DNA of 64,000 nucleotides from Lachnospiraceae bacterium YSB2008 (GTDB taxonomy: Bacteria; Bacillota; Clostridia; Lachnospirales; Lachnospiraceae), in the NCBI GenBank assembly GCA_000687655.1, contig JHWR01000015.1:1-64000 (forward strand), read 5' to 3'. This document shows positions 1-64,000 of the stretch, piece by piece (the first letter of the stretch is position 1; each line of letters opens with the position of its first letter). The translations under genes and the position numbers were made by a program. The notes beneath the pieces were generated by a model. It ran no database searches and had not been told where the DNA came from. It saw only the letters and a list, made by a program, of their open reading frames with translations.

Positions 1-89
1 AAGTATAGATAGAACCGTCGGACAGACGGAGATAGCTCGTGTATGCTGTGATCGTTAGATTGCTCGAACGAGAAGCCCCCACTTCTTAG
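1..89 (+). pseudogene. TnpB (IS200/IS605 OrfB) C-terminal remnant, frameshifted
   Basis: The window opens in the tail of a broken TnpB-like gene. One frame reads RTVGQTEIARVCCDR then stops; another reads LLEREAPTS followed by TAG at 87-89. Endings of the type ...EAPTS are common at the C-termini of IS200/IS605 OrfB proteins, so the two halves look like one tail split by a frameshift. The rest lies left of the window. It is followed directly by a hairpin of the kind expected at the right end of such elements. The family call rests on these short motifs only. Confidence 0.5.
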
Positions 90-107
90 CAAAGCAAAAG
101 TGGTGGG
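76..107 (+). repeat. Right-end hairpin of an IS200/IS605-like element
   Basis: CCCCCACTT (76-84) pairs with AAGTGG-T-GGG (98-107), nine pairs with one bulged T. A subterminal hairpin just after tnpB is the usual arrangement in this family, where it is recognised by the Y1 transposase and forms part of the omega RNA. The element boundary probably lies within a few bases downstream. Confidence 0.45.
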
Positions 108-110
108 AGT

Positions 111-380
111 ATGTCACATTCTGTAGCAAGTCAGGTAAGACAATACATGCTCCGATTCAAGACGAATCAAAATACTGAAAGGTTCTTATCGGTTATGTTT
201 GATGAGTTGCTTTCTCCACTGTTCCTTGAATTTTTGGCAAAAAACAATGCACTCATTAGAAATGGAAGAAAGGTCATCAGTGATGGTGCACTTGTAGCAA
301 TAACGCTTATGATAGCAGAATCAAGGCCGGAAGAAAAAGATATAATGGTTGCGTTGGTTATGAATTTTCTGACTTTGTAG
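111..380 (+). pseudogene. Fic C-terminal remnant fused in frame to IS end
   Basis: The last ~52 residues (from FLEFLAKNNAL, about base 225) are nearly identical to the C-terminus of the RhuM-Fic protein that ends at 2173; both end in the same MVALVMNFLTL. The first ~35 residues are unrelated and come from the IS end and its flank. The fragment lacks the Fic HPxxDGxKR loop, so it cannot be an active Fic enzyme. It is best read as the 3' stump of a second rhuM-fic copy cut by a transposon insertion or a deletion. Whether it is translated is unknown. Confidence 0.7.
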
Positions 381-396
381 TAGAGGGAAAGCTAAT

Positions 397-978
397 ATGA
401 ATGCAAGAGAATTTTTGGAAATATTACATGTGGCTGAGAAACTTAAAGATACTCCGCGTCACTGTACCACGAGAAAAAGAAGGATAGAGAGTGTTGCCGA
501 GCATAGTTGGAGAGTATCACTTATGGCATTTCTTCTTAAGGATGAATTCCCTGAGGTCGATACAGACAAGGTGGTTTGTATGTGTCTGATTCATGATCTT
601 GGAGAATGCTTTACGGGAGATATTCCAACATTCATTAAAACAGATGGTGACAGAAAGACAGAAGATGAGCTTCTTGGTGAGTGGGTGAAGAGCCTTCCTG
701 AAGAAGTAGCAAAGTCTATGACACAGCTATATGATGAAATGGAGAAACAGGAAACTCTTGAGGCGAAGCTGTATAAAGCTCTGGATAAACTCGAGGCTCT
801 TATTCAACATAATGAATCACCTATAGACACCTGGTCTGAGAATGAATATGAATTAAATAAGACTTATGCATTTAATGTGGTTGAACATTCTGAATGGTTG
901 CAGGAACTTAGGCAGGAAATTCTTAAAGATACACTTGAAAAAATAGAGATGGAAAAGCCTGATAGTAGTAAATGCTAA
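397..978 (+). CDS. HD-domain hydrolase, YfbR/HDDC2-like 5'-deoxynucleotidase family
   Basis: 193 aa, starting 16 bp after the Fic stump. The HD-domain metal ligands are visible: His36 (VAEHSW), the His66-Asp67 pair (LIHDLGE) and a distal Asp around 129 (KALDKLEAL). The pattern is typical of YfbR/HDDC2 proteins, which dephosphorylate deoxynucleoside 5'-monophosphates in the cytosol. Length fits that family. A weak AGGGAAAG-type ribosome site precedes the ATG. It stands between mobile or broken genes and may have arrived with them; a house-cleaning nucleotidase role is inferred from family only. Confidence 0.75.
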   Translation: MNAREFLEILHVAEKLKDTPRHCTTRKRRIESVAEHSWRVSLMAFLLKDEFPEVDTDKVVCMCLIHDLGECFTGDIPTFIKTDGDRKTEDELLGEWVKSLPEEVAKSMTQLYDEMEKQETLEAKLYKALDKLEALIQHNESPIDTWSENEYELNKTYAFNVVEHSEWLQELRQEILKDTLEKIEMEKPDSSKC

Positions 979-1017
979 GAGTTATACGATAATCACGGCT
1001 CATAGAGGTAAGTAATT

Positions 1018-1068
1018 ATGATAAAAGTACTGTTTGTATGCTGGGGCAACATTTGCCGAAAGTCATAG
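1018..1068 (+). pseudogene. 16-codon stub of a low-molecular-weight tyrosine phosphatase gene
   Basis: ATG at 1018 reads MIKVLFVCWGNICRKS then TAG at 1066. The full phosphatase at 3058 begins MINVLFVCWGNICRSP, and the DNA of the two starts is almost the same, including the ribosome-site region. The stub ends exactly inside the catalytic P-loop (C-x4-C-R-S), so it is the broken left end of a duplicated copy. The 160 bp up to the next gene shows no phosphatase similarity. Confidence 0.75.
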
Positions 1069-1237
1069 AAGCCGCATAAATAGTACATTTATGAAAATTA
1101 AACAGGGTATTTTATACCTTGCGTATACCTTTTGCGAGAGGTCCATTCGTGTTAAATATTTATACCATGAGTACAATGACAACAGGAGTAAATCATTGTA
1201 CAATTTCAGTATCATTAAAGCTTAGGAGGCTATGCTG

Positions 1238-2173
1238 ATGAATAATGAAATAGTATTGTTTGAGACAAAAGATAAAGAAATAAGCCTATCTGTTCCTGTG
1301 GATGGAGAAACGGTATGGTTGAATCAATCACAGATGACAGATCTTTTTAATGTAGATAGATCTGTTATAACAAGACATGTTAACAATATTTTTAAGGAAG
1401 AGGAATTAATTAAAAAAAGCAATGTGCAAAAAATGCACATTGCAAATTCAGATCGTCCGGTTCAGTTTTACAGTTTAGATGTAATTATTTCTGTTGGATA
1501 TAGAGTGAAATCTAAACGTGGAACAGAATTTAGACAGTGGGCTAATAGCGTATTGAAACAGTATATTATTGAGGGATATGCTATAAACGAAAAGCGTTTA
1601 AAAGCTCTTGAGAGAACTGTTGATATTCAAACTAAAATGCTTGCAGATGCTTTGGATGTTGAAGAGGCAGATATCCTGAAAGCAGTAAATCAATACACAG
1701 ATGCATTATTATTACTTGACCAATATGATCATCAGGTAGTTCCAAAACCGGATGGTTCAGAACCGATTTATCGAATAACATATGAAGAATGTTGCAAGAT
1801 GGTTGATGCTATGAGAGATTCTTTCCAGACAGATGTTTTTGGTTTAGAGAAAGAAAAAGGTAAAGTTGAAGGCATTATTGCTGCAGTTTATCAAAGTGCA
1901 TTTGGAGAGGATGCTTATCCTACATTGGAGGAGAAAGCTGCAAATCTTCTTTATTTCATGATAAAGGATCATCCATATGCAGATGGATGTAAGCGAATAG
2001 CAGCTTCTCTATTTCTTGAATTCCTTGGAAAAAACAATGCACTTATCAGGGATGGTAAAAAAGTAATCAGTGATGGTGCTCTAGTAGCTATAACATTAAT
2101 GATTGCAGAATCAAGACCGGAAGAAAAAGATATAATGGTTGCATTGGTTATGAATTTTCTAACTTTAGAGTAA
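1238..2173 (+). CDS. RhuM-family DNA-binding/Fic-Doc fusion protein
   Basis: 311 aa from ATG 1238; AGGAGG at 1224-1229 is 8 bp away, whereas the upstream ATG at 1232 is only 2 bp from it. The N-terminal half is a RhuM-type domain: ETVWLNQSQMTDLFNVDRSVITRHVNNIF is a helix-turn-helix-like segment and the block around RVKSKRGTEFRQWA is characteristic. The C-terminal half is a Fic/Doc domain with HPYADGCKRIAA at about residues 246-257. In active Doc-like proteins the loop is usually HPFxDGNKR; here Asn is replaced by Cys, so AMPylation or phosphotransfer activity is uncertain. Such proteins occur on genomic islands beside restriction or defence genes. A second C-terminal copy lies at 111-380. Confidence 0.8.
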   Translation: MNNEIVLFETKDKEISLSVPVDGETVWLNQSQMTDLFNVDRSVITRHVNNIFKEEELIKKSNVQKMHIANSDRPVQFYSLDVIISVGYRVKSKRGTEFRQWANSVLKQYIIEGYAINEKRLKALERTVDIQTKMLADALDVEEADILKAVNQYTDALLLLDQYDHQVVPKPDGSEPIYRITYEECCKMVDAMRDSFQTDVFGLEKEKGKVEGIIAAVYQSAFGEDAYPTLEEKAANLLYFMIKDHPYADGCKRIAASLFLEFLGKNNALIRDGKKVISDGALVAITLMIAESRPEEKDIMVALVMNFLTLE

Positions 2174-2263
2174 AGGAACGATATATTTAACTAAGATGTA
2201 TATTATTGATATAATTGTCGGTTTAATGTCGGTTTGAAATTATTTGAAGAATTAGGAATAAAA

Positions 2264-2302
2264 GATATATTGGCAGTAAAGTTATATTATTGCCAATATA
2301 TC
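2264..2302. repeat. 12-bp inverted repeat in non-coding spacer
   Basis: GATATATTGGCA (2264-2275) and TGCCAATATATC (2291-2302) are perfect inverted arms around a 15-nt loop. No T-tract follows, so it is not a typical terminator. It lies in the 190-bp spacer after the RhuM-Fic gene, where no convincing gene is seen; it may be a decayed mobile-element end or an operator. Confidence 0.4.
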
Positions 2303-2362
2303 ATACTGAAGGTGGAAGAGAAATTGAAAGTTCTTATACAGGTGATTACTTGTATTATGAGA

Positions 2363-2437
2363 TTGTATTTGAGTAAAAAAGAATTATGTATCGGAGGTTC
2401 TTCCCGCGCAGGGAAGAGTACTATGGCTGATGGGTAA
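2363..2437 (+). pseudogene. P-loop kinase N-terminal fragment
   Basis: An open frame reads LCIGGSSRAGKSTMADG then stops at 2437. GGSSRAGKST is a Walker A motif of the type found at the extreme N-terminus of small nucleoside/adenylate-type kinases, preceded by a short beta-strand as expected. The frame ends seven residues later, and no Walker B or other kinase motif follows. It is best read as the start of a deleted kinase gene. Confidence 0.45.
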
Positions 2438-2531
2438 GAAAAAGGTTGAACATGTGGTGTTTGATGGAATGAGAAAGATAAAAAAGAAAGTCAATATCAA
2501 CCAATATAACACGCAAACAAAAATGAAAATA

Positions 2532-3035
2532 ATGGGACAGACGGATAAGCAGAGTGTCCAGCAACATCCGTTTCCCCCACTTTATGATAAGGATTCCAAG
2601 GTGTTGATACTAGGGAGTTTTCCATCTGTTAAATCCAGAGAAATAAAGTTTTTCTATGGCCATCCGCAAAACAGATTCTGGAAGGTAATCGCAAGTATTT
2701 TTGATCAGGAGAATCCGACTTCAATTGAAGAAAAGAAGAAATTGATTCTCGATAATAATCTTGCGCTTTGGGATGTGATTGCTGAATGTGAAATATCGGG
2801 TTCATCTGATGCAAGCATTAAAAATGCAAAAGCTAATGATTTAAGTGAAATCTTAAATAATTCAAAGATTCAGAAGATAATCGTAAATGGGAAAACAGCT
2901 GAACGACTGTATATCAAGTATATTGAACCGGCGACGGGGATAAAAGCAGTGGTGCTTCCATCCACCAGTCCGGCAAATGCAGCGTGGAGTTTGGAAAGAC
3001 TTATAGATGTATGGGAATCTGAAATAAAGGATTAA
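2532..3035 (+). CDS. Hypoxanthine/uracil-DNA glycosylase (HDG/MUG-like, UDG superfamily)
   Basis: 167 aa from ATG 2532; the same frame is open back to 2430, but the extra 34 Lys-rich residues look non-homologous and no start has a strong ribosome site. The conserved blocks are VLILGSFPSVKSRE (motif 1), FYGHPQNRFW and, near the end, VVLPSTSPANA (motif 2, with Ser/Thr-rich PSTSPAN). These match the deoxyinosine/hypoxanthine DNA glycosylase branch of the UDG superfamily, which removes deaminated bases to start base-excision repair. It sits 22 bp before the phosphatase gene and may be cotranscribed with it. Confidence 0.8.
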   Translation: MGQTDKQSVQQHPFPPLYDKDSKVLILGSFPSVKSREIKFFYGHPQNRFWKVIASIFDQENPTSIEEKKKLILDNNLALWDVIAECEISGSSDASIKNAKANDLSEILNNSKIQKIIVNGKTAERLYIKYIEPATGIKAVVLPSTSPANAAWSLERLIDVWESEIKD

Positions 3036-3057
3036 AAAATGTGAGAGGAAATAGCTA

Positions 3058-3543
3058 ATGATAAATGTACTATTTGTATGCTGGGGCAACATCTGCCGGT
3101 CGCCGATGGCGGAGTTTGTCCTTAAGGATATGGTTAAGAAAAGACATATGGAAGACAGATTTCATATTGAATCCCGTGCGACTCATACAGATGAAATATG
3201 GAATGGTCAGGGTAACCCGGTTTACCCTCCTGCAAAGGAAAAGCTTGCAGAGCATGGTATATCATGTAAAGGCAAGAGGGCACAGCTTCTGACTAAGTCG
3301 GATTTCGATACATTTGACTATATTATTGGTATGGACGATCTGAATCTGAGATGGATTCCACGAATACTCGGGAAGTCTGCCGGAAGTACGCCTGAGGAGA
3401 GGCGTGGTCAGAAGATTTCTCTTCTTATGGACTATACAGATAGGCCCCGAATGGTAGCGGATCCATGGTATACGAGGGATTTTGAGTCTACTTACAGAGA
3501 TGTAGTCGAAGGCTGTGAAGGGCTTCTCGAATATTTACTGTAA
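3058..3543 (+). CDS. Low-molecular-weight protein tyrosine phosphatase
   Basis: 161 aa, the usual length of the family. The phosphate-binding loop is at the N-terminus: VCWGNICRSP, with catalytic Cys8 and Arg14. The general-acid loop appears as ADPWY (usual DPYY/DPWY) near residue 140. A GAGAGGAAATAGCTA stretch provides the ribosome site. The cytosolic enzyme hydrolyses phosphotyrosine; many Firmicute members act on bacterial tyrosine kinases or arginine phosphate, and which applies here cannot be told. A truncated duplicate of its start lies at 1018-1068. Confidence 0.92.
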   Translation: MINVLFVCWGNICRSPMAEFVLKDMVKKRHMEDRFHIESRATHTDEIWNGQGNPVYPPAKEKLAEHGISCKGKRAQLLTKSDFDTFDYIIGMDDLNLRWIPRILGKSAGSTPEERRGQKISLLMDYTDRPRMVADPWYTRDFESTYRDVVEGCEGLLEYLL

Positions 3544-3574
3544 AATGTAATGATTAATGTGGTAAAATCATAGC

Positions 3575-4885
3575 ATGTATGAAAACAAAGAAGAAATTGA
3601 ATATGTCATACTTGTAGCTGTTGAGACTGATGACATGGACAGTGCAGGAAGCAGACTAAATAATACAGAGGTTTCTCTGGATGAGCTGGAGGAACTTGCT
3701 GAGACTGCAGGAGCAGAAGTTGTTGGCAGGATGGTTCAGAAGCTTCCTCATTTCAATTCTGCCACTTACATTGGAAGTGGAAAGATTGAAGAACTGGCGA
3801 GCCTGATAAAGTCGACAGGGGCGACAGGAGTTATCACTGATGATGAGCTCAGTCCCGCCCAGATGTATAATCTCAGTGAGGCACTTGATATTAAGGTTAT
3901 GGACAGAACTATGGTAATCCTTGATATCTTTGCGGCACACGCAAGAACTGCTGAAGGCAAGCTTCAGGTTGAACTGGCTCAGCTGCAGTACAGACTTTCC
4001 AGGTTGACCGGTAAAGGTATCTCGATGTCAAGGCTCGGCGGCGGTATAGGAACAAGAGGCCCCGGTGAAAAGAAGCTCGAGCAGGACAGACGTGTGATAA
4101 GAAACAGAGTTGCTGAGCTTAGGAGAGAACTTCAGGATGTTGTGACTCACAGGGAGCTCACAAGAAAAAGCAGGGAATCGGGAACTACTCCGGTTTTTGC
4201 GATAGTTGGATATACCAACGTAGGTAAGTCGACTCTTTTAAATGCACTGACCGGATCCGAGATACTCGCCGAAGATAAACTCTTTGCTACACTTGATACA
4301 ACAACAAGACTCTATGAATATACAAAAAAGAGAGAAGACCATCAGGGTGAAAGTGTAGAGACATCGGGACGTCAGAAGGTATTACTTACGGACACGGTAG
4401 GTTTTATACGTAAGCTTCCTCATAATCTTATAGACGCTTTCAGGAGTACGCTCGAGGAAACCTGTTATGCTGACTATATAATTCATGTTGTCGATGCATC
4501 CAGCCCGACACGTGAAAATGAAATGAAGGTCGTGTATGAAACCATAGATATGCTCCTCAGTAAAAGCAAAAATACAGGGCATAAGAAGATTATTACACTC
4601 TTCAATAAGATAGATAAACTGCCTGATCCGGATGACAGAACCGGGCTTATAGATGACAGGGCCAGCTATGTGCTTCAGATATCTGCTAAAAAAGGAGATG
4701 GACTTGAGCAGATAGGTGAAGTAATAGGAAACCTTATCAGAGAAGACAGGGTATATATAGAGAAGACATTGTCGTATAAGGATATGAACGAGCTTTCAAG
4801 GATTAAGAGCCTTGGGGAAGTAATCGAGGAAAAGTACACAGAAGATGGTGTATTTATAAAAGCTTATTTACCTTACACATTTTAG
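3575..4885 (+). CDS. hflX: Ribosome-associated GTPase HflX
   Basis: 436 aa, full length. The N-terminal HflX-specific domain is followed by a glycine-rich linker (SRLGGGIGTRGPGEKKLEQDRR, about 152-173) that is diagnostic of HflX. The G domain then shows G1 GYTNVGKST (about 211), G3 DTVGFI, G4 NKID and a G5-like SAKKG. HflX binds the 50S subunit and splits stalled ribosomes under stress. It starts 31 bp after the phosphatase gene and stops 11 bp before the DUF3160 gene, suggesting read-through into both neighbours. The upstream spacer contains GTGGTAAAATC, a possible weak -10. Confidence 0.95.
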   Translation: MYENKEEIEYVILVAVETDDMDSAGSRLNNTEVSLDELEELAETAGAEVVGRMVQKLPHFNSATYIGSGKIEELASLIKSTGATGVITDDELSPAQMYNLSEALDIKVMDRTMVILDIFAAHARTAEGKLQVELAQLQYRLSRLTGKGISMSRLGGGIGTRGPGEKKLEQDRRVIRNRVAELRRELQDVVTHRELTRKSRESGTTPVFAIVGYTNVGKSTLLNALTGSEILAEDKLFATLDTTTRLYEYTKKREDHQGESVETSGRQKVLLTDTVGFIRKLPHNLIDAFRSTLEETCYADYIIHVVDASSPTRENEMKVVYETIDMLLSKSKNTGHKKIITLFNKIDKLPDPDDRTGLIDDRASYVLQISAKKGDGLEQIGEVIGNLIREDRVYIEKTLSYKDMNELSRIKSLGEVIEEKYTEDGVFIKAYLPYTF

Positions 4886-4896
4886 GAGGTGAAAAA

Positions 4897-7680
4897 ATGT
4901 TTTGTTCAACATGTGGAAGTAATATAGGTAATGAAACAAATTATTGCCCGGTCTGCGGAGCAAAGATAGCAGCGCCATTACCGATGGAGGACTCTGCATT
5001 TGCAGAGCAGAAAAATACTGAGATACCGGAGGGGGATTCTGCATTCGGACCTGATGCTGACAGAATAATCGCCGAGCAGCAGGCTGCACAGGAATTGCAG
5101 CAACCGCAGCCGGTCCAGACGGAATACACACAACCGCAGCAGCCACAGCCTACCCAGGTATATCAGCAGCCGGAACCACAGTCGACGCAGAGTTATACAC
5201 AGCCGACACAGCAGGGCTATGTGCAGCAACCGCAGCAACAGCCACAGGCTCATTCACAATATAACCAGGTGCAGCAGCCGCGACCACAGCAATCATATGG
5301 GCCACAGAATCCTCAGCATAATCATGAGGAAAATAAGAAACCATCTGAAAAGAAGGACAGCAATGGCTCAAAGATTGCAATAATCGTAGGTATTGCAGCG
5401 GCAGTTCTGGTAGCACTTATAGTGGGCGCTGTTGTAATTAAGAAGTTCAGAGGCAGGACGACTGACGTTGAAAACGGCAAAGACATAGAAGCAAGTACAA
5501 ATGAGAACGGCGACTATGTTGATGAGGATGGAAATGTGATTCCTGAGCCAGATACCACTGAGGACAAAACGGATGAGGCAAAGGCAGATGACAAGGACTT
5601 TACTCCTGAGGATGTCGAATACATGGCGCGTCCATCTATCATAGATGATTACATGGTCGTTACATTTGAACCTATAACTCCGAAAGTTCCGGAGCAGACA
5701 CTTTCGGCAAATTTCAGCGATGTTGATAATGCTGATTTTGTTGAGTATTATCCGCAGGAGGCGAAAGATCTTCTTGCTGCAAATCAGTTCGTAGTCATGA
5801 GCTCCTACAGCAACGAGTTCTGGCCTGATTATGAAGACTACAGATATGAATACATTCCAAGTTTTATTACAGTTGATTCCATAATGCATACATATCATCT
5901 GTATTTTGCTCATGTCATGAAGAATACAGAAAAGACTTATCTTATCAAGGATGTAAATGAACTGAGCAGACTTATGAAAGAGAAGTCACAGGATCAGTAC
6001 AATACTCTTAAAGGCACTGAATGGGAGAAAGCTGCCTGGACGAACCTTGCATTTTTCACAGTTGGAAATGTACTCTGTGATCCAAATGCTGAGATACCTG
6101 CTGAGGTAGCTGACGTTGTTAAGCAGGAACTCGACCTTATTGAAAGTGCAGATAAGATTGTGGCATCACCTATCTTCAATGACCCTGAAAATATGGAAGA
6201 CTATACTCAGTACATACCAAGAGGGTATTACGATACAGAGGAAGAACTCCAGAAGTACTTCAAGGCCATGATGTGGTATGGAAGACGTAACTTCGCACGT
6301 AAGAATGAGGATCAGGACAGATCAGCGCTCCTTATGACTCTGGCAATGGACAAGGATACACTCCCTCTTTGGGAAGAGATATATACTATTACTGCTTTCT
6401 TTGCAGGGGCTTCAGATGACAGTGGATATTATGAATACAGACCTATTATAGATAAGGTTTATGGAGCAGATGTTACTGCAGATAAGCTTCCGGGTGATAC
6501 TGAAAACTGGGCAGCATTCCATGAGCTTACAGGTCAGCTTCCTGCACCGAAGATCAACTCCGTAGTAGTTTTGGACGAAGACACTGCAGAGGAGAAGGAA
6601 GCAAAGATTAACGGCTTTAGATTTATGGGACAGAGATTTTCTATAGATGAGGCTATATTCCAGAATCTCTGCTATGATAAGACAGGTGAAAAGAGCGATG
6701 GCAGCACGAGGATGCTTCCAAATGCACTGGATGTACCGGCAGCACTTGGCTCCGATGTAGCACTTGATATACTTAAGTCGAAGGGTGAGACTGATTACGC
6801 AGGTTACAATGACAATATGTCTGATCTCAGAGCTATGGTTGAGAAGGCTCCTGATTCAACATGGAATTCAAGCCTCTATTCACAGTGGCTTCATACACTC
6901 AGACCTACTCTTGAAGAGAGGGGAGAAGGATATCCTTCATTCATGCAGACAGTTGAGTGGAGAAAGAAGAACCTCACTTCATTCCTCGGAAGCTACACAG
7001 AGCTTAAGCATGATACGATACTTTATTCGAAGCAGATGATGGCTGAGATGGGTGGCGGTGAGATTCCTGTAAGAGATGACAGGGGTTATGTTGAACCTGA
7101 AGTAGAAGTATATGCAAGACTTCTCGGACTTGTAAATGCAACGTCCAAGGGACTTGCTCATTACAATGCCCTCACTGATGCGGATAAAGAGAATCTCGAT
7201 AAGCTTGCAAGCATAGTAACTAATCTTCAGAAGATATCTGAGAAAGAACTTACCGGAGTAGTTCCTACAGATGAAGAATTTGAGTTCATCAGAAGCTACG
7301 GTGGTCAGATAGAGCATTTCTGGCAGGAAGTTAATAAAGACAGCGCAGATTCAGAATACTTCACAGTAGATGAATTCCCTGCAGCTATAGTTGCAGATGT
7401 GGCAACTGATCCTAACGGCTCATGCCTTGAACTCGGAACAGGTCATGTTAACACCATAATAGTTCTCGTTGAGGTTGATGGTGTGAAGAAGTTTGCATGG
7501 GGCAAGGTATATTCATTCTATCAGTTTGAACAGCCTATATCTGAAAGACTTACTGACAAGAAATGGAGACAGATGCTTGGAATAGAGATGCAGGACGACG
7601 GATCATATTCACCGGATCCTGACAAGGTTCCTAAGGAAGAAGACTGGACCAAGAGTTACAGATATGACCAAAACGAATAA
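4897..7680 (+). CDS. Zinc-ribbon, membrane-anchored DUF3160 protein
   Basis: 927 aa. The order is: a zinc ribbon at the N-terminus (CSTCG...CPVCG, residues 3-21); a Gln/Pro-rich disordered linker to about 150; one transmembrane helix (about 157-182); an acidic Asp/Glu/Thr spacer; then a large extracytoplasmic DUF3160 domain from about 250 to the end, recognisable by FWPDYEDYRYEYIPSFITVDSIMHTYHLYF and GRRNFARKNEDQD. The function of DUF3160 is not known. AGGAGGTGAAAA precedes the ATG. The topology places the zinc ribbon in the cytosol and DUF3160 outside. The next gene overlaps its end by 17 bp, so the two are probably translationally coupled and work together. Confidence 0.85.
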   Translation: MFCSTCGSNIGNETNYCPVCGAKIAAPLPMEDSAFAEQKNTEIPEGDSAFGPDADRIIAEQQAAQELQQPQPVQTEYTQPQQPQPTQVYQQPEPQSTQSYTQPTQQGYVQQPQQQPQAHSQYNQVQQPRPQQSYGPQNPQHNHEENKKPSEKKDSNGSKIAIIVGIAAAVLVALIVGAVVIKKFRGRTTDVENGKDIEASTNENGDYVDEDGNVIPEPDTTEDKTDEAKADDKDFTPEDVEYMARPSIIDDYMVVTFEPITPKVPEQTLSANFSDVDNADFVEYYPQEAKDLLAANQFVVMSSYSNEFWPDYEDYRYEYIPSFITVDSIMHTYHLYFAHVMKNTEKTYLIKDVNELSRLMKEKSQDQYNTLKGTEWEKAAWTNLAFFTVGNVLCDPNAEIPAEVADVVKQELDLIESADKIVASPIFNDPENMEDYTQYIPRGYYDTEEELQKYFKAMMWYGRRNFARKNEDQDRSALLMTLAMDKDTLPLWEEIYTITAFFAGASDDSGYYEYRPIIDKVYGADVTADKLPGDTENWAAFHELTGQLPAPKINSVVVLDEDTAEEKEAKINGFRFMGQRFSIDEAIFQNLCYDKTGEKSDGSTRMLPNALDVPAALGSDVALDILKSKGETDYAGYNDNMSDLRAMVEKAPDSTWNSSLYSQWLHTLRPTLEERGEGYPSFMQTVEWRKKNLTSFLGSYTELKHDTILYSKQMMAEMGGGEIPVRDDRGYVEPEVEVYARLLGLVNATSKGLAHYNALTDADKENLDKLASIVTNLQKISEKELTGVVPTDEEFEFIRSYGGQIEHFWQEVNKDSADSEYFTVDEFPAAIVADVATDPNGSCLELGTGHVNTIIVLVEVDGVKKFAWGKVYSFYQFEQPISERLTDKKWRQMLGIEMQDDGSYSPDPDKVPKEEDWTKSYRYDQNE

Positions 7681-8293
7681 ACATAAGAAAAGTATAATTC
7701 ATATAGTAATCTGGCTACTGTGTATAACAGTAGCCACTTTGCTATGTTTATGCATAGTCTATCTTCTGTGGAAGGATGGAAGATTTCTTCCTAAATGGAT
7801 TGACTGGGAGAGCAGAAGCGAAAGCCATACATTTACAGATATTCCCGGAGAGTATGAAGATCCGGATAGAGAAGTGTATGTTGAGACGGCTGATCTTTCA
7901 CTTAACGGAAGACGCTTCAGTATGTCTGTTGAGGGGAAGGATATCATATGGAAGAGCGGTGAAGAATGGCGGGTATCCGACTATATAGTCGGTGACATAG
8001 ATCATGACGGCGAGGACGAGGTGGTTCTTCTTATGTGGAAGATAGGAAGCTTTGGAATCTACAAACCTATATGGATCAAGGAAGATGAGAAGACCTGGTC
8101 GCAGCATATAGGAATCTACGATTTTGATGTAAATGACGAGGACAGGCTTGCTCCTGAATGGGTATCATCCCGTATGGGCATTGAAGCGGCAGAGATAAGA
8201 CTTGATGATGAAGAGAAGCTTCACATTGTCACGCCTGAGGGTAAGGAAACTATATGGTGCTGGAATGAGTGGGGGCTTCAGCTTCTGGAATAA
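7664..8293 (+). CDS. Membrane-anchored protein with an FG-GAP-like repeat, unknown function
   Basis: 209 aa; the first 17 bp overlap the DUF3160 gene in another frame, so translation is likely coupled. An N-terminal signal anchor (about residues 10-32, IIHIVIWLLCITVATLLCLCIVYLLW) is followed by an extracytoplasmic domain. The segment DYIVGDIDHDGEDEVVLLMWKIGSFG has the Asp-rich loop of an FG-GAP/calcium-binding beta-propeller blade, here probably a single module. Genes of this kind often report enzyme- or cargo-bound surface complexes, but no specific role can be assigned. A partner of the DUF3160 protein is the best contextual guess. Confidence 0.75.
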   Translation: MTKTNKHKKSIIHIVIWLLCITVATLLCLCIVYLLWKDGRFLPKWIDWESRSESHTFTDIPGEYEDPDREVYVETADLSLNGRRFSMSVEGKDIIWKSGEEWRVSDYIVGDIDHDGEDEVVLLMWKIGSFGIYKPIWIKEDEKTWSQHIGIYDFDVNDEDRLAPEWVSSRMGIEAAEIRLDDEEKLHIVTPEGKETIWCWNEWGLQLLE

Positions 8294-8325
8294 ATAAGAT
8301 TAAATACAGTATTAAAGATTTTTTA

Positions 8326-8354
8326 ATGTCAGTTTTCTGACTTTCTGTTATAAT
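8326..8354 (+). promoter_or_regulatory. Sigma-A type promoter for the LCP gene
   Basis: ATGTCA (8326-8331, 4/6 to TTGACA), 17 bp, TATAAT (8349-8354). The predicted transcript starts about 25-30 bp before the ATG at 8388. The T-rich stretch before it (ATTTTTTAATG) follows no clear hairpin, so termination of the upstream operon here is uncertain. Confidence 0.6.
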
Positions 8355-8387
8355 ATGAAGCTGCGAATCAGATAATAATTAAGGAGT

Positions 8388-9860
8388 ATGATCAGCGATA
8401 TGGGTTATAAAGACCAGAGTGATGAAGAAAGACTGAAGAAAATTCAGGAAGAGACAAGACGAAAGAAGGAAGAACTCGAGAGACTTCAGCTTGAGGAACT
8501 CCACCAGATAAGAGAGATGGAGAGAAAGAAGAATGAAGTCCGCAGCAAGAGCATAAAGAAGGTTCCTGATGTAGATGGCGATCTGTATGATGATTATGAT
8601 GACAGAGGACATCGCGGCTATGATGGACGTGGAGAGTATGATTCTCCATACAACAGAAGCGTAGATGATGTCCGCAGAGATTCATCATATGATGAGCGTC
8701 AGAGACACAGAGATTCAGAAAGATCAGGAAGAAGCGAAAGAGAAAGGGCTGAACGTAAGGAAGCAATGAGAGCTGAGCGTGAGGCAGAGCGTAAAGCGGA
8801 AGCCCGCAGAGAACGTGAAGCAGAGCGCAGGGAACGTGAGGAAGCAAGAAGAGCTGACCGTGAGGCTGAGAGAGAAGAGAAGAGGATAAGAAGAAAGGCC
8901 GGAAGAGGCCGCAAGAAACATCCGGTAAGGAACTTCTTTGTAGCGATTCTTGTTATCATACTTATTCTCGGGTTGGTCGGCGGCCTTATGATCCACAGCG
9001 TGGTGAGCAAGTTCGATACTCTTGAAACAGAAGTTTCCAAGAGGCCTGATTCCATGACCGGAAATATAGTGAATATTCTTCTGGTTGGACAGGACGCCAG
9101 AGAAGGTCAGGGCGGACAGCGTTCTGACAGTATGATAGTTTGCTCTATCAATAAGACAAAGCGTACAGTGACTCTTATTTCAATCATGAGAGATACATAT
9201 GTTCAGATACCGGGATACGGCGGAAACCGTATCAATGCTGCGTTTGCATTTGGTGGATATGATCTTCTGGACAAGACTATAGAAGAGAATTTCGGTATCA
9301 CAATAGATGGAAATGCTGAGGTTGATTTCGAAGGCTTCCTTGAGGCTATGACAGCCATTGGTGATCTGGATATAGAACTGACACAGGAAGAGGCTGACTA
9401 TATGAATACAAACCAGGGCCTCGGTTATGCAGATGACGGGGCTTCAGGAGTTGATGAGTGGCATCTTACAGCAGGTATGAATCGACTTAATCCACATCAG
9501 GTTCTTGCATACTCTCGTATGAGATATGTAGGTCACTCCGACTGGGACAGAACAGCAAGACAGAGAAATGTTATATCTGCAGCTATGAGCAAGGTTAAGC
9601 ACGGACATCTTATAGGTGGATATAGGATGGCTAATGCAGCGGCTCCGAGCATAGCTACTGATGTAAAAACAAGCGGCATGATGGGCTGCGCTCTTCCGGT
9701 ACTTCTCAGCAGTGATACAAAGAGTTATATAATTCCTGCTGACGGTGCATACAGTGCACAGACTGTAAATGGAATGGCAGTGCTTGTTCCTGATCTCGAG
9801 AAGAACAAGGAACTTATACAGCAGTACATAAATGGAACGTACGAGGAAGACGCTGAGTAG
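8388..9860 (+). CDS. LytR-CpsA-Psr (LCP) family cell-wall glycopolymer ligase
   Basis: 490 aa. A long charged cytoplasmic region of about 180 residues (Arg/Glu/Lys repeats, predicted coiled coil, with an Asp/Tyr-rich patch near 65-85) precedes one transmembrane helix (about 181-204) and the extracytoplasmic LCP domain from about 225 (NILLVGQDAREGQ, RSDSMIV, ISIMRDTYV, RINAAFAFGG, and the Arg-rich RMRYVGHSDWDRTARQRN). The conserved Arg and Asp residues that bind the pyrophosphate lipid are present. LCP enzymes transfer teichoic-acid-like polymers to peptidoglycan. AAGGAG is only 1 nt from ATG 8388; ATG 8400 is an alternative start 13 nt away. The ER-rich N-terminus is unusually long. Confidence 0.9.
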   Translation: MISDMGYKDQSDEERLKKIQEETRRKKEELERLQLEELHQIREMERKKNEVRSKSIKKVPDVDGDLYDDYDDRGHRGYDGRGEYDSPYNRSVDDVRRDSSYDERQRHRDSERSGRSERERAERKEAMRAEREAERKAEARREREAERREREEARRADREAEREEKRIRRKAGRGRKKHPVRNFFVAILVIILILGLVGGLMIHSVVSKFDTLETEVSKRPDSMTGNIVNILLVGQDAREGQGGQRSDSMIVCSINKTKRTVTLISIMRDTYVQIPGYGGNRINAAFAFGGYDLLDKTIEENFGITIDGNAEVDFEGFLEAMTAIGDLDIELTQEEADYMNTNQGLGYADDGASGVDEWHLTAGMNRLNPHQVLAYSRMRYVGHSDWDRTARQRNVISAAMSKVKHGHLIGGYRMANAAAPSIATDVKTSGMMGCALPVLLSSDTKSYIIPADGAYSAQTVNGMAVLVPDLEKNKELIQQYINGTYEEDAE

Positions 9861-9910
9861 GGGTATGTGATATAATCCCGATATAGGTAATGTGAAATAG
9901 GGGAGTGCGT

Positions 9911-11116
9911 ATGAATTACAGAGAAGATAGAAAAGGCGAAAAACTATCACTTCTTGGTTATGGCTGCATGAGATTTACTAAAAAAGGTAACTCTATAGAC
10001 ATCGATAAGGCTGAGAAAGAGCTGATGCGTGCTATAGAACTCGGAGTGAATTATTTTGATACCGCATATATATATCCGGGCAGTGAGGTTGCTGTCGGGG
10101 AGATATTCGAGCGTAATAACGTGAGAGAGAAAGTGAATATCGCAACCAAGCTTCCTCAGTACATGATAAGAAACAGAGCGGGAATAGATAAGTATTACAA
10201 TGAAGAGCTGGAGAGGCTCAGGACTAACTATATAGATTATTACCTCATGCATATGCTTACAGATACGGTTGCGTGGGAGAATCTTGTAAAGCTTGGCATC
10301 AAAGAATGGATTGCAGAGAAGAAGGCTTCCGGTGAGATAAGAAATATCGGTTTCTCATATCATGGTGATACAGAAATGTTCAAGCAGATTATAGATGCCT
10401 ATGACTGGGATTTCTGCCAGATACAGTATAACTATGTGGATGAGACGACTCAGGCAGGTGTTGAAGGACTTAAGTACGCAGCATCTAAAGGCATTCCTGT
10501 TGTTATAATGGAACCACTTCGTGGAGGTAAGCTTGTAAATCTTCCGGGTGATGCCATGGATAAGCTGGAGAAGAGCGGAAGGGGCTGGAGTTCTGCAGAG
10601 CTCGGACTTCGCTGGCTCTGGAATCAGCCTGAAGTAACGGTTGTTCTTTCAGGTATGAACACCATAGAAATGATAGAAGAGAACTGCCGTATAGCTAGTG
10701 AAGTTAAGGAAAATGAATTCACGGAGGATGATCATAAGCTTGTAGCTGAGATAAAGAAGATACTTCTGGAAAAGACGAAGGTCGGATGTACGGGCTGTCG
10801 ATATTGTATGCCATGTCCTAAGGGAGTTGACATTCCGGCAATATTTGCGTGCTATAACAATATGTTCTCGGATGGAAAGACTGAAGCCAGGTTTGAATTT
10901 GCAAGACTTGTCGGCGTCAGAAAGGAACCTGCATTCGCATCTCAGTGCATAGAATGCGGCGCCTGCGAGAAGCATTGTCCTCAGCATATCGAGATAAGGA
11001 AGAAGCTGAAGGAGGCTGATAAGGCGCTCCGTCCATTTCCTTATAAGATCGGAATCAACATCGCTAGAAAGTTCATGCTCGAGGGCAGAAAAGAACATAA
11101 AAATAAAGCAGATTAA
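9911..11116 (+). CDS. Aldo/keto reductase with C-terminal 4Fe-4S clusters
   Basis: 401 aa from ATG 9911, placed about 7 bp after AGGGGA; a GTG at 9905 is too close. The N-terminal ~280 residues form an aldo/keto reductase barrel (YFDTAYIYPGSE, IATKLP, YLMHM, GFSYHG). The C-terminus adds two ferredoxin-like Cys motifs, CTGCRYCMPCP and CIECGACEKHCP, typical of the clostridial AKR/ferredoxin subgroup. The cytosolic enzyme probably reduces a carbonyl substrate with NAD(P)H or ferredoxin; the substrate is not predictable. It ends 27 bp before the tRNA gene. Confidence 0.9.
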   Translation: MNYREDRKGEKLSLLGYGCMRFTKKGNSIDIDKAEKELMRAIELGVNYFDTAYIYPGSEVAVGEIFERNNVREKVNIATKLPQYMIRNRAGIDKYYNEELERLRTNYIDYYLMHMLTDTVAWENLVKLGIKEWIAEKKASGEIRNIGFSYHGDTEMFKQIIDAYDWDFCQIQYNYVDETTQAGVEGLKYAASKGIPVVIMEPLRGGKLVNLPGDAMDKLEKSGRGWSSAELGLRWLWNQPEVTVVLSGMNTIEMIEENCRIASEVKENEFTEDDHKLVAEIKKILLEKTKVGCTGCRYCMPCPKGVDIPAIFACYNNMFSDGKTEARFEFARLVGVRKEPAFASQCIECGACEKHCPQHIEIRKKLKEADKALRPFPYKIGINIARKFMLEGRKEHKNKAD

Positions 11117-11142
11117 CGCTTGGCGTAATCTGCTTCATAATA

Positions 11143-11215
11143 CGGGATGTAGTTCAGGTGGTAGAACGCTAGACTGGGGGTCTAGAGGTCGCAAGTTCAA
11201 GTCTTGTCATTCCGA
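11143..11215 (+). tRNA. tRNA-Pro (anticodon GGG)
   Basis: A full cloverleaf folds. The acceptor stem is CGGGATG/CATTCCG with one G-U pair and discriminator A at 11215. The D arm is TAGTTCAGGTGGTAGAACG, the anticodon stem is CTAGA/TCTAG around loop CTGGGGG giving anticodon GGG, and the T arm has loop TTCAAGT. CCA is not encoded. The gene is followed at once by an intrinsic terminator, and its last 12 bases are part of the 46-bp direct repeat that bounds the ATPase cassette. Confidence 0.93.
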
Positions 11216-11249
11216 TGGAAGAGGCAGCCAAAAGGCTGCCTCGATTTGT
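11204..11249 (+). repeat. Left 46-bp direct repeat: tRNA-Pro 3' end plus terminator (attL-like)
   Basis: These 46 bp recur without a mismatch at 12683-12728. They comprise the last 12 bases of tRNA-Pro, the bases GATGGAA, and the tRNA terminator hairpin. Duplication of a tRNA 3' end at both borders of an inserted segment is the classic sign of site-specific integration into a tRNA gene. Here the interval between the two copies is only 1,433 bp and holds a single gene. Confidence 0.9.
11221..11247 (+). terminator. Intrinsic terminator of tRNA-Pro
   Basis: GAGGCAGCC (11221-11229), loop AAAA, GGCTGCCTC (11234-11242), then GATTT. Nine perfect pairs with a short T run. Confidence 0.85.
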
Positions 11250-11258
11250 TCCTATTGG

Positions 11259-11340
11259 TTGACTTTTTTGCTTTACAAGTGCTAAAATATGTGCAGATGC
11301 ATATTTTAAGTGGGTTAAAATATGTAAGTATGCATATTTT
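11259..11340 (+). promoter_or_regulatory. Promoter overlapped by twin 24-bp palindromes (operator pair)
   Basis: TTGACT (11259-11264), 18 bp, TAAAAT (11283-11288) form a good promoter. Two palindromes of identical layout, AAAATATG-N8-CATATTTT, lie at 11284-11307 (over the -10) and 11317-11340, 33 bp apart, about three helical turns. They differ only within the central bases. The position predicts repression by a dimeric protein, possibly with two dimers on one face of the DNA. No repressor is encoded nearby, so the ATPase itself or a distant factor must bind. Confidence 0.7.
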
Positions 11341-11353
11341 CGGAGGTTTTGCC

Positions 11354-12676
11354 ATGGGAAGTGAAAATCTGAGACGTGATATCACTGAAGAATTCAAAAA
11401 ATGGAAGGATAATCCAAAACATAAATGTCTGCTGGTCAGAGGGGCCAGACAGGTTGGAAAAACTTTTGCAATAGAGAGATTCTGTGAAAAAGAGTACGAT
11501 TCATTCATTGAGATTAATTTTCTTGAAAGCCCTTCAATGAAAAAGATATTCTCTGGAAATCTTGATGCTAAAACGATAAAGACAAATATATCTTTATACA
11601 TTCCCGGCAGCAGATTCATTTCCGGAAAAACATGTCTTTTTTTAGATGAGATACAGGAATGTCCTGAAGCAATCACTGCCCTGAAGTTTCTTGAAAAAGA
11701 AAAAGACTTCGATGTAATTACGTCAGGTTCAATGCTCGGTATTGACTATAAAAGACCTACCTCTTACCCGGTAGGATCCATTCAGTATCTTGATATGTTT
11801 TCTCTTAACTTTAGGGAGTTTTTATCCGCGGCAGGAATAGCTGATGACATTATCGATGAGCTGAAGGGATATTATGACAGCAGAAGCACTGTTCCATGGG
11901 CAATACATGATAAAATGATGGAGTATCTAAGACTCTATATGATCATAGGGGGGATGCCGGAAGTAGTAAGTCTTTATTTTGAAACTGATTCTTTGGCGGA
12001 GGCTGATAAGAAGGTAAGGGATATCCTGAATGATTATCGATATGATATAGCGCATTACGCATCTGCTGATGTAAAGATAAAGGCCGAGTCATGTTACTTC
12101 TCTTTATCAAGACAGCTGTCAAAAGAGAATCATAAGTTTATGTATTCAAATGTAGAGAAAGGCGGAACGGCCAGAAAATATGGTTCAAGTATAGATTGGC
12201 TGGAGGGGGCATATTTAATTAAAAAAATATATAATTTATCCGGATATGATATCCCGCTGAGCAGCAAAAGAATAGATGATAATTTTCGTGTTTATCCAAC
12301 CGATATCGGACTCTTGATGGGAATGTATGATCGTTCAATCAAGGAACTGATACTGCATCCCGATGGTGAGAAACTAAACTCTATGATAAAGGGTGGGCTT
12401 TACGAGGCTGCAGTAGCAGACATGCTTATCAAAAATGGACATGATGATATTTATTTTAGAAAAGATGAGGCATCTTCTTTTGAGATTGAGTTCTTTATAG
12501 AAAATGAAGGAAGTGCTGTTCCTATCGAGGTAAAATCCGGCAGGAGCAGATCAAAGTCCCTGGATAATATTTTGAAAAGAGATGAAATATCTTATGGATA
12601 TAAGCTCATAGATGGAAATATAGGGACGTCAGAAAAGAAGATAACACTTCCGCTTTATATGGCTATGTTCATATAA
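11354..12676 (+). CDS. AAA+ ATPase with DUF4143 C-terminal domain
   Basis: 440 aa from ATG 11354 (GGAGG at 11342-11346, 7 bp away). The open frame extends left to a TTG at 11204, but that part is the direct repeat and promoter region. Walker A is RGARQVGKT (about residues 29-37) and Walker B is LFLDEIQE (about 93-100), with a sensor-1 motif ITSGSML. The C-terminal part is the DUF4143 module, ending in a PD-(D/E)XK-like patch (FEIEFFIENEGSAVPIEVKSG). These ATPases are widespread and uncharacterised, often on mobile or variable loci. It is the only gene between the 46-bp repeats and is AT-richer than its neighbours, which suggests transfer. Confidence 0.88.
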   Translation: MGSENLRRDITEEFKKWKDNPKHKCLLVRGARQVGKTFAIERFCEKEYDSFIEINFLESPSMKKIFSGNLDAKTIKTNISLYIPGSRFISGKTCLFLDEIQECPEAITALKFLEKEKDFDVITSGSMLGIDYKRPTSYPVGSIQYLDMFSLNFREFLSAAGIADDIIDELKGYYDSRSTVPWAIHDKMMEYLRLYMIIGGMPEVVSLYFETDSLAEADKKVRDILNDYRYDIAHYASADVKIKAESCYFSLSRQLSKENHKFMYSNVEKGGTARKYGSSIDWLEGAYLIKKIYNLSGYDIPLSSKRIDDNFRVYPTDIGLLMGMYDRSIKELILHPDGEKLNSMIKGGLYEAAVADMLIKNGHDDIYFRKDEASSFEIEFFIENEGSAVPIEVKSGRSRSKSLDNILKRDEISYGYKLIDGNIGTSEKKITLPLYMAMFI

Positions 12677-12682
12677 AACTTT

Positions 12683-12728
12683 TTGTCATTCCGATGGAAG
12701 AGGCAGCCAAAAGGCTGCCTCGATTTGT
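12683..12728 (+). repeat. Right 46-bp direct repeat (attR-like) with terminator
   Basis: Exact copy of 11204-11249. It begins 7 bp after the ATPase stop codon and contains the GAGGCAGCC/GGCTGCCTC hairpin (12700-12721), which can serve as the ATPase terminator. The hairpin also faces the end of the convergent galT gene 14 bp further on, so it may act in both directions. Confidence 0.9.
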
Positions 12729-12741
12729 ATTCATATTGTTT

Positions 12742-14298
12742 TTATATTGTATCAATAAATCTCATAAATGCCTCGCGGCCTTCGTCGGTGCATTTGTAAA
12801 CTCCGGCACATTCAAGAACCTTGGCAAAGGTAGAACCGACCTCCTGCCTCAGGATATCATGTATATTTGAACTGTTTATACCGTCTTTCATGACTGACTC
12901 CATTACCCAGTCAGCGTGTGAGGCGGTTTTCTCGTTCTCGGAAAGAGTCTTGCGAAGTGTAGAATAGAAATCTGCACTCTGATTCGAAGGGAGTGTATCG
13001 CAGGATTCGAGAGCGCCTGCGACTATACTTTCAATCTCTGCAAGTTCTGTCTTAAGTCTTGCAGGAAGTATGGCAAGTCCCATAACCTCTATAAGTCCAA
13101 TATTTTCTTTCTTGATATGGTGATATTCCTGATGAGGATGATAAACTCCCATAGGATGTTCATCGGTTGTGATATTGTTACGAAGAACAAGGTCAATCTC
13201 ATACTGCCCATCGCGCATTCTGGCTATCGGAGTTATGGTATTGTGAGGCACGCCGTCAGTCTCACTGAATATAAAGGCAGCTTCATCTGTATAGCCTCGC
13301 CAGAGACCGAGTATTCTGTCGGACAGATCTGCAATTCTCTCCATATCATCACCGCGAAGTCGTATGGTCGACAGCGGCCATTTGATGATTCCGGCAGTGA
13401 TATCCTCATATCCTTTTATAACGAAATTCTTTTCATAAGGAGCTCTTACCATAGGGAATTCATAGCATCCGCCCTGGAAGTGGTCATGCGAAAGTATGGA
13501 ACCTCCTACTATAGGAAGATCGGCATTTGAACCTGCTGTGTAGTGCGGGAACTGTCCTACGAAGGAAAGGAGCTTACGGAAGACTGCCTTATCAATCTTC
13601 ATAGGAATGTGTTCCTTGTTGAAGATTATGCAGTGCTCATTGTAGTAGACATATGGTGAGTACTGAAGGTAGTAATCCTCACCGCAGAGCTGTATCGGTA
13701 TGATACGATGATTCTGTCTTGCCGGATGAGTCATGGTTCCTGCGTAGCCTTCATTCTCTCGACAGAGAAGACATGCCGGATATCCTGACTTCTTAGCCTG
13801 TCCTGCCTTTGCTATATCACGTGGGTCCTTCTCCGGCTTGGAAAGGTTGATGCTTATATCTATTGAGCCGAACTCGGTTTCAGCTGACCATCTTTCATCC
13901 TTTTTGATGCGGTCAGTACGTATATAATTCGTTGCTTTGCTGAAACTGTAATAGAAATCAGTTGCTTCCTTGCACGAGGAAGAAAGGAGAGCGTTCCATT
14001 TTCTCTGAACCACTGATGGTGGGGGAGTTATAAGTCCCATCACCTTAGTATCAAAAAGGTCTTTTTCATTGGTTGTTGCATCGGCAGAAAGAAGTCCGGT
14101 CTTTGCTGCCTCGTCCATGATATCTTCGAGTATGAGATGAAGCTCACGTCCGCTCTGCACATCATAAGAATCCTCAGAGGCTATGTCGCTTATTCCGAAG
14201 AATTCCATAAGTTTGTTTACAGTATATGTTTTATCGGCCTCATCAATGAGACCGTTTGCCAGGCCGTAATTAACCAGCTCATAGATTAGTTTTTCCAT
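12742..14298 (-). CDS. galT: UDP-glucose--hexose-1-phosphate uridylyltransferase, class II
   Basis: 518 aa. The long class II (Firmicute) GalT is recognised by LCRENEGYAG near the metal site, HPARQNHRIIPI, NADLPIVGGSILSHDHFQGG and GVYHPHQEYHHIKKENIGLIEVMGLAILPARL, which includes the HPH nucleotidylation site. The enzyme swaps UMP between UDP-glucose and galactose-1-phosphate in the Leloir pathway. It starts 53 bp after galK on the minus strand, so galK-galT form an operon. A Leloir epimerase galE is not in the window, though a galactose mutarotase-like protein lies at 25661. Confidence 0.95.
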   Translation of the reverse strand: MEKLIYELVNYGLANGLIDEADKTYTVNKLMEFFGISDIASEDSYDVQSGRELHLILEDIMDEAAKTGLLSADATTNEKDLFDTKVMGLITPPPSVVQRKWNALLSSSCKEATDFYYSFSKATNYIRTDRIKKDERWSAETEFGSIDISINLSKPEKDPRDIAKAGQAKKSGYPACLLCRENEGYAGTMTHPARQNHRIIPIQLCGEDYYLQYSPYVYYNEHCIIFNKEHIPMKIDKAVFRKLLSFVGQFPHYTAGSNADLPIVGGSILSHDHFQGGCYEFPMVRAPYEKNFVIKGYEDITAGIIKWPLSTIRLRGDDMERIADLSDRILGLWRGYTDEAAFIFSETDGVPHNTITPIARMRDGQYEIDLVLRNNITTDEHPMGVYHPHQEYHHIKKENIGLIEVMGLAILPARLKTELAEIESIVAGALESCDTLPSNQSADFYSTLRKTLSENEKTASHADWVMESVMKDGINSSNIHDILRQEVGSTFAKVLECAGVYKCTDEGREAFMRFIDTI

Positions 14299-14351
14299 AT
14301 ATAGTTATTCCCCTTTTATTCAGCTGTATTCATTGAAGTATATGTGAATGC

Positions 14352-15629
14352 TTAGAATACACGGATGCCGCCGTATTTACGGATATTCAGAACCTTGCAG
14401 CTGCCTTCTCCGAATACGTTGTCCATGGCTGCTTTGTAGTCAGCTACAGCAGAATTTCTGACAAATGCCTGAATCGTTCCTGCAAAACCGCCGCCGTGAA
14501 CTCTTGCTACACCATTCTCCGAGAGAGCAACATCGCTTACACAGAGTGCAACGGAAACGTTCTGGTTACGTATGTCATGATTCGGATAAACATTCTGAAG
14601 ATATTTGAAGGAGGAATCGCCCGATGCCTTTATAACATCGAGGAAACCTGCCATATCATTCTGCTTAATGGCTTCACATATCTCGCGTACCCTCGAACAT
14701 TCTTCAAAGAAATGTATCGCTCTCAGAACTGACCTGTCACTGGTGGCACTTCTGAGCTCCTTTATGTTGGAGAGGATATCCTGCAGAGTCAGCTCATTCA
14801 GATATTCCTTTCCGAAATATGAGCAGATATCCTTCATCTCAAGAGGAATAGCGGCGTAGTCAGGAGTAAGATCAGCATGTGACCCCTTGGTATCAGTTAT
14901 GCAGAGGCTGTATCCATGAGATGCTAGGTCGAAGAGAAGCCTTTCGACAACAGGATTCTCAGGATCAGCGAAATCTATATGACAGAGACTTCCGACTGAG
15001 CAGGCCATCTGATCCATAAGACCGCATGGTTTACCGAAGTAAACATTTTCAGCGTACTGGCCGATGATGGCTATCTCTATAGGGTCGATGGTCATATCGT
15101 TGTAGAGTCCGGATATTATAGAACCAATGATGGTTTCAAATGCAGCTGAGGATGAAAGACCTGAGCCGCCGAGAACATTACTGGTGATAAATGCATCGAA
15201 GCCGCCTATTTTGTGACCTCTTTCGGACATGCTGTAGAGTACGCCGCGGATAAGGGCTGCGGTCGTTCCTTCTTCATCATCCTTTTTTGAAAGATCGGAA
15301 AGAGATACTTCGATCATATCATAGCCTTCAGAAAGAACTCTGACCGATCCTTCAGCTTTGCCTGCGACAGCAATGGCGTCATCACTTATTGATGCTGCCA
15401 GAACCTCACCGTGCTGGTGATCTGTATGATTACCGCATATCTCGCTTCTTCCCGGAGCACTGTAAAGCTCGACAGGATTGTCGCCGAATATCTCCCTGAA
15501 GGAGTCCAGTGCTTTTATATATCTGTCTTTCTCGTATGAAACTTCATCGTCAGAGAAATAAATATCGGCGAGTCTTTCATCTAAAGTGCCCGCCGATATA
15601 TCATTTTTATATTCATCTATTTTTCTCAT
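14352..15629 (-). CDS. galK: Galactokinase
   Basis: 425 aa from ATG 15629; GAGGAGG (complement of 15635-15641) lies 5 bp upstream, while the frame stays open to 15701 without a ribosome site. The galactokinase signature is GRSEICGNHTDHQHG (near residue 60) with the GHMP ATP loop GGSGLSSSAAFE and the C-terminal RVHGGGFAGTIQAF. The product phosphorylates galactose with ATP, feeding galT. It is transcribed away from the sugar-sensor EAL gene across a 170-bp divergent spacer. Confidence 0.96.
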   Translation of the reverse strand: MRKIDEYKNDISAGTLDERLADIYFSDDEVSYEKDRYIKALDSFREIFGDNPVELYSAPGRSEICGNHTDHQHGEVLAASISDDAIAVAGKAEGSVRVLSEGYDMIEVSLSDLSKKDDEEGTTAALIRGVLYSMSERGHKIGGFDAFITSNVLGGSGLSSSAAFETIIGSIISGLYNDMTIDPIEIAIIGQYAENVYFGKPCGLMDQMACSVGSLCHIDFADPENPVVERLLFDLASHGYSLCITDTKGSHADLTPDYAAIPLEMKDICSYFGKEYLNELTLQDILSNIKELRSATSDRSVLRAIHFFEECSRVREICEAIKQNDMAGFLDVIKASGDSSFKYLQNVYPNHDIRNQNVSVALCVSDVALSENGVARVHGGGFAGTIQAFVRNSAVADYKAAMDNVFGEGSCKVLNIRKYGGIRVF

Positions 15630-15713
15630 GCCGCCCTCCTCAAGTGTCTGATTTATGTAAACCAAATGTAACGGCTCGTAAAGCCGAATTTTACTGTGCA
15701 ATATATATAATTG

Positions 15714-15742
15714 ATAATATGTATATTTTACATAAAAATCAA
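15714..15742 (-). promoter_or_regulatory. Promoter for galK-galT
   Basis: On the minus strand TTGATT (complement of 15737-15742), 17 bp, TATTAT (complement of 15714-15719). The transcript would carry a leader of about 80 nt containing a small CGGCT/AGCCG hairpin. A weaker plus-strand -10, TAAAAT at 15766-15771, probably serves the divergent EAL gene. I see no obvious GalR/LacI operator palindrome in this spacer. Confidence 0.55.
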
Positions 15743-15799
15743 TAGCAATTTAAAGGAAAATCTAGTAAAATCAGCATAGAAGGTTTTACGGAGGTTAAA

Positions 15800-18700
15800 A
15801 TGGCAAGAAGAAGACTTGCGCTCTTACTCGGGCAGGGTGACGAAGAGTATCAGAGTGAATTTGTCAGGGGTTTTCTTAAGGAAGCATACGCCAACGATTT
15901 TGACGTATGTCTCTTTTCTATGTTCATTAAATACCAGAATTCCAGAGAAAGAGAACTTGGTGATTCAAATATATATAATCTTATTAACTACGACAAATTT
16001 GATGCCGTAGTTATTCTCAGTGATTCAATTCAGACTCCGGGTGTTGCAGAAGAATTAGAGAATACTATCAAAAAGAACTTCAGTGGGCCTGTTCTGGTTA
16101 TAGACAGGGAAAGCAAGAACTTCCCGGTCATCTGGACCGATGGTTATGATCTTATATATAAAACTGTTTCCCATCTTATCGAAGTTCACGGGTACAAGGA
16201 TATAGCATTTCTTACAGGTAAGAAATGGCATATGCATTCCATCCGGCGTATGGAAGCATATAAGCAGGCGATGAAGGATCATGGGCTTCCGTTAAGGGAA
16301 GACAGGATGTTTGATGGTGACTTCTGGTATACCAGCGGTTCTTTCTGTGCTGACAAGCTGCTCCGTAACAGGGATGATCTGCCGGAGGCTGTTGCGTGCG
16401 CAAATGACTGTATGGCCATAGGACTTTGCGAGACTTTTGTTAAAAATGGAATCAGGATCCCTGAGGATGTAGCTGTTACAGGTTACAATGGAAGTCTTGA
16501 AGCACAGACAAGTCCTGAACCGCTTACATCGGCATTTATTCCTTCAGAGGAATTCGGAAGGCACGCAGTTGTTTCTGTAATGAACCTTTTTGAGGATAAG
16601 CCTGTAGAGGATGCACATCCAAAGCCTGCTTTCTTCATGGGTACCAGTTGTGGATGTGAGTCAGCGGATCTTCCGCTTTCACTTTCGGATGTCAGAAGAA
16701 AGACCTGGACAACAGATATCTCAGATGAGACATTCTATTCAATACATAACTGTATCCAGGATGATTTCATGGAAGCAACAGATCTTCATGGATTGCTTGA
16801 TACTATCTATTCATATATTTATCAGATTAAGGATGTCGATTCATTTCACCTTTGTCTGAACGGAGATATTCTCTCTGATGGTGGATTGAAGAAACCTAAT
16901 TCTTTCCGCCCGGGCTTCAGCAAGATTATGCTCCATGCTATAGAGTATTATAAGGATAAAAAGAAGACCAGCAGGGTTGGGGAGGATGTATTCTTCCCTT
17001 CAGTTGATATGCTTCCGGTTCCTTTTGATTCGGACAGACCTGCCGGATATATCTTCCTTCCTGTTAACTTTGGCAGCCGTTCCTATGGCTATGCAGTTAT
17101 CAGCTTCGGAGATGAACCAAGGAGTTATTCTGATGCAGACAGACTTTGGCTTCAAGCGGTATCCAGAGGACTGGAATGCCTTACCCGGACAACTGTTGAG
17201 CAGGAGACTTCTGAGACAGAGCTTGTGATAACTGACAAAGGTGATGCAAAGACTCCTGAGGGAGTTGCTGTATCAGGGGCTTTGTCAGGTCAGGATAAAG
17301 AAAATATGGATCTGGTCAGAGATATACTTGATAATAATAAGATCAAGTATTACTTCCAGCCTATCATAAGCGCTACAGATGGTTCGATATTCTCGTATGA
17401 AGCGCTCATGCGTTCAGATACTGAGAAGTCTATATCTCCATTGAATATCATAAAATATGCATATCTGATGGGAAGGATTGATGAGGTTGAGAAGCTCACA
17501 TTCCTGAATGTTTTAGGGCTTATAGAAACAAAAAAGGAACTTGCGGGCAAAAAGGTTTTCATTAACAGTATTCCGGGAAGCAGGCTCAGTGAAGAGGACA
17601 GCCAAAAGATAAATGAACTCCTACAGAGGATCGGTGACAGAGCTGTTATAGAACTTACTGAGCAGGCTGAGATTGAAGATGACGAGCTCGCGATAATGAA
17701 AGAAAAATTCACCAAGCTCGGTGTCGGAATAGCGGTAGATGACTATGGAACAGGCTATTCGAATGTAAGCAATCTTCTGAGGTATATGCCTAACTATGTT
17801 AAGATAGACAGGTCGCTTCTTTCTGATATCCAGAACAGTGTTCCTAAGCAGCACTTCGTTAAGTCAGTTATAGAATTCTGTCATAACAATAATATCCTTG
17901 CTCTTGCCGAAGGCATAGAAACAACGGAAGAGCTTCATGAAGTCATAGGGCTTGGAGCAGATCTTATACAGGGTTACTACACAGCAAGACCGATGGCTGA
18001 GATAAAGAAGACTATCGATGCCAAGATAGCTTCTGAAATCAGGAGTTATTACGAAGAATTTGCAGGAAATGAAGAGCATCAGGTATATGTTGCAGGACGA
18101 ACCAACCGTATTCTTCTCAGTAACCTCGAACGTGAGGGCTGCAACACTATTCTTATAACAAGTGCAGAGGTTGCATACAGAGATATTAATATCATCGGTA
18201 ATCCGGGACTTAAAACGGATATTCATATTGAGATACAGAACGGTTATGAGGGATCGATCACTCTTGAAAATGTATCGTTCTCCAATAAAGATAATCAGCC
18301 TGTAATACAGATGGCCGAAGATTCAAACATAATACTCACATTAGTCGGTGACAACTATCTGCATGGCGGTGGTATAAGAGTTCCGGAAGGCTCAAAACTA
18401 TCCGTTGAGGGTGATGGAAATCTGACCATAGAACTCAGAGATAATGATTATTTCGGCATTGGTGGAAATATAAGATCTCATCATGGAAGACTGGAATTCT
18501 ATCAGGATGGAAAGATAGAAATCGTATCTACGGGAAAGAGTGGTATAGGAATAGGCTCCGGACTTGGCGGAGAGGTAAGAATACACAGAGGACTCTTCAA
18601 TATCAATCTGAACGGTGATGATGGAGTAGGAATAGGCTCATTTGAAGGAAGAGCTGATATTCTTGTTGAGAGCTGCGAGATGAATATAGATGTATCCCTT

Positions 18701-19150
18701 CTGAACGGAGTATGTATAGGTGCTCTATCAAATGAAGCGCGAATCCGCATATCCAAGTCTCACCTTAATTGTTATGCGGGCGGCAATAATACTACCATAG
18801 TAGGAAATCAGGGAAAAGCTACTGCAGACATAATCATAGATAACTGCGGTACAGTATTCAATATCGATTCGGATTCTACAACTTCACTCGGAAGCTTCAG
18901 AGGAAGAACCAAGCTGAAGCTCATGAAGTCTTCGCTCAAGGTGACTGTGAACAGCGATGAGACATATATATTCGGTGGACAGTCTGAAAGCACCGGAGTA
19001 TATATTCACAGTTGTGACCTGAATCTACGTATCGTTTCGAAGAATGGTATCGATACCAAGACATCTGACGATCATGTGAAGATATATAATAGTCGTTACA
19101 GAGCTATCATCAATGATGAGACTTTCGAAAGAGAGATATTAACTGTATAG
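15800..19150 (+). CDS. LacI-like sugar sensor + EAL phosphodiesterase + parallel beta-helix protein
   Basis: 1116 aa, no transmembrane segment or signal, so cytosolic. Residues 1-285 form a LacI/periplasmic-binding-protein fold without the LacI helix-turn-helix (LLGQGDEEYQSEFVRGFLKEA, VIDRESKNFPVIWTDGY, ANDCMAIGLCE, VTGYN). A poorly conserved middle (about 290-480) follows. An EAL domain spans about 510-745 with YYFQP, EALMR (Glu534), INSIPG, ELTE, DDYGTGYSN, KIDRSLL, EGIET and QGYYTARP, so the catalytic residues look intact for c-di-GMP hydrolysis. From about 760 to the end there is a repetitive Gly/Ile/Asn-rich stretch, with units like GIGIGSG...VRIHRG...FNINL about 35 residues apart, that fits a parallel beta-helix. 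It faces galK, suggesting galactose or a related ligand. This architecture is unfamiliar to me. Confidence 0.82.
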   Translation: MARRRLALLLGQGDEEYQSEFVRGFLKEAYANDFDVCLFSMFIKYQNSRERELGDSNIYNLINYDKFDAVVILSDSIQTPGVAEELENTIKKNFSGPVLVIDRESKNFPVIWTDGYDLIYKTVSHLIEVHGYKDIAFLTGKKWHMHSIRRMEAYKQAMKDHGLPLREDRMFDGDFWYTSGSFCADKLLRNRDDLPEAVACANDCMAIGLCETFVKNGIRIPEDVAVTGYNGSLEAQTSPEPLTSAFIPSEEFGRHAVVSVMNLFEDKPVEDAHPKPAFFMGTSCGCESADLPLSLSDVRRKTWTTDISDETFYSIHNCIQDDFMEATDLHGLLDTIYSYIYQIKDVDSFHLCLNGDILSDGGLKKPNSFRPGFSKIMLHAIEYYKDKKKTSRVGEDVFFPSVDMLPVPFDSDRPAGYIFLPVNFGSRSYGYAVISFGDEPRSYSDADRLWLQAVSRGLECLTRTTVEQETSETELVITDKGDAKTPEGVAVSGALSGQDKENMDLVRDILDNNKIKYYFQPIISATDGSIFSYEALMRSDTEKSISPLNIIKYAYLMGRIDEVEKLTFLNVLGLIETKKELAGKKVFINSIPGSRLSEEDSQKINELLQRIGDRAVIELTEQAEIEDDELAIMKEKFTKLGVGIAVDDYGTGYSNVSNLLRYMPNYVKIDRSLLSDIQNSVPKQHFVKSVIEFCHNNNILALAEGIETTEELHEVIGLGADLIQGYYTARPMAEIKKTIDAKIASEIRSYYEEFAGNEEHQVYVAGRTNRILLSNLEREGCNTILITSAEVAYRDINIIGNPGLKTDIHIEIQNGYEGSITLENVSFSNKDNQPVIQMAEDSNIILTLVGDNYLHGGGIRVPEGSKLSVEGDGNLTIELRDNDYFGIGGNIRSHHGRLEFYQDGKIEIVSTGKSGIGIGSGLGGEVRIHRGLFNINLNGDDGVGIGSFEGRADILVESCEMNIDVSLLNGVCIGALSNEARIRISKSHLNCYAGGNNTTIVGNQGKATADIIIDNCGTVFNIDSDSTTSLGSFRGRTKLKLMKSSLKVTVNSDETYIFGGQSESTGVYIHSCDLNLRIVSKNGIDTKTSDDHVKIYNSRYRAIINDETFEREILTV

Positions 19151-19187
19151 GGCGGGTTTCACTCACAGTGAAACTTTGCGGCCCGGA

Positions 19188-19232
19188 AAGCTATGCTTTG
19201 CTTAGAGTGCAACAAAGCATAGCTTTTTTTGT
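19188..19232 (+). terminator. Strong intrinsic terminator after the EAL gene
   Basis: AAAGCTATGCTTTG (19188-19200 region) pairs with CAAAGCATAGCTTT (19213-19226), then T7. A smaller hairpin, GTTTCACT/AGTGAAAC, lies just upstream at 19156-19174. Confidence 0.9.
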
Positions 19233-19298
19233 GTGGAAAATGGAACAACTTTGGTGTTAGTATTTCCATACGGCCGAATAAACAAAAGGAGGAAATGA

Positions 19299-20273
19299 AT
19301 GGATTATGAAGACTTTATCGAACTCCTCAGAGGAAAGATAAGCGAGTCTTTAAGAATATCGGGGATTACCGGATCATCGGTAAAACTATACAGAAACGGT
19401 TATAAACCGGATGATGAAGCAGAACGGCTTATGGTAAGAGGAGCAAATGAAAGGTACCACAGTGTAGAATCAGATATTCTGATCGGAGACTATCTGGTAG
19501 CAGGAAGCGGAAGAGGTATATGCAGATTTGAGCTGGCGAGCCTCTACAGCACATACAGGTATGATGGATGGGAAGCGGTTTCGGACATTATAGAGGAAAA
19601 TATAGGACTTATCGCAGACATCAGAAAGCAGAGTGCTCTGGACAGGCTTCCTGAATATGAGTTCATGAAGGAGAGGCTGCTGGTTCGCATAATCAGCCCT
19701 GATGAAGGGTTATCCATCAGGAATAAAGGGATAGTAAGACGGCTTGGAGATATATACCAGGTAATATATGCAGTGATCTACGAAGAGGAAGAGGACAGAG
19801 AAAGGCGGGTCGGACTTGCGGTAATCCCGCGGAAGCTGATAGATGTATGGGGAAAATCAGAGGAGCTCATATGGGAGCAGGCATATGAAAATACAAGGAA
19901 AAGATTTCCACCGGTTCTTTTCCCAGGCAGCCTGAACAGAGTTTCAAAGACCATGCTGATAGATTCAGACTTTATGAGAAAGGAAGATAATCCGCTTCGT
20001 CTGGAAAACTATGATGTTCCTACTATGACTACGGGAGCGTACAGTGATGGTGCAGTTGCCATATTCTATCCGGGAGTAGGGGAAAGGATGGCGGAGCTGT
20101 TCGGTGGAAATTACTATCTGGTATTCTTAAGTGAAAATGAAGTGCGTCTTCATGCAAAAGGTTCAATATCAGTTGAAGCAATAAGGAAGTGTCTGAGCGG
20201 AATCAGAGATGTACTCTCCGAAAGGATATATATGTATAATGCTGAGAATAAAGCATTCTCAGTCGTAGGATAA
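19299..20273 (+). CDS. DUF5688 family protein
   Basis: 324 aa; AAAGGAGGAAATGA precedes the ATG. No signal, membrane helix or catalytic motif is seen. The layout (N-terminal helical region with YRNGYKPDDE, central VRIISPDEG, and the C-terminal YPGVGERMAELFGGNYYLVFLSENEVRLHAKG) matches DUF5688, a cytosolic family common in Lachnospiraceae and often present in several copies per genome. Function unknown. It is monocistronic, with a terminator on both sides. Confidence 0.75.
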   Translation: MDYEDFIELLRGKISESLRISGITGSSVKLYRNGYKPDDEAERLMVRGANERYHSVESDILIGDYLVAGSGRGICRFELASLYSTYRYDGWEAVSDIIEENIGLIADIRKQSALDRLPEYEFMKERLLVRIISPDEGLSIRNKGIVRRLGDIYQVIYAVIYEEEEDRERRVGLAVIPRKLIDVWGKSEELIWEQAYENTRKRFPPVLFPGSLNRVSKTMLIDSDFMRKEDNPLRLENYDVPTMTTGAYSDGAVAIFYPGVGERMAELFGGNYYLVFLSENEVRLHAKGSISVEAIRKCLSGIRDVLSERIYMYNAENKAFSVVG

Positions 20274-20299
20274 AAGAAAACAGTAAACCTCAACAAAGT

Positions 20300-20337
20300 C
20301 AACAGTCAACCCAAATATATATTTTGGTTGACTGTTG
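20300..20337 (+). terminator. Inverted repeat after DUF5688 that also carries the next promoter's -35
   Basis: CAACAGTCAACC (20300-20311) and GGTTGACTGTTG (20326-20337) are perfect arms; TTT follows. As RNA it can terminate the DUF5688 transcript. As DNA its right arm contains the -35 hexamer of the symporter promoter, so it could equally be a repressor site. Confidence 0.6.
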
Positions 20338-20356
20338 TTTCCGCGTGTGATATTCT
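20328..20356 (+). promoter_or_regulatory. Promoter for the sodium:solute symporter
   Basis: TTGACT (20328-20333), 17 bp, TATTCT (20351-20356). The leader of about 75 nt contains a hairpin ATCGGG (20386-20391)/CCCGAT (20401-20406) just before GGAGGAG (20424-20430). I compared the leader with ZTP and sodium riboswitches and could not match a known class. Confidence 0.6.
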
Positions 20357-20438
20357 TTCGGATGTTGGGTAAACGGGGCTCGGTGATCGGGATTCCGTTG
20401 CCCGATATACTGTCAGAATGACTGGAGGAGAGCAAGAC

Positions 20439-21731
20439 ATGATATTTCGAGACTTCATAGCCGCAGGAAAGAAGCAGGGGATTCTCATGACGGTGGGAAC
20501 TCTTCTGGCTACCATGATAGGGGCCTCATCGACCATAGGAATCGTAGACACCACATACAGTATTGGGTTTCCCGGATTCTGGTGGCTGGCTTTCGGCGGC
20601 ATAGGGCTTCTCCTTCAGTCATTTTTAATTTCAGAAAAAGTCAGAGAGATAGACGCTGACACACTTCCGGATATGGCGGGACGGATAGTTGGCGGTTCGG
20701 CAGAGATGATACTGTCACTCATCATAGTCATTTCCTGGATCGGTGTTATTGCCGGTCAGCTGGTGGCAATGAGCGGTTTCCTTACATTTGTTACAGGAAA
20801 TAGTGGAACAGCCTTGTTCATCATCGCTTCATTTGCAGTTCTTCTATACGTGATAATCGGTGGGCAGATGTCAGTTGTAAAGACGGATTTCATCCAGATG
20901 ATACTTGTTCTGATCGGAATAATAGCGGCATTTATCTATCTTTTCTTTGTGAAGAAGGATGCTTCCGGAAATGTGATGAATAATATAGAACTCCTGAATC
21001 AGAGCTACACTCCTAAGACTCTTTTCACACAGTTCTTCACTATAGGAGGAGTATTCTTCCTGGGACCGGACATAATATCAAGGAATTTCATATCAAAGGA
21101 TAAGAAAGTGGCAAAGAGGGCTGCTCTTATATGCGGTATAGTTCTTATAATATTTGGGTTTGTCGTAGCCCTTATAGGACTTTGGGCAAAAGAAAATGTA
21201 CCGCCCGATGAACTTGGCAATATGAAGGTTCTGTTCTTCATACTGAAGATGTTGCCACTCCCGGTAGAGATTCTTCTGGCGGTCGGACTTCTTTCGGCTA
21301 TCCTTTCATCCTTTGATACCTGTATAGTCAATGCGGCTTCGATATTTGTTAAGGATATACTGAAGAAGGAGAGCGTGGCACTTACAAGAATCGCTGTTGC
21401 AGTTATAGGGGTGCTGGCCATGGCATTCGCGATATCGGGAAGTGGAGATATAATATCGCTTCTCAGTGGTGCATACTCTGTATATACATCGGGGATCATA
21501 TTTCCACTTTTCATTGCTATAATGTGTTATGGAAAAAGAGAGATAAAAGTAAATGTATGGATTCCGGCGGTTATATGCGGTGGTATTTTCGGCATCATGG
21601 GTTCGTATTTTCCGGGACTTCCGTCGGCGTTACATTTGCCCGTATTCATAAGTGAGAATATGACACTGACAGGTATGGCTGTTTCAAGTATACTTGGATT
21701 AGTTTCCATAGGCAGAGCGTGTGCAGATTAA
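20439..21731 (+). CDS. Sodium:solute symporter (SSS family)
   Basis: 430 aa from ATG 20439, 8 bp after GGAGGAG. About 11-12 hydrophobic helices are visible. MIGASSTIGIVDTTYSIGFPGFWW in the first helices and SAILSSFDTCIVNAASIFVKD later match the SSS/SSF family core, the latter resembling the sodium-site Ser/Thr region of helix 8. It imports an organic solute together with Na+; the substrate cannot be deduced. It is shorter than PutP or PanF (about 500 aa), like a minimal clostridial subgroup. The start of the downstream proC suggests no functional pairing beyond a possible proline link. Confidence 0.85.
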   Translation: MIFRDFIAAGKKQGILMTVGTLLATMIGASSTIGIVDTTYSIGFPGFWWLAFGGIGLLLQSFLISEKVREIDADTLPDMAGRIVGGSAEMILSLIIVISWIGVIAGQLVAMSGFLTFVTGNSGTALFIIASFAVLLYVIIGGQMSVVKTDFIQMILVLIGIIAAFIYLFFVKKDASGNVMNNIELLNQSYTPKTLFTQFFTIGGVFFLGPDIISRNFISKDKKVAKRAALICGIVLIIFGFVVALIGLWAKENVPPDELGNMKVLFFILKMLPLPVEILLAVGLLSAILSSFDTCIVNAASIFVKDILKKESVALTRIAVAVIGVLAMAFAISGSGDIISLLSGAYSVYTSGIIFPLFIAIMCYGKREIKVNVWIPAVICGGIFGIMGSYFPGLPSALHLPVFISENMTLTGMAVSSILGLVSIGRACAD

Positions 21732-21755
21732 ATAAGTCTGCATGCGCTTTTTTCT
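21717..21755 (+). terminator. Terminator overlapping the symporter stop codon
   Basis: GCGTGTGCAGA (21717-21727) pairs with TCTGCATGCGC (21737-21747) with two wobbles, followed by a T-rich run. The left arm lies inside the coding sequence. Confidence 0.75.
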
Positions 21756-21821
21756 TTATTTTTTTGCCAAAAACATATATAATGATTGTGTATGTATTTG
21801 AACTAAGGAGGTATCAGAAAA

Positions 21822-22616
21822 ATGAAGCTTGGATTCATAGGTTCCGGCAATATGGCGAGAGCTATTATAGGTGGAATCATTGAGAGAGGAATCATGGCAC
21901 CGGGAGATATAGTTGCATCTTCACCTGTAAGCGAGGAAAGAAAGCTGGTTTCTGATACTTTTGGAATAGAAGTAGTTGAGAGTAACAGTTATGTAATAGA
22001 TAATTCGGACATAGTATTCTTCGCAGTTAAGCCGAATGTCATACCGGTAGTTGTTGAGGAAATCAAGGACATAGTTACGGATGATAAGCTTATCATATCC
22101 ATAGTTGCAGGCAAGACTCTTGAATGGTATAAGGAAGCTTTCGGAAGAACGGTTAAGCTCATAAGGACCATGCCTAATACTCCGGCTCTTGTTGGTGAAG
22201 GTATGACCGGAGTAAGTCCTAACGAGGCAGTCAAGGAAGAGGATCTTGAAAAGGCTATGAAGCTCCTTTCTTCATTCGGTAAGGCAGAGGTAATTCCGGA
22301 GAAACTCATGGATGCTGTTGTATCTGTATCAGGCAGTTCACCGGCATACGTTTTCATGATGATAGAAGCTATGGCTGACGGGGCTGTCAAGCTCGGAATG
22401 CCAAGGGATAAGGCTTACACATTTGCAGCTCAGGCTGTTATGGGAAGCGCAAAAATGGTTCTAGAGACAGGACGTCATCCGGCAGAACTCAAGGATATGG
22501 TGTGTTCTCCGGCAGGTACGACCATAGCCGCAGTGCAGGTTTTAGAGGAGGCAGGTTTCCGAGCAGGTCTCATAGATGCAATGGAGGCATGTGCTGAGGT
22601 GTCCAGATCACTATAA
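21822..22616 (+). CDS. proC: Pyrroline-5-carboxylate reductase
   Basis: 264 aa. The Rossmann start [34 protein letters not shown] and the C-terminal signature [31 protein letters not shown] are all present. The enzyme reduces pyrroline-5-carboxylate to proline with NAD(P)H. A -10 TATAAT (21778-21783) and AAGGAGGT precede it. It ends 17 bp before the chemoreceptor gene, so the two may be cotranscribed without a clear functional link. Confidence 0.95.
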
Positions 22617-22633
22617 ATGGGGGTAGTTGTTAT

Positions 22634-24151
22634 ATGGATGATTTTGAAATGCAGGGCAGGGGTGAAGCTTATGACCAGCAGGAAGAGGTTGAGTTAGTCA
22701 ATCGACTGGTCGTTATGGTATGCTCGATAGCGTCGTTACTTCTGGCATTCGGATATCTGAATGATGCCAGGAAGGGTGATATCACATGGGCGTTTGCATG
22801 TATTGTTGCAGTCGCAGCCGTGCTCGCTTTAATGGTGGTAGCAGGAATATATTTCCGTGATAAGACCAGCATCAGTCTGAGACACATAGTGGTTGTCGCG
22901 TACGGCGTGCTGTATCTTATAATGTTTATCGGCGCCAGCAATGATCTCGTATTCGTTATGGCAGTTCCGTTACTGGCAGTGCTTGTTTTATATTCTGATT
23001 TTTCTTTTATAGCACGAACCAGTATATTTGTATTTGCAATGAATCTTGGATTCTGTTGCAAGTATATGATTGACGGACATATGCCATCAGGAAATGTTGC
23101 AGATTCTTCAACAGTTCTTCTTCAGGTTGCAAGTATAGGACTTCTCGGATTTGCAATATCATTTGGAACCAAGGTTTCAAATGGTATCAATATCAAGAAG
23201 CTTCTCACTATCAATTCTGAAAGAGAAAGAGCATCACAGCTTCTTCAGGATGTTCTTCATATAGCGGGCAAAGTTAAAGAAGGAACTTCTTCTGCCAATG
23301 ATATAATACTTAATCTTCAGAATGGTACAGCAAGTACAGCAGAAGCTCTGAACGAGATAGCAGAAGGCAATTCATCAACAGCTGTCAGTATCGAGAATCA
23401 GACAGAGATGACAAACAACATTCATAACATGATCGTTGATACAAAGAGTCTCTCTGAGAAGATGCAGAAGGAAGCTGATACGAGTCTTGCTGCAGTTATG
23501 AACGGTCAGGCATCCATGAAAGAGCTTACTGTTCAGTCCGGCATCATAGAGGAAGCAAATACAAAGGTAAGCGAGGAGATGAAGCTTCTCAAGGCAAATA
23601 CTGATAAGGTTGTTTCTATCACAAACCAGATATTTGCTATATCAAATCAGACTAACCTTCTTGCGCTTAATGCATCTATCGAAAGTGCGCGTGCAGGAGA
23701 GGCAGGACGTGGATTTGCAGTCGTTTCCGAGCAGATCCGTATACTCGCGGAGCAGACAAGAACACTTACAGAAAATATTCAGAATATAGTTGAAGAGCTT
23801 CATAAGAATACTGAGAAGACTATGGTCAGCGTATCTCAGGTTCTCGAGGCTTCAGTTCAGGAGAAGAAGGATATAGAGAAAGCCGGTGCTCAGTTCGAGG
23901 ATATCCAGGAGCATATGGATGCACTTGGTGAAAATGTATCGAGCATCAGCAAGAGTATCGATGATATTCTTCTTGCAAATGACAACATAGTAGACAGTAT
24001 CACTCAGATTGCAACATTCAGTGAGGAAGTTGCTGCAAATACTGAGGAAGCTTACGCTATAGGAACTAACAGTAATTCCGAGGCTGAGGAAGCTGTAAGG
24101 ATCATGAATGAACTCATGCAGGTTGCTGAGTCTTTGAATCACTACATGTAG
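22634..24151 (+). CDS. Methyl-accepting chemotaxis protein with a six-helix membrane sensor
   Basis: 505 aa. After a short acidic N-terminus there are about six transmembrane helices (residues 22-180) with almost no extracytoplasmic domain. A cytoplasmic signalling coiled coil follows, whose hairpin tip reads [39 protein letters not shown] (about 335-373), the invariant CheA/CheW-binding region. No HAMP domain is obvious. Such receptors sense membrane state or small molecules; the ligand is unknown. The start follows GGGGGTAGTTGTT. No flagellar or chemotaxis genes are nearby. Confidence 0.88.
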
Positions 24152-24162
24152 AATAAACGGTA

Positions 24163-24357
24163 GCTGCCCGGACGTGCATGCACTGATAATCGTCAGATGC
24201 TTGCATCTGTAAGAGTATCAGTGCATGTACGCCTGGTACAGGTGCTGTAAACGACATCGATGAACATTAGCCGCGTAGCGGCGACATACGCCATAGGCGG
24301 ATGGTTCATCGATTGAGGATTACAGCACCGGGCAGCGTGTAGCCAGCACCGGGCAGC
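24163..24357. repeat. 195-nt highly structured intergenic element (repeat family member A)
   Basis: Nested perfect stems fill the region: GCTGCCCGG (24163-24171)/CCGGGCAGC (24328-24336); a 16-bp stem CGTGCATGCACTGATA (24173-24188)/TATCAGTGCATGTACG (24216-24231) capped by CAGATGC/GCATCTG; GGTGCTGTAA (24241-24250)/TTACAGCACC (24320-24329); ATCGATGAAC (24256-24265)/GTTCATCGAT (24304-24313); and two tetraloop-like tips GCCGC/GCGGC and CGCC/GGCG. A 14-nt direct repeat CAGCACCGGGCAGC sits at 24323 and 24344. The basal part of the 16-bp stem also occurs in the tandem element at 40386. It may be a REP-type repeat or a small RNA. Confidence 0.8.
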
Positions 24358-24376
24358 ATGGATTGAGAGGTAGGAA

Positions 24377-24556
24377 ATGCAGGGAGCGTCTTGCGATACA
24401 TGTGCATATTACTTTTATGATGATGATTACGAAGGCTATATATGCGACATGGATATAGATGAAGATGATTTTGCAAGACTTGCTGCAAATCATTATAAGG
24501 AATGCCCTTATTACACTAATGGTGATGAGTACAGAGTGGTAAGGCATCAGATCTAA
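24377..24556 (+). CDS. Small Cys-rich acidic protein, DUF6472-like
   Basis: 59 aa from ATG 24377, with GAGGTAGGAA upstream. The sequence starts MQGASCDTCAYYFYDDDY and ends CPYYTNGDEYRVVRHQI; the CxxC pair, a Cys at 23, a Cys at 43 and the Asp/Glu-rich middle match a small family widespread in Clostridia that I recall as DUF6472. Four Cys suggest a zinc or iron-sulfur site. Function unknown. It is preceded by the structured element and followed by its own terminator. Confidence 0.75.
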   Translation: MQGASCDTCAYYFYDDDYEGYICDMDIDEDDFARLAANHYKECPYYTNGDEYRVVRHQI

Positions 24557-24574
24557 AACTGAAATACTACAGAG

Positions 24575-24608
24575 CAGTTATGACCCAGAAGGTCATAACT
24601 GTTTCTTT
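24575..24608 (+). terminator. Intrinsic terminator after the small Cys-rich protein
   Basis: CAGTTATGACC (24575-24585) and GGTCATAACTG (24591-24601) pair perfectly, followed by TTTCTTTT. TATAAT at 24611-24616 directly behind it may be the -10 for the PAP2 gene. Confidence 0.9.
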
Positions 24609-24645
24609 TGTATAATAAAGGTTCACAACAAGGAGGAATACTGGC

Positions 24646-25632
24646 TTGGGTAACACGTTTTATTTTGAATGGGAAGTAGCACTCCAGGAATGGATTCAGG
24701 CTCATATGGGAAGCTTCGGAGGAGTTCTTGCAACTATCATGACAATGCTTGGTGAAGAACTCTTCATGATACTTATACTTGGATTTATATACTGGTGCTA
24801 TGATAAGGAATTCGGAAAGATCATGGGAACAAATGTTACAGCAGCTGTAGCATGGAATCCTCTTATCAAGGGAATATTCCTAAGAAGAAGACCTTATTTT
24901 GATCATAAGGCTATCAAATGTATAAGAGCGGTTGAAAGTGATGCTCCGATAGACGATATAGTAGCTCAGGGCTATTCATTTCCAAGTGGACATTCCATGA
25001 ATGCCGCAACAGTGTACGGTACCATAGCATATATGAAGAAACATAAATTCCTCGTTATATGTGGATTCGTACTTCCTTTCCTGGTAGGTCTTTCAAGAGT
25101 TATGCTCGGAGTTCATTATGCTACCGACGTTCTTGTTGGATGGGCAGTAGGTGTAGGACTTACCTTTGGAATGACTATACTCCAGATGAAGATAAAGAGA
25201 AGATGGATACTTCATCTCGTTATCTTCATTGTAACAGCTATAGGCTGCTTCTATGTAAGGACTAACGATTACTTTACAGCACTCGGAATAATGGGAGGAT
25301 TCTTCCTTGCTTGTCCATTTGAGGAGAAGTTCGTTAATTTCAAGAATACAAAAAGTGTACCTAAGTGCATACTTCGTATACTCTGTGGACTGATAATCTA
25401 TCTTGTTCTGAATGTAGGAATGAAGCTTCCTTTCAGTGATGAGTTCCTGCATGGTAAATCATTTGGATGCTTTGCATTCCGTGTCTTCAGATATGCGGTT
25501 ATAGTATTTGTTATGCTGGGAGTATATCCTCTTGCTTTTGACAAAATCCATCTGAAAAAGAAGACGGAAGTTAAAGAAGAAACAGAAGTTAATGAAGAAG
25601 CGGAAGCTGAAAAAGAAACGGTTGAACAGTAA
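24646..25632 (+). CDS. PAP2-superfamily membrane phosphatase
   Basis: 328 aa from a TTG codon at 24646, 9 bp after AGGAGG; no ATG fits as well. The three PAP2 motifs are KGIFLRRRP (KX6RP), FPSGHSMNA (PSGH) and SRVMLGVHYATD (SRX5HX3D), set between about six to eight membrane helices. Such enzymes dephosphorylate phosphatidic acid, undecaprenyl pyrophosphate or similar lipids at the membrane surface. The C-terminal ~25 residues are a charged Glu/Lys/Val repeat (VKEETEVNEEAEAEKE). An N-terminal WEVALQEWIQAHMG segment is common in clostridial members. Confidence 0.88.
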   Translation: MGNTFYFEWEVALQEWIQAHMGSFGGVLATIMTMLGEELFMILILGFIYWCYDKEFGKIMGTNVTAAVAWNPLIKGIFLRRRPYFDHKAIKCIRAVESDAPIDDIVAQGYSFPSGHSMNAATVYGTIAYMKKHKFLVICGFVLPFLVGLSRVMLGVHYATDVLVGWAVGVGLTFGMTILQMKIKRRWILHLVIFIVTAIGCFYVRTNDYFTALGIMGGFFLACPFEEKFVNFKNTKSVPKCILRILCGLIIYLVLNVGMKLPFSDEFLHGKSFGCFAFRVFRYAVIVFVMLGVYPLAFDKIHLKKKTEVKEETEVNEEAEAEKETVEQ

Positions 25633-25660
25633 TTCATAACCTGACCTTGGGGGTGGCGAA

Positions 25661-26545
25661 ATGGTTATTTTGAAAAATGAAAAGCTTACTGCGAAGGTAG
25701 ATATTCACGGAGCAGAGCTGAAGTCAGTAGTTGATAATGTGACAGGCTATGAGTATATGTGGCAGGCAGATCCTGAGTTCTGGGGCAGGACATCACCGGT
25801 TCTTTTCCCTGTTGTTGGAAAGTATGTGGATGGAGAGAGCATATATAACGGCGTAACATACAAAATGGGTCAGCATGGATTTGCCCGTGATATGGATTTT
25901 GAAGCAGTAGAGGAAAGTGCAGCGGAGAAGGCCGCCTTCGGTGATGATACAGCACTCTTTGTTCTGACAGAGAATGAAGATACTCTGACTAAATATCCAT
26001 TTGCATTTAAGTTATCAATAAGATATGTCCTTAAGGACAGAGACATCAAGGTTATCTGGAAGGTTACTAATCCGGGAGATGAAACCATGTACTTCTCCAT
26101 TGGTGCTCATCCGGCATTTAATTGTAACAGCGATGAAGATGTTCTCATACTTGATACAGATAAAACATTACAGGTAAATGTATTGAATGATAAAGGCGCT
26201 CTCACAGACAGAGTAAAGGAAGTATCGGTAGGTTCTGATGGGTCACTTCCTATGTCTGCAGAGCTGTTCAGTGAGGATGCTCTTATCCTGGAGAATGAGC
26301 AGATTCATGAGGTGACAGTCTCAAAGAAGGATGGAACAGGCCTTGTAAAGGTAAGATTCACGGCTCCGCTGTGCGGAATCTGGTCACCTGTTGGTAAGCA
26401 CGCTCCATTTGTCTGCATCGAGCCTTGGTACGGACGTGCTGACAGAGCGGACTTTAGTAAAAAGCTTGAGGAAAGAGAATATGGAAACACTCTTGTCCCG
26501 GGCGATACATTTGAGAAAGAATATAGTATTTCGTTTATTGGATAA
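25661..26545 (+). CDS. Aldose 1-epimerase family protein (LacX-like)
   Basis: 294 aa. The galactose-mutarotase fold is indicated by AELKSVVDNVTGYEYMWQADPEFWGRTSPVLFPVVGKY at the N-terminus, QHGFARD, IGAHPAFNC and the C-terminal VCIEPWYGRAD with the conserved Glu. This is the LacX/YeaD-like branch; the reaction is interconversion of sugar anomers, in the cytosol. It starts 28 bp after the PAP2 stop, with GGGGGTGGCGAA as ribosome site. It could supply alpha-galactose to GalK, but that is inference. Confidence 0.85.
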   Translation: MVILKNEKLTAKVDIHGAELKSVVDNVTGYEYMWQADPEFWGRTSPVLFPVVGKYVDGESIYNGVTYKMGQHGFARDMDFEAVEESAAEKAAFGDDTALFVLTENEDTLTKYPFAFKLSIRYVLKDRDIKVIWKVTNPGDETMYFSIGAHPAFNCNSDEDVLILDTDKTLQVNVLNDKGALTDRVKEVSVGSDGSLPMSAELFSEDALILENEQIHEVTVSKKDGTGLVKVRFTAPLCGIWSPVGKHAPFVCIEPWYGRADRADFSKKLEEREYGNTLVPGDTFEKEYSISFIG

Positions 26546-26565
26546 GTACCTTAAGGATTAGAAAA

Positions 26566-27990
26566 GTGAAAAAAGAACTATTCGGAAAAGAAGGCGGAAA
26601 GCCTTTATATTTGCAGGTATATAAGCGTATTAAGTCCGAAATAGAAACAGGACGTCTGACTCCGGGGATGAAGCTGCCTTCAAAAAGGAAATTTGCTGAA
26701 AATCTCGGAGTCAGTGTTATAACTATCGAAAATGCTTACGAGAAGCTTGTTTCTGAAGGGTATATCTATTCCAGACCTCAGAGTGGGTTCTATGTTGAGA
26801 AGCTGGATATAGTGACAGGAAAGGATCAGAGTCTGACTCTTGAAGTCTCTGATTCTAAATATGAGAAAAAGGACGAGGGCATAAGGTATGACTTTACCAG
26901 TAACCGTAATGTAAATGAGCTTTTTCCGTTATCTACATGGTCAAAGGTTGCCAGAAGGGTGATTGCGGAAGAAGGTCAGAATATACTGAATCCGGCTCCG
27001 CCTCATGGGACAAGAGTGCTCAGACGCGCAATAGCAAGGCATCTGTGGGAATTCCGTGGAATGAATGTGAATCCTGATAATATTGTCATAGGCGCCGGAA
27101 CCGAGTATCTGTATGGGATTTTGGTTCAGCTTCTGGGAAGAGATAAGATATATGCTCTTGAAGATCCCGGATATATAAAGATTTCCAAGGTTTATAAAGC
27201 AAATGACGTGAATATAGTATATATTCCGTTTGACGAAAATGGAATTGATACTGAGAAACTGTCGGAAGCAGATGCTGATATCCTTCACATATCACCTACG
27301 TACCATTTTCCGACAGGCGAAAGCATGCTCGCAGGCAAAAGATATGAACTGCTCAGAATTGCCGAGGCAAAAGAAAACCGGTTCATCATCGAAGATGATT
27401 TCGATTCCGAACTCAGGCAGGTAGGGACTCCTATGCCTACATTCATGCAAATGGATCGAAGCGGAAGAGTAATATATATGAATACATTTACGAAAACTCT
27501 CTCTCCGACCATAAGAGTAGCATATATGGTACTCCCGGATGAACTGGCCAGGGAGTTTCATGAAAAGCTTGGATTCTATAACTGTTCAGTGTCCAACTTC
27601 CAGCAGTATTTAGTTGCAGAATTTATAAATGAGGGATATTTTGCGAGTCATATCAACAGACTCAGAAGATATTACAAAAAGGAGCGGGAAGTCCTTCTCT
27701 CCGAGTTGGATAAATCAGTATTCCTTGGCATGGCTAGAGTCAGGGAACGGGGATCGGGTCTTCAGCTCCTTATTGACATAAATCTGGACTGCTCTGATGA
27801 AGCCATAAGAGAAGCGGCTCTAAGAGCAGGGGTCAGGGTAGCGACTCTGTCTCAATATTACATAGATGGAAATAAGGGACGGGGAGTGCTGTTCCTGAAT
27901 TATTCAAGTATTCCGGTAAGTGATATACCGGATGCGGTCAGGCTTCTTGATGAAGCGCTTCGCTCAGTTTCTGAACAAGCAGAGGTATAG
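26566..27990 (+). CDS. MocR-type regulator: GntR HTH fused to aminotransferase fold (PdxR-like)
   Basis: 474 aa from GTG 26566. Residues 1-75 are a GntR winged helix (YLQVYKRIKSEIETGRLTPGMKLPSKRKFAENLGVSVITIENAYEKLVSEGYI). Residues ~110-465 are a class I aminotransferase domain with IGAGTEYLYGIL, EDPGY, FIIEDDFDSELRQ and the PLP-lysine block NTFTKTLSPTIRVAYMVLP. MocR proteins use the aminotransferase domain to sense pyridoxal phosphate; the PdxR subgroup controls B6 genes. A pyridoxal kinase gene is convergent and overlaps the last 53 bp, which supports a PdxR role. The ribosome site is weak (AGGATTAGAAAA). Confidence 0.87.
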   Translation: MKKELFGKEGGKPLYLQVYKRIKSEIETGRLTPGMKLPSKRKFAENLGVSVITIENAYEKLVSEGYIYSRPQSGFYVEKLDIVTGKDQSLTLEVSDSKYEKKDEGIRYDFTSNRNVNELFPLSTWSKVARRVIAEEGQNILNPAPPHGTRVLRRAIARHLWEFRGMNVNPDNIVIGAGTEYLYGILVQLLGRDKIYALEDPGYIKISKVYKANDVNIVYIPFDENGIDTEKLSEADADILHISPTYHFPTGESMLAGKRYELLRIAEAKENRFIIEDDFDSELRQVGTPMPTFMQMDRSGRVIYMNTFTKTLSPTIRVAYMVLPDELAREFHEKLGFYNCSVSNFQQYLVAEFINEGYFASHINRLRRYYKKEREVLLSELDKSVFLGMARVRERGSGLQLLIDINLDCSDEAIREAALRAGVRVATLSQYYIDGNKGRGVLFLNYSSIPVSDIPDAVRLLDEALRSVSEQAEV

Positions 27991-28789
27991 TTGCTTCGAA
28001 ATCAACTCCGTACCATGGCTTCTCAGGGTTATCAAGAGTAACCTTGATAGTATCCTTTGTATAATCGGCAGCAAGTGCTCCTGCAGCTTCAAGGCTGAGG
28101 CCTCTTGTAATAGCGCCTGTGAATACACTTGCGAATATATCGCCTGTTCCGTGGAATGAAGCATCTATACGCTCATTCTGATATATGAAGTACTGTCCGG
28201 TAGTTGTATCGTATCCGTAGAGTCCGGTATTGCCGTCGCTGAGAGATACTCCGGTCAGTATAACAATCTTTGATCCAAGCTTAGCGAGCTTATCCAGGAG
28301 CTCCTTGACATAAGCTTCGTCATATACTTCTTTGTATTCAGTATCCGTCATGAAGCATGCTTCAGTGATATTCGGAACTATGATGTCAGCCTTACCGCAG
28401 AGACCTGCGTTCAGCTTTGCATAATTCTCATCGAAAGCCGGATAGAGCTTTCCGTTGTCGGCCATGACAGGGTCTATGATGATCTTTGTATCATCTCCGC
28501 CAAATGTATCGAATATTTTCTTAGCGATATCGATCTCTTCGGCAGATCCGAGATAACCGGTGTATATTGCATCAAAGTGAAAGTTTTCCTGTTTCCAGTG
28601 TTCAGTAATCGGTATCAGCTCGTCAGTCAGATCCTTCACAGTGAAATTCTTAAACATTGTGTGAGTTGAGAGTACAGCTGTCGGAAGTATGACAGTCTCT
28701 ACGCCCATGGCTGATATGATCGGAAGAGCAACTGTTGTACTGCATTTGCCCAGGCAGGAAATGTCCTGAATCGTAAGTATTCTCTTCAT
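27938..28789 (-). CDS. Pyridoxal/pyridoxamine kinase
   Basis: 283 aa. The ribokinase-like fold of PdxK/PdxY is seen in the N-terminal ILTIQDISCLGKCSTTVALPIISAMG, the FDAIYTGYLGS substrate loop, IIDPVMADNGKLY and the C-terminal GTGDIFASVFTGA anion hole with catalytic Asp. It phosphorylates B6 vitamers in the salvage route to PLP. Its 3' end overlaps that of the MocR regulator by 53 bp on the opposite strand, so convergent transcription may add antisense control. Confidence 0.9.
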   Translation of the reverse strand: MKRILTIQDISCLGKCSTTVALPIISAMGVETVILPTAVLSTHTMFKNFTVKDLTDELIPITEHWKQENFHFDAIYTGYLGSAEEIDIAKKIFDTFGGDDTKIIIDPVMADNGKLYPAFDENYAKLNAGLCGKADIIVPNITEACFMTDTEYKEVYDEAYVKELLDKLAKLGSKIVILTGVSLSDGNTGLYGYDTTTGQYFIYQNERIDASFHGTGDIFASVFTGAITRGLSLEAAGALAADYTKDTIKVTLDNPEKPWYGVDFEATIPLLVQKLSEALHQEA

Positions 28790-28825
28790 AATACTATAGC
28801 CCTTTCTGTGTGTTATTATTCGTTA

Positions 28826-28858
28826 GGCTCATTTTCGAATGAACCGACACGGATTATA
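28826..28858 (-). promoter_or_regulatory. Promoter -10 and inverted repeat upstream of the pyridoxal kinase
   Basis: On the minus strand TATAAT (complement of 28853-28858) is followed by an inverted repeat, GGCTCATT (28826-28833)/AATGAACC (28838-28845), near the predicted transcript start. It could be the PdxR-like operator or an RNA hairpin. No good -35 is seen, which fits an activated promoter. Confidence 0.45.
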
Positions 28859-28928
28859 CAATAGTAATGACCATATAAAAATAGTCAATTATGGATATAT
28901 TTTTAATACCAGTTTAAAAATAGAAGAT

Positions 28929-28950
28929 GACCCTCTTACGGGTCAGGAGG
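28929..28950 (+). promoter_or_regulatory. Hairpin abutting the ribosome site of the epimerase gene
   Basis: GACCC (28929-28933)/GGGTC (28940-28944) ends at the first base of AGGAGG (28945-28950), 4 bp before ATG 28955. Such a hairpin could tune access of ribosomes; it is too small to be a terminator. Confidence 0.4.
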
Positions 28951-28954
28951 AAAT

Positions 28955-29839
28955 ATGAGAATATTAGTAATAGGCGGGACATACTTCCTTGGGAAGATGT
29001 TCGTAGATATGGCCAAAGATGAGCATGAACTGACCTTACTTAACAGGGGCAGCATGCCGGCTCCGGAAGGAGTAAAGACGATAATCTGCGACAGGCATGA
29101 TGTGGAGGCACTGGGAAATGTATACGATGTTATAGTAGACTTCGCTGCATATCAGCCGGGTGATATCCGGGGGATAGTTGAAGCAATTCCGGGTGACGTT
29201 AAAGGCATGCGATACATTTTCATAAGCACGACCGATGTATATGCGCGTGGAACCGGGAAGGAGCTGGATGAGGATGCGCCTTTTGAAACGAGGGATTTTG
29301 GCGGTGCGGCCGGTGCATATATACTGGGTAAAGTCGCACTAGAGAAGGAACTTACTGAAATAAGCAGGGAGAAGGGAATCATTCCGACATCAGTGCGGCC
29401 GGCATTTATCTACGGGGAAGGAAGCTATGCTCCGAGAGAAAGCATGTATTTCAAATGGATTGCTAACGCTTCTCAGTTTCTTCATGTAAGTGATGCTGAT
29501 GGATTCTTTCAGATGGTGTATGTCAGGGATGTTGCGAGAGCAATAATGGCACTGCTTGAAAGAAATGACATAGAGGCAGTAAATCTGGTCGGTGACGGGA
29601 TTCTTACTTATGACAGACTGGCTGAGGTACTGATAGGTATTTCCGGGGAATGTCTTGGTGTGAAGGTTGAACGGATAGATATAACAGTCAGGGAAGCAGA
29701 GGAGAGGGGCATTCCATTTCCTTATCCTATGACAAAGGCTGAATCAAATATGTATATAAGTAAATACCCGGATATTATTGAATATACGAACTTTTACAAA
29801 GGCCTGCGCGATACATTTGCATATCATCTTCATATATAA
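28955..29839 (+). CDS. NAD(P)-dependent nucleotide-sugar epimerase/dehydratase-like protein
   Basis: 294 aa. Extended SDR fold: N-terminal Rossmann motif IGGTYFLGKMFV, DFAAYQPGD, FISTTDVYA, YILGKVALEKEL in place of the usual YxxxK, and PAFIYGEG. The first glycine pattern (GGTxFLG) is typical of atypical epimerases such as those resembling CsP41/isoflavone-reductase relatives in Firmicutes. The Tyr-x3-Lys pair is preserved as Y-ILG-K. Substrate unknown. The gene is monocistronic or starts the lipoprotein cluster. Confidence 0.8.
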   Translation: MRILVIGGTYFLGKMFVDMAKDEHELTLLNRGSMPAPEGVKTIICDRHDVEALGNVYDVIVDFAAYQPGDIRGIVEAIPGDVKGMRYIFISTTDVYARGTGKELDEDAPFETRDFGGAAGAYILGKVALEKELTEISREKGIIPTSVRPAFIYGEGSYAPRESMYFKWIANASQFLHVSDADGFFQMVYVRDVARAIMALLERNDIEAVNLVGDGILTYDRLAEVLIGISGECLGVKVERIDITVREAEERGIPFPYPMTKAESNMYISKYPDIIEYTNFYKGLRDTFAYHLHI

Positions 29840-29900
29840 TATAATTAGCACCGTATGAAAACCAAGTAGAGGTTATTGGTTTAATAAAAGGAGGAAATGT

Positions 29901-31229
29901 ATGAAGAGGAAACTTTGTGTAGTTCTTGCTCTGGCTATGGCTCTCAGCATTACTGCCTGTGGCGGTAAAGGTAAGACAACAGAAACAGAAGCAACTACAG
30001 AAGCAACAACAGAGGCTAAGTCTCCGGAGGAGATGTATCCTGCAACAATCGACCCAAGAGATATCCATCCGGGTTCTCTCAACAGTGATGAGGACACAAG
30101 TGAGCGCTGGTATCCTGAAGGAGATACTTCTTCAGCAATGTGCTTTACTCTTACTCAGACAAGACCTGAGGACGATTGCGTTGGACTTGCAATCTGCTTC
30201 TACAAGACAATTGATGGTAATGATGATGACCTTATAGATATGCCGCTCCGCGATGGTGGAAACGGACATGCTATAACCAAGGAATTCACATTCATGAAGG
30301 ATAAGAGTGAGACTTACGACTTTGACTTCACTTTCCAGGATAACTTCACATGCTATGACTTCAAGTCAGGCAAGGTATGGAAGAGAGCTCATCCTGAATA
30401 TGGTTGCAAGGATCAGAGCTGGTATGATGATGCGTTCAAGGGACTTGTTGCATACCGTGATCTTGCAGGTTCAAAGTTCCAGCAGATAGTAATGAACGAT
30501 GACGGTACATTTGTAGAGTCAGTTACTGATATGGACGACATGACAGGCCGCTGGGAAGTTCAGGGATCTAACGTTCTTATGCTTATCTATGATAATGAAG
30601 GCGACGGCGTTCAGACTATCGACGGCGGCGGACTTCTTGAGAACGGCGGCGAGGATGCTGATGAGACAACTACAGGTAACACATGGCAGCAGGAATTCAA
30701 CATTTCAGCTGACGGCAAGGTTACAGAGTTTGGTCTCTTCCCTGTATACGATGATGATATGAACCTTACAGGTTATGATGCTGCATTCGAGCTTACAACA
30801 AAGGATGAGCTTGATGCACTTGAGAAGGAAAAGCAGGAAAAGGCTGATGCTTCAAAGGCAGCAGGAAGCCCTTATCCGGTTCCTGAAGTAGAAAACATCA
30901 TGGATATTACACTTGAAGGTGTAAACATGGATCAGGATCCTGATTATGTAGTTGAGACAATGTCATGGGATGACAAGACATTTGCAAATCAGATGCGTGA
31001 CGGAGATCTCGATGGTTATGTATTTGAGGTTCATGGATTTGCTGAGAAAGGCGGATTCTACGTTCCTTACGATGACGGCGAGCACAAGGCTATGTTTATG
31101 ATATGGCCTATAAACGGCGCACCTAAGCCAAAAGATGCAACAAACATCGTTCTTAAGGGTGTTCTGTGGCATTACGGTTCTAACTACTATGTATTCTATG
31201 ATGCAGATCATATTACATATGACGAATAA
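29901..31229 (+). CDS. Lipoprotein of unknown function
   Basis: 442 aa. The signal peptide MKRKLCVVLALAMALSITAC ends in a lipobox (SITAC), so the mature protein is anchored by Cys20. A Thr/Glu-rich linker (TETEATTEATTEAK) follows, then a long acidic domain rich in Asp, Gly and aromatic residues with no motif I recognise (for example MTGRWEVQGSNVLMLIYDNEGDG resembles a lipocalin-like or DUF4923-type beta-sheet module). AAGGAGGAAATGT is the ribosome site. The 30 bp before the start resemble those before the next lipoprotein gene, suggesting duplication. Confidence 0.75.
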   Translation: MKRKLCVVLALAMALSITACGGKGKTTETEATTEATTEAKSPEEMYPATIDPRDIHPGSLNSDEDTSERWYPEGDTSSAMCFTLTQTRPEDDCVGLAICFYKTIDGNDDDLIDMPLRDGGNGHAITKEFTFMKDKSETYDFDFTFQDNFTCYDFKSGKVWKRAHPEYGCKDQSWYDDAFKGLVAYRDLAGSKFQQIVMNDDGTFVESVTDMDDMTGRWEVQGSNVLMLIYDNEGDGVQTIDGGGLLENGGEDADETTTGNTWQQEFNISADGKVTEFGLFPVYDDDMNLTGYDAAFELTTKDELDALEKEKQEKADASKAAGSPYPVPEVENIMDITLEGVNMDQDPDYVVETMSWDDKTFANQMRDGDLDGYVFEVHGFAEKGGFYVPYDDGEHKAMFMIWPINGAPKPKDATNIVLKGVLWHYGSNYYVFYDADHITYDE

Positions 31230-31309
31230 TCTGATAGCAGCACGTACATGAAATGTGTGCGCGGTTTATCATTAGCAAGAGGTTATTAGGCTTAAAAAGG
31301 AGGAAGGGT

Positions 31310-32401
31310 ATGAGAAAGAAGATTTGTCTGTTGCTGGCAGCTGCACTTGTCATCGGACTTACTGCCTGTGGCGGAAAGGATGATGCAACAGAGGCGACAA
31401 CCGCTGAGGTGACTGAGACAGTTACTGAAACAGGAGCTTCAGACGGAGATGTTACAGAGGCTGATTCTGCCGGAAGTACCGAAGAGGCTACTGAGGAAGC
31501 AGAAGCAGTACCGGAGTACAGTGTTCCGGATGAGTATACATTCGACGGAGCATTTAAGCTCAAGATTCTCGGATATGAGTATTTCGATACCGAGGATAAG
31601 TATGAGTACAACATAGTTAACATATACTATGATTTCACCAACATAACTGACGGTAAGTTCAGAGGAGTCAACAGTATATACTGGCATGCTACTCAGGACG
31701 GTGAGGAGCTGCAATATGACCCGAGCAGCAATATTACCTTCAGTAATATGGACTACAACGACAATATATGGTTCTCCCTGCAGACGGGCGTTACTATCCG
31801 TGGCTATGCACAGTTTGCATGTAAGAAGGACAGCACCAGCCCTATATCAGTCGGTGCAGGTGAGAAGAATGAGGAGTATCCTTTCACATTCGATGTTTAT
31901 CCAACATGGGAAATGCCTGATATGAGATCAGAGAAGTTCGAATTTGCCAAGGTCGACAATCCTTCATATGGTCCGGGCAATATAGATTCAGGCTCAAGTG
32001 AAGGCAAGTACGACATAAAGATAAACGGTATCAAAAATTATTCAACTGATGATGATTTCAATGCTGAAGGTGAGCTGGTTAAGCATAATATCGTAGGTAT
32101 CGAATACACCATAACCAATAATTCTGAGAGAGCAACCAATCCTTTCATGCTCATGATGAATGATAACTACGTATTCCAGGATGGTGCATCATTGATTGAC
32201 TGCGGTGCCGGTGTTGAACTTCCGGAGCACGGAGTTACTCAGAAGGAACGTACACTGTATCAGGATCTTGAGCCGGGTCAGACATCAACTGTAGTTGTTT
32301 ATTACAAGCTGAGATCAGACAGTCCTATCGAGGTAGTATTCAAGACATTCCTCGGTACAGAGCCATTGGCAGATATGGTTTATGAGCTTGAGCTCCCATA
32401 A
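31310..32401 (+). CDS. Lipoprotein with DUF5067-like domains
   Basis: 363 aa from ATG 31310, after AAAAAGGAGGAAGG; the open frame extends to 31253 without a ribosome site. Signal peptide MRKKICLLLAAALVIGLTAC with lipobox LTAC, a Thr/Glu-rich linker to about residue 65, then two similar beta-rich modules: DFTNITDGKFRGVNSIYWHATQDGEEL and YTITNNSERATNPFMLMMNDNYVFQDG. Both look like the DUF4352/DUF5067 immunoglobulin-like fold seen in many Firmicute lipoproteins. Role unknown. It is followed by a terminator. Confidence 0.75.
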   Translation: MRKKICLLLAAALVIGLTACGGKDDATEATTAEVTETVTETGASDGDVTEADSAGSTEEATEEAEAVPEYSVPDEYTFDGAFKLKILGYEYFDTEDKYEYNIVNIYYDFTNITDGKFRGVNSIYWHATQDGEELQYDPSSNITFSNMDYNDNIWFSLQTGVTIRGYAQFACKKDSTSPISVGAGEKNEEYPFTFDVYPTWEMPDMRSEKFEFAKVDNPSYGPGNIDSGSSEGKYDIKINGIKNYSTDDDFNAEGELVKHNIVGIEYTITNNSERATNPFMLMMNDNYVFQDGASLIDCGAGVELPEHGVTQKERTLYQDLEPGQTSTVVVYYKLRSDSPIEVVFKTFLGTEPLADMVYELELP

Positions 32402-32445
32402 GTATAGAAAGCTTCTGTTACACACAACATAATAATCAGAGTATA

Positions 32446-32484
32446 AGAGGGCGACGCCACTTCACATGGCGCCGCTCTTTTTCT
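32446..32484 (+). terminator. Terminator after the lipoprotein pair
   Basis: AGAGGGCGACGCCA pairs with TGGCGCCGCTCT (one mismatch), followed by T-rich TTTTTCT. Confidence 0.85.
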
Positions 32485-32504
32485 ATGTTTTTGCATTGCC
32501 TGGT

Positions 32505-32521
32505 TATAGGTAAAACCTAAT
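32505..32521 (+). promoter_or_regulatory. LysR-type box upstream of the Cys/Met PLP enzyme gene
   Basis: TATAG-GTAAAAC-CTAAT, a 5-7-5 dyad with T-N11-A spacing. Its centre is about 65 bp upstream of the start predicted from the -10 TATAAT at 32567-32572, the usual place for a LysR activator. The -35 at 32544-32549 (TATCCA) is poor, as expected for an activated promoter. Near-identical boxes lie at 48383 and 36520. Confidence 0.6.
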
Positions 32522-32627
32522 GCGGGCTCTTTGTTATATGTATTATCCAAGAACGGAAAGCGAGGATATAATCTCCACTAAAGTGTTTTTAATACGATGA
32601 ATTATGATCACTATTGGAGGAACAAAG

Positions 32628-33764
32628 ATGGAGTTATCTATTGAAAGTCGATGTATACATTTAGAAGAAGATAACAGAGCGGCGAGATATGGTGCAATAA
32701 GCTTTCCTATATACCAGACGGCAACCTTTGCACATCCCGGACTTGGAGAAAGTACAGGGTATGATTACAGCAGGCTTCAGAATCCTACGAGAGAGCATCT
32801 TGAGAAGGTTGTTGCAGCATTGGAAAAGGGAGAAGACGCGGTAGCTTTTTCAAGCGGACTGGCGGCCATAGCTGCAGCTATAGAACTTTTCAAGTCGGGT
32901 GACCATATCATAGCAGAAGCTGATCTGTATGGAGGTTCTACGAGACTTTTCAATATGATAAGAGAAAAACATGGGATATCCTTCACATTTGTTGATTGTA
33001 AGGAAGACATAGAAGAGTACTTCAGGCCTGAGACCAGGGCGGTTTTTATAGAAACGCCCACTAACCCAATGATGAATATCATAGATATAGAGAAGGTTGC
33101 GAAGGCTGCTCATGCTCACGGCGCACTTCTGATAGTTGACAATACATTTCTGTCTCCTTATTTCCAGAATCCTCTGGAACTTGGAGCAGATATAGTGGTT
33201 CACAGTGGTACCAAATATCTGTCGGGACATAATGATACACTTGCAGGATTTGTCATTTCAAAGGATAAGTCGGTGTGTGAAGAAATAAGAAATGCATTTA
33301 AGATTATAGGTTCAAGCCTCGCTCCATTTGACAGCTGGCTCATATTAAGAGGCATCAAGACATTGGCAGTCAGAATGGAAAGGGCAGCTGAAAATGCAGA
33401 GAAGATAGCAAAGTTCCTGAAGGGAAATCCGCATGTTTCCAGGGTGCTGTATCCGGGACTTCCGGAGCATCAGGGGTATGAGATCATGAAGAAGCAGTCA
33501 AGGGGATTCGGCGCAATGCTGACCTTTGATATAGACAGTCCGGAAAGAGTGGAAGGAATACTTAAGAATCTCAAGGTTATTCAGTACGCTGAAAGCCTGG
33601 GTGGAACAGAGAGTCTTATAACATATCCCATCCTTCAGACTCATGCGGACGTACCTACGGATATTCTTTCTGAGTGCGGTGTATCAAGAACTACACTCAG
33701 GATGTCAGTAGGAATAGAGAATGTAGATGATCTGATCAACGATCTGGAATCGGTTCTTGGCTAA
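32628..33764 (+). CDS. Cystathionine gamma-synthase/lyase family PLP enzyme
   Basis: 378 aa from ATG 32628, 7 bp after GGAGG. The Cys/Met-metabolism PLP fold is shown by [62 protein letters not shown] and the PLP lysine in DIVVHSGTKYLSGHND. Which of gamma-synthase (MetB), gamma-lyase or O-acetylhomoserine chemistry applies cannot be settled by reading. It is followed 79 bp later by MalY/PatB, which cleaves cystathionine or cysteine C-S bonds, so transsulfuration is likely. The LysR box lies upstream. Confidence 0.88.
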   Translation: MELSIESRCIHLEEDNRAARYGAISFPIYQTATFAHPGLGESTGYDYSRLQNPTREHLEKVVAALEKGEDAVAFSSGLAAIAAAIELFKSGDHIIAEADLYGGSTRLFNMIREKHGISFTFVDCKEDIEEYFRPETRAVFIETPTNPMMNIIDIEKVAKAAHAHGALLIVDNTFLSPYFQNPLELGADIVVHSGTKYLSGHNDTLAGFVISKDKSVCEEIRNAFKIIGSSLAPFDSWLILRGIKTLAVRMERAAENAEKIAKFLKGNPHVSRVLYPGLPEHQGYEIMKKQSRGFGAMLTFDIDSPERVEGILKNLKVIQYAESLGGTESLITYPILQTHADVPTDILSECGVSRTTLRMSVGIENVDDLINDLESVLG

Positions 33765-33843
33765 AAGAACCGGAGTTCCGCCCCGTATCCCGCGCTCGGC
33801 GCGGCGCACGTTGTTCTGCAAATATAAAAATGGAGAATCAGGA

Positions 33844-35049
33844 ATGAGTGAGAGAAATCTGGATTTTGATAAGGTAGTGGAAAGAAGGGGCACAAAGAGC
33901 CTGAAATATGATTTTGCAGTTGAGAGAGGACGTCCGAAGGACGTTCTTCCTCTTTGGGTAGCAGATATGGACTTTAAGATATCTTCTTATATAGAAGATG
34001 CCCTGTTGGAACAGGTGAGACATGCCATATACGGTTATACAGAAACGGATGAAAGCTATTTTGAGGCTGTCAGAGAATGGTTCGGCAAACATCATAACTG
34101 GGATGTAAAGAAGGAATGGTTTATACATACTCCGGGGGTTGTATTTGCCATAGCTCTTGCTGTCAGAGCCTTTACCGAAAAGGGTGACAGTGTTCTGATC
34201 CAGCAGCCGGTCTATTATCCATTCAGTGAAGTGATCACTGATAACGGAAGGAAGCTTGTCAGTAATGACCTTGTGTATGACAGCAATAACGGAAGCTATT
34301 CCATCGATTTTGATGATTTCGAGAGAAAAGTCTCTGAAAACAGTGTTAAGCTCTTCCTTCTCTGCAGCCCGCATAACCCTGTGGGAAGAGTATGGGACAT
34401 CAATGAACTTGAAAAAATAGGAAATATATGTAAGAAGTACGGCGTCACAGTTTTCAGTGATGAGATTCATGCAGATTTTGCGTGGGAGAAAAAGCATCAT
34501 GTTTTCACAACTGTGGACGATACATTTGCAGATTTTTCCATAATAGCAACAGCACCCAGCAAAACGTTCAATATAGCAGGACTTCAGGTGTCGAATATAT
34601 TCATTCCGGACAGTGAGTTAAAGAAGAGGTTTGAAAAGGAATATGATGCATCGGGATACAGCCAGCTGAATTCAGCGGGAATTATAGCTGCAGAGGCGGC
34701 TTATAAGGATGGCGAAGAATGGTATCTCGCGATGAGAGAGTATGTGAAGGCAAATATAGATTATGCAGACACATTTATACGCGAAAGGATACCGGGAGTA
34801 AAGATGATAAAAACTGAAGGTACGTATCTTGTCTGGCTCGACTTCGGAGAGCTCGGCCTGGAAGTAAGGGAACTGGATGACCTGATAATAAATAAAGCAG
34901 GTCTCTGGTTGGACAGCGGCCGCATATTTGGAAAAACGGGAAGAGGATTCCAGAGGATAAATGTGGCGTGCCCGAGAAAAACTCTCGAAGAGGCGTTAAT
35001 TCGAATAGAAAATGCAGCTAATTCTGTTATAGGACAAGCCTATAACTAA
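33844..35049 (+). CDS. MalY/PatB family C-S lyase (cystathionine beta-lyase)
   Basis: 401 aa from ATG 33844; the frame is open 29 codons further left, but that part lies over a GC-rich hairpin spacer. MalY/PatB hallmarks are LPLWVADMDFKISSYIEDAL, GYTETDESYFEAVREWF, QPVYYPFSEVI, CSPHNPVGRVW, SDEIHADF and the PLP lysine in TAPSKTFNIAGLQ. It releases homocysteine, pyruvate and ammonia from cystathionine, or sulfide from cysteine. It probably shares a transcript with the preceding gene. Confidence 0.9.
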   Translation: MSERNLDFDKVVERRGTKSLKYDFAVERGRPKDVLPLWVADMDFKISSYIEDALLEQVRHAIYGYTETDESYFEAVREWFGKHHNWDVKKEWFIHTPGVVFAIALAVRAFTEKGDSVLIQQPVYYPFSEVITDNGRKLVSNDLVYDSNNGSYSIDFDDFERKVSENSVKLFLLCSPHNPVGRVWDINELEKIGNICKKYGVTVFSDEIHADFAWEKKHHVFTTVDDTFADFSIIATAPSKTFNIAGLQVSNIFIPDSELKKRFEKEYDASGYSQLNSAGIIAAEAAYKDGEEWYLAMREYVKANIDYADTFIRERIPGVKMIKTEGTYLVWLDFGELGLEVRELDDLIINKAGLWLDSGRIFGKTGRGFQRINVACPRKTLEEALIRIENAANSVIGQAYN

Positions 35050-35114
35050 TGCTAAAAATTAACTTTTTTTCAAACTCAGAAGTATACTGCCTGATTATGA
35101 CTTTGTTATTTAGT

Positions 35115-35165
35115 GGTTGCTTCGCAACCCGCACTCAGTGCAGCGTATGTCGCGAGCGGCACATT
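35115..35165 (+). promoter_or_regulatory. Hairpin-rich leader of the MATE gene
   Basis: Within the 130-bp spacer, GGTTGC-TTC-GCAACC (35115-35129) is followed by GCACT-C-AGTGC (35131-35141) and a CG-rich piece CGCGAGCG. No T-run follows, so they are not plain terminators. A similar CG-rich hairpin, CCGCGC-TCG-GCGCGG, lies in the spacer before MalY (about 33791-33805). Function unknown. Confidence 0.4.
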
Positions 35166-35181
35166 TAATGAGAATAAAACT

Positions 35182-36513
35182 ATGAATTTACTAGAGGATA
35201 ATATAAAAAAGCTGTATATGAGATATCTTATCCCCGCTGTAGGCGGGGCTATGATCATCGCAGTATACAGCTTTGTTGATATGCTTGCAGTCGGAAAGGG
35301 CGTAGGCCCGGATGGTTCGGCTGCAATTGCTGTTGTAATGCCGGTTTTTAATCTGGCTGACTTTTTCGGTTTTCTTACAGGAGTCGGTGGAGCAGTCCTT
35401 ATAAGCGTTTCGCAGGGCAGGGGCGAGACTGAAAAGAGAAATGAACATTTTACGGCGTCATTTCTTCTTACAGTAATCCTTGCAGCATCATCCTGGGCTG
35501 GTCTATTTTTCTTCATGGAAGAGATATTCAGGCTGTTCGGTGCGAGCGAGGAACTGCTTCCATACTGCATAGGATATGGGAAATACATAATATATGCATA
35601 TCCGACATTTCTTCTGGTGGGTTATCTTTCCTGTGTTGTAAGGAATGATAACGATCCATTTTTTGTGCTTGCAGGCCTTATAAGCGGTGCAGTATGTAAT
35701 TCTCTGGGTGATTATATATTTGTATTTGTACTGAAAATGGGGATTGACGGAGCGGGGCTTGCGTCTGCTTCCGGTTCTGTGATTCAGTGCATTATACTGT
35801 CGATACATTTTCTGAGAAAGAGTAATACTCTCAGATTCGCGAAGGTAAAAGGGCTGATTCAGGCCTTTATTTCTGTTGTCAAAAACGGATTCGGAGCAAG
35901 CTTCGTAAATATTTCCCTTATTCTTTCTTATTTCTTCCTGAATAATCAGATCATGAAGTATTCGGATGAGTCTGCATTGGCTGTATATGGAGTCATATCT
36001 ACTCTTGGAGTTCTGTTCCAGGGGGTATTCTCAGGAATAGGTGTGGCGGCTCAGCCGATAATCTCCGAAAATTACGGTGGCGGAAGGAAGGGCCGCATTC
36101 TGGAAATACACAGGCAGGCTCTGACGGCTTCACTCGCTTTTGGAGCTGTATGTACTCTGGCCGGAGTCATATTTCCGGTGGGAATCACTAACCTTCTGGT
36201 GACAGTTACAGAAGAACTCACGCCATATGTATATTCGACAGTTCCGATGTTTTCACTTTCTTTTGTCTTTAAGGCATTCAATACCTATGTGCTCATACTC
36301 TTCCAGTCGCTTGAGAAGAGCAGGGCTGCTATGGTTCTTTCCATATGTGAAGGGGCATCTCTGAACATATGTCTTTTGTTTCTCTTTTCTATACTTATGG
36401 GAACACGAGGAATCTGGCTTTCCATCACAGCTACTGAGGTTATAGTTGCCGTAGTTTCTGCATTCCTTTTATCCGGACTTAAGTTGAATAAAAAAACCAA
36501 CGTTGCTTCTTGA
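35182..36513 (+). CDS. MATE-family multidrug/solute efflux protein
   Basis: 443 aa from ATG 35182, with only a weak ribosome site. About twelve membrane helices are seen. The MATE repeats are evident at YLIPAVGGAMIIAVYSFVDMLAVGKGVGPDGSAAIAVVMPVFNL and the paired second half GVISTLGVLFQGVFSGIGVAAQPIISENYGGGR. Export is driven by Na+ or H+. It sits between a C-S lyase and a LysR regulator, so it might export a sulfur metabolite, but that is inference. Confidence 0.9.
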   Translation: MNLLEDNIKKLYMRYLIPAVGGAMIIAVYSFVDMLAVGKGVGPDGSAAIAVVMPVFNLADFFGFLTGVGGAVLISVSQGRGETEKRNEHFTASFLLTVILAASSWAGLFFFMEEIFRLFGASEELLPYCIGYGKYIIYAYPTFLLVGYLSCVVRNDNDPFFVLAGLISGAVCNSLGDYIFVFVLKMGIDGAGLASASGSVIQCIILSIHFLRKSNTLRFAKVKGLIQAFISVVKNGFGASFVNISLILSYFFLNNQIMKYSDESALAVYGVISTLGVLFQGVFSGIGVAAQPIISENYGGGRKGRILEIHRQALTASLAFGAVCTLAGVIFPVGITNLLVTVTEELTPYVYSTVPMFSLSFVFKAFNTYVLILFQSLEKSRAAMVLSICEGASLNICLLFLFSILMGTRGIWLSITATEVIVAVVSAFLLSGLKLNKKTNVAS

Positions 36514-36519
36514 AAAATG

Positions 36520-36536
36520 TATCGAAATAACCGATA
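36520..36536 (+). promoter_or_regulatory. LysR-type box upstream of the LysR gene (likely autoregulatory)
   Basis: TATCG-AAATAAC-CGATA, 17 bp with the same 5-7-5 dyad as the boxes at 32505 and 48383; one base in each arm differs but the change is symmetric. It begins 7 bp after the MATE stop codon and 68 bp before the LysR start codon. Confidence 0.5.
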
Positions 36537-36603
36537 ATCCCGTTATGGCAGATATTAATTTCATTTTTAAAATGAAAGGAAAAACCGTAGCGGAGGTTTT
36601 CGG

Positions 36604-37506
36604 ATGACTATTACACAACTCAGATATGTTATTACTGTGGCTGAGTCTGCTTCTATGAATGAGGCGGCAAAGAAGCTTTTCATTTCACAGCCATCTCTTT
36701 CTACAACTATCAGAGAGCTCGAAGAGGAAGCGGGAATAGAGCTCTTTATAAGGAACAACAGGGGTATAAGACTGACTCCGGAAGGAGAGGAGTTCCTGGG
36801 GTATGCCAAGCAGGTTGTAGATCAGTATGAGCTTATAGAGCAGAAATATATAACAGGCGAGAAACAGAAGAAGCATTTCAGCGTTTCGTGTCAGCACTAT
36901 GCATTTGCAGTCGACGCATTTGCAAGAATGGTCAAGCAGTTCGGCATGGACGAATATGAATTTGCTATTTATGAGACGCGGACTGCAGATGTTATAGCGG
37001 ATGTCAGAGGCTTTAAGAGTGAGATAGGAATACTGTATCTAAATGATTTCAACCGTAAGGTTCTGACAAAGATGTTCGATGAAGGCGGACTGGAATTCCA
37101 CCCGATAGCCGATTGTGATGCCTATGTTTATATGCATAAGGCGCATCCTCTGGCAGGTAAGAAGAGCATTGCATTTGAAGAACTTGCGGATTATCCGTGC
37201 CTTACATTTGAACAGGGTAATAATAATTCATTTTACTTCTCAGAGGAGATGCTTCCGACCTTCAAATACAGACAGCTGATCAAGGTATGTGACCGTGCGA
37301 CAAGCCTGAACCTGATGCTGGGACTCAATGGATATACCATATGTTCTGGTATCATCTGTGAGGAACTGAACGGTGCGGATTACTGCGCTGTGCCTCTTAA
37401 GGGGGATGAGAAGATGACGGTCGGTTATATCGTAAGAAAGAATATGAAGCTCAGTGCTTTGGGAAAGAAGTATCTGGAAGAAATCGATACATTTCTAAAT
37501 AGCTAG
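36604..37506 (+). CDS. LysR-family transcriptional regulator
   Basis: 300 aa. The N-terminal winged helix reads MTITQLRYVITVAESASMNEAAKKLFISQPSLSTTIRELEEEAGIELFIRNNRGIRLTPEGEEFL, a canonical LTTR. A coinducer-binding domain occupies residues ~90-300. GCGGAGG precedes the ATG. The position beside sulfur amino-acid genes, together with matching boxes upstream of itself, of the Cys/Met PLP gene and of metY, suggests a CmbR/CysR-like role in sulfur control; the effector, possibly O-acetylserine or O-acetylhomoserine, is speculative. Confidence 0.9.
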   Translation: MTITQLRYVITVAESASMNEAAKKLFISQPSLSTTIRELEEEAGIELFIRNNRGIRLTPEGEEFLGYAKQVVDQYELIEQKYITGEKQKKHFSVSCQHYAFAVDAFARMVKQFGMDEYEFAIYETRTADVIADVRGFKSEIGILYLNDFNRKVLTKMFDEGGLEFHPIADCDAYVYMHKAHPLAGKKSIAFEELADYPCLTFEQGNNNSFYFSEEMLPTFKYRQLIKVCDRATSLNLMLGLNGYTICSGIICEELNGADYCAVPLKGDEKMTVGYIVRKNMKLSALGKKYLEEIDTFLNS

Positions 37507-37512
37507 CTTTTG

Positions 37513-37546
37513 TTTACAAAAATATGCGTATATTGTAAAATATACG
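37513..37546 (+). promoter_or_regulatory. Promoter with overlapping inverted repeat for degV-purO-AICARFT
   Basis: TTTACA (37513-37518), 17 bp, TAAAAT (37536-37541). CGTATATT (37527-37534)/AATATACG (37539-37546), spaced by 4 bp, covers the -10, as a repressor site would. It does not match the Bacillus PurR box. The next bases contain another AT-rich half (TGTAAATATACAATAG). Confidence 0.6.
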
Positions 37547-37592
37547 TCAAATGCGTGACTGTAAATATACAATAGTTTAAAGGGGTTTTAAC

Positions 37593-38477
37593 ATGGCAGA
37601 TTATGTTGTAAGTTGTAGTTCGTCGGCGGATCTTACCGATGAATATACAAAGGAGAGAGGAATTGTTTATGTCAGCCATACAATGTCTCTGAACGGGACT
37701 GAGTATCTGGATGACATGTGGCAGAGCATGAAGCCGGAGGAAATGTATCAGAGAATGATAGACGGCGAAGAGAGTAAGACTTCGCAGGTTTCCGTGGCTG
37801 CCTACGTAGATCATTTCACCAAATATCTGGAACAGGGAAAGGATATACTTCACCTTTCACTTTCATCAGGTATTTCCGGAACTGTAAATGCGGCTATGAA
37901 CGCAAAATCAATGCTTGAAGAAAAATATCCGGACAGAAAGATATATATAGTTGATTCGCTTGCTGCATCTTCGGGCTTCGGTCTTCTTGTAGATAAGATT
38001 GCCGACCTGAAAGATGAGGGTAAGACTATTGATGAAGCTTATCAGTTTGCTGAAGATCATAAGCTGAATCTGATTCACTGGTTCTTCTCTTCGGACCTTA
38101 CATTTTATATAAAGGGCGGAAGAGTTTCAAAGACAGCAGGATTCGTAGGAAATCTTCTGAATATATGCCCACTTCTGAATGTTGACTATATGGGAAGACT
38201 TATCCCGAGAGAGAAGATCAGAACAAAGAAGAAGGTTATAAAACGTATAGTTGAGAAGATGGAAGAGCTTGCAGATAATGGTCACGATTATGACGGCAAG
38301 GTTTTCCTGTCTCAGTCTGCATGCTACGATGATGCACAGGCTGTAGTAGATCTTATAAAAGGAAAATTCCCTAAGGTTAAGGAGATAAGGATATTCCCTA
38401 TCGGGGCAACCATAGGAGCACATACAGGACCCGGAACGGTAGCGCTGTTTTTCTGGGGAAAGAAAAGGGAGGATTAA
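37593..38477 (+). CDS. DegV family fatty-acid-binding protein
   Basis: 294 aa. DegV hallmarks are VSCSSSADLTDEY at the N-terminus, TSQVSVAAYVDHF, ILHLSLSSGISGTVNAAMNA and GRVSKTAGFVGNLLNICPLLNVDYMGRL, with the C-terminal GPGTVALFFWG. DegV/FakB proteins bind a fatty acid and present it to a kinase (FakA) for phosphorylation. No fakA is in the window. It precedes purO by 3 bp and shares its operon, an unusual mix with purine synthesis. Confidence 0.9.
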   Translation: MADYVVSCSSSADLTDEYTKERGIVYVSHTMSLNGTEYLDDMWQSMKPEEMYQRMIDGEESKTSQVSVAAYVDHFTKYLEQGKDILHLSLSSGISGTVNAAMNAKSMLEEKYPDRKIYIVDSLAASSGFGLLVDKIADLKDEGKTIDEAYQFAEDHKLNLIHWFFSSDLTFYIKGGRVSKTAGFVGNLLNICPLLNVDYMGRLIPREKIRTKKKVIKRIVEKMEELADNGHDYDGKVFLSQSACYDDAQAVVDLIKGKFPKVKEIRIFPIGATIGAHTGPGTVALFFWGKKRED

Positions 38478-38480
38478 AAA

Positions 38481-39194
38481 ATGCAGAAAGTAAATCTTGC
38501 AGAGGAAATCGGCAGAACAAGTTATCCGGGAAGGGGCATAGTTATAGGAAGAACCCCTGATGGAAAGAAAGCTGCTATAGCGTATTTCATAATGGGAAGA
38601 AGCAGTAACAGCCGTAACAGAGTTTTTGTTACAGAGGGTGAAGGCATAAGGACTGAGGCATTTGATCCATCAAAGCTTGAGGATCCAAGCCTTATCATAT
38701 ATGCACCTGTAAGGGTTCTCGGAAATGATACGATAGTTACAAATGGTGATCAGACCGATACTATATATGAGAACATGGAGCAGGGCGATACATTTGAAGA
38801 ATCTCTCAGAAATCGCGAATTCGAGCCGGATGCTCCGAACTATACACCTAGAATATCAGGTGTTCTTCATGTGGATGATGACTATACATACGAGATGTCT
38901 ATACTTAAGTCAAACAACGGAGATCCTGATCAGTGCCTCAGATTTACATTCTCATATGATAATCCTAAGGCCGGCGAGGGACATTTCATTCATACTTACA
39001 TGGGTGACGGCAATCCGCTTCCAAGCTATGAGGGCGAGCCTACACCTGTTGATATCACAGTAGATGATCTCGATACATTTACAGATATAGTATGGAATGC
39101 TCTTAATGAAGAAAACAAGGTTTCACTTTTCACAAGATTCATCGATCTTGAAAGTGGAGAGTATGAGACAAAGATCGTGAACAAAAACAGTTAA
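38481..39194 (+). CDS. purO: IMP cyclohydrolase (PurO type)
   Basis: 237 aa. Similarity to the archaeal-type IMP cyclohydrolase is seen from YPGRGIVIGRTPDGKKAAIAYFIMGRSSNSRNRVF and the C-terminal GDGNPLPSYEGEP. It closes the purine ring in the last step of IMP synthesis. In most bacteria this step is done by the N-terminal half of PurH; here that half is missing from the next gene, so PurO substitutes for it. The two genes are separated by 18 bp and almost surely cotranscribed. Confidence 0.85.
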   Translation: MQKVNLAEEIGRTSYPGRGIVIGRTPDGKKAAIAYFIMGRSSNSRNRVFVTEGEGIRTEAFDPSKLEDPSLIIYAPVRVLGNDTIVTNGDQTDTIYENMEQGDTFEESLRNREFEPDAPNYTPRISGVLHVDDDYTYEMSILKSNNGDPDQCLRFTFSYDNPKAGEGHFIHTYMGDGNPLPSYEGEPTPVDITVDDLDTFTDIVWNALNEENKVSLFTRFIDLESGEYETKIVNKNS

Positions 39195-39212
39195 TAGAAA
39201 AGAGGATAAAAA

Positions 39213-40388
39213 GTGAAAGAGATAGAATTAAAGTACGGATGTAACCCAAATCAGAAGCCATCAAGAGTTTTCATGAAGGAAGGCGAGCTTCCTATAGAGG
39301 TTCTCTCAGGACGCCCCGGATATATCAATCTTCTGGATGCTCTTAACGGATATCAGCTTGTAAAGGAGCTTAAGAAGGCTACGGGTCTTCCTGCAGCAAC
39401 TTCATTTAAGCATGTATCACCTGCAGGTGCAGCGGTAGGACTTCCTCTCACTGATATCGAGAAGAAGATTTACTGGGTAGATGACCTCGGTGACCTTTCA
39501 CCACTTGCATCAGCATATGCAAGAGCAAGAGGTGCAGACAGAATGTCTTCCTTCGGTGATTTCATTTCACTTTCTGACGAGTGCGATGCTGATACAGCAA
39601 GACTTGTTAAGAGAGAGGTTTCAGACGGAATAGTTGCACCGGGATATTCAGATGAAGCACTTGAGATCCTTAAGCAGAAGAAAAACGGAAATTATTGTGT
39701 TATAAAGATTGATCCGGATTATGTTCCGGCACCGATCGAGCAGAAGGATGTTTATGGCATTACATTTGAACAGGGAAGAAATGAACTTGTTATAGATGAT
39801 AACTTCTTTGGAAATGTAGTGACAGATGCAAAGGAGATTCCTGAATCAGCAAAGATCGATCTTGCTATCGCTATGATCACTCTTAAGTATACACAGTCCA
39901 ATTCTGTATGCTATGTTAAGGGTGGACAGGCTATAGGAATCGGAGCAGGTCAGCAGTCAAGAATCCACTGCACACGTCTTGCAGGCGATAAGGCAGATAA
40001 GTGGTTCCTCCGTCAGGCACCGAAGGTACTTAACCTTCCTTTCAAAGAGGGTATCAAGCGTGCGGACAGAGATAATACAATAGATGTTTACACAAGCGAT
40101 GACTATGATGATGTTCTCCGCGACGGAACATGGGAGCTCTTCTTCACTGAGAAGCCGGAAGTCTTCACCAGAGAGGAAAGAAAGGAATGGCTTAAGAACA
40201 ATAAGGGTGTTTCACTTGGTTCAGATGCTTTCTTCCCATTCGGAGATAATATTGAAAGAGCACACCGCTCTGGTGTAGAATATATAGCTGAGCCGGGTGG
40301 CTCAATAAGAGATGATAATGTTATAGAGACCTGCAATAAGTATGGCATCGCCATGGCGTTTACAGGAATTCGTTTATTCCATCACTAG
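39213..40388 (+). CDS. Stand-alone AICAR transformylase (PurH C-terminal type)
   Basis: 391 aa from GTG 39213. The sequence covers only the formyltransferase part of PurH: SFKHVSPAGAAVGLPL carries the catalytic Lys-His pair, followed by SNSVCYVKGGQAIGIGAGQQSRIHCTRLAGDKAD and SLGSDAFFPFGDNIERAHRSGVEYIAEPGGSIRDDNVI. It transfers formyl from 10-formyl-THF to AICAR. The N-terminal IMP cyclohydrolase domain is absent and is supplied by the upstream PurO. The stop codon overlaps the first bases of the tandem repeat element. Confidence 0.92.
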   Translation: MKEIELKYGCNPNQKPSRVFMKEGELPIEVLSGRPGYINLLDALNGYQLVKELKKATGLPAATSFKHVSPAGAAVGLPLTDIEKKIYWVDDLGDLSPLASAYARARGADRMSSFGDFISLSDECDADTARLVKREVSDGIVAPGYSDEALEILKQKKNGNYCVIKIDPDYVPAPIEQKDVYGITFEQGRNELVIDDNFFGNVVTDAKEIPESAKIDLAIAMITLKYTQSNSVCYVKGGQAIGIGAGQQSRIHCTRLAGDKADKWFLRQAPKVLNLPFKEGIKRADRDNTIDVYTSDDYDDVLRDGTWELFFTEKPEVFTREERKEWLKNNKGVSLGSDAFFPFGDNIERAHRSGVEYIAEPGGSIRDDNVIETCNKYGIAMAFTGIRLFHH

Positions 40389-40555
40389 TAGGCCGTTTCC
40401 GAAGGAAACGACCAGATAGCTGCGGTGCCGTGCATGCACGGAGGTGCATGTGCGGGCAGGCGGCGGAACTTAGTAGGCCGTTTCCGAAGGAAACGACCAG
40501 ATAGCCGCAGTGCCGTGCATGCACGGATGTGCATGTACGGGCAGGCGGCGGAACT
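40386..40555. repeat. Two tandem 85-bp structured units (repeat family member B)
   Basis: Unit 1 is 40386-40470 and unit 2 is 40471-40555, 81/85 identical. Each folds into a CGTTTCC-GAA-GGAAACG hairpin and a longer stem built on TGCCGTGCATGCAC against GTGCATGTRCGGGCA with a 4-nt loop and an outer GCYGC/GCGGC pairing. The four differences fall in the loop, in an unpaired base, or turn a wobble into a Watson-Crick pair, so structure is kept. The CGTGCATGCAC/GTGCATGTACG stem also occurs in the element at 24163. Confidence 0.85.
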
Positions 40556-40574
40556 TTGACAAGGAGGTTAAAAA

Positions 40575-41612
40575 ATGTCACAGTTTTATTATGAAGATCA
40601 TCCAGAGATGAATCAGCAGTACAGTCAGCCACAGGGCGGACAGAGCCCTAACATATTCCAGCAGGCACAGGCTCAGGGACAGCAGCCATATGGTGCACCA
40701 CAGGGATATGAGGCTCCGATGACCAATCAGTACGGTCAGCAGGTGGGTAATCCATATGCAGCTCAGTATGCTGAGGCTGATATGCAGAGACGCCTTGCAG
40801 CAGAGCGTACAATGCTGAACGGAAGCCCATACGGTAACGGTGGTGCAATGAATTCTCTCAACAGACTTGCAAGCGTAGGCAGTCAGGATTCATATGGTTA
40901 TACAGGCCCTTACGGTAATTCAGGAAGCGGAATGACAGGTACAGGCGGAATGGGTATAGCTGCTCCTTTCGCAGATGTTCTTACCGGTTCATTTATGTAT
41001 ATGTTCATAGCGCTTCTGGTTACAGGTATCACAGCGCTTGCAACAGTTCAGTCAGGACTTATCGCGGTGATTCTCCAGAGTTATCCTCTGTTCATAGGAC
41101 TTCTTATAGGTGAAGTTGTTCTTGTATTTATTGCGTCTAGTGCTATGAAGAAGAACAATGTTGTTATGTCAGCAGTACTTTTCGGTGCATATGCAATAGT
41201 TAACGGTATTACACTTTCTGTAATATTACTTTATTATACAGATACATCTATCGCCAAGGTATTCTTCATTACAGCAGCACTGTTCGGTGGTATGGCGCTT
41301 TATGGCAAAATCACAAATAAGGATCTTTCAGGTTTAGGAAGCATCTGTATTATTGGACTTTTCGGAATCATAGTTGGTTCACTTGTTAACTTCTTCCTTG
41401 AATCAGGTCCGCTTGATTATATTATTACCATAATCGGAATAGTAATATTCCTCGGACTTACTGCTTATGATGTTCAGAAGATCAAGAAGCTTGCTGCTAA
41501 CAACATGGGTTACAGTGTGACGGTTCTCGCTCTGTGGGGCGCTATGAACCTCTACCTTGACTTCATCAACCTCTTCCTTAAACTGCTCAGACTCATGGGT
41601 AAGAGAAGATAG
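40575..41612 (+). CDS. Bax inhibitor-1/YccA family membrane protein
   Basis: 345 aa. A Gln/Gly/Tyr/Pro-rich N-terminus of about 125 residues (likely disordered, cytosolic) is followed by seven membrane helices from about 135 (PFADVLTGSFMYMFIALLVTGITALA...). The C-terminal IIGIVIFLGLTAYDVQKIKKLA and the last helix NLYLDFINLFLKLLRLMG match the Bax inhibitor-1/YccA family, whose bacterial members act as calcium leak channels or protease modulators. CAAGGAGGTTAAAAA is the ribosome site. The low-complexity head is not usual for YccA. Confidence 0.87.
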   Translation: MSQFYYEDHPEMNQQYSQPQGGQSPNIFQQAQAQGQQPYGAPQGYEAPMTNQYGQQVGNPYAAQYAEADMQRRLAAERTMLNGSPYGNGGAMNSLNRLASVGSQDSYGYTGPYGNSGSGMTGTGGMGIAAPFADVLTGSFMYMFIALLVTGITALATVQSGLIAVILQSYPLFIGLLIGEVVLVFIASSAMKKNNVVMSAVLFGAYAIVNGITLSVILLYYTDTSIAKVFFITAALFGGMALYGKITNKDLSGLGSICIIGLFGIIVGSLVNFFLESGPLDYIITIIGIVIFLGLTAYDVQKIKKLAANNMGYSVTVLALWGAMNLYLDFINLFLKLLRLMGKRR

Positions 41613-41630
41613 TAAGCTGATCGGAAAATA

Positions 41631-42359
41631 ATGATAAGAGAAGTTGATTTAAATGAAATATCAGACGGACGTCTGTACGAATTAAATGATATGGTTAAGG
41701 CGGACTGCCATGAATGTCACGGCTGCAGCAAATGCTGCAGTTCGGACATGGGGCAGTCCATACTTCTTGATCCACTTGATGTATATAGGCTGACGCATGG
41801 TCTCGGACGGGATTTTGACAGCTTTATATTCCGTGAGCTGGAGCTCAGTCTTGTGGACGGACTTATACAGCCGCACATGAGAATGTCGGGTAAGTCAGCA
41901 CCTATATATGAGAACGGAAGCGATGAGCCGGTAGTTCATGACATTCCTGTGGGATGCCAGTTCCTGTCGGAAGAAGGACGCTGTACCATACATTCCATAC
42001 GTCCGGGAATATGCCGCCTCTTCCCGCTCGGAAGAGTTTATGAGGGTGGAAAGTTTAAGTATTTCCTGCAGAAAAATGAATGTATCTCCGAGAACCGTTC
42101 CAAAGTGAAGGTCAGTAAATGGATAGATACAGAGAATCTGGAGCAGTACGAAAGCTTCATCCGTAAGTGGCATAATTTTAAGGAGTTTGCTGAGAAGAAG
42201 GCACGTTATGCCGAGAATGAGGAGAATGCAAAAATCATAATGCTTTCCATACTCAGTACATTTTACAGCAAACCATATGAAGCAAAGAACGAAGAGGAAT
42301 TCTATCCTGAGTTCGACGAGAGACTTAAAGAAATTGTGGGCATCATACGCAGGGTATGA
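41631..42359 (+). CDS. YkgJ-family cysteine-cluster protein
   Basis: 242 aa. The Cys-rich pattern ADCHECHGCSKCCSSDMG followed by GCQFLSEEGRCTIHSIRPGICRLFPLGR is the YkgJ (UPF0153) signature; the eight Cys could bind zinc or an iron-sulfur cluster. Function unknown. It starts 18 bp after the Bax-inhibitor gene and lies before two small genes, suggesting one operon. Confidence 0.85.
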   Translation: MIREVDLNEISDGRLYELNDMVKADCHECHGCSKCCSSDMGQSILLDPLDVYRLTHGLGRDFDSFIFRELELSLVDGLIQPHMRMSGKSAPIYENGSDEPVVHDIPVGCQFLSEEGRCTIHSIRPGICRLFPLGRVYEGGKFKYFLQKNECISENRSKVKVSKWIDTENLEQYESFIRKWHNFKEFAEKKARYAENEENAKIIMLSILSTFYSKPYEAKNEEEFYPEFDERLKEIVGIIRRV

Positions 42360-42388
42360 TGCCCTATGTATTTATTTGGAGGATTATT

Positions 42389-42484
42389 ATGCCACCAGGA
42401 GCAGGAAGACTCGGCGGGAAGCAAGACGAACAGAACGGGGATTCGTTGAAAAAGGGTATACAGAGGGCGAAAGCTGATGTATAA
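42389..42484 (+). CDS. 31-aa small protein, unknown
   Basis: ATG 42389 has TTTGGAGGATTATT upstream, a strong ribosome site at good spacing. The peptide starts MPPGAGRLGGKQDEQNG and ends with a basic helix-like KKGIQRAKADV. It is hydrophilic, with no Cys and no membrane segment. It lies between YkgJ and DUF4177 genes in the same direction. Translation is likely from the ribosome site; conservation would have to be checked. Confidence 0.5.
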   Translation: MPPGAGRLGGKQDEQNGDSLKKGIQRAKADV

Positions 42485-42524
42485 TACTATGCGGTATATA
42501 TATTTGTTAAGGGAGGGCATAGTT

Positions 42525-42725
42525 ATGCAGTACATTTCAAAGCAGGTAGTTTTAAAAGAAAAGTTCATCGGTCATGATGCAAAGAATCTTCATCTTCTCG
42601 ATGACACATTAAATGAGATGGCAGCTCAGGGCTGGACACTCGTTACTATGACTACTACACTTGCTGGTGATAAAGGTATCGGCGGTGGCGACAGAACTGT
42701 ATTTACGCTTGTATTTGGCAGATAA
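42525..42725 (+). CDS. DUF4177 family small protein
   Basis: 66 aa from ATG 42525, after GGGAGGGCATAGTT. The sequence LLDDTLNEMAAQGWTLVTMTTT...GGGDRTVFTLVFGR is typical of DUF4177, a single beta-alpha-beta module. Function unknown. It closes the operon that begins at the Bax-inhibitor gene, followed by a strong terminator. Confidence 0.75.
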   Translation: MQYISKQVVLKEKFIGHDAKNLHLLDDTLNEMAAQGWTLVTMTTTLAGDKGIGGGDRTVFTLVFGR

Positions 42726-42747
42726 ATAAAGTCGCATACTGACATGA

Positions 42748-42800
42748 AATAAGACGGTTCTCATAAGGCATTCGGCCGACGTGGGAGCCGTCTTATTTTG
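42748..42800 (+). terminator. Strong intrinsic terminator
   Basis: AATAAGACGG (42748-42757) pairs with CCGTCTTATT (42788-42797), extended inside by GTTCTC/GGGAGC pairings, then TTG and T-rich bases. Confidence 0.85.
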
Positions 42801-42921
42801 TTCTGTGCTTTATAGTAGTTTATTTACATGTTATAATATGCACGTGTTTGAAAAAATCATGCCCCGGGTGAGGCGAGGATGCATCGCGCAAGGCACGAAG
42901 AATTATGAAAAGGTATCATAT

Positions 42922-43545
42922 ATGAAGAAGTACAGGAATATAATATTTGATGTTGGATGGGTTCTGGCAGATTTCAGATACAGGGCTTATATGAAGGATC
43001 TTGGATTCACACCGGAAGAGGTTGAATTCTTTGTGGACAATGTAGTCATGACTGATTTCTGGAAGGATCTGGACAGAGGTGTAAGAGATCATGCTGAGGC
43101 TCCGGCCTACTTCAAGGAACGCATGCCGGAATATGCCGATAAGATTGATCTTTTCTGGGAGCATATCGAGGATATTGCGTGGCCTTATGATTATTCGGAA
43201 GGCCTGCTCAAGTCCATAAAGGATGCAGGTTATAACATATACATACTGTCAAATTATCCGAAGAGACTGTCTGATATCCACTGGAAGAAATTCACTTTTA
43301 ATCAGTATTCTGACGGAACAGTAATCTCAGGCTATGAGCTTATGGTCAAGCCAGAACCGGAATTCTATGAACTATTGTTTAAGCGATATGATATTGATCC
43401 TGCTGACTCCATTTTCATAGATGACAGACAGGATAATGTCGAGGGCGCGGAAGCCTTCGGTGTGACGGGGATTGTTTTCACCGGACTTGATGATCTTCTG
43501 GTGACATTCCGTGAAATGGGCATTGACATTGATTATGAAAAGTAG
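42922..43545 (+). CDS. HAD-superfamily hydrolase (subfamily IA)
   Basis: 207 aa from ATG 42922; the frame continues left for 47 codons over the terminator and spacer and is not coding. HAD motifs are IIFDVGWVLADF (motif I; the usual DxD has become D-V-G-W, so the second Asp is lacking), ILSNYPKR (motif II Ser), the Lys in MVKPEPEFY (motif III) and FIDDRQDNVEGAEAFG (motif IV). The missing second Asp resembles the epoxide-hydrolase-like and YihX subgroup and makes phosphatase activity less certain. It precedes the cardiolipin synthase by 13 bp. Confidence 0.85.
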   Translation: MKKYRNIIFDVGWVLADFRYRAYMKDLGFTPEEVEFFVDNVVMTDFWKDLDRGVRDHAEAPAYFKERMPEYADKIDLFWEHIEDIAWPYDYSEGLLKSIKDAGYNIYILSNYPKRLSDIHWKKFTFNQYSDGTVISGYELMVKPEPEFYELLFKRYDIDPADSIFIDDRQDNVEGAEAFGVTGIVFTGLDDLLVTFREMGIDIDYEK

Positions 43546-43558
43546 GGTATATTCGTAA

Positions 43559-45133
43559 ATGAAACGCTATAAGAACATAATCTTCAGCCGTATTTATATT
43601 ACGGCCATTTTCATAATATTTCAGATAGTCTGGCTCGTGCTCTATTACCTAAAGCTTGTAGAGATGGCTAAGTATCTGGCGGTGGTTCTTGAGGTAGCGG
43701 CGGTAGTCTTCGCTGTATTCCTTATGAACTCGACACACGAGACTCAGGAGTACAAGGTCGGCTGGATCGCGCTTGTTCTTATTGTGCCTTTTATAGGAGT
43801 ACCGCTTTATCTGTTCTTCGGCGATAAGAAGCAGGGCTATCGTTACAGAAAGAATGCCGAACCTGCAAAGAAAAAGTATAATGCGTATTCCATCCAGGAC
43901 AGCGCTGTAATAGACGAGATGGAAGCCTTTGACAGGAGAGCAGCGGCTACATCACGTTATCTCATGAATGAGATGAATTATCCGGTGTATAAGAATACGG
44001 ATGTAACTTATTACAGCTCCGGAGAAAGCCTTTACAATTCGATGATGTATGCGATAAAGGGTGCGAAACATTTCATATTCCTTGAGTATTTCACTATAGA
44101 AAATGCGGAGATATGGAAGCATATACTGGATGCGCTTGTTGAACGTGCAAAGGCAGGTGTTGAGGTCAGGATTCTGTACGATGACCTGGGATGTGCAGCA
44201 TATCTTCCGATCAATTATGACAAGAAGCTGAGTGATCTGCACGAAAACATCCATTGTCACAGATTCAATATTGTTATTCCGATATTCTCGCTCGTTATGA
44301 ACAACAGAGATCACAGGAAGATGCTTATAGTGGATGGCTATAAGGCATTCACCGGCGGAATAAATCTTTCTGACAGATACGTGAATATCAATTCGCCCTA
44401 CGGACATTGGAAGGATGCCGGAATAAGACTCAAGGGTGAGGCAGTATGGAGCATGACTCTCATGTATCTTACCATGTGGGATACTCTTAATCCGAGAGGC
44501 AGAAGGCTTTATGAATCAAAGGCATTCAAGACCCGCCTTACCGAGAATTATATGCCTCATGCATATCACGGCGGACGTTTCAAGGGTGAAGGCTTTGTAC
44601 AGCCATATGGCGATGAGCCGTATGATGACATTACTCTTTCCGAAAATGCATATCTCGAGATGATAAATCAGGCAGAGAAATACATTTATGTATTTACACC
44701 ATACCTCATCATGAGCGAGGAACTCACGGATGCATTCTGTATAGCTGCCAGAAGAGGCGTGGATGTCAGAATTGTTACACCGGGTATTCCTGACAAGAAA
44801 GTAGTTTACAGACTGACCAGAGCAAGCTACGGACGTCTCTATGAGGCCGGGGTTGATATATACGAATATACGCCCGGATTCATCCATTCAAAATGTATGG
44901 TCAGCGATGATAAGAAGGCTATAGTCGGTACTGTCAATCTTGATTACAGGAGTCTTTTCCTGCATTTTGAGAATGCAGTTTATTTCTCAAACAACAGTGC
45001 AGTTATGGAAGTAAAACGTGATGCCGAAGCCACCTTCAAGGTGAGCAGGAAGATAAAACCGGACGATGTAAGAACTTCACTCATAGGAGGAGTTTTCAAT
45101 TCACTGCTCAGGGTTTTTGCACCACTTATGTAA
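43559..45133 (+). CDS. cls: Cardiolipin synthase
   Basis: 524 aa. Two N-terminal membrane helices (about 10-55) precede two phospholipase-D (HKD) motifs: HRKMLIVDGYKAFTGGINLSDRY (about 258) and HSKCMVSDDKKAIVGTVNLDYRS (about 442). It condenses two phosphatidylglycerols to cardiolipin at the membrane. It follows the HAD gene with a 13-bp gap. Confidence 0.95.
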   Translation: MKRYKNIIFSRIYITAIFIIFQIVWLVLYYLKLVEMAKYLAVVLEVAAVVFAVFLMNSTHETQEYKVGWIALVLIVPFIGVPLYLFFGDKKQGYRYRKNAEPAKKKYNAYSIQDSAVIDEMEAFDRRAAATSRYLMNEMNYPVYKNTDVTYYSSGESLYNSMMYAIKGAKHFIFLEYFTIENAEIWKHILDALVERAKAGVEVRILYDDLGCAAYLPINYDKKLSDLHENIHCHRFNIVIPIFSLVMNNRDHRKMLIVDGYKAFTGGINLSDRYVNINSPYGHWKDAGIRLKGEAVWSMTLMYLTMWDTLNPRGRRLYESKAFKTRLTENYMPHAYHGGRFKGEGFVQPYGDEPYDDITLSENAYLEMINQAEKYIYVFTPYLIMSEELTDAFCIAARRGVDVRIVTPGIPDKKVVYRLTRASYGRLYEAGVDIYEYTPGFIHSKCMVSDDKKAIVGTVNLDYRSLFLHFENAVYFSNNSAVMEVKRDAEATFKVSRKIKPDDVRTSLIGGVFNSLLRVFAPLM

Positions 45134-45139
45134 AAAACA

Positions 45140-45207
45140 ACCAGCTTTCTGCTGGTTGTCTACAGTCTGAATCGCCGTTCTACCTTAAAAGAACGGCGTT
45201 TTTTCTA
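45140..45207 (+). terminator. Double hairpin terminator after cls
   Basis: ACAACCAGC-TTTCT-GCTGGTTGT is followed by CGCCGTTCT-ACCTTAAA-AGAACGGCG and then T6. The second hairpin is the clear Rho-independent terminator. Confidence 0.88.
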
Positions 45208-45223
45208 TTTACTAATCACGAAA

Positions 45224-45235
45224 ATGTGCTATAAT
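45224..45235 (+). promoter_or_regulatory. Extended -10 promoter for the oxidoreductase operon
   Basis: TGTGCTATAAT, an extended -10 (TGCTATAAT) with TATAAT at 45230-45235. No clear -35 is visible. The transcript would begin about 45 bp before the gamma subunit start. Confidence 0.6.
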
Positions 45236-45288
45236 AGTGGATCATAGCGCGGTTTTGACCGAAATTATTAAAAGAAATGGAGTAGATC

Positions 45289-45861
45289 ATGAGGAAGCAT
45301 ATCGAGATCAGATGGCATGGACGTGGCGGACAGGGTGCCAAGACAGCGGCTCTCTTACTTGCTGACGTTGCATGGAGCACAGGCATGTATGTTCAGGGAT
45401 TCCCTGAATACGGACCGGAGCGTATGGGCGCACCTATTACAGCTTACAACCGAATAGGCGATACTGAGATAAGAGCACATTCAAACATTTACTACCCTGA
45501 CTATGTTGTAGTAGTAGATGAAACGCTTCTTCATTCTGTAGATGTTACGAAGGGACTTTCAAAGGATGGCGGTATTCTTATAAATACCGAGAAATCAAAG
45601 GAAGAGATAGTATCACTCCTTAATGGATATGAAGGCAAGGTATATACCATAGATGCAAGAAAGATTTCTATGGAGACTCTCGGAAAATACTTCCCGAATT
45701 CTCCTATGCTTGCAGGTATAGTAAAGGTTGCAAATATCATGGAGAAGGATGAATTCCTGAGCCAGATGGAAGCATCCTACCAGCATAAGTTCGCAAAGAA
45801 GCCTGAGGTTATCGAAGGCAATATGCAGGCTCTCAGAAGAGCTTTCGAGGAGGTGCAGTAA
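45289..45861 (+). CDS. porG: 2-ketoacid:ferredoxin oxidoreductase, gamma subunit
   Basis: 190 aa. RWHGRGGQGAKTAALLLADVAWSTGMYVQGFPEYGPERMGAP is the characteristic gamma-subunit start. It forms a heterotetramer with the next three products and catalyses CoA-dependent oxidative decarboxylation of a 2-keto acid with ferredoxin reduction. Pyruvate is the likely substrate; branched-chain (VOR) or 2-oxoglutarate types cannot be excluded by reading. Its stop codon overlaps the delta start by one base. Confidence 0.9.
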   Translation: MRKHIEIRWHGRGGQGAKTAALLLADVAWSTGMYVQGFPEYGPERMGAPITAYNRIGDTEIRAHSNIYYPDYVVVVDETLLHSVDVTKGLSKDGGILINTEKSKEEIVSLLNGYEGKVYTIDARKISMETLGKYFPNSPMLAGIVKVANIMEKDEFLSQMEASYQHKFAKKPEVIEGNMQALRRAFEEVQ

Positions 45862-46169
45862 TGTCACAGAAATCAGATCTTACAAAGATAAATGAAAAGA
45901 GCCCATATCAGGATATTACTATGGGTAATCAGATATATGGCGGCGGTGGCTCTGCAGAATTCAAGACAGGTGAGTGGCGTACAGAAACTCCTGTGATGAA
46001 CTGGGATAAATGTGTTCACTGCCTTCTCTGTGCACCTTGCTGTCCGGATTCATGCATTCCGGTTGAAGACGGCAAGAGACAGGATTTCGATTATGATCAC
46101 TGCAAGGGCTGTGGTATATGTGCAGCAGTCTGCAGCTTCAAAGCAATAAGTATGAAGGAGGGGCTGTAA
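45861..46169 (+). CDS. porD: 2-ketoacid:ferredoxin oxidoreductase, delta (ferredoxin) subunit
   Basis: 102 aa. Two 4Fe-4S motifs, CVHCLLCAPCCPDSC and CKGCGICAAVC, identify the delta subunit, which passes electrons from the catalytic subunits to ferredoxin. The first motif is C-x2-C-x2-C-x3-C-like with an extra Cys. It overlaps gamma by one base and is followed directly by alpha. Confidence 0.93.
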   Translation: MSQKSDLTKINEKSPYQDITMGNQIYGGGGSAEFKTGEWRTETPVMNWDKCVHCLLCAPCCPDSCIPVEDGKRQDFDYDHCKGCGICAAVCSFKAISMKEGL

Positions 46170-47363
46170 ATGGCAGGCAAAAGAGACAGAATGTCCGGAA
46201 ATGAAGCGGTTGCCCTCGCTATTAAGCAGGTAAACCCTGATGTCATGCCGGCATTTCCTATAACACCATCAACAGAGATACCTCAGATGGTTTCAACATT
46301 CATAGCAAATGGAGAGATAGATACAGAATTCATACCTGTAGAATCAGAGCACAGCTCCATGAGTGCAGCTATAGGTGCTTCAGCAGCAGGTGCGAGAGCT
46401 CTTACTGCAACATCTTCATGCGGACTTGCATTCATGTGGGAGGAACTCTATATAGCAGCATCTGACAGACTTCCTCTGGTACTCTGCCTTGTTAACAGAG
46501 CACTTACCGGACCTATTAATATTAACTGCGACCATTCAGACAGTATGGGAGCAAGGGATTCAGGATGGCTTCAGGTATATGCTGAGACTAACCAGGAAGC
46601 ATATGATAACTTCATCATGGCTTACCTTGTAACAGAGCATCCTGATGTAATGCTTCCTATGATGGTATGTCAGGACGGTTTCATAACAAGCCATGCAGTT
46701 ATGAATATTGAAACTCTTGATACAGATACAGTCAGAGAATTCGTAGGTGACTATAAGCCTGAAAACTTCCTTCTCAATTCAGAGATGCCGATGGCTATAG
46801 GACCTTACGCAAACAGTCCATTTTATATGGAAACAAAGATGAATCAGAGAATCGCCATGAAGAATGCAAAGAAGGTGATTCTTGATGTATGTGAGAAATT
46901 CGAGAAGATTTCCGGAAGAAAGTACGGGCTTTTCGAGGAATATATGCTGGATGATGCTGAATATGCAATAGTCATCATCGGTTCAGCAGCAGGAAATACC
47001 AAGGATGCAGTTGATCTTCTCCGTGAAAAGGGTGAGAAGGTAGGACTTCTTAAACTCCGTGTCTTCAGACCGTTCCCTGGTGAGGAGATAGCTGAGGCTC
47101 TTAAGAATACCAAAGCAGTTGCAATCCTTGACCGTGCAGAGAGCTTCTCCGGTATGGGCGGTCCTGTTGGAACAGAGACAAAGGCTGCTCTTATGGATGC
47201 AGGAGTTACTTCTAAGGTTCTTAATTACTTCTATGGTATAGGCGGACGTGATTACACAGAAGAAGATGCCATGAAGGTATATGATGATCTGAAGAAGTTT
47301 GCTGCAGGTGAAGAAGTTGAGCAGTATCAGTATATAGGACTGAGAAGCAGGGAGGAGAAGTAG
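46170..47363 (+). CDS. porA: 2-ketoacid:ferredoxin oxidoreductase, alpha subunit
   Basis: 397 aa. N-terminal MSGNEAVALAIKQVNPDVMPAFPITPSTEIPQ and the ESEHSSMSAAIGASAAGARALTATSSCGL block are conserved in POR/VOR alpha subunits (pyrimidine-binding side of TPP). It starts right after the delta stop codon with no gap, AAGGAGGGGC lying inside the delta end. Confidence 0.93.
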   Translation: MAGKRDRMSGNEAVALAIKQVNPDVMPAFPITPSTEIPQMVSTFIANGEIDTEFIPVESEHSSMSAAIGASAAGARALTATSSCGLAFMWEELYIAASDRLPLVLCLVNRALTGPININCDHSDSMGARDSGWLQVYAETNQEAYDNFIMAYLVTEHPDVMLPMMVCQDGFITSHAVMNIETLDTDTVREFVGDYKPENFLLNSEMPMAIGPYANSPFYMETKMNQRIAMKNAKKVILDVCEKFEKISGRKYGLFEEYMLDDAEYAIVIIGSAAGNTKDAVDLLREKGEKVGLLKLRVFRPFPGEEIAEALKNTKAVAILDRAESFSGMGGPVGTETKAALMDAGVTSKVLNYFYGIGGRDYTEEDAMKVYDDLKKFAAGEEVEQYQYIGLRSREEK

Positions 47364-47364
47364 G

Positions 47365-48297
47365 ATGGCTTTTAAATTCAAAGAAGTAATGAATAAACCG
47401 GAACGACTTGCTCCGGGACACAGACTCTGTGCAGGCTGCGGTGCTTCTATAGCAGTCAGAACAGTCCTTCGTGCATTAAAGGAAGAGGATCATGCTGTTA
47501 TCGGAAATGCAACTGGATGTCTTGAGGTATCAACCTTCATGTATCCATATACAGCTTACGAAGACAGCTACATACATAATGCATTTGCATGTGCAGGCGC
47601 AACACTCTCAGGTGTTGAGGCAGCGTACAATGCACTTAAGAAGCGCGGTAAGATAGATGATACATATAAGTTCATCACATTTGGTGGTGACGGTGGTACT
47701 TACGATATAGGTATTCAGTCACTTTCAGGTGCAATGGAGCGTAATCATGACCTTGTATATGTATGCTACGATAACGGGGCTTACATGAATACAGGTATCC
47801 AGCGTTCGTCTGCTACACCTATGTATGCAGATACTACTACAACTCCTGTAGGAACAGAGAGTACAGGTAAGATGCAGAATCGTAAGGATCTTGCAAGCAT
47901 AATTGCAGCACATGATATCCCTTACGTTGGTCAGAGTACATTTACAAGTACAATGAAGGACCTTTATGTTAAAGCAGAGAAGGCAATATATACTCCGGGT
48001 GCGGCATTCCTGAATGTAATGGCACCATGCCCAAGAGGTTGGAGATATGATACTCCTAACATCATGGAGATCTGCCGACTTGCAGTTGAGACTTGCTACT
48101 GGCCACTCTTCGAAGTAGTGGAAGGTAAGTGGATACTTAACTATGAGCCTAAGAATAAGCTTCCTATAGAAGACTTCCTTCGCCCACAGGGACGTTTCAA
48201 GCATCTCTTCAAGCCTGAAAATGAAGAGCTTCTTGCTCAGTACCAGGCAGAGGTTGATAGAAGATGGGAAGATCTTCTCTATAAATGTTCAAGATAA
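47365..48297 (+). CDS. porB: 2-ketoacid:ferredoxin oxidoreductase, beta subunit
   Basis: 310 aa. The TPP-binding beta subunit shows APGHRLCAGCGASIAVRTVL and the GDG motif in TFGGDGGTYDIGIQSLSGAMERNHDLVYVCYDNGAYMNTGIQRSS. The stretch after GDG (YDNGAYMNTG) is typical of the pyruvate-type enzyme. The start follows alpha by one base. The operon ends in a strong terminator. Confidence 0.94.
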   Translation: MAFKFKEVMNKPERLAPGHRLCAGCGASIAVRTVLRALKEEDHAVIGNATGCLEVSTFMYPYTAYEDSYIHNAFACAGATLSGVEAAYNALKKRGKIDDTYKFITFGGDGGTYDIGIQSLSGAMERNHDLVYVCYDNGAYMNTGIQRSSATPMYADTTTTPVGTESTGKMQNRKDLASIIAAHDIPYVGQSTFTSTMKDLYVKAEKAIYTPGAAFLNVMAPCPRGWRYDTPNIMEICRLAVETCYWPLFEVVEGKWILNYEPKNKLPIEDFLRPQGRFKHLFKPENEELLAQYQAEVDRRWEDLLYKCSR

Positions 48298-48311
48298 TAA
48301 ATGTATATATG

Positions 48312-48346
48312 ACAGCTCGAATCGAATAGATTCGGGCTGTTTTTTG
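48312..48346 (+). terminator. Terminator of the oxidoreductase operon
   Basis: ACAGCTCGAATC (48312-48323), loop GAATA, GATTCGGGCTGT (48329-48340), then T6. Confidence 0.92.
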
Positions 48347-48382
48347 TTGTGTAAAGCTATGTCTTATAAGGTGTTACCGGGC

Positions 48383-48399
48383 TATAGGCAAAAGCTATA
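48383..48399 (+). promoter_or_regulatory. LysR-type box upstream of the metY leader
   Basis: TATAG-GCAAAAG-CTATA, a perfect 5-bp dyad around 7 bp (T-N11-A). It shares 13 of 17 positions with the box at 32505. It is centred about 75 bp before the expected transcript start, a position suited to activation. Confidence 0.6.
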
Positions 48400-48432
48400 A
48401 CTAACGAAAGTTTTTAGGTATGACTACACCTA

Positions 48433-48461
48433 TTGACTTGGTAGGTGAATGATGATATCAT
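48433..48461 (+). promoter_or_regulatory. Promoter of the metY-cysK leader transcript
   Basis: TTGACT (48433-48438), 17 bp, TATCAT (48456-48461). The transcript should start about 48468 and carries the leader peptide and attenuator. Confidence 0.65.
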
Positions 48462-48513
48462 GCACCCATGTTCAGAAGAGATATGAACAAATACAAAAAG
48501 GAGGCAAAAGGAA

Positions 48514-48657
48514 ATGACTACATTTACAGCATTAAAAAAAGAATACATGATGTGTTGTTGTCGAATGCAGAACTCCCGGGCATACCATATGGCTGGGGCG
48601 TTAGGATGCTTACCTACATGCCTCTTAACAGCACGATGTTGCTGTATCACTGATTAG
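48514..48657 (+). CDS. Cysteine-rich leader peptide (candidate attenuator ORF)
   Basis: 47 codons from ATG 48514 with AAGGAGGCAAAAGGAA in front, a strong ribosome site. The peptide has eight Cys in 47 residues: a Cys-Cys-Cys run at codons 14-16 (48553-48561), single Cys at 32 and 36, and a second Cys-Cys-Cys run at 42-44 (48637-48645), three codons before the stop. It lies 132 bp before metY and 10 bp before a terminator. Clustered codons for the pathway's amino acid just before a terminator are the mark of a ribosome-mediated attenuator. A 61-codon open frame in another phase covers the same bases but has no ribosome site. Confidence 0.75.
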   Translation: MTTFTALKKEYMMCCCRMQNSRAYHMAGALGCLPTCLLTARCCCITD

Positions 48658-48664
48658 AAAGCCA

Positions 48665-48701
48665 TGTGCCCGGGAGGAAAATAAAAACTCCCGGGTTTTT
48701 T
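48665..48701 (+). terminator. Attenuator terminator in the metY leader
   Basis: CCCGGGAG (48669-48676) pairs with CTCCCGGG (48688-48695), then T6. Its left arm can pair instead with 48573-48584 (CTCCCGGGCATA) inside the leader peptide ORF, about 12 pairs with one wobble, forming a longer antiterminator. A third option, CGGGTTT/AAACCCG at 48692-48708, would sequester the right arm. Mutually exclusive folds of this kind are expected in an attenuator. Confidence 0.7.
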
Positions 48702-48788
48702 AAACCCGTTAACGATACATTTAAAACACGATCTTCGCAAAAAACATTAAAACAATAAATTAAAATATAGAATAAGGAGAACAAAAAA

Positions 48789-50069
48789 ATGAGCGATTAC
48801 AGATTTGAAACACTTCAGTTACACGTAGGACAGGAACAGGCAGACCCGGCAACAGATTCAAGGGCAGTTCCTATTTATCAGACAACATCTTATGTATTCC
48901 ATAACAGTAAGCATGCAGCAGACAGATTCGGACTTGCAGATGCAGGTAACATATATGGAAGACTTACAAACTCAACTCAGGATGTTCTTGAGAAGAGAAT
49001 CGCAGCTCTTGAAGGCGGTTCAGCAGCACTTGCACTTGCGTCAGGAGCAGCTGCGATCACATATACAATTGAAGCTCTTGCAGCAAACGGCGGTCACATC
49101 GTAGCTCAGAAGACTATCTACGGTGGAAGCTACAACCTTCTTGCACATACACTTCCACAGTATGGCATTGAAACAACATTCGTAGACGCACATAACCTTG
49201 CAGAAGTTGAGGGTGCGATCAAGGAGAACACAAGAGCTATCTACCTCGAAACACTCGGAAATCCAAACAGTGATATTCCTGATATAGATGCTATTGCTGA
49301 AATAGCACATAAGCACGGACTTCCACTTGTAATAGACAATACATTCGGTACACCTTACCTTATAAGACCTATCGAGCACGGTGCAGATATCGTAGTTCAT
49401 TCAGCTACAAAGTTCATCGGTGGTCACGGAACTACACTCGGTGGTATTATAGTTGAGTCCGGAAAGTTTGACTGGAGCGCAAGCGGAAAGTATCCTAATA
49501 TAGCAGCTCCTAATCCAAGCTATCACGGCGTATCATTCTATGATGTAGTAGGACCTGCAGCATTCGTAACATATATCCGTGCTATACTTCTTCGTGATAC
49601 AGGTGCTACAATATCACCATTCAACGCATTCCTTCTTCTTCAGGGGGTTGAGACACTTTCACTCAGACTTGAGAGACATGCAGAGAATACAAAGAAGGTT
49701 GTAGAATTCCTTTCTAATCATCCAAAGGTTGCAAAGGTTAATCATCCATCACTTGCAGATCATCCTGATCATGCACTTTATGAGAAGTACTTCCCGAATG
49801 GTGGAGCATCTATCTTTACATTTGATATTAAGGGCGGAAAAGATGAAGCTTGGAAGTTTATAGATAACCTTAAGATTTTCTCACTTCTTGCAAATGTAGC
49901 AGACGTGAAGAGCCTTGTTATCCATCCGGCATCTACAACACATTCACAGCTTTCAGAAGAAGAGCTCACTGATCAGGGCATCTTCCAGAGCACTATCAGA
50001 CTTTCTATCGGAACAGAGAATATTGCTGATATCATAGAAGACCTTGAAAATGCATTCAATGCGATATAA
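48789..50069 (+). CDS. metY: O-acetylhomoserine sulfhydrylase (O-acetylhomoserine aminocarboxypropyltransferase)
   Basis: 426 aa. The long insert form of the Cys/Met PLP family: [100 protein letters not shown] (PLP lysine) and the C-terminal [12 protein letters not shown]. It makes homocysteine from O-acetylhomoserine and sulfide. AATAAGGAGAACAAAAAA precedes the ATG. The gene sits behind a leader with a Cys-rich peptide and attenuator, and is followed by cysK. Confidence 0.95.
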
Positions 50070-50106
50070 ACTGAATATAAAAATAAAAAAGAAAGAGGAA
50101 AAAGAC

Positions 50107-51045
50107 ATGGCTAATATTTATAAGGGAACACTCGGGCTTATTGGAAATACTCCGCTTGTTGAAGTAGTTAATATTGAGAAGGAGCTTGGACTTGAAGCTA
50201 CAGTTCTTGTAAAACTTGAGTACTTCAATCCGGCAGGAAGTGTTAAGGATCGTATCGCAAAGGCGATGATCGAGGATGCAGAGGAGAAGGGACTCCTCAA
50301 GGAAGGTTCTGTTATCATCGAGCCTACATCAGGAAATACAGGTATCGGACTTGCTGCCATAGCAGCAGCAAAGGGATATCGTGCAATCCTTACAATGCCT
50401 GAAACGATGAGCGTTGAGAGAAGAAACATTCTCAAGGCTTATGGCGCAGAGATAGTTCTTACAGAAGGCGCAAAGGGTATGAAGGGCGCTATCGCTAAGG
50501 CTGAAGAGCTGGCAAAGGAGATAGAAGGAGCATTCATTCCGGGGCAGTTCATCAACCCTGCAAACCCAGCAATCCATAAGGCTACAACAGGTCCTGAAAT
50601 CTGGAAGGACACAGATGGAAATGTAGATATATTCATAGCAGGTGTAGGTACAGGCGGAACAGTAACAGGAACCGGTGAATACCTTAAGGAGCAGAATCCA
50701 AATGTCAAGGTAGTTGCACTTGAGCCGGCAGATTCTCCTGTTCTTTCAGAAGGTCACGCAGGCGCTCATAAGATTCAGGGTATAGGCGCAGGCTTCGTAC
50801 CTGACGTTCTTAATACAGATGTATTTGACGAAGTATTCAAGGCTCCGAATGAAGCAGCATTCCAGACAGCTAAGCTTCTTGCAAAGAAGGAAGGAATCTC
50901 TGTAGGTATTTCTTCAGGAGCAGCTCTTTACGGAGCTATCGAATACGCAAAGAAGCCTGAGAACAAGGGCAAGGTTATAGTTGCACTTCTTCCGGACAGT
51001 GGAGACAGATATTATTCAACACCACTTTTCGCAAGTGAGAATTAA
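50107..51045 (+). CDS. cysK: Cysteine synthase (O-acetylserine sulfhydrylase)
   Basis: 312 aa from ATG 50107; the frame is open 21 codons further left but overlaps metY's end. CysK signatures are [37 protein letters not shown] with the PLP lysine, [30 protein letters not shown] and ISSGAA. It joins sulfide to O-acetylserine to give cysteine. Downstream of metY at 37 bp, both probably share the attenuated transcript; end-product (Cys) control therefore makes sense. Confidence 0.96.
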
Positions 51046-51076
51046 TTCCATAGTGCTATCATAATATAAAGAATAT

Positions 51077-51126
51077 AAGACGGGTGTCATCGGCAGTATG
51101 CTGCAGGGATGACATCCGTCTTGTTC
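51077..51126 (+). terminator. Terminator after cysK
   Basis: AAGACGGGTGTCATC (51077-51091) pairs with GATGACATCCGTCTT (51108-51122), then TGTTCT. Confidence 0.88.
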
Positions 51127-51201
51127 TGTTCTGATATTATCACATTCTTTTGTCGCAGATTACCATTTGTGATATACTGTTTTTGTGGGGAGGTAAAGCC
51201 T

Positions 51202-53523
51202 ATGTTGAAGTATAATATCGACTTTGAAATAATGGGACTTGTGATCACACTGGTCATCGCTTTCTATTTCCACATGAATTATGTGGTTACGACTAGAAGT
51301 GATAAAGCATTTAAGAAGCTTCTTTACTTTATTTTGATTGCGATAATACTGGACATACTCACAGCATTTTCTTTCTCACTTGAAAACCCGAAGTGGAATA
51401 TGTTCAATCTATTTATGAACACCTGTTACTATATGTGCGTTGCTGCCACAGCCGTTGAGTTCGAAGGGTATGTTGCCAGCCACATAGATGTTCTCGTTGA
51501 AAATAAAGTATATAGCGTCATCAGACGGATAATATATATTTTCTATGTCATACATGGGCTTCTGAATCCATTTACAAAACTTGCTTTCTACTTTGATGAG
51601 GAAGGCAGATACTGCCACGGCCCAATGTATATTCTCGGTTATATCATTCCAAGTATCTTCGTTATAGGAGCTCTTGTTCAGATTCTCAAATACAAAAACT
51701 GTTTTAACAGAAAACAGCGTCTTTCAAGTCTGGCATTTATTCTGGTTGTTTTTGTCGCAATGATACTCCAGGCATTTGTTGTTCCTGATGTATATCTCAC
51801 GTATGCGCTTATTCCTGTAGCTCTCCTTATGCTTGTATTCTCACTCGAAACACCTGACTACCGTAAGCTTATAAAGACTATGGACGAGCTTGAAACTGCA
51901 AAGCAGGAAGCATGGCATGCAAACCAGGTGAAAAGTGACTTCCTTGCAAATATGTCTCACGAAATTCGTACTCCGATAAATGCAATTCTTGGTTTTGATG
52001 AAATGATCCTTCGTGAAACAAAGGAGAACGATACATTTAATTATGCTTCTGATATTAAGGACAGCGGACAGACTCTGCTCTCTATCGTAAATGATATTCT
52101 TGATCTTTCAAAGATTGAGGCCGGAAAGATGGAAATCATACCGGAGGAGTATAGTATAACGGAGATGGTCTCGGGACTTGTAAGAATGATAACTCCGAAG
52201 GCTAATGAAAAAGGCCTCAAGCTTAATGTTGAAGTCGACAGTAAAATTCCGCGAAAAATGGAAGGCGATGATATAAGAATTGCACAGGTACTTACAAACT
52301 TGCTGACAAATGCTGTTAAATATACAGAAATGGGCGAAGTGACTCTTCAGATCAAGGCTGAACAGCCGGAAAATGGAAATGTACATCTTTTCTTTGCAGT
52401 AAGAGATACAGGTGTGGGAATCAAAGCAGAAAACACGGCGATTCTCTTCTCGGAATTCAGCCGTATTGAAGATTCTAATGTTCGCAAGATAGAGGGTACA
52501 GGCCTTGGGCTGCCTATCTCTCAAAGGTGTCTTAATCTGATGGGCAGCAATCTGGAGGTTAAGAGTGTATACGGAGAAGGCTCGACCTTCTACTTTTTCC
52601 TGAACCAGAAGGTTGTGGACGCCGAACCTATAGGTGATTATGATCCTGCCAATATGACCATGCAGGAGGATGTCAAAGTATTCAGGGAAAGCTTTAAGGC
52701 TCCGGATGCGCATGTTCTGGTTGTTGATGACGTAGAAACTAACCTGAAGGTATTTAAAGGACTCCTGAATAAATCAGAGATGAAGATAGATACGGCAGGA
52801 AGCGGAGCTGAGGCCATTGAACTTATCAGAAAATATAAGTTTGATATTATTTTCATGGATCACCAGATGCCTCAGATGGACGGTATTGAAACACTGGAAA
52901 AACTGGTGGAAGATCCGGACATAGATATCAGCAATACTCCTGTTATCGCACTTACCGCAAATGCCATCTCGGGCGCAAGAGATATGTACCTTGAGAAAGG
53001 TTTTGCTGACTATATCTCAAAGCCTATTAATGGATGGGAACTGTCTGAGATGATCAGGAAATGGCTTCCGGAAGATAGAATAGTAGTCGATAATTCAGAA
53101 TCTGAGGAATCTGATTCCGTTACTGATGATACACAGGATTCAAAGTCAGATGACGAGCAGATGTATGAGGATGAAGATCTCAATAAGCTGGCTCAGGCAG
53201 GTCTGGATGTTAAGACAGGTCTGACATATACAATGAATGATAAGGAATTCTATCTTGATATCATTTCTGATTTTGTAAATGAATATGAGGAGAGAAGTGC
53301 AGCACTGGAAAAGGATTTTGTAGATAAGAACTGGAAATCCTATGGTATTAATGCGCATTCTTTGAAGAGCCTCTCCAAGACTATTGGACTTAATTCGCTT
53401 GCCGATGAAGCACTCGTTCTGGAGCTTGCAGCCAAGAACGGAGAACCGGAAAAGGTTGAAGCGAACCACGAAGCACTGCTCACTCATTACAAGGATTCGG
53501 TAGATGCGATAAACAGGCGGTGA
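51202..53523 (+). CDS. Hybrid histidine kinase with receiver and HPt domains
   Basis: 773 aa from ATG 51202, after GGGGAGGTAAAGCCT; the frame extends left 31 codons over the cysK terminator. Residues 1-225 hold about seven membrane helices, without an extracytoplasmic domain. HisKA follows with the phospho-His in FLANMSHEIRTPINAILGFDEM (near 255), HATPase with LLTNAVKYTE, DTGVGI and GTGLGLPIS, a receiver with HVLVVDDVETN and the Asp in IIFMDHQMPQMDG (near 551), and a C-terminal HPt with INAHSLKSLSKTIG (near 718). No response regulator is beside it. The phosphorelay partner is unknown. Confidence 0.92.
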   Translation: MLKYNIDFEIMGLVITLVIAFYFHMNYVVTTRSDKAFKKLLYFILIAIILDILTAFSFSLENPKWNMFNLFMNTCYYMCVAATAVEFEGYVASHIDVLVENKVYSVIRRIIYIFYVIHGLLNPFTKLAFYFDEEGRYCHGPMYILGYIIPSIFVIGALVQILKYKNCFNRKQRLSSLAFILVVFVAMILQAFVVPDVYLTYALIPVALLMLVFSLETPDYRKLIKTMDELETAKQEAWHANQVKSDFLANMSHEIRTPINAILGFDEMILRETKENDTFNYASDIKDSGQTLLSIVNDILDLSKIEAGKMEIIPEEYSITEMVSGLVRMITPKANEKGLKLNVEVDSKIPRKMEGDDIRIAQVLTNLLTNAVKYTEMGEVTLQIKAEQPENGNVHLFFAVRDTGVGIKAENTAILFSEFSRIEDSNVRKIEGTGLGLPISQRCLNLMGSNLEVKSVYGEGSTFYFFLNQKVVDAEPIGDYDPANMTMQEDVKVFRESFKAPDAHVLVVDDVETNLKVFKGLLNKSEMKIDTAGSGAEAIELIRKYKFDIIFMDHQMPQMDGIETLEKLVEDPDIDISNTPVIALTANAISGARDMYLEKGFADYISKPINGWELSEMIRKWLPEDRIVVDNSESEESDSVTDDTQDSKSDDEQMYEDEDLNKLAQAGLDVKTGLTYTMNDKEFYLDIISDFVNEYEERSAALEKDFVDKNWKSYGINAHSLKSLSKTIGLNSLADEALVLELAAKNGEPEKVEANHEALLTHYKDSVDAINRR

Positions 53524-53554
53524 TCATATTATCCTATTGAGAAATGAAAAAAGG

Positions 53555-53583
53555 TTGACAAAATATATTTGGTCAAATATAAT
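53555..53583 (+). promoter_or_regulatory. Consensus promoter with palindromic operator for gpx-ohrR
   Basis: TTGACA (53555-53560), 17 bp, TATAAT (53578-53583), a perfect consensus pair. ATATTTG-GT-CAAATAT (53565-53580) is an uninterrupted palindrome between the boxes and a second TTTGGT follows. An OhrR-type repressor encoded in the same operon is the likely binder. Basal strength would otherwise be very high, so repression is expected. Confidence 0.8.
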
Positions 53584-53632
53584 TTGGTAAAACATAGTTA
53601 ACAACATTTCATTTCCAAAGGAGGTACATATC

Positions 53633-54175
53633 ATGGGATTTTATGATCAGAGCGTAATGACAGCTGCAGGCGAAGAGATATCAATGAAGGAATTTGAAGG
53701 AAAGGTGGTTCTTGTTGTAAACACTGCTACGGGCTGTGGATTTACACCTCATTACAAGGACCTTGAAGCTATGTACGAAAAGTATCATGACAGAGGGTTT
53801 GAGATTATCGATGTTCCCTGCAATCAGTTCGCAGGGCAGACACCGGGAACAGACGATGAGATACATGAGTTCTGTCAGCTTAAGTACAATACCCAGTTTC
53901 CACAGATGAAGAAGTCAGACGTAAATGGAGAAACAGCCATCCCACTTTTCAAATATTTGAAAGAACAGAAGGGGTTCGCCGGATTTGGAAAAGGACCGGC
54001 AGCTCTCGCGATGAGCGCTATGCTCAAGAAGATTGATAAGGATTACAAAAATAATCCTGAGATTAAATGGAACTTTACTAAGTTCATAGTAGACAGAAGC
54101 GGAAATGTGGTTGCAAGATTTGAGCCAACCGAAAAGATGGATCAGGTAGATAAGTTTGTTGAAGGATTACTATAG
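53633..54175 (+). CDS. Glutathione peroxidase family thiol peroxidase
   Basis: 180 aa. The peroxidatic Cys is in NTATGCGFTPHY, Gln in PCNQFAGQTPG, and the Trp-Asn pair in WNFTKFIVD complete the tetrad. It is Cys-based, not Sec. In Firmicutes these proteins reduce peroxides using thioredoxin. AAAGGAGGTACATATC precedes the ATG. The next gene is an OhrR-like sensor, so the operon responds to organic peroxides. Confidence 0.93.
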   Translation: MGFYDQSVMTAAGEEISMKEFEGKVVLVVNTATGCGFTPHYKDLEAMYEKYHDRGFEIIDVPCNQFAGQTPGTDDEIHEFCQLKYNTQFPQMKKSDVNGETAIPLFKYLKEQKGFAGFGKGPAALAMSAMLKKIDKDYKNNPEIKWNFTKFIVDRSGNVVARFEPTEKMDQVDKFVEGLL

Positions 54176-54203
54176 AGTAAGAATGATTTAGAGGACGATT
54201 AAT

Positions 54204-54635
54204 ATGGCACAGGAATATGAACAGCTTTTACTTACGAATCAGTTATGCTTCCCTATGTATGCATGTGGCAGAAAGATAGTTAATGCTTATAATCCGTATC
54301 TGAAGCCACTTGGGCTGACATACACGCAGTATATAGTTTTTATGGTGCTGTGGGAGAAGGAGAACGTTACAGTCGGACAGCTTGGGAGCATCCTTCATCT
54401 CGATGCAGGGACCCTCACACCTCTTCTGAAGAATCTTGAAAAGGAAGGATACGTAACCAGAGGACGTTCAAAGGAAGACGAGCGTGTAACTATCATCAGC
54501 ATTACTGAAAAAGGAAATGCTCTTAAGGAGAAATGTAAGGACATTCCATTTGAACTTGCAAAAAGCGTATCACCGCTTTCGGAGAAGGATACAAAGGAAC
54601 TCTACAGGCTACTGTATAAGTTTCTTGAGAGATAG
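54204..54635 (+). CDS. ohrR: OhrR-type MarR regulator
   Basis: 143 aa. NQLCFPMYACGRKIVNAYNPYLKPLGLTYTQYIVFMVLWE matches OhrR, with the redox-sensing Cys at position 15, as in Bacillus subtilis OhrR. The winged helix (GQLGSILHLDAGTLTPLLKNLEKEGYVTRGRSKEDERVTIISIT) follows. Oxidation of Cys15 by organic peroxide releases DNA. It is 28 bp after gpx and likely represses that promoter. Confidence 0.9.
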   Translation: MAQEYEQLLLTNQLCFPMYACGRKIVNAYNPYLKPLGLTYTQYIVFMVLWEKENVTVGQLGSILHLDAGTLTPLLKNLEKEGYVTRGRSKEDERVTIISITEKGNALKEKCKDIPFELAKSVSPLSEKDTKELYRLLYKFLER

Positions 54636-54672
54636 AATATCAGAGCGGTATTGGGATAATGGGTGTTGGATT

Positions 54673-55821
54673 ATGAATTATAAATTGCAGAATAGCGAGG
54701 ATAAAAACTCCATATCCAGAGATAAAATCATAGTAAGAACAAGTGTCATAGGTATAATTGCAAATGTAATGCTTGCCGCTTTCAAGGCTGTAATCGGTAT
54801 TCTGAGCAATTCTATAGCTATTGTTATGGATGCAGTAAACAATATATCTGACGCAGGAAGCTCGCTTATAACGATAATAGGTACTAAGCTGGCAGGACGC
54901 GAACCGGATAAAAAGCATCCTTTTGGGTACGGACGTATAGAGTATTTAAGTGCTATGATAATAGCTGTCATAGTGCTCTATGCCGGTGTTACATCCCTGG
55001 TTGAATCAGTGAAGAAGATTATTAATCCTGTCACTCCGGATTATTCTACGGTTTCTCTTATTATTGTGGCAGTAGCAGTTGTTGTTAAGATAGTGCTTGG
55101 AAGATATGTTAAGAGTGTAGGTAAGAAGGTTAATTCTGCATCACTGGTTAATTCCGGTGAAGATGCAACTCTTGATTCTGTTATATCGGCATCAACTCTT
55201 GTGGCAGCAGGGATATTCCTTATTTTCCACATATCATTAGAGGCCTGGCTTGGTGCCATAATATCTCTCGTAATCATAAAGTCCGGATTTGAGATGATGA
55301 AGGAAACGGTTTCTCAGCTTCTTGGAGAGAGAAATGATCCGGATCTTTCGAAGAGCATCAAAGAAACTGTTACGGAATTTGAAGACGTGCAGGGAGCATA
55401 CGACCTTGTTCTTAACAATTACGGTCCGGATTCATGGAATGGTTCAATACATATTGAAGTGCCGGATACTTATTCGGCTGACAGCCTGGATCGGCTTATA
55501 AGAAGTATTCAGGAAGCGGTATACAATAAGCATCAGGTTATCCTGACCGCCATAGGAGTGTATTCTGTAAATACGAAGGACAAAGATGTAATAGAAGCGA
55601 AGAAGAAGGCGGAAGAGATAGTATTATCTCATGAACATATACGCCAGATGCATGGCTTCTATATGGATAAAGAAGAAAAGACCATGCGTTTTGATATAGT
55701 CATAAGCTTTAATGCCAAGGATAGGCATGAAACATATGACAGTGTTATTGAAGACATCAAGAAAGAATTTCCTGACTATGAGCTGCAGGTTGCAATGGAT
55801 ACGGATTTTGGTGAGGTGTAA
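54673..55821 (+). CDS. Cation diffusion facilitator family transporter
   Basis: 382 aa from ATG 54673; the frame extends 52 codons left across the ohrR end, which is not plausible. Six membrane helices with the metal-site pattern MDAVNNISDAGSSLIT (HxxxD here NxxxD) and DATLDSVISASTLVA, then a cytoplasmic domain (PDSWNGSIHIEVPDTYSADSLDRLI). The first metal ligand His is replaced by Asn (NN-IS-D), so metal choice may differ from Zn; Mn or Fe export is possible. No metal regulator is nearby, but an Rrf2 gene is convergent. Confidence 0.88.
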   Translation: MNYKLQNSEDKNSISRDKIIVRTSVIGIIANVMLAAFKAVIGILSNSIAIVMDAVNNISDAGSSLITIIGTKLAGREPDKKHPFGYGRIEYLSAMIIAVIVLYAGVTSLVESVKKIINPVTPDYSTVSLIIVAVAVVVKIVLGRYVKSVGKKVNSASLVNSGEDATLDSVISASTLVAAGIFLIFHISLEAWLGAIISLVIIKSGFEMMKETVSQLLGERNDPDLSKSIKETVTEFEDVQGAYDLVLNNYGPDSWNGSIHIEVPDTYSADSLDRLIRSIQEAVYNKHQVILTAIGVYSVNTKDKDVIEAKKKAEEIVLSHEHIRQMHGFYMDKEEKTMRFDIVISFNAKDRHETYDSVIEDIKKEFPDYELQVAMDTDFGEV

Positions 55822-55844
55822 ATGGATAGCAGGATTTCCGGATT

Positions 55845-56240
55845 CTAAACAAAGTCCGCCAGTGTTTTGCTGCGGAAGAATTCGTGAATAGTATTATCGA
55901 ATTCAGTCCACATAGGCAGGGTCTTGCAGATGTCTCTTCGGTCGCATTCATAATTGCAGTCAGCAAGGCATGCGACAGGAGAGAGGGAACCCTCCAGAGT
56001 TTCAATAATTTCACAAACAGTATATTCTTCAGGACGGCGGATGAGACTATATCCGCCGTTCTTTCCGCTTGCGCTCTTAACAAGTCCGGCGGTAACCAGT
56101 TCTTTCATGATAATCTCGAGATATTTCTTCGAGATTCCCTGCCTCTCAGCTATATCCTTAAGCGGAAGCCTTGCGCCCTCGCCATGCTCTGCTATATCTA
56201 TCATAACTCTTAATGCGTAACGTCCTTTAGTTGATACCAT
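55845..56240 (-). CDS. Rrf2-family regulator with IscR-like Cys cluster
   Basis: 131 aa. The start MVSTKGRYALRVMIDIAEHG and HTH with DIAERQGISKKYLEIIMKELVTAGLVKSASGKNGGY are Rrf2. Cys91, Cys95, Cys99 and Cys105 lie in the loop where IscR holds its [2Fe-2S] cluster (CLADCNYECDRRDIC), so an Fe-S or redox sensor is likely. It might be IscR, NsrR or CymR-like. An inverted repeat lies in its own promoter region at 56301. It ends 24 bp from the CDF gene's stop, on the other strand. Confidence 0.88.
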   Translation of the reverse strand: MVSTKGRYALRVMIDIAEHGEGARLPLKDIAERQGISKKYLEIIMKELVTAGLVKSASGKNGGYSLIRRPEEYTVCEIIETLEGSLSPVACLADCNYECDRRDICKTLPMWTEFDNTIHEFFRSKTLADFV

Positions 56241-56300
56241 GTCTTTTCCTCCTGCCTCTGGGTTGTGCTATTTAAAATTTCTATAATACAAAAACACTTT

Positions 56301-56329
56301 CACCTACTATATCATAGGGTAAGTAGGTG
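56301..56329. promoter_or_regulatory. Inverted repeat in the Rrf2 promoter (likely autoregulatory site)
   Basis: CACCTACT (56301-56308)/AGTAGGTG (56322-56329), 8-bp arms with 13 bp between. It lies 60 bp upstream of the Rrf2 start codon, in its presumed promoter. The CCTAC core is like known Rrf2/IscR-class sites. The rest of the 306-bp spacer (56241-56546) holds an AT-rich stretch with TATAAT near 56437, and a small GGCAT-AGA-ATGCC hairpin with T5, before the NAGPA gene; I see no gene there. Confidence 0.55.
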
Positions 56330-56546
56330 TTCAATACGAATTGATTCCATTTTTTATCATCTTTTTATATCTGATCCGAGGTTATTATAAATCCTTTAAA
56401 AATAATATGAGATATATACATATAGTGAATTATAGTGTATAATGTGCAAGATATAGGCATAGAATGCCTTTTTGTTGTGGTGCATAAATTGTGGAATGGC
56501 ACATTTTTATTAATTTAAGAATAATAAATCAGTAGGGAGAATTCAC

Positions 56547-57692
56547 ATGGAAGACAATTACTCCAGACCAAGAAGAGGGAAAAAGAAGAAGCAGAGCAAG
56601 CTTAAGGTTGCTCTCAAAATGTTAGGCGGACTTCTGATACTTGTTCTTATAACACTTATCATAGGTGTTGGAACTCTGTATCTCACGCTTTTCAAGATCA
56701 AGAACAGTTCAGAGGCAGCAAGGAACCTTCTGATCACAACTCTCATGGAGAGCGGTCAGCTTAAGTTCGTTGCTCATATGGTATGTTCTGACGAGGAGAT
56801 AGAAGAGATTGTATCAACTAACTCCATGGAGTCAATGGATGTTGATCAGGATACAACACTTATCAATGTCAGTGACAAGGCAACTGAAAGTGATGCCAAT
56901 CAGACTACTGCAAAGGATGATGAGAAGTTCGATGAAAATGGAATCCGTATAGAGGAAATATCAGGACGTTCATTCTTCGCAAAGATGATGATCATCAAAG
57001 ATCCTGCACAGGTATCTGTTGGAAGTACATATCCTTGGGGCAAGCTTGGTAAAGAGCTTGGTGAGCTCGTTGAGGATTCAGGAGCTATAGCCGGAGTTAA
57101 CGGTGGACTTTATGTATCTACAGGTAATTCGGGTGGTTCACCTATGGGTGTCGTAGTTCAGAATGGCGAGATTACCTACAATAATCCTTACGGACTTGCA
57201 GGTCTTTATGTAATAGGACTTAATAACGATAACATTCTTATAGTTGATGATATATCAGGTAAATCTTCAGCAGATTTTGAAGCTTACGTTAAGGAAAAGG
57301 GAATCAGGGATGCGGTTGCTTTCCAGGACGAGGCATCTGATTCCAATAACCATTTCGTTCCGCTTATCATAAATGGAAAGCCACGTCAGCTTGGCGGACA
57401 GGGAAGTGGTGCTAACCCAAGAACAGCAATAGGTCAAAGAAGTGATGGGGCTATACTCCTTCTCGTTACTGACGGACGTGGTACATCAGGCCACCTTGGA
57501 GCAACTGCTTCAGACCTTATAGCAATCATGCAGGAATATGGAGCTGTAAATGCAGCGAACCTCGATGGAGGAAGCTCATCAAGTATGTATTACAATGGAA
57601 ACTATGAAATGACATCCGTTACATTTTATTATCAGAATTCATCATGGAGACTTCCTGATGCTTTCGTCGTAAAGCAGAAAGGAGGTAACTAA
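56547..57692 (+). CDS. Membrane-anchored phosphodiester glycosidase (NAGPA-like) protein
   Basis: 381 aa. One membrane helix (about residues 26-50) follows a basic head RPRRGKKKKQSKLKVALK; an acidic extracytoplasmic spacer precedes the NAGPA domain at about 160-380, identified by AIAGVNGGLYVSTGNSGGSPMGVVVQNGEI, NPRTAIGQRSDGAILLLVTDG and NLDGGSSSSMYYNG. Related Firmicute proteins cleave phosphodiester-linked sugars of wall polymers. A promoter with TATAAT lies near 56437. The next gene starts 3 bp after the stop codon. Confidence 0.87.
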   Translation: MEDNYSRPRRGKKKKQSKLKVALKMLGGLLILVLITLIIGVGTLYLTLFKIKNSSEAARNLLITTLMESGQLKFVAHMVCSDEEIEEIVSTNSMESMDVDQDTTLINVSDKATESDANQTTAKDDEKFDENGIRIEEISGRSFFAKMMIIKDPAQVSVGSTYPWGKLGKELGELVEDSGAIAGVNGGLYVSTGNSGGSPMGVVVQNGEITYNNPYGLAGLYVIGLNNDNILIVDDISGKSSADFEAYVKEKGIRDAVAFQDEASDSNNHFVPLIINGKPRQLGGQGSGANPRTAIGQRSDGAILLLVTDGRGTSGHLGATASDLIAIMQEYGAVNAANLDGGSSSSMYYNGNYEMTSVTFYYQNSSWRLPDAFVVKQKGGN

Positions 57693-57694
57693 TC

Positions 57695-58939
57695 ATGAGT
57701 GACAGAAGATATGATGACAGACCGAGAAGGCCAAGACCTGACTATGATGATTATGACAGACCAAGGCCAAGAAAGAAGAAACGTAAGGCTAAGATGAAGC
57801 CATCCTTCTACTTCCTCTGTGTATGTGTAGTTTATACGCTTATACTTCTTATCGGTGCCGGACTTTTCCTTGGATATGCAGACAGATGTCTGAACAGATT
57901 CGAGAAGTCACAGTCATCTTATGCGATAGAGGATTATTTCAAAGAGTTCAAGGAAAGCCTTGCTAATAAAGAGCTTCCAAAAGGATTTGTATCTGAAGAA
58001 AGCAGTAAGTTTGAAGATTCAGACCTTAAGCTCGAAGCTCTTATAGCTGCAACTGATGGTAAGACACTTTCTTACGAGAAGGATGCACAGAGCTACGATA
58101 CTGAAGAACCTATATATGATATCCTTGCAGATGGCGAGGCTATAGCAAAGATTACACTCAGCGCATATAACTCAAAAACAGTTTTCGGTATCCTTACCAT
58201 CATGGACTGGAAGATTAAGAGCGCTGAATTCCTGAATATGCCTTCACTCGCAGATTATTCAATCTGGGCACCGGAAGGATGTTCTGTTACAGTTAACGGT
58301 ATTCCTGTAAGCAGTGATTATCTTACAGGCGAAAAGAAAGATCTCGAGCTTTTTGCAAATGCAAAAGAGTATATAGATATTCCTTCAGTTCAGGAATACA
58401 AGATTCCTGCTCTCAGCAAAGAGCCTGAAGTTTCAATAACAGATGAAAATGGAAAGAATGTTGATTTTACCCAGGATGGTACAACATACGAAGCAGCTTT
58501 CGGTTCTGAGAGTGAGATTCCGGATGACATGAAGGAAACAGCACTCAATATAGCTGAAACATGGAGTCTCTTCAATACGGTTGACCTTTCAGGCCCAAGC
58601 TACGGTCTTGAAACAGTACGCCAGTATCTGATTCCTGATTCATACTATGATGGACTTGCTAAGCAGTGGGCAACCAGCGTTGACATTACATTTACTTCAC
58701 CACATACACTTGAAGATCCTAAGTTCAAGAACGTTGAAGTGTCACAGTACAGACGTATTACAGATGACTGCTTCTCAGTAAGAATAAGCTTTGATAAGCC
58801 TATGCATCTTACAAGAACAGGTGAAATAGTTATGGACCATACAGACAGTGAATATCTCTTCGTAAGATATGAAGCTTCATGGCGTATGGTAGATATGATT
58901 GCCGCTACTAACAATGCAGATGATGGCGGCGAAGAATAA
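57695..58939 (+). CDS. Single-pass membrane protein with large outer domain, unknown
   Basis: 414 aa. A basic, Arg/Asp/Pro-rich cytosolic head of about 35 residues (MSDRRYDDRPRRPRPDYDDYDRPRPRKKKRK) is followed by a membrane helix (about 37-60), then an extracytoplasmic domain of ~350 residues rich in Lys, Glu and aromatics. AEFLNMPSLADYSIWAPEGCSVTVNGIPVSSDYL looks like a beta-sandwich of the kind that precedes wall-binding modules. No catalytic motif is seen. It starts 3 bp after the glycosidase, so the two probably act together at the cell wall. Confidence 0.75.
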   Translation: MSDRRYDDRPRRPRPDYDDYDRPRPRKKKRKAKMKPSFYFLCVCVVYTLILLIGAGLFLGYADRCLNRFEKSQSSYAIEDYFKEFKESLANKELPKGFVSEESSKFEDSDLKLEALIAATDGKTLSYEKDAQSYDTEEPIYDILADGEAIAKITLSAYNSKTVFGILTIMDWKIKSAEFLNMPSLADYSIWAPEGCSVTVNGIPVSSDYLTGEKKDLELFANAKEYIDIPSVQEYKIPALSKEPEVSITDENGKNVDFTQDGTTYEAAFGSESEIPDDMKETALNIAETWSLFNTVDLSGPSYGLETVRQYLIPDSYYDGLAKQWATSVDITFTSPHTLEDPKFKNVEVSQYRRITDDCFSVRISFDKPMHLTRTGEIVMDHTDSEYLFVRYEASWRMVDMIAATNNADDGGEE

Positions 58940-58975
58940 ACTGCTCAAATATAACTTCTCAGAGGTAATCAGTAT

Positions 58976-60028
58976 ATGATTCCAATTATTATTCCGTCTT
59001 ATGAGCCGGATGAAAGATTAATAGCAATCCTGAAGGATCTGGATGAAAATACGGATGCTCCTGTCATTCTTGTAAATGACGGGAGCAAGCCGGAGTTTGA
59101 CAGCATCTTCGAGGAAGCTGACAGCATAATAAAAAAGCACGGTGGAATATTCCTTAAGCATGATGTGAACAGAGGAAAAGGACGTGCACTTAAGACGGCT
59201 TTCCAGGGCGTTCTGGATCATTTTCCTGATGCTATAGGTGCTGTTACAGCAGACTCAGACGGACAGCATACAGTTGAATGTATCAAGTCGGTTTCAAGTA
59301 AGCTGGAAGAGTGTAAAGACAATCTTATCCTGGGAGTGAGAAGCTTCGATACAGAAGATGTTCCATGGAAGAGTAGGATGGGAAATAAGATAACCGAGAA
59401 GGTTTTTGCTTATGTAGCAGGAGTTCATGTCACAGATACCCAGACAGGACTCAGAGGAATCCCGATCAAGTTCATGGAAGAACTTCTCGATGTAAAGGGA
59501 GAACGTTTTGAGTTTGAGACAAGGATGCTCCTTGAAGCAAAGGATTATCCGATCATAGAAGTTCCTATCAAGACAGTATATGATTCAAAAGAGAATCATC
59601 AGACACATTTCAATCCATTTCTTGATTCCATCAAGATATATAAGATATTGGGTGCAAGATTCCTGAAATACATATTCTCAGCACTTTCATCATGTCTGCT
59701 GGATCTTCTGCTTTTTGCAGTGCTGTGTCACTTCCTGAAAGGAAGTATAGCATCATATATTATTATATCGACAGTGATAGCCAGAGTAATCTCTGCTACT
59801 TACAATTATACTATCAACCGTAAGCTGGTATTTGAAAGCAGGAAAGGAGTCGGCAGCTCAGCCGGCAAATATGTACTTCTTGCAGTGATACAGATGGCAG
59901 CCAGTGCAGGACTCGTAACCCTCGCCTGCCACTTCATCACCTTCATGCCGGAAGTCGTGATCAAAGCGATAATCGATACGATCCTCTTCTTTATCAGCTA
60001 CCACATACAGCAAAAATACGTCTTTTAA
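58976..60028 (+). CDS. Glycosyltransferase family 2 fused to GtrA-like membrane domain
   Basis: 350 aa. Residues 1-220 are a GT2 domain (IIIPSYEPDERLIAIL, VILVNDGSKPEFDSI, GKGRALKTAFQGVLD, AVTADSDGQHTVE with the DxD-like motif, TQTGLRGIP). Residues 225-350 contain four membrane helices of a GtrA family domain (LKYIFSALSSCLLDLLLFAVLCHF, YNYTINRKLVFES). Similar GT2-GtrA fusions attach sugars to polyprenyl phosphate and help flip it. It is 36 bp after the preceding gene, in the same operon. The acceptor and donor are unknown. Confidence 0.9.
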   Translation: MIPIIIPSYEPDERLIAILKDLDENTDAPVILVNDGSKPEFDSIFEEADSIIKKHGGIFLKHDVNRGKGRALKTAFQGVLDHFPDAIGAVTADSDGQHTVECIKSVSSKLEECKDNLILGVRSFDTEDVPWKSRMGNKITEKVFAYVAGVHVTDTQTGLRGIPIKFMEELLDVKGERFEFETRMLLEAKDYPIIEVPIKTVYDSKENHQTHFNPFLDSIKIYKILGARFLKYIFSALSSCLLDLLLFAVLCHFLKGSIASYIIISTVIARVISATYNYTINRKLVFESRKGVGSSAGKYVLLAVIQMAASAGLVTLACHFITFMPEVVIKAIIDTILFFISYHIQQKYVF

Positions 60029-60119
60029 CATAAGCCCACGGCTTATAGTTAAAATTGAGAATAATATATAGTGTTATGTTTTATATAAAGATTCATTAAT
60101 ACTAATATATTGATAAACC

Positions 60120-60153
60120 GATTGAGGCACATATATATATATGTGCCTCAATC
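60120..60153. terminator. 34-bp perfect palindrome, bidirectional terminator
   Basis: GATTGAGGCACATATAT and its exact complement meet without a break, 17 + 17 bp. It lies between two convergent genes (GT2-GtrA and the histidine kinase). T-rich bases follow it on the plus side, AATCGGTT-like bases on the minus side. TCTCAATCGTAT is repeated just after, near 60168. This is best seen as a two-way terminator, though only weakly T-tailed. Confidence 0.7.
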
Positions 60154-60189
60154 GTATATATTATTTTGTCTCAATCGTATTATATATTA

Positions 60190-61716
60190 CTATTCCTCAA
60201 TTTTAACAGCCGAAGCTTTGGTCAGTGTGAAGAAGAAATCCGATCCTTCTCCAGGCTTACTCGTCACATCGATATTCTCATTATGAGCCCTGATGATCTC
60301 CTTAATTATCGCAAGTCCCAGACCTGAGCTCTGCTTATTCTTACCTCTCGAAGCATCACCCTTATAGAATCTGGTCCATATCTTTCTTATGGTATTCTCA
60401 TCCATTCCTATACCTTCATCCTTAACCGAAATCAGGATTTTATCACCCTGCTCAGTAATGGTGATGAAGATTCTTTTGCCCATAGGCGTGAATTTAAGAG
60501 CATTATCAATAAGATTATATATAACCTGCTGAATCTTTGTCTGATCGGCATATACTATAGTGTCCGTTGCAGAGTTATTAAGATAGATCGCTATGTTTTT
60601 CTCGATACATTTTATCTCAAATGTATTGAGCATTGGGTTGATGATCTCAGCTACGTCGAATTTAGAAAGCTTCAGGTACTGTCCGTACATATCGAAATTG
60701 TTCAGATCGAGAAGACCCTGAGTAAGCTTAGTAAGTCTCTGCGTTTCATTTAAGACTATTCCGAGATATCTGTCCTGCATTTCAGGAGGAATGGTACCGT
60801 CCTGAATGGCCTCAACATATCCCTTGATGGATGTAAGAGGCGAACGGAAATCGTGCGATATGTTTGAAATGAAGTCATGCCTGTACTGTTCGAGCTTTGA
60901 TAACTCATCGGCCATGTACTCCATGGATTTGGCGAGCTGACCGATCTCATCGTTGGAATCTATTCCCGTCTTTGCACCGAAGTTACCCTGAGAATATTCC
61001 TTGGCAACTGTGGAAAGTTTCTTAACCGGCTGAATAACCCTGTTGGAAAGCAGCCAGAGAAGTGTAAATGAAACGAGGATTATACAAAGGCATGGTATAT
61101 AGATCATACCGTAGATATTCATCAGGAGACTGTTGACGGATGTGACGGATGCGTGGCATATGAGAGTGCCGCCTCCGGTTCTGACTTCTTCTCCATTTTC
61201 ATTCACCTGTGAGAATATAAGAGGCATATTGATGGTAACGACATCGGAGGAATACAGTTCATAGAAGTTACCGGTCTCAACGAATTCCTCATGAAGCTTA
61301 TAGTTCTTATCAACCTCATAAATGTTTCTTGGGATGTTATCAAAATATATAGTGGATTTTTTTGTAGAATCACTCTTCGTTGCATTTTTATCCTCATCTT
61401 CATCAAGAGTGTCATTCTGTCTGTTAGATATAGCTACCATTCGTCCAAAGGTATCGGTATACCAGAAGTCGGCATTCAGGACTTCTCCGTAATAGTGCAG
61501 AGAGTTGGAAAGCTGATCTTTTGAAATGTCGCCGTTCAGATAAAATGCTATAGTCTGATTCGCAACGAGCTTAGTCTCACTGCGGAGGTTCTCAACCTTC
61601 TCCTGTGAGAGAGTTCGTCTTGTAGATATGGATGTTATGACGATTATGATGATAAATGAAGTCAGGAGTACCAAAAGAAAGAAGAGGTATATCCTGTCGA
61701 GAATGGACCGCTGCAT
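60190..61716 (-). CDS. Sensor histidine kinase (two-component)
   Basis: 508 aa. N-terminal helix (about 10-32), an extracytoplasmic sensor to about 195 with no known fold, a second helix (about 196-220), a HAMP domain (NRVIQPVKKLSTVAKEYSQGNFGAKTGIDSNDEIGQLAKSMEYMADEL), HisKA with phospho-His in HDFISNISHDFRSPLTSIKGYVEA, and HATPase (NLIDNALKFTP, DEGIGMDE, SSGLGLAIIK). It pairs with the response regulator just upstream on the same strand (28-bp gap). The stimulus is unknown. Confidence 0.93.
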   Translation of the reverse strand: MQRSILDRIYLFFLLVLLTSFIIIIVITSISTRRTLSQEKVENLRSETKLVANQTIAFYLNGDISKDQLSNSLHYYGEVLNADFWYTDTFGRMVAISNRQNDTLDEDEDKNATKSDSTKKSTIYFDNIPRNIYEVDKNYKLHEEFVETGNFYELYSSDVVTINMPLIFSQVNENGEEVRTGGGTLICHASVTSVNSLLMNIYGMIYIPCLCIILVSFTLLWLLSNRVIQPVKKLSTVAKEYSQGNFGAKTGIDSNDEIGQLAKSMEYMADELSKLEQYRHDFISNISHDFRSPLTSIKGYVEAIQDGTIPPEMQDRYLGIVLNETQRLTKLTQGLLDLNNFDMYGQYLKLSKFDVAEIINPMLNTFEIKCIEKNIAIYLNNSATDTIVYADQTKIQQVIYNLIDNALKFTPMGKRIFITITEQGDKILISVKDEGIGMDENTIRKIWTRFYKGDASRGKNKQSSGLGLAIIKEIIRAHNENIDVTSKPGEGSDFFFTLTKASAVKIEE

Positions 61717-61744
61717 AGCATATCCCTTTCCTGTGTATCGTAAG

Positions 61745-62476
61745 TTACTGGTTTAAGGTTTCAAATTTGTAGCCTATCCTCCAGATAGTGGTGATCTGCC
61801 AGTTGTGGTTTGTATTAAGCTTCTCACGGAGTCTCTTGATATGAACGTCAACAGTTCTTGTATCACCCATGAAGTCATATCCCCAGAGCTGTGACAGAAG
61901 CTGTTCTCTGGTGAAAACCTGATTTGGTCTTGATGCCAGGAAGTAGAGCAGTTCAAGCTCCTTAGGCGGCATTTCAACCGGCTTGCCTTCGAATGTTACA
62001 GAATAGTTTGATATGTTGACTATGAGGCCATCGTATTCCACAAAATCGCCGGTATGGTTGGAATCTATAGGAGGCTGCTCCTCATGTGCATCATCACCTG
62101 CAGAGACAGTCTCTGTTCTTCTGAGGACGGCTCTGACTCTGGCAACAAGCTCATTCGAATCAAACGGCTTGACTATGTAATCGTCTGCGCCTATCTTGAG
62201 ACCGAGAACCTTATCAAAAACCTCACCCTTTGCGGAGAGTATTATGACAGGGGTATTTCTTACCTTACGGATTCTCTGGCATACCTCATAACCATCTATT
62301 CCGGGAAGCATCAGATCCAGAAGTATAAGGTCCGGATTGTAGGTGTCCACCATATTCAGAGCGGCCTCGCCGTCATATGCAACCTTTGTATCAAAGCATT
62401 CCTTGATAAGATAAAGTGATATGAGCTCTGCGATGTTTTCATCATCATCAACTATAAGTATTCTTTGCTTTTCCAT
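61745..62476 (-). CDS. OmpR/PhoB-type response regulator
   Basis: 243 aa. The receiver has acidic pocket DDD at 10-12, the phospho-Asp54 in PDLILLDLMLPGIDG, and Lys in IVKPFD. An acidic linker (AGDDAHEEQPPIDSN) leads to a winged-helix DNA-binding domain (ELLYFLASRPNQVFTREQLLSQLWGYDFMGDTRTVDVHIKRLREKL). It starts 14 bp after mutS2 and precedes the sensor kinase. It acts as a transcriptional regulator once phosphorylated. Confidence 0.95.
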   Translation of the reverse strand: MEKQRILIVDDDENIAELISLYLIKECFDTKVAYDGEAALNMVDTYNPDLILLDLMLPGIDGYEVCQRIRKVRNTPVIILSAKGEVFDKVLGLKIGADDYIVKPFDSNELVARVRAVLRRTETVSAGDDAHEEQPPIDSNHTGDFVEYDGLIVNISNYSVTFEGKPVEMPPKELELLYFLASRPNQVFTREQLLSQLWGYDFMGDTRTVDVHIKRLREKLNTNHNWQITTIWRIGYKFETLNQ

Positions 62477-62490
62477 CTTAACCTCTTTCT

Positions 62491-64000
62491 TTACAGTTTA
62501 ACTATAGTAACGCCTGCATCACCTTCGCCGTATTCGGCAAGGCTGAATTTCTTTACATATTTCTTTTTTCTAAGATATTCATGAATTCCCTTACGAAGGG
62601 CTCCGGTTCCTTTGCCATGGACAACCCTGACAGTCTCAGCATGCGCCAGGATGGCATCGTCAAGGAATTTATCGAGCTCGGCTATGGCTTCATCAACTGT
62701 CTTTCCCAGAAGATTTATCTCAGGGTTAAATGTATAGCCCTTTCCGAAACTCGTGTCGCCGGCTGACATGTACGATTTCCTTTCATTTCCGGATGAAACA
62801 GTGCCTGGCTCCTCAAGTATGAGAAGGTCATCGATATGAATCCTTGATGAAAGAATTCCGAGACCTACCAGTGCCATGCCTTTCTGGTCAGGAAGTTCAA
62901 GTATATGTCCTTCCATATTGAGGCTTATTACCCGTACAAGGTCACCAATATGGAAGTCGCCCGACTTATGGCCTGATTTTTCAGGCTTAGAGCCGCCTTT
63001 TTCAGCCTTCGAAAGCTTCTTGCCTTTCTCGCGGAGTTCGGAACGCTTCTTTTCCATCTTGGAGATATCGGCCTTTCCGGGACTCTGAAGCCATTTGTTG
63101 TAATCTCTTATGGCCTGGTCGGCTTCTTCTTTTGCTGATTCGATGATCTCCTTCGCTTCCTCCCTTGCGGCATCAAGGATATCCTGCTTCTTCATATCAA
63201 GATGGGATTCCTTGTCTTTAAGGGACTGACGGAGACGTCTTACCTCTTCCTCATATGCCTCAATAGCCTGTTTGTCTTTCTCGGTTTCTTTTTTCAGCTC
63301 CTGAAGATCGGTAATGGCATTTTCCATTTCCAGGGCTGTACTGTCGAGCCTTTCCTTTGCGCTTTCGATGATCCTGTCAGAAAGACCGAGACGCTTTGAT
63401 ATGGCAAAAGCATTGGATTTGCCGGGAACTCCCAGAACCAGTCTGTAGGTCGGAAGCATATTTTCAAGATCAAATTCAAATGAAGCGTTCATAACGCCCG
63501 GTTCCGATATCGCAAATGTCTTAAGCTCACTGTAGTGTGTAGTGGCCATGACTCTTGCACCCTTATCTTTAAGGTAGGAGAGTATGGACATCGCGAGCGC
63601 GGCACCTTCCACCGGATCGGTTCCACCGCCCGGCTCATCGAAAAGACACAGCGATGAGCTGTCAGCATGCTTTGTTATATAAACTATATTGCTCATATGT
63701 GACGAGAAGGTTGACAGATTCTGTTCTATCGACTGCTCGTCGCCTATATCTGCAAAAACATCATTAAAGCAGGATAATACGGTTCCATCCTGTGCAGGTA
63801 CATGAAGTCCTGCCTGACCCATAAGTGTCAGAAGCCCCAGAGTCTTGAGTGAGACGGTCTTACCGCCTGTGTTCGGGCCGGTAACGATAAGGAGTGTATA
63901 GTCCTCGCCGAGCTTTATATCTACGGGAACAGCTGTATCTCTTGCAAGAAGAGGATGAATACCCTTCTTGATATCTATGATTCCATCATCACGAAGCACC
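62491..64000 (-). CDS. mutS2: MutS2 (C-terminal part; N-terminus beyond window edge)
   Basis: About 503 codons are seen, the frame being open to the window edge (64000), so the N-terminus lies outside. Visible are the MutS-type ATPase (Walker A IVTGPNTGGKTVSLKTLG, Walker B CLFDEPGGGTDPVEGAAL), a coiled coil (residues ~225-340 of this part), a KOW-like segment (HIGDLVRVISLNMEGHILELPD) and a C-terminal Smr nuclease domain (INLLGKTVDEAIAELDKFLDDA, RVVHGKGTGALRKGIHEYL). MutS2 acts on branched DNA and in ribosome rescue. The gene is 14 bp before the response-regulator gene on the same strand. Confidence 0.95.
   Translation of the reverse strand, partial: VLRDDGIIDIKKGIHPLLARDTAVPVDIKLGEDYTLLIVTGPNTGGKTVSLKTLGLLTLMGQAGLHVPAQDGTVLSCFNDVFADIGDEQSIEQNLSTFSSHMSNIVYITKHADSSSLCLFDEPGGGTDPVEGAALAMSILSYLKDKGARVMATTHYSELKTFAISEPGVMNASFEFDLENMLPTYRLVLGVPGKSNAFAISKRLGLSDRIIESAKERLDSTALEMENAITDLQELKKETEKDKQAIEAYEEEVRRLRQSLKDKESHLDMKKQDILDAAREEAKEIIESAKEEADQAIRDYNKWLQSPGKADISKMEKKRSELREKGKKLSKAEKGGSKPEKSGHKSGDFHIGDLVRVISLNMEGHILELPDQKGMALVGLGILSSRIHIDDLLILEEPGTVSSGNERKSYMSAGDTSFGKGYTFNPEINLLGKTVDEAIAELDKFLDDAILAHAETVRVVHGKGTGALRKGIHEYLRKKKYVKKFSLAEYGEGDAGVTIVKL

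Follow-up and report, generated by a model that had tools for sequence, protein, structure and literature searches.

The DNA window that we analysed is a stretch of 64,000 nucleotides from Lachnospiraceae bacterium YSB2008 (contig JHWR01000015.1, positions 1 to 64,000 of the forward strand). It carries an operon formed by metY and cysK, and the DNA in front of these genes contains a short open reading frame (ORF) rich in Cys codons, a set of pairing strands and an intrinsic terminator, as follows:

48428-48446 (no strand assigned): predicted palindromic operator, Rrf2/CymR-like, ACCTATTGACTTGGTAGGT, overlapping the -35 box
48433-48461 (+): predicted sigma-70-type promoter, TTGACT-17-TATCAT, from a consensus scan
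48499-48504 (+): Shine-Dalgarno (SD) sequence AGGAGG of the leader ORF, read from the sequence
48514-48657 (+): leader peptide ORF, MTTFTALKKEYMMCCCRMQNSRAYHMAGALGCLPTCLLTARCCCITD, 47 codons with 8 Cys, kept in relatives
48553-48561 (+): first Cys run, TGT TGT TGT, the putative sensor codons, at Cys positions common to homologous loci
48562-48567 (+): CGAATG (Arg-Met), extremely conserved (CGA in 63/77 and ATG in 67/77 covariance-model loci)
48573-48582 (+): antiterminator 5' strand P1a, CTCCCGGGCA, pairing over 10 bp with TGCCCGGGAG at 48667-48676
48589-48594 (+): antiterminator 5' strand P1b, AUGGCU, pairing over 6 bp with AGCCAU at 48660-48665; covaries, 83% paired
48595-48624 (+): internal hairpin P2, GGGGC (48595-48599) with GCCUC (48620-48624); covaries, 92% paired
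48637-48645 (+): second Cys run, TGT TGC TGT; Cys codons after P1a are enriched in homologous leaders
48660-48676 (+): antiterminator 3' strand, with the P1b part at 48660-48665 and the P1a part at 48667-48676
48669-48701 (+): intrinsic terminator, 8 bp stem with arms CCCGGGAG (48669-48676) and CTCCCGGG (48688-48695), then T6 (48696-48701)
48789-50069 (+): metY, O-acetylhomoserine sulfhydrylase (TIGR01326, 632.8 bits; cut-off 495)
50107-51045 (+): cysK, cysteine synthase A (TIGR01139, 446.9 bits; cut-off 351)
55845-56240 (-): Rrf2-family regulator, 131 aa, CymR/IscR-like, the genome's only Pfam Rrf2 match above cut-off

The initial annotation had described a 47-codon ORF with eight Cys codons, a strong ribosome site and two runs of three Cys codons, followed by an intrinsic terminator ahead of metY-cysK; the ORF with all these attributes was confirmed and the terminator, separated from the ORF stop codon by a gap of 11 nt, was located where it had been placed. 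It had also proposed that the left terminator arm can pair instead, over about 12 bp, with a strand inside the ORF. This alternative pairing is real, and its extent is larger than had been thought: P1a contributes 10 bp, P1b pairs as well, and the two together enclose the P2 hairpin. Positions 48669-48676 are at once the 5' arm of the terminator and part of the antiterminator 3' strand. The fold of the segment 48500-48701 has a z-score of -4.0, a value that none of 200 shuffled sequences reached.

Homologous leaders were found at 14 of 30 metY loci, drawn from genus and order, when the genes were collected by a MetY search of 61 genomes and the DNA upstream of them was read; these leaders share the peptide core C(C)CRM..SRA..MAG. 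A first covariance model, built from 12 homologous leaders, gave matches in 38 of 61 genomes of the same genus and in 25 of 392 genomes from the order. A second model, derived from 96 sequences, had hits in the family (38 of 298 genera), the class (6 of 223) and the phylum (4 of 267). In addition, a scan of named genomes with a 24-base pattern matched at least 118 stretches, about seven of which would be expected by chance as estimated from pattern length and collection size; the locus L167 resembles such a chance match. Carriers of the pattern include Anaerovibrio lipolyticus DSM 3074, Anaerovibrio sp. JC8 and Lachnospiraceae AC2029 and AB2028, as well as metagenome-assembled genomes labelled Ruminococcaceae, Saccharofermentans, Blautia and Christensenella. 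The 3' partner strand, which is not part of the pattern, was found downstream in 71 of 81 pattern matches. The distribution of the element is patchy but wide, with frequent gains and losses: a relative whose MetY is 93% identical (L019) has no Cys leader. At L147, G457:C36 and G923:C8, one genome was seen to carry two or three copies, either in tandem or no more than tens of kilobases apart. The YSB2008 genome itself contains a second copy (L098; G000:C3:117963-118104), and this copy stands before a gene for a single protein, a fused SBP_bac_3 and NlpA (MetQ-like) lipoprotein.

Comparison of these loci backed the antiterminator. Across P1a, P1b and P2 in the 96 sequences, whose alignment was fitted to the structure, 92.8% of the cells pair and 19 of the 22 pairs are changed on both sides; double-changed cells number 122, as opposed to 28 in shuffles (none of 500 being as good) and no more than 36 in slid controls. 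A gap-free test of P1a on 122 nonredundant loci gave 98.1% paired cells, with double changes in 8 of 10 pairs, and P1a alone accounts for 25 double-changed cells compared with 2.7 in shuffles. Of 118 loci, 112 have a terminator that is built on the same 3' strand and runs into a T-tract. Judged from the aligned loci, antiterminator and terminator are thus to be regarded as mutually exclusive structures, the former backed by covariation. A local protector hairpin (P0), in which the antiterminator 5' strand pairs with the 5' strands of P1b and P2, can be formed in most loci, and its pairs showed no covariation. A further candidate pairing connects CGAAUG with CAUUUG near the terminator arm; it is 82% complementary in register, its 5' side hardly varies, and a stalled ribosome would block it. 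Neither of these two pairings is made part of the proposed structure.

A conserved sequence with a compact, covarying structure and a nearly invariant CGAAUG adjoining it is also what a ligand-binding riboswitch might look like, one that would recognize Cys, homocysteine, O-acetylserine or a similar compound and in which the ORF would be coincidental. The ORF, however, does not behave like a bystander. An SD-led frame is open across P1a in the Cys frame at 138 of 159 loci, compared with 6 and 3 loci in the other two frames, and ORF starts cluster about 56 nt upstream of P1a. The number of Cys codons per leader varies from 1 to 5 in whole codons, the majority of the conserved positions are paired, and Rfam holds no match. 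We consider a riboswitch very improbable.

Counted from the antiterminator, codon -5 specifies Cys in 131 of 144 loci and codon -6 in 109 of 144; over codons -5 to -14, Cys makes up 22.9%, with TGT and TGC alternating at the Cys positions, and 11 nt usually separate the last Cys codon from the antiterminator downstream of it. Since the search pattern forces TGYCGAATG, the statistics for codons -3 to -5 were rechecked on model-found loci alone; the covariance model also contains this motif, so that the independent evidence consists of the frame test, the terminator 3' arm and the downstream genes. Taking the window sequence (48562-48567) together with all homologues, the Arg codon that follows the Cys run is almost always CGA. 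Translation is predicted to extend well into the structure: none of the ORFs ends in the 25 nt that follow the P1a start, and in all loci but one, which is probably mis-registered, 19 nt or more remain between the stop and the end of the terminator arm. At least one further Cys codon follows P1a in 143 of 160 leaders (mean 1.8, with 0.23 expected at an assumed Cys content of 1.2%), often as Arg-Cys-stop.

Conservation of an encoded peptide raises the question of whether the peptide itself might be the signal, either as an arrest peptide of the type [CW]CRM or as a functional Cys-rich small protein. The CRM residues are indeed very conserved, and some leaders contain only one Cys, preceded by Trp or Tyr. 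Yet the conserved SRA..MAG residues are the very ones that the pairing strands encode, C-termini and lengths vary widely, and CRM is exchanged for CSM, CRQM, CCM or CHR in relatives that keep the Cys codons. A peptide signal therefore seems to us a quite improbable explanation.

The genes that follow the leader give an independent view. The next gene falls into a reference class in 152 of 161 loci, the classes having been drawn from the locus set itself; several of the nine loci without a class run off their contig. MetY is the most frequent (83 loci), accompanied by NlpA/MetQ-type lipoproteins (19), fused SBP3 and NlpA proteins (14), cystine-type SBPs (6), amino-acid permeases (6) and MetN (4). 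Cystathionine-type PLP enzymes, CysK, glutamate-cysteine ligase, a GST-domain protein, a PepT-like peptidase, a SAM-dependent methyltransferase, an NMT1-type binding protein and sulfopropanediol dehydratase were found as well. The classes are almost entirely those of sulfur acquisition genes, the peptidase and the methyltransferase being less directly linked. At one locus (L256) the leader precedes a glycyl radical enzyme resembling (2S)-3-sulfopropanediol dehydratase, a placement that links the regulon to sulfonate use.

More than 140 distinct loci share this ORF, pairing and terminator, with covariation, and their combination is far beyond chance. In relatives, the Cys codons, the ORF frame, the SD sequence, the antiterminator pairing and the terminator are all conserved, the pairing with covariation. 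We interpret the leader, with a probability of roughly 0.88, as a cysteine-responsive, ribosome-mediated transcription attenuator that would turn the sulfur genes on when Cys is short. The leader ORF would be translated by a ribosome trailing RNA polymerase. With Cys-tRNA(Cys) scarce, this ribosome would stall on the Cys codons just 5' of the antiterminator strand; positions 48573-48594 would then be free to pair with 48660-48676, thereby occupying the left arm of the terminator, and the polymerase would continue into metY-cysK. With Cys plentiful, the ribosome would advance and occupy 48573-48600 while the terminator is being made, and transcription would end. The ORF, the Cys codons, the exclusive and covarying antiterminator and terminator, the spacing and the sulfur-gene regulon can be read in the DNA sequences as such; from them we infer the stalling, the direction of control, its timing and the termination of the leader RNA in cells.

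The expected direction is largely given by the geometry. A ribosome extends forward by about 12-13 nt from its A-site codon. P1a begins 14 nt on from the last Cys codon when that codon is in the A site; with 11 nt between the end of the Cys run and the antiterminator, a stalled ribosome would leave the antiterminator free, and read-through is expected. One or two codons past the Cys stall, the antiterminator is covered. The proposal that ribosome position on the Cys runs selects between terminator and antiterminator, made in the initial annotation, is supported by conservation, covariation and the downstream sulfur genes. Its concern that a ribosome on the first run would cover the antiterminator strand does not hold: with 48559-48561 in the A site, the leading edge reaches about 48571, before 48573. 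The ambiguity about the direction of control that it had rightly pointed out is now largely settled by this spacing, a stall at the Cys run being predicted to give read-through.

The folding evidence consists of masked-fold classifications; an energy difference calculated between the two states seemed unreliable, perhaps owing to an ineffective constraint, and was set aside. In these classifications, a ribosome on the last Cys codon left the antiterminator in 141 of 157 loci, whereas a ribosome on P1a gave the terminator in 133 of 157 and the antiterminator in none. Without a ribosome, the leader (taken from the antiterminator on) folds at equilibrium in favour of the antiterminator in 141 of 157 loci. 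With the ribosome at the stop codon, the antiterminator is still allowed in 124 of 156 loci, and in the window leader the terminator wins. Because P1a is freed after the ribosome has passed and the equilibrium favours the antiterminator, either timing or a protector structure is needed for termination. Termination probably depends on the ribosome covering P1a to P2 as the terminator emerges; a local protector hairpin is possible. An untranslated leader is predicted to read through, the opposite of the behavior of trp.

Cysteine may not be the only amino acid that this scaffold reads. A tentative extension of the attenuator model is that the leader senses the charging of both Cys and Met tRNAs, the ratio of the two kinds of codon before the antiterminator matching the supply that the downstream genes provide. 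At codons -5 to -14 the share of Met is 15% when read in the ORF frame and 1.1-1.9% in the other frames, and leaders of MetN/MetQ-type transporters contain more Met codons than those of Cys-type genes (2.2 vs. 0.7; p = 1e-5) and fewer Cys codons (2.0 vs. 3.1; p = 0.0015), these p-values being uncorrected for the shared descent of related loci. Mixed leaders are exemplified by MMYMCMRRM, MCMCMCRM and MCMMRM. On the other hand, an ATG just 5' of the Cys run is common in all gene classes, and Met starvation acts on initiation too. Three leaders before MetN (L089, L090 and L092) contain one Cys and four Met codons of the MMYMCMRRM type and are candidate Met-sensing attenuators. It is conceivable, although we would not yet lean on it, that this attenuator is portable and that its family adapts the sensor codons to each controlled gene, with purely Cys runs before cystine and cysteine genes and mixed Met/Cys runs before methionine importers. 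If true, one conserved RNA scaffold spread over Clostridia and Negativicutes would read both sulfur amino acids, and among the members of the family would be one of the first transcription attenuators based on Met codons.

The trp, his and leu attenuators of Proteobacteria and Actinobacteria likewise have a short SD-led ORF with codons for the amino acid of the pathway just before an antiterminator that excludes a terminator, and these defining features are found here: an SD-led ORF, clustered pathway codons, an intrinsic terminator, an exclusive antiterminator with covariation and the spacing of the stall codons. In contrast to those systems, the amino acid is cysteine, the hosts are Clostridia and Negativicutes, sequence and structure are conserved across many genes and families, a possible protector hairpin lacks covariation and the ribosome-free fold favours the antiterminator. 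In mycobacteria, too, sulfur genes are known to be preceded by Cys codon runs, and Cys leader peptides are noted in PMC1262725. The mycobacterial polycysteine ORFs are leaderless, are described as translation attenuation and have no conserved terminator hairpins (PMC1262725, PMC13236596; for polycysteine leaderless ORFs, Canestrari et al., 2020, as cited in PMC13236596). The element described here, with its SD-led ORF and conserved intrinsic terminator, falls outside that class. The uORFC-8-2 motif resembles it in having tandem Cys codons in an upstream ORF, a structured RNA with a terminator end and a proposed ribosome-mediated attenuation (PMC8632094). That motif occurs only before cysS and only in Rhodobacterales, with the Cys codons inside the first stem (PMC8632094), whereas our leaders precede many sulfur genes in Firmicutes and place the Cys codons upstream of the stem; cysS was absent from the genes downstream of the homologous leaders.

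Among Firmicutes, the control of cysteine is commonly attributed to T-boxes, SAM riboswitches and CymR. The first two also act in cis on amino-acid or sulfur genes through premature termination, and neither the T-box (RF00230) nor the SAM riboswitch (RF00162) model matched the metY-cysK leader. In the source genome, the T-boxes stand before leuA-, pheS-, ACT-domain- and aspS-like genes and the SAM riboswitch before metK, the gene names being taken from reading the proteins. Searches of Rfam 15, Pfam and NCBIfam returned nothing for the leader itself, and no description of the leader family was found in the open literature that was searched. The leader thus appears to represent trp-type ribosome-mediated attenuation in a form new to Rfam and to the open literature searched. 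Judging by their genome sequences, many gut and rumen Clostridia appear to employ leader-peptide attenuation across an entire regulon, with one conserved scaffold that would serve metY, cysK and the cystathionine enzymes, the importers of cystine and methionine, the synthesis of glutathione and the use of sulfonates. The element could name sulfur-regulon genes of uncultured organisms from DNA alone, and the natural series of leaders with differing Cys and Met counts offers a test bed for relating ribosome position to termination. The metY leader of one relative (L020; G026:C56) departs from the scheme: it has 12 Cys codons (MSYALINKSYEYMCSNRMCCCRIGSCRMCCCDMCNDCID) and neither antiterminator nor terminator, and is perhaps subject to translational or Rho-dependent control.

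A second layer of control, exerted by a CymR-like Rrf2 repressor at the leader promoter, is likely. Exact ACCTATTGACNNNNTAGGT operators occur only three times in the source genome, namely at the two leader copies and before a glutamate-cysteine ligase gene (L286, 1500-1520; G000:C3:123525-123543), which has no Cys leader. The pattern CCTA-N9-TAGG is found upstream of 128 of 181 leaders, compared with 0.2% in shuffles. The Rrf2-family regulator encoded at 55845-56240 (-), 5 kb from metY-cysK, is the probable ligand of the operator. In a relative, a divergent Rrf2 gene matches Pfam Rrf2, with IscR and CymR below cut-off. A similar CCTA...TAGG palindrome is present in the DNA upstream of the Rrf2 gene in the window.
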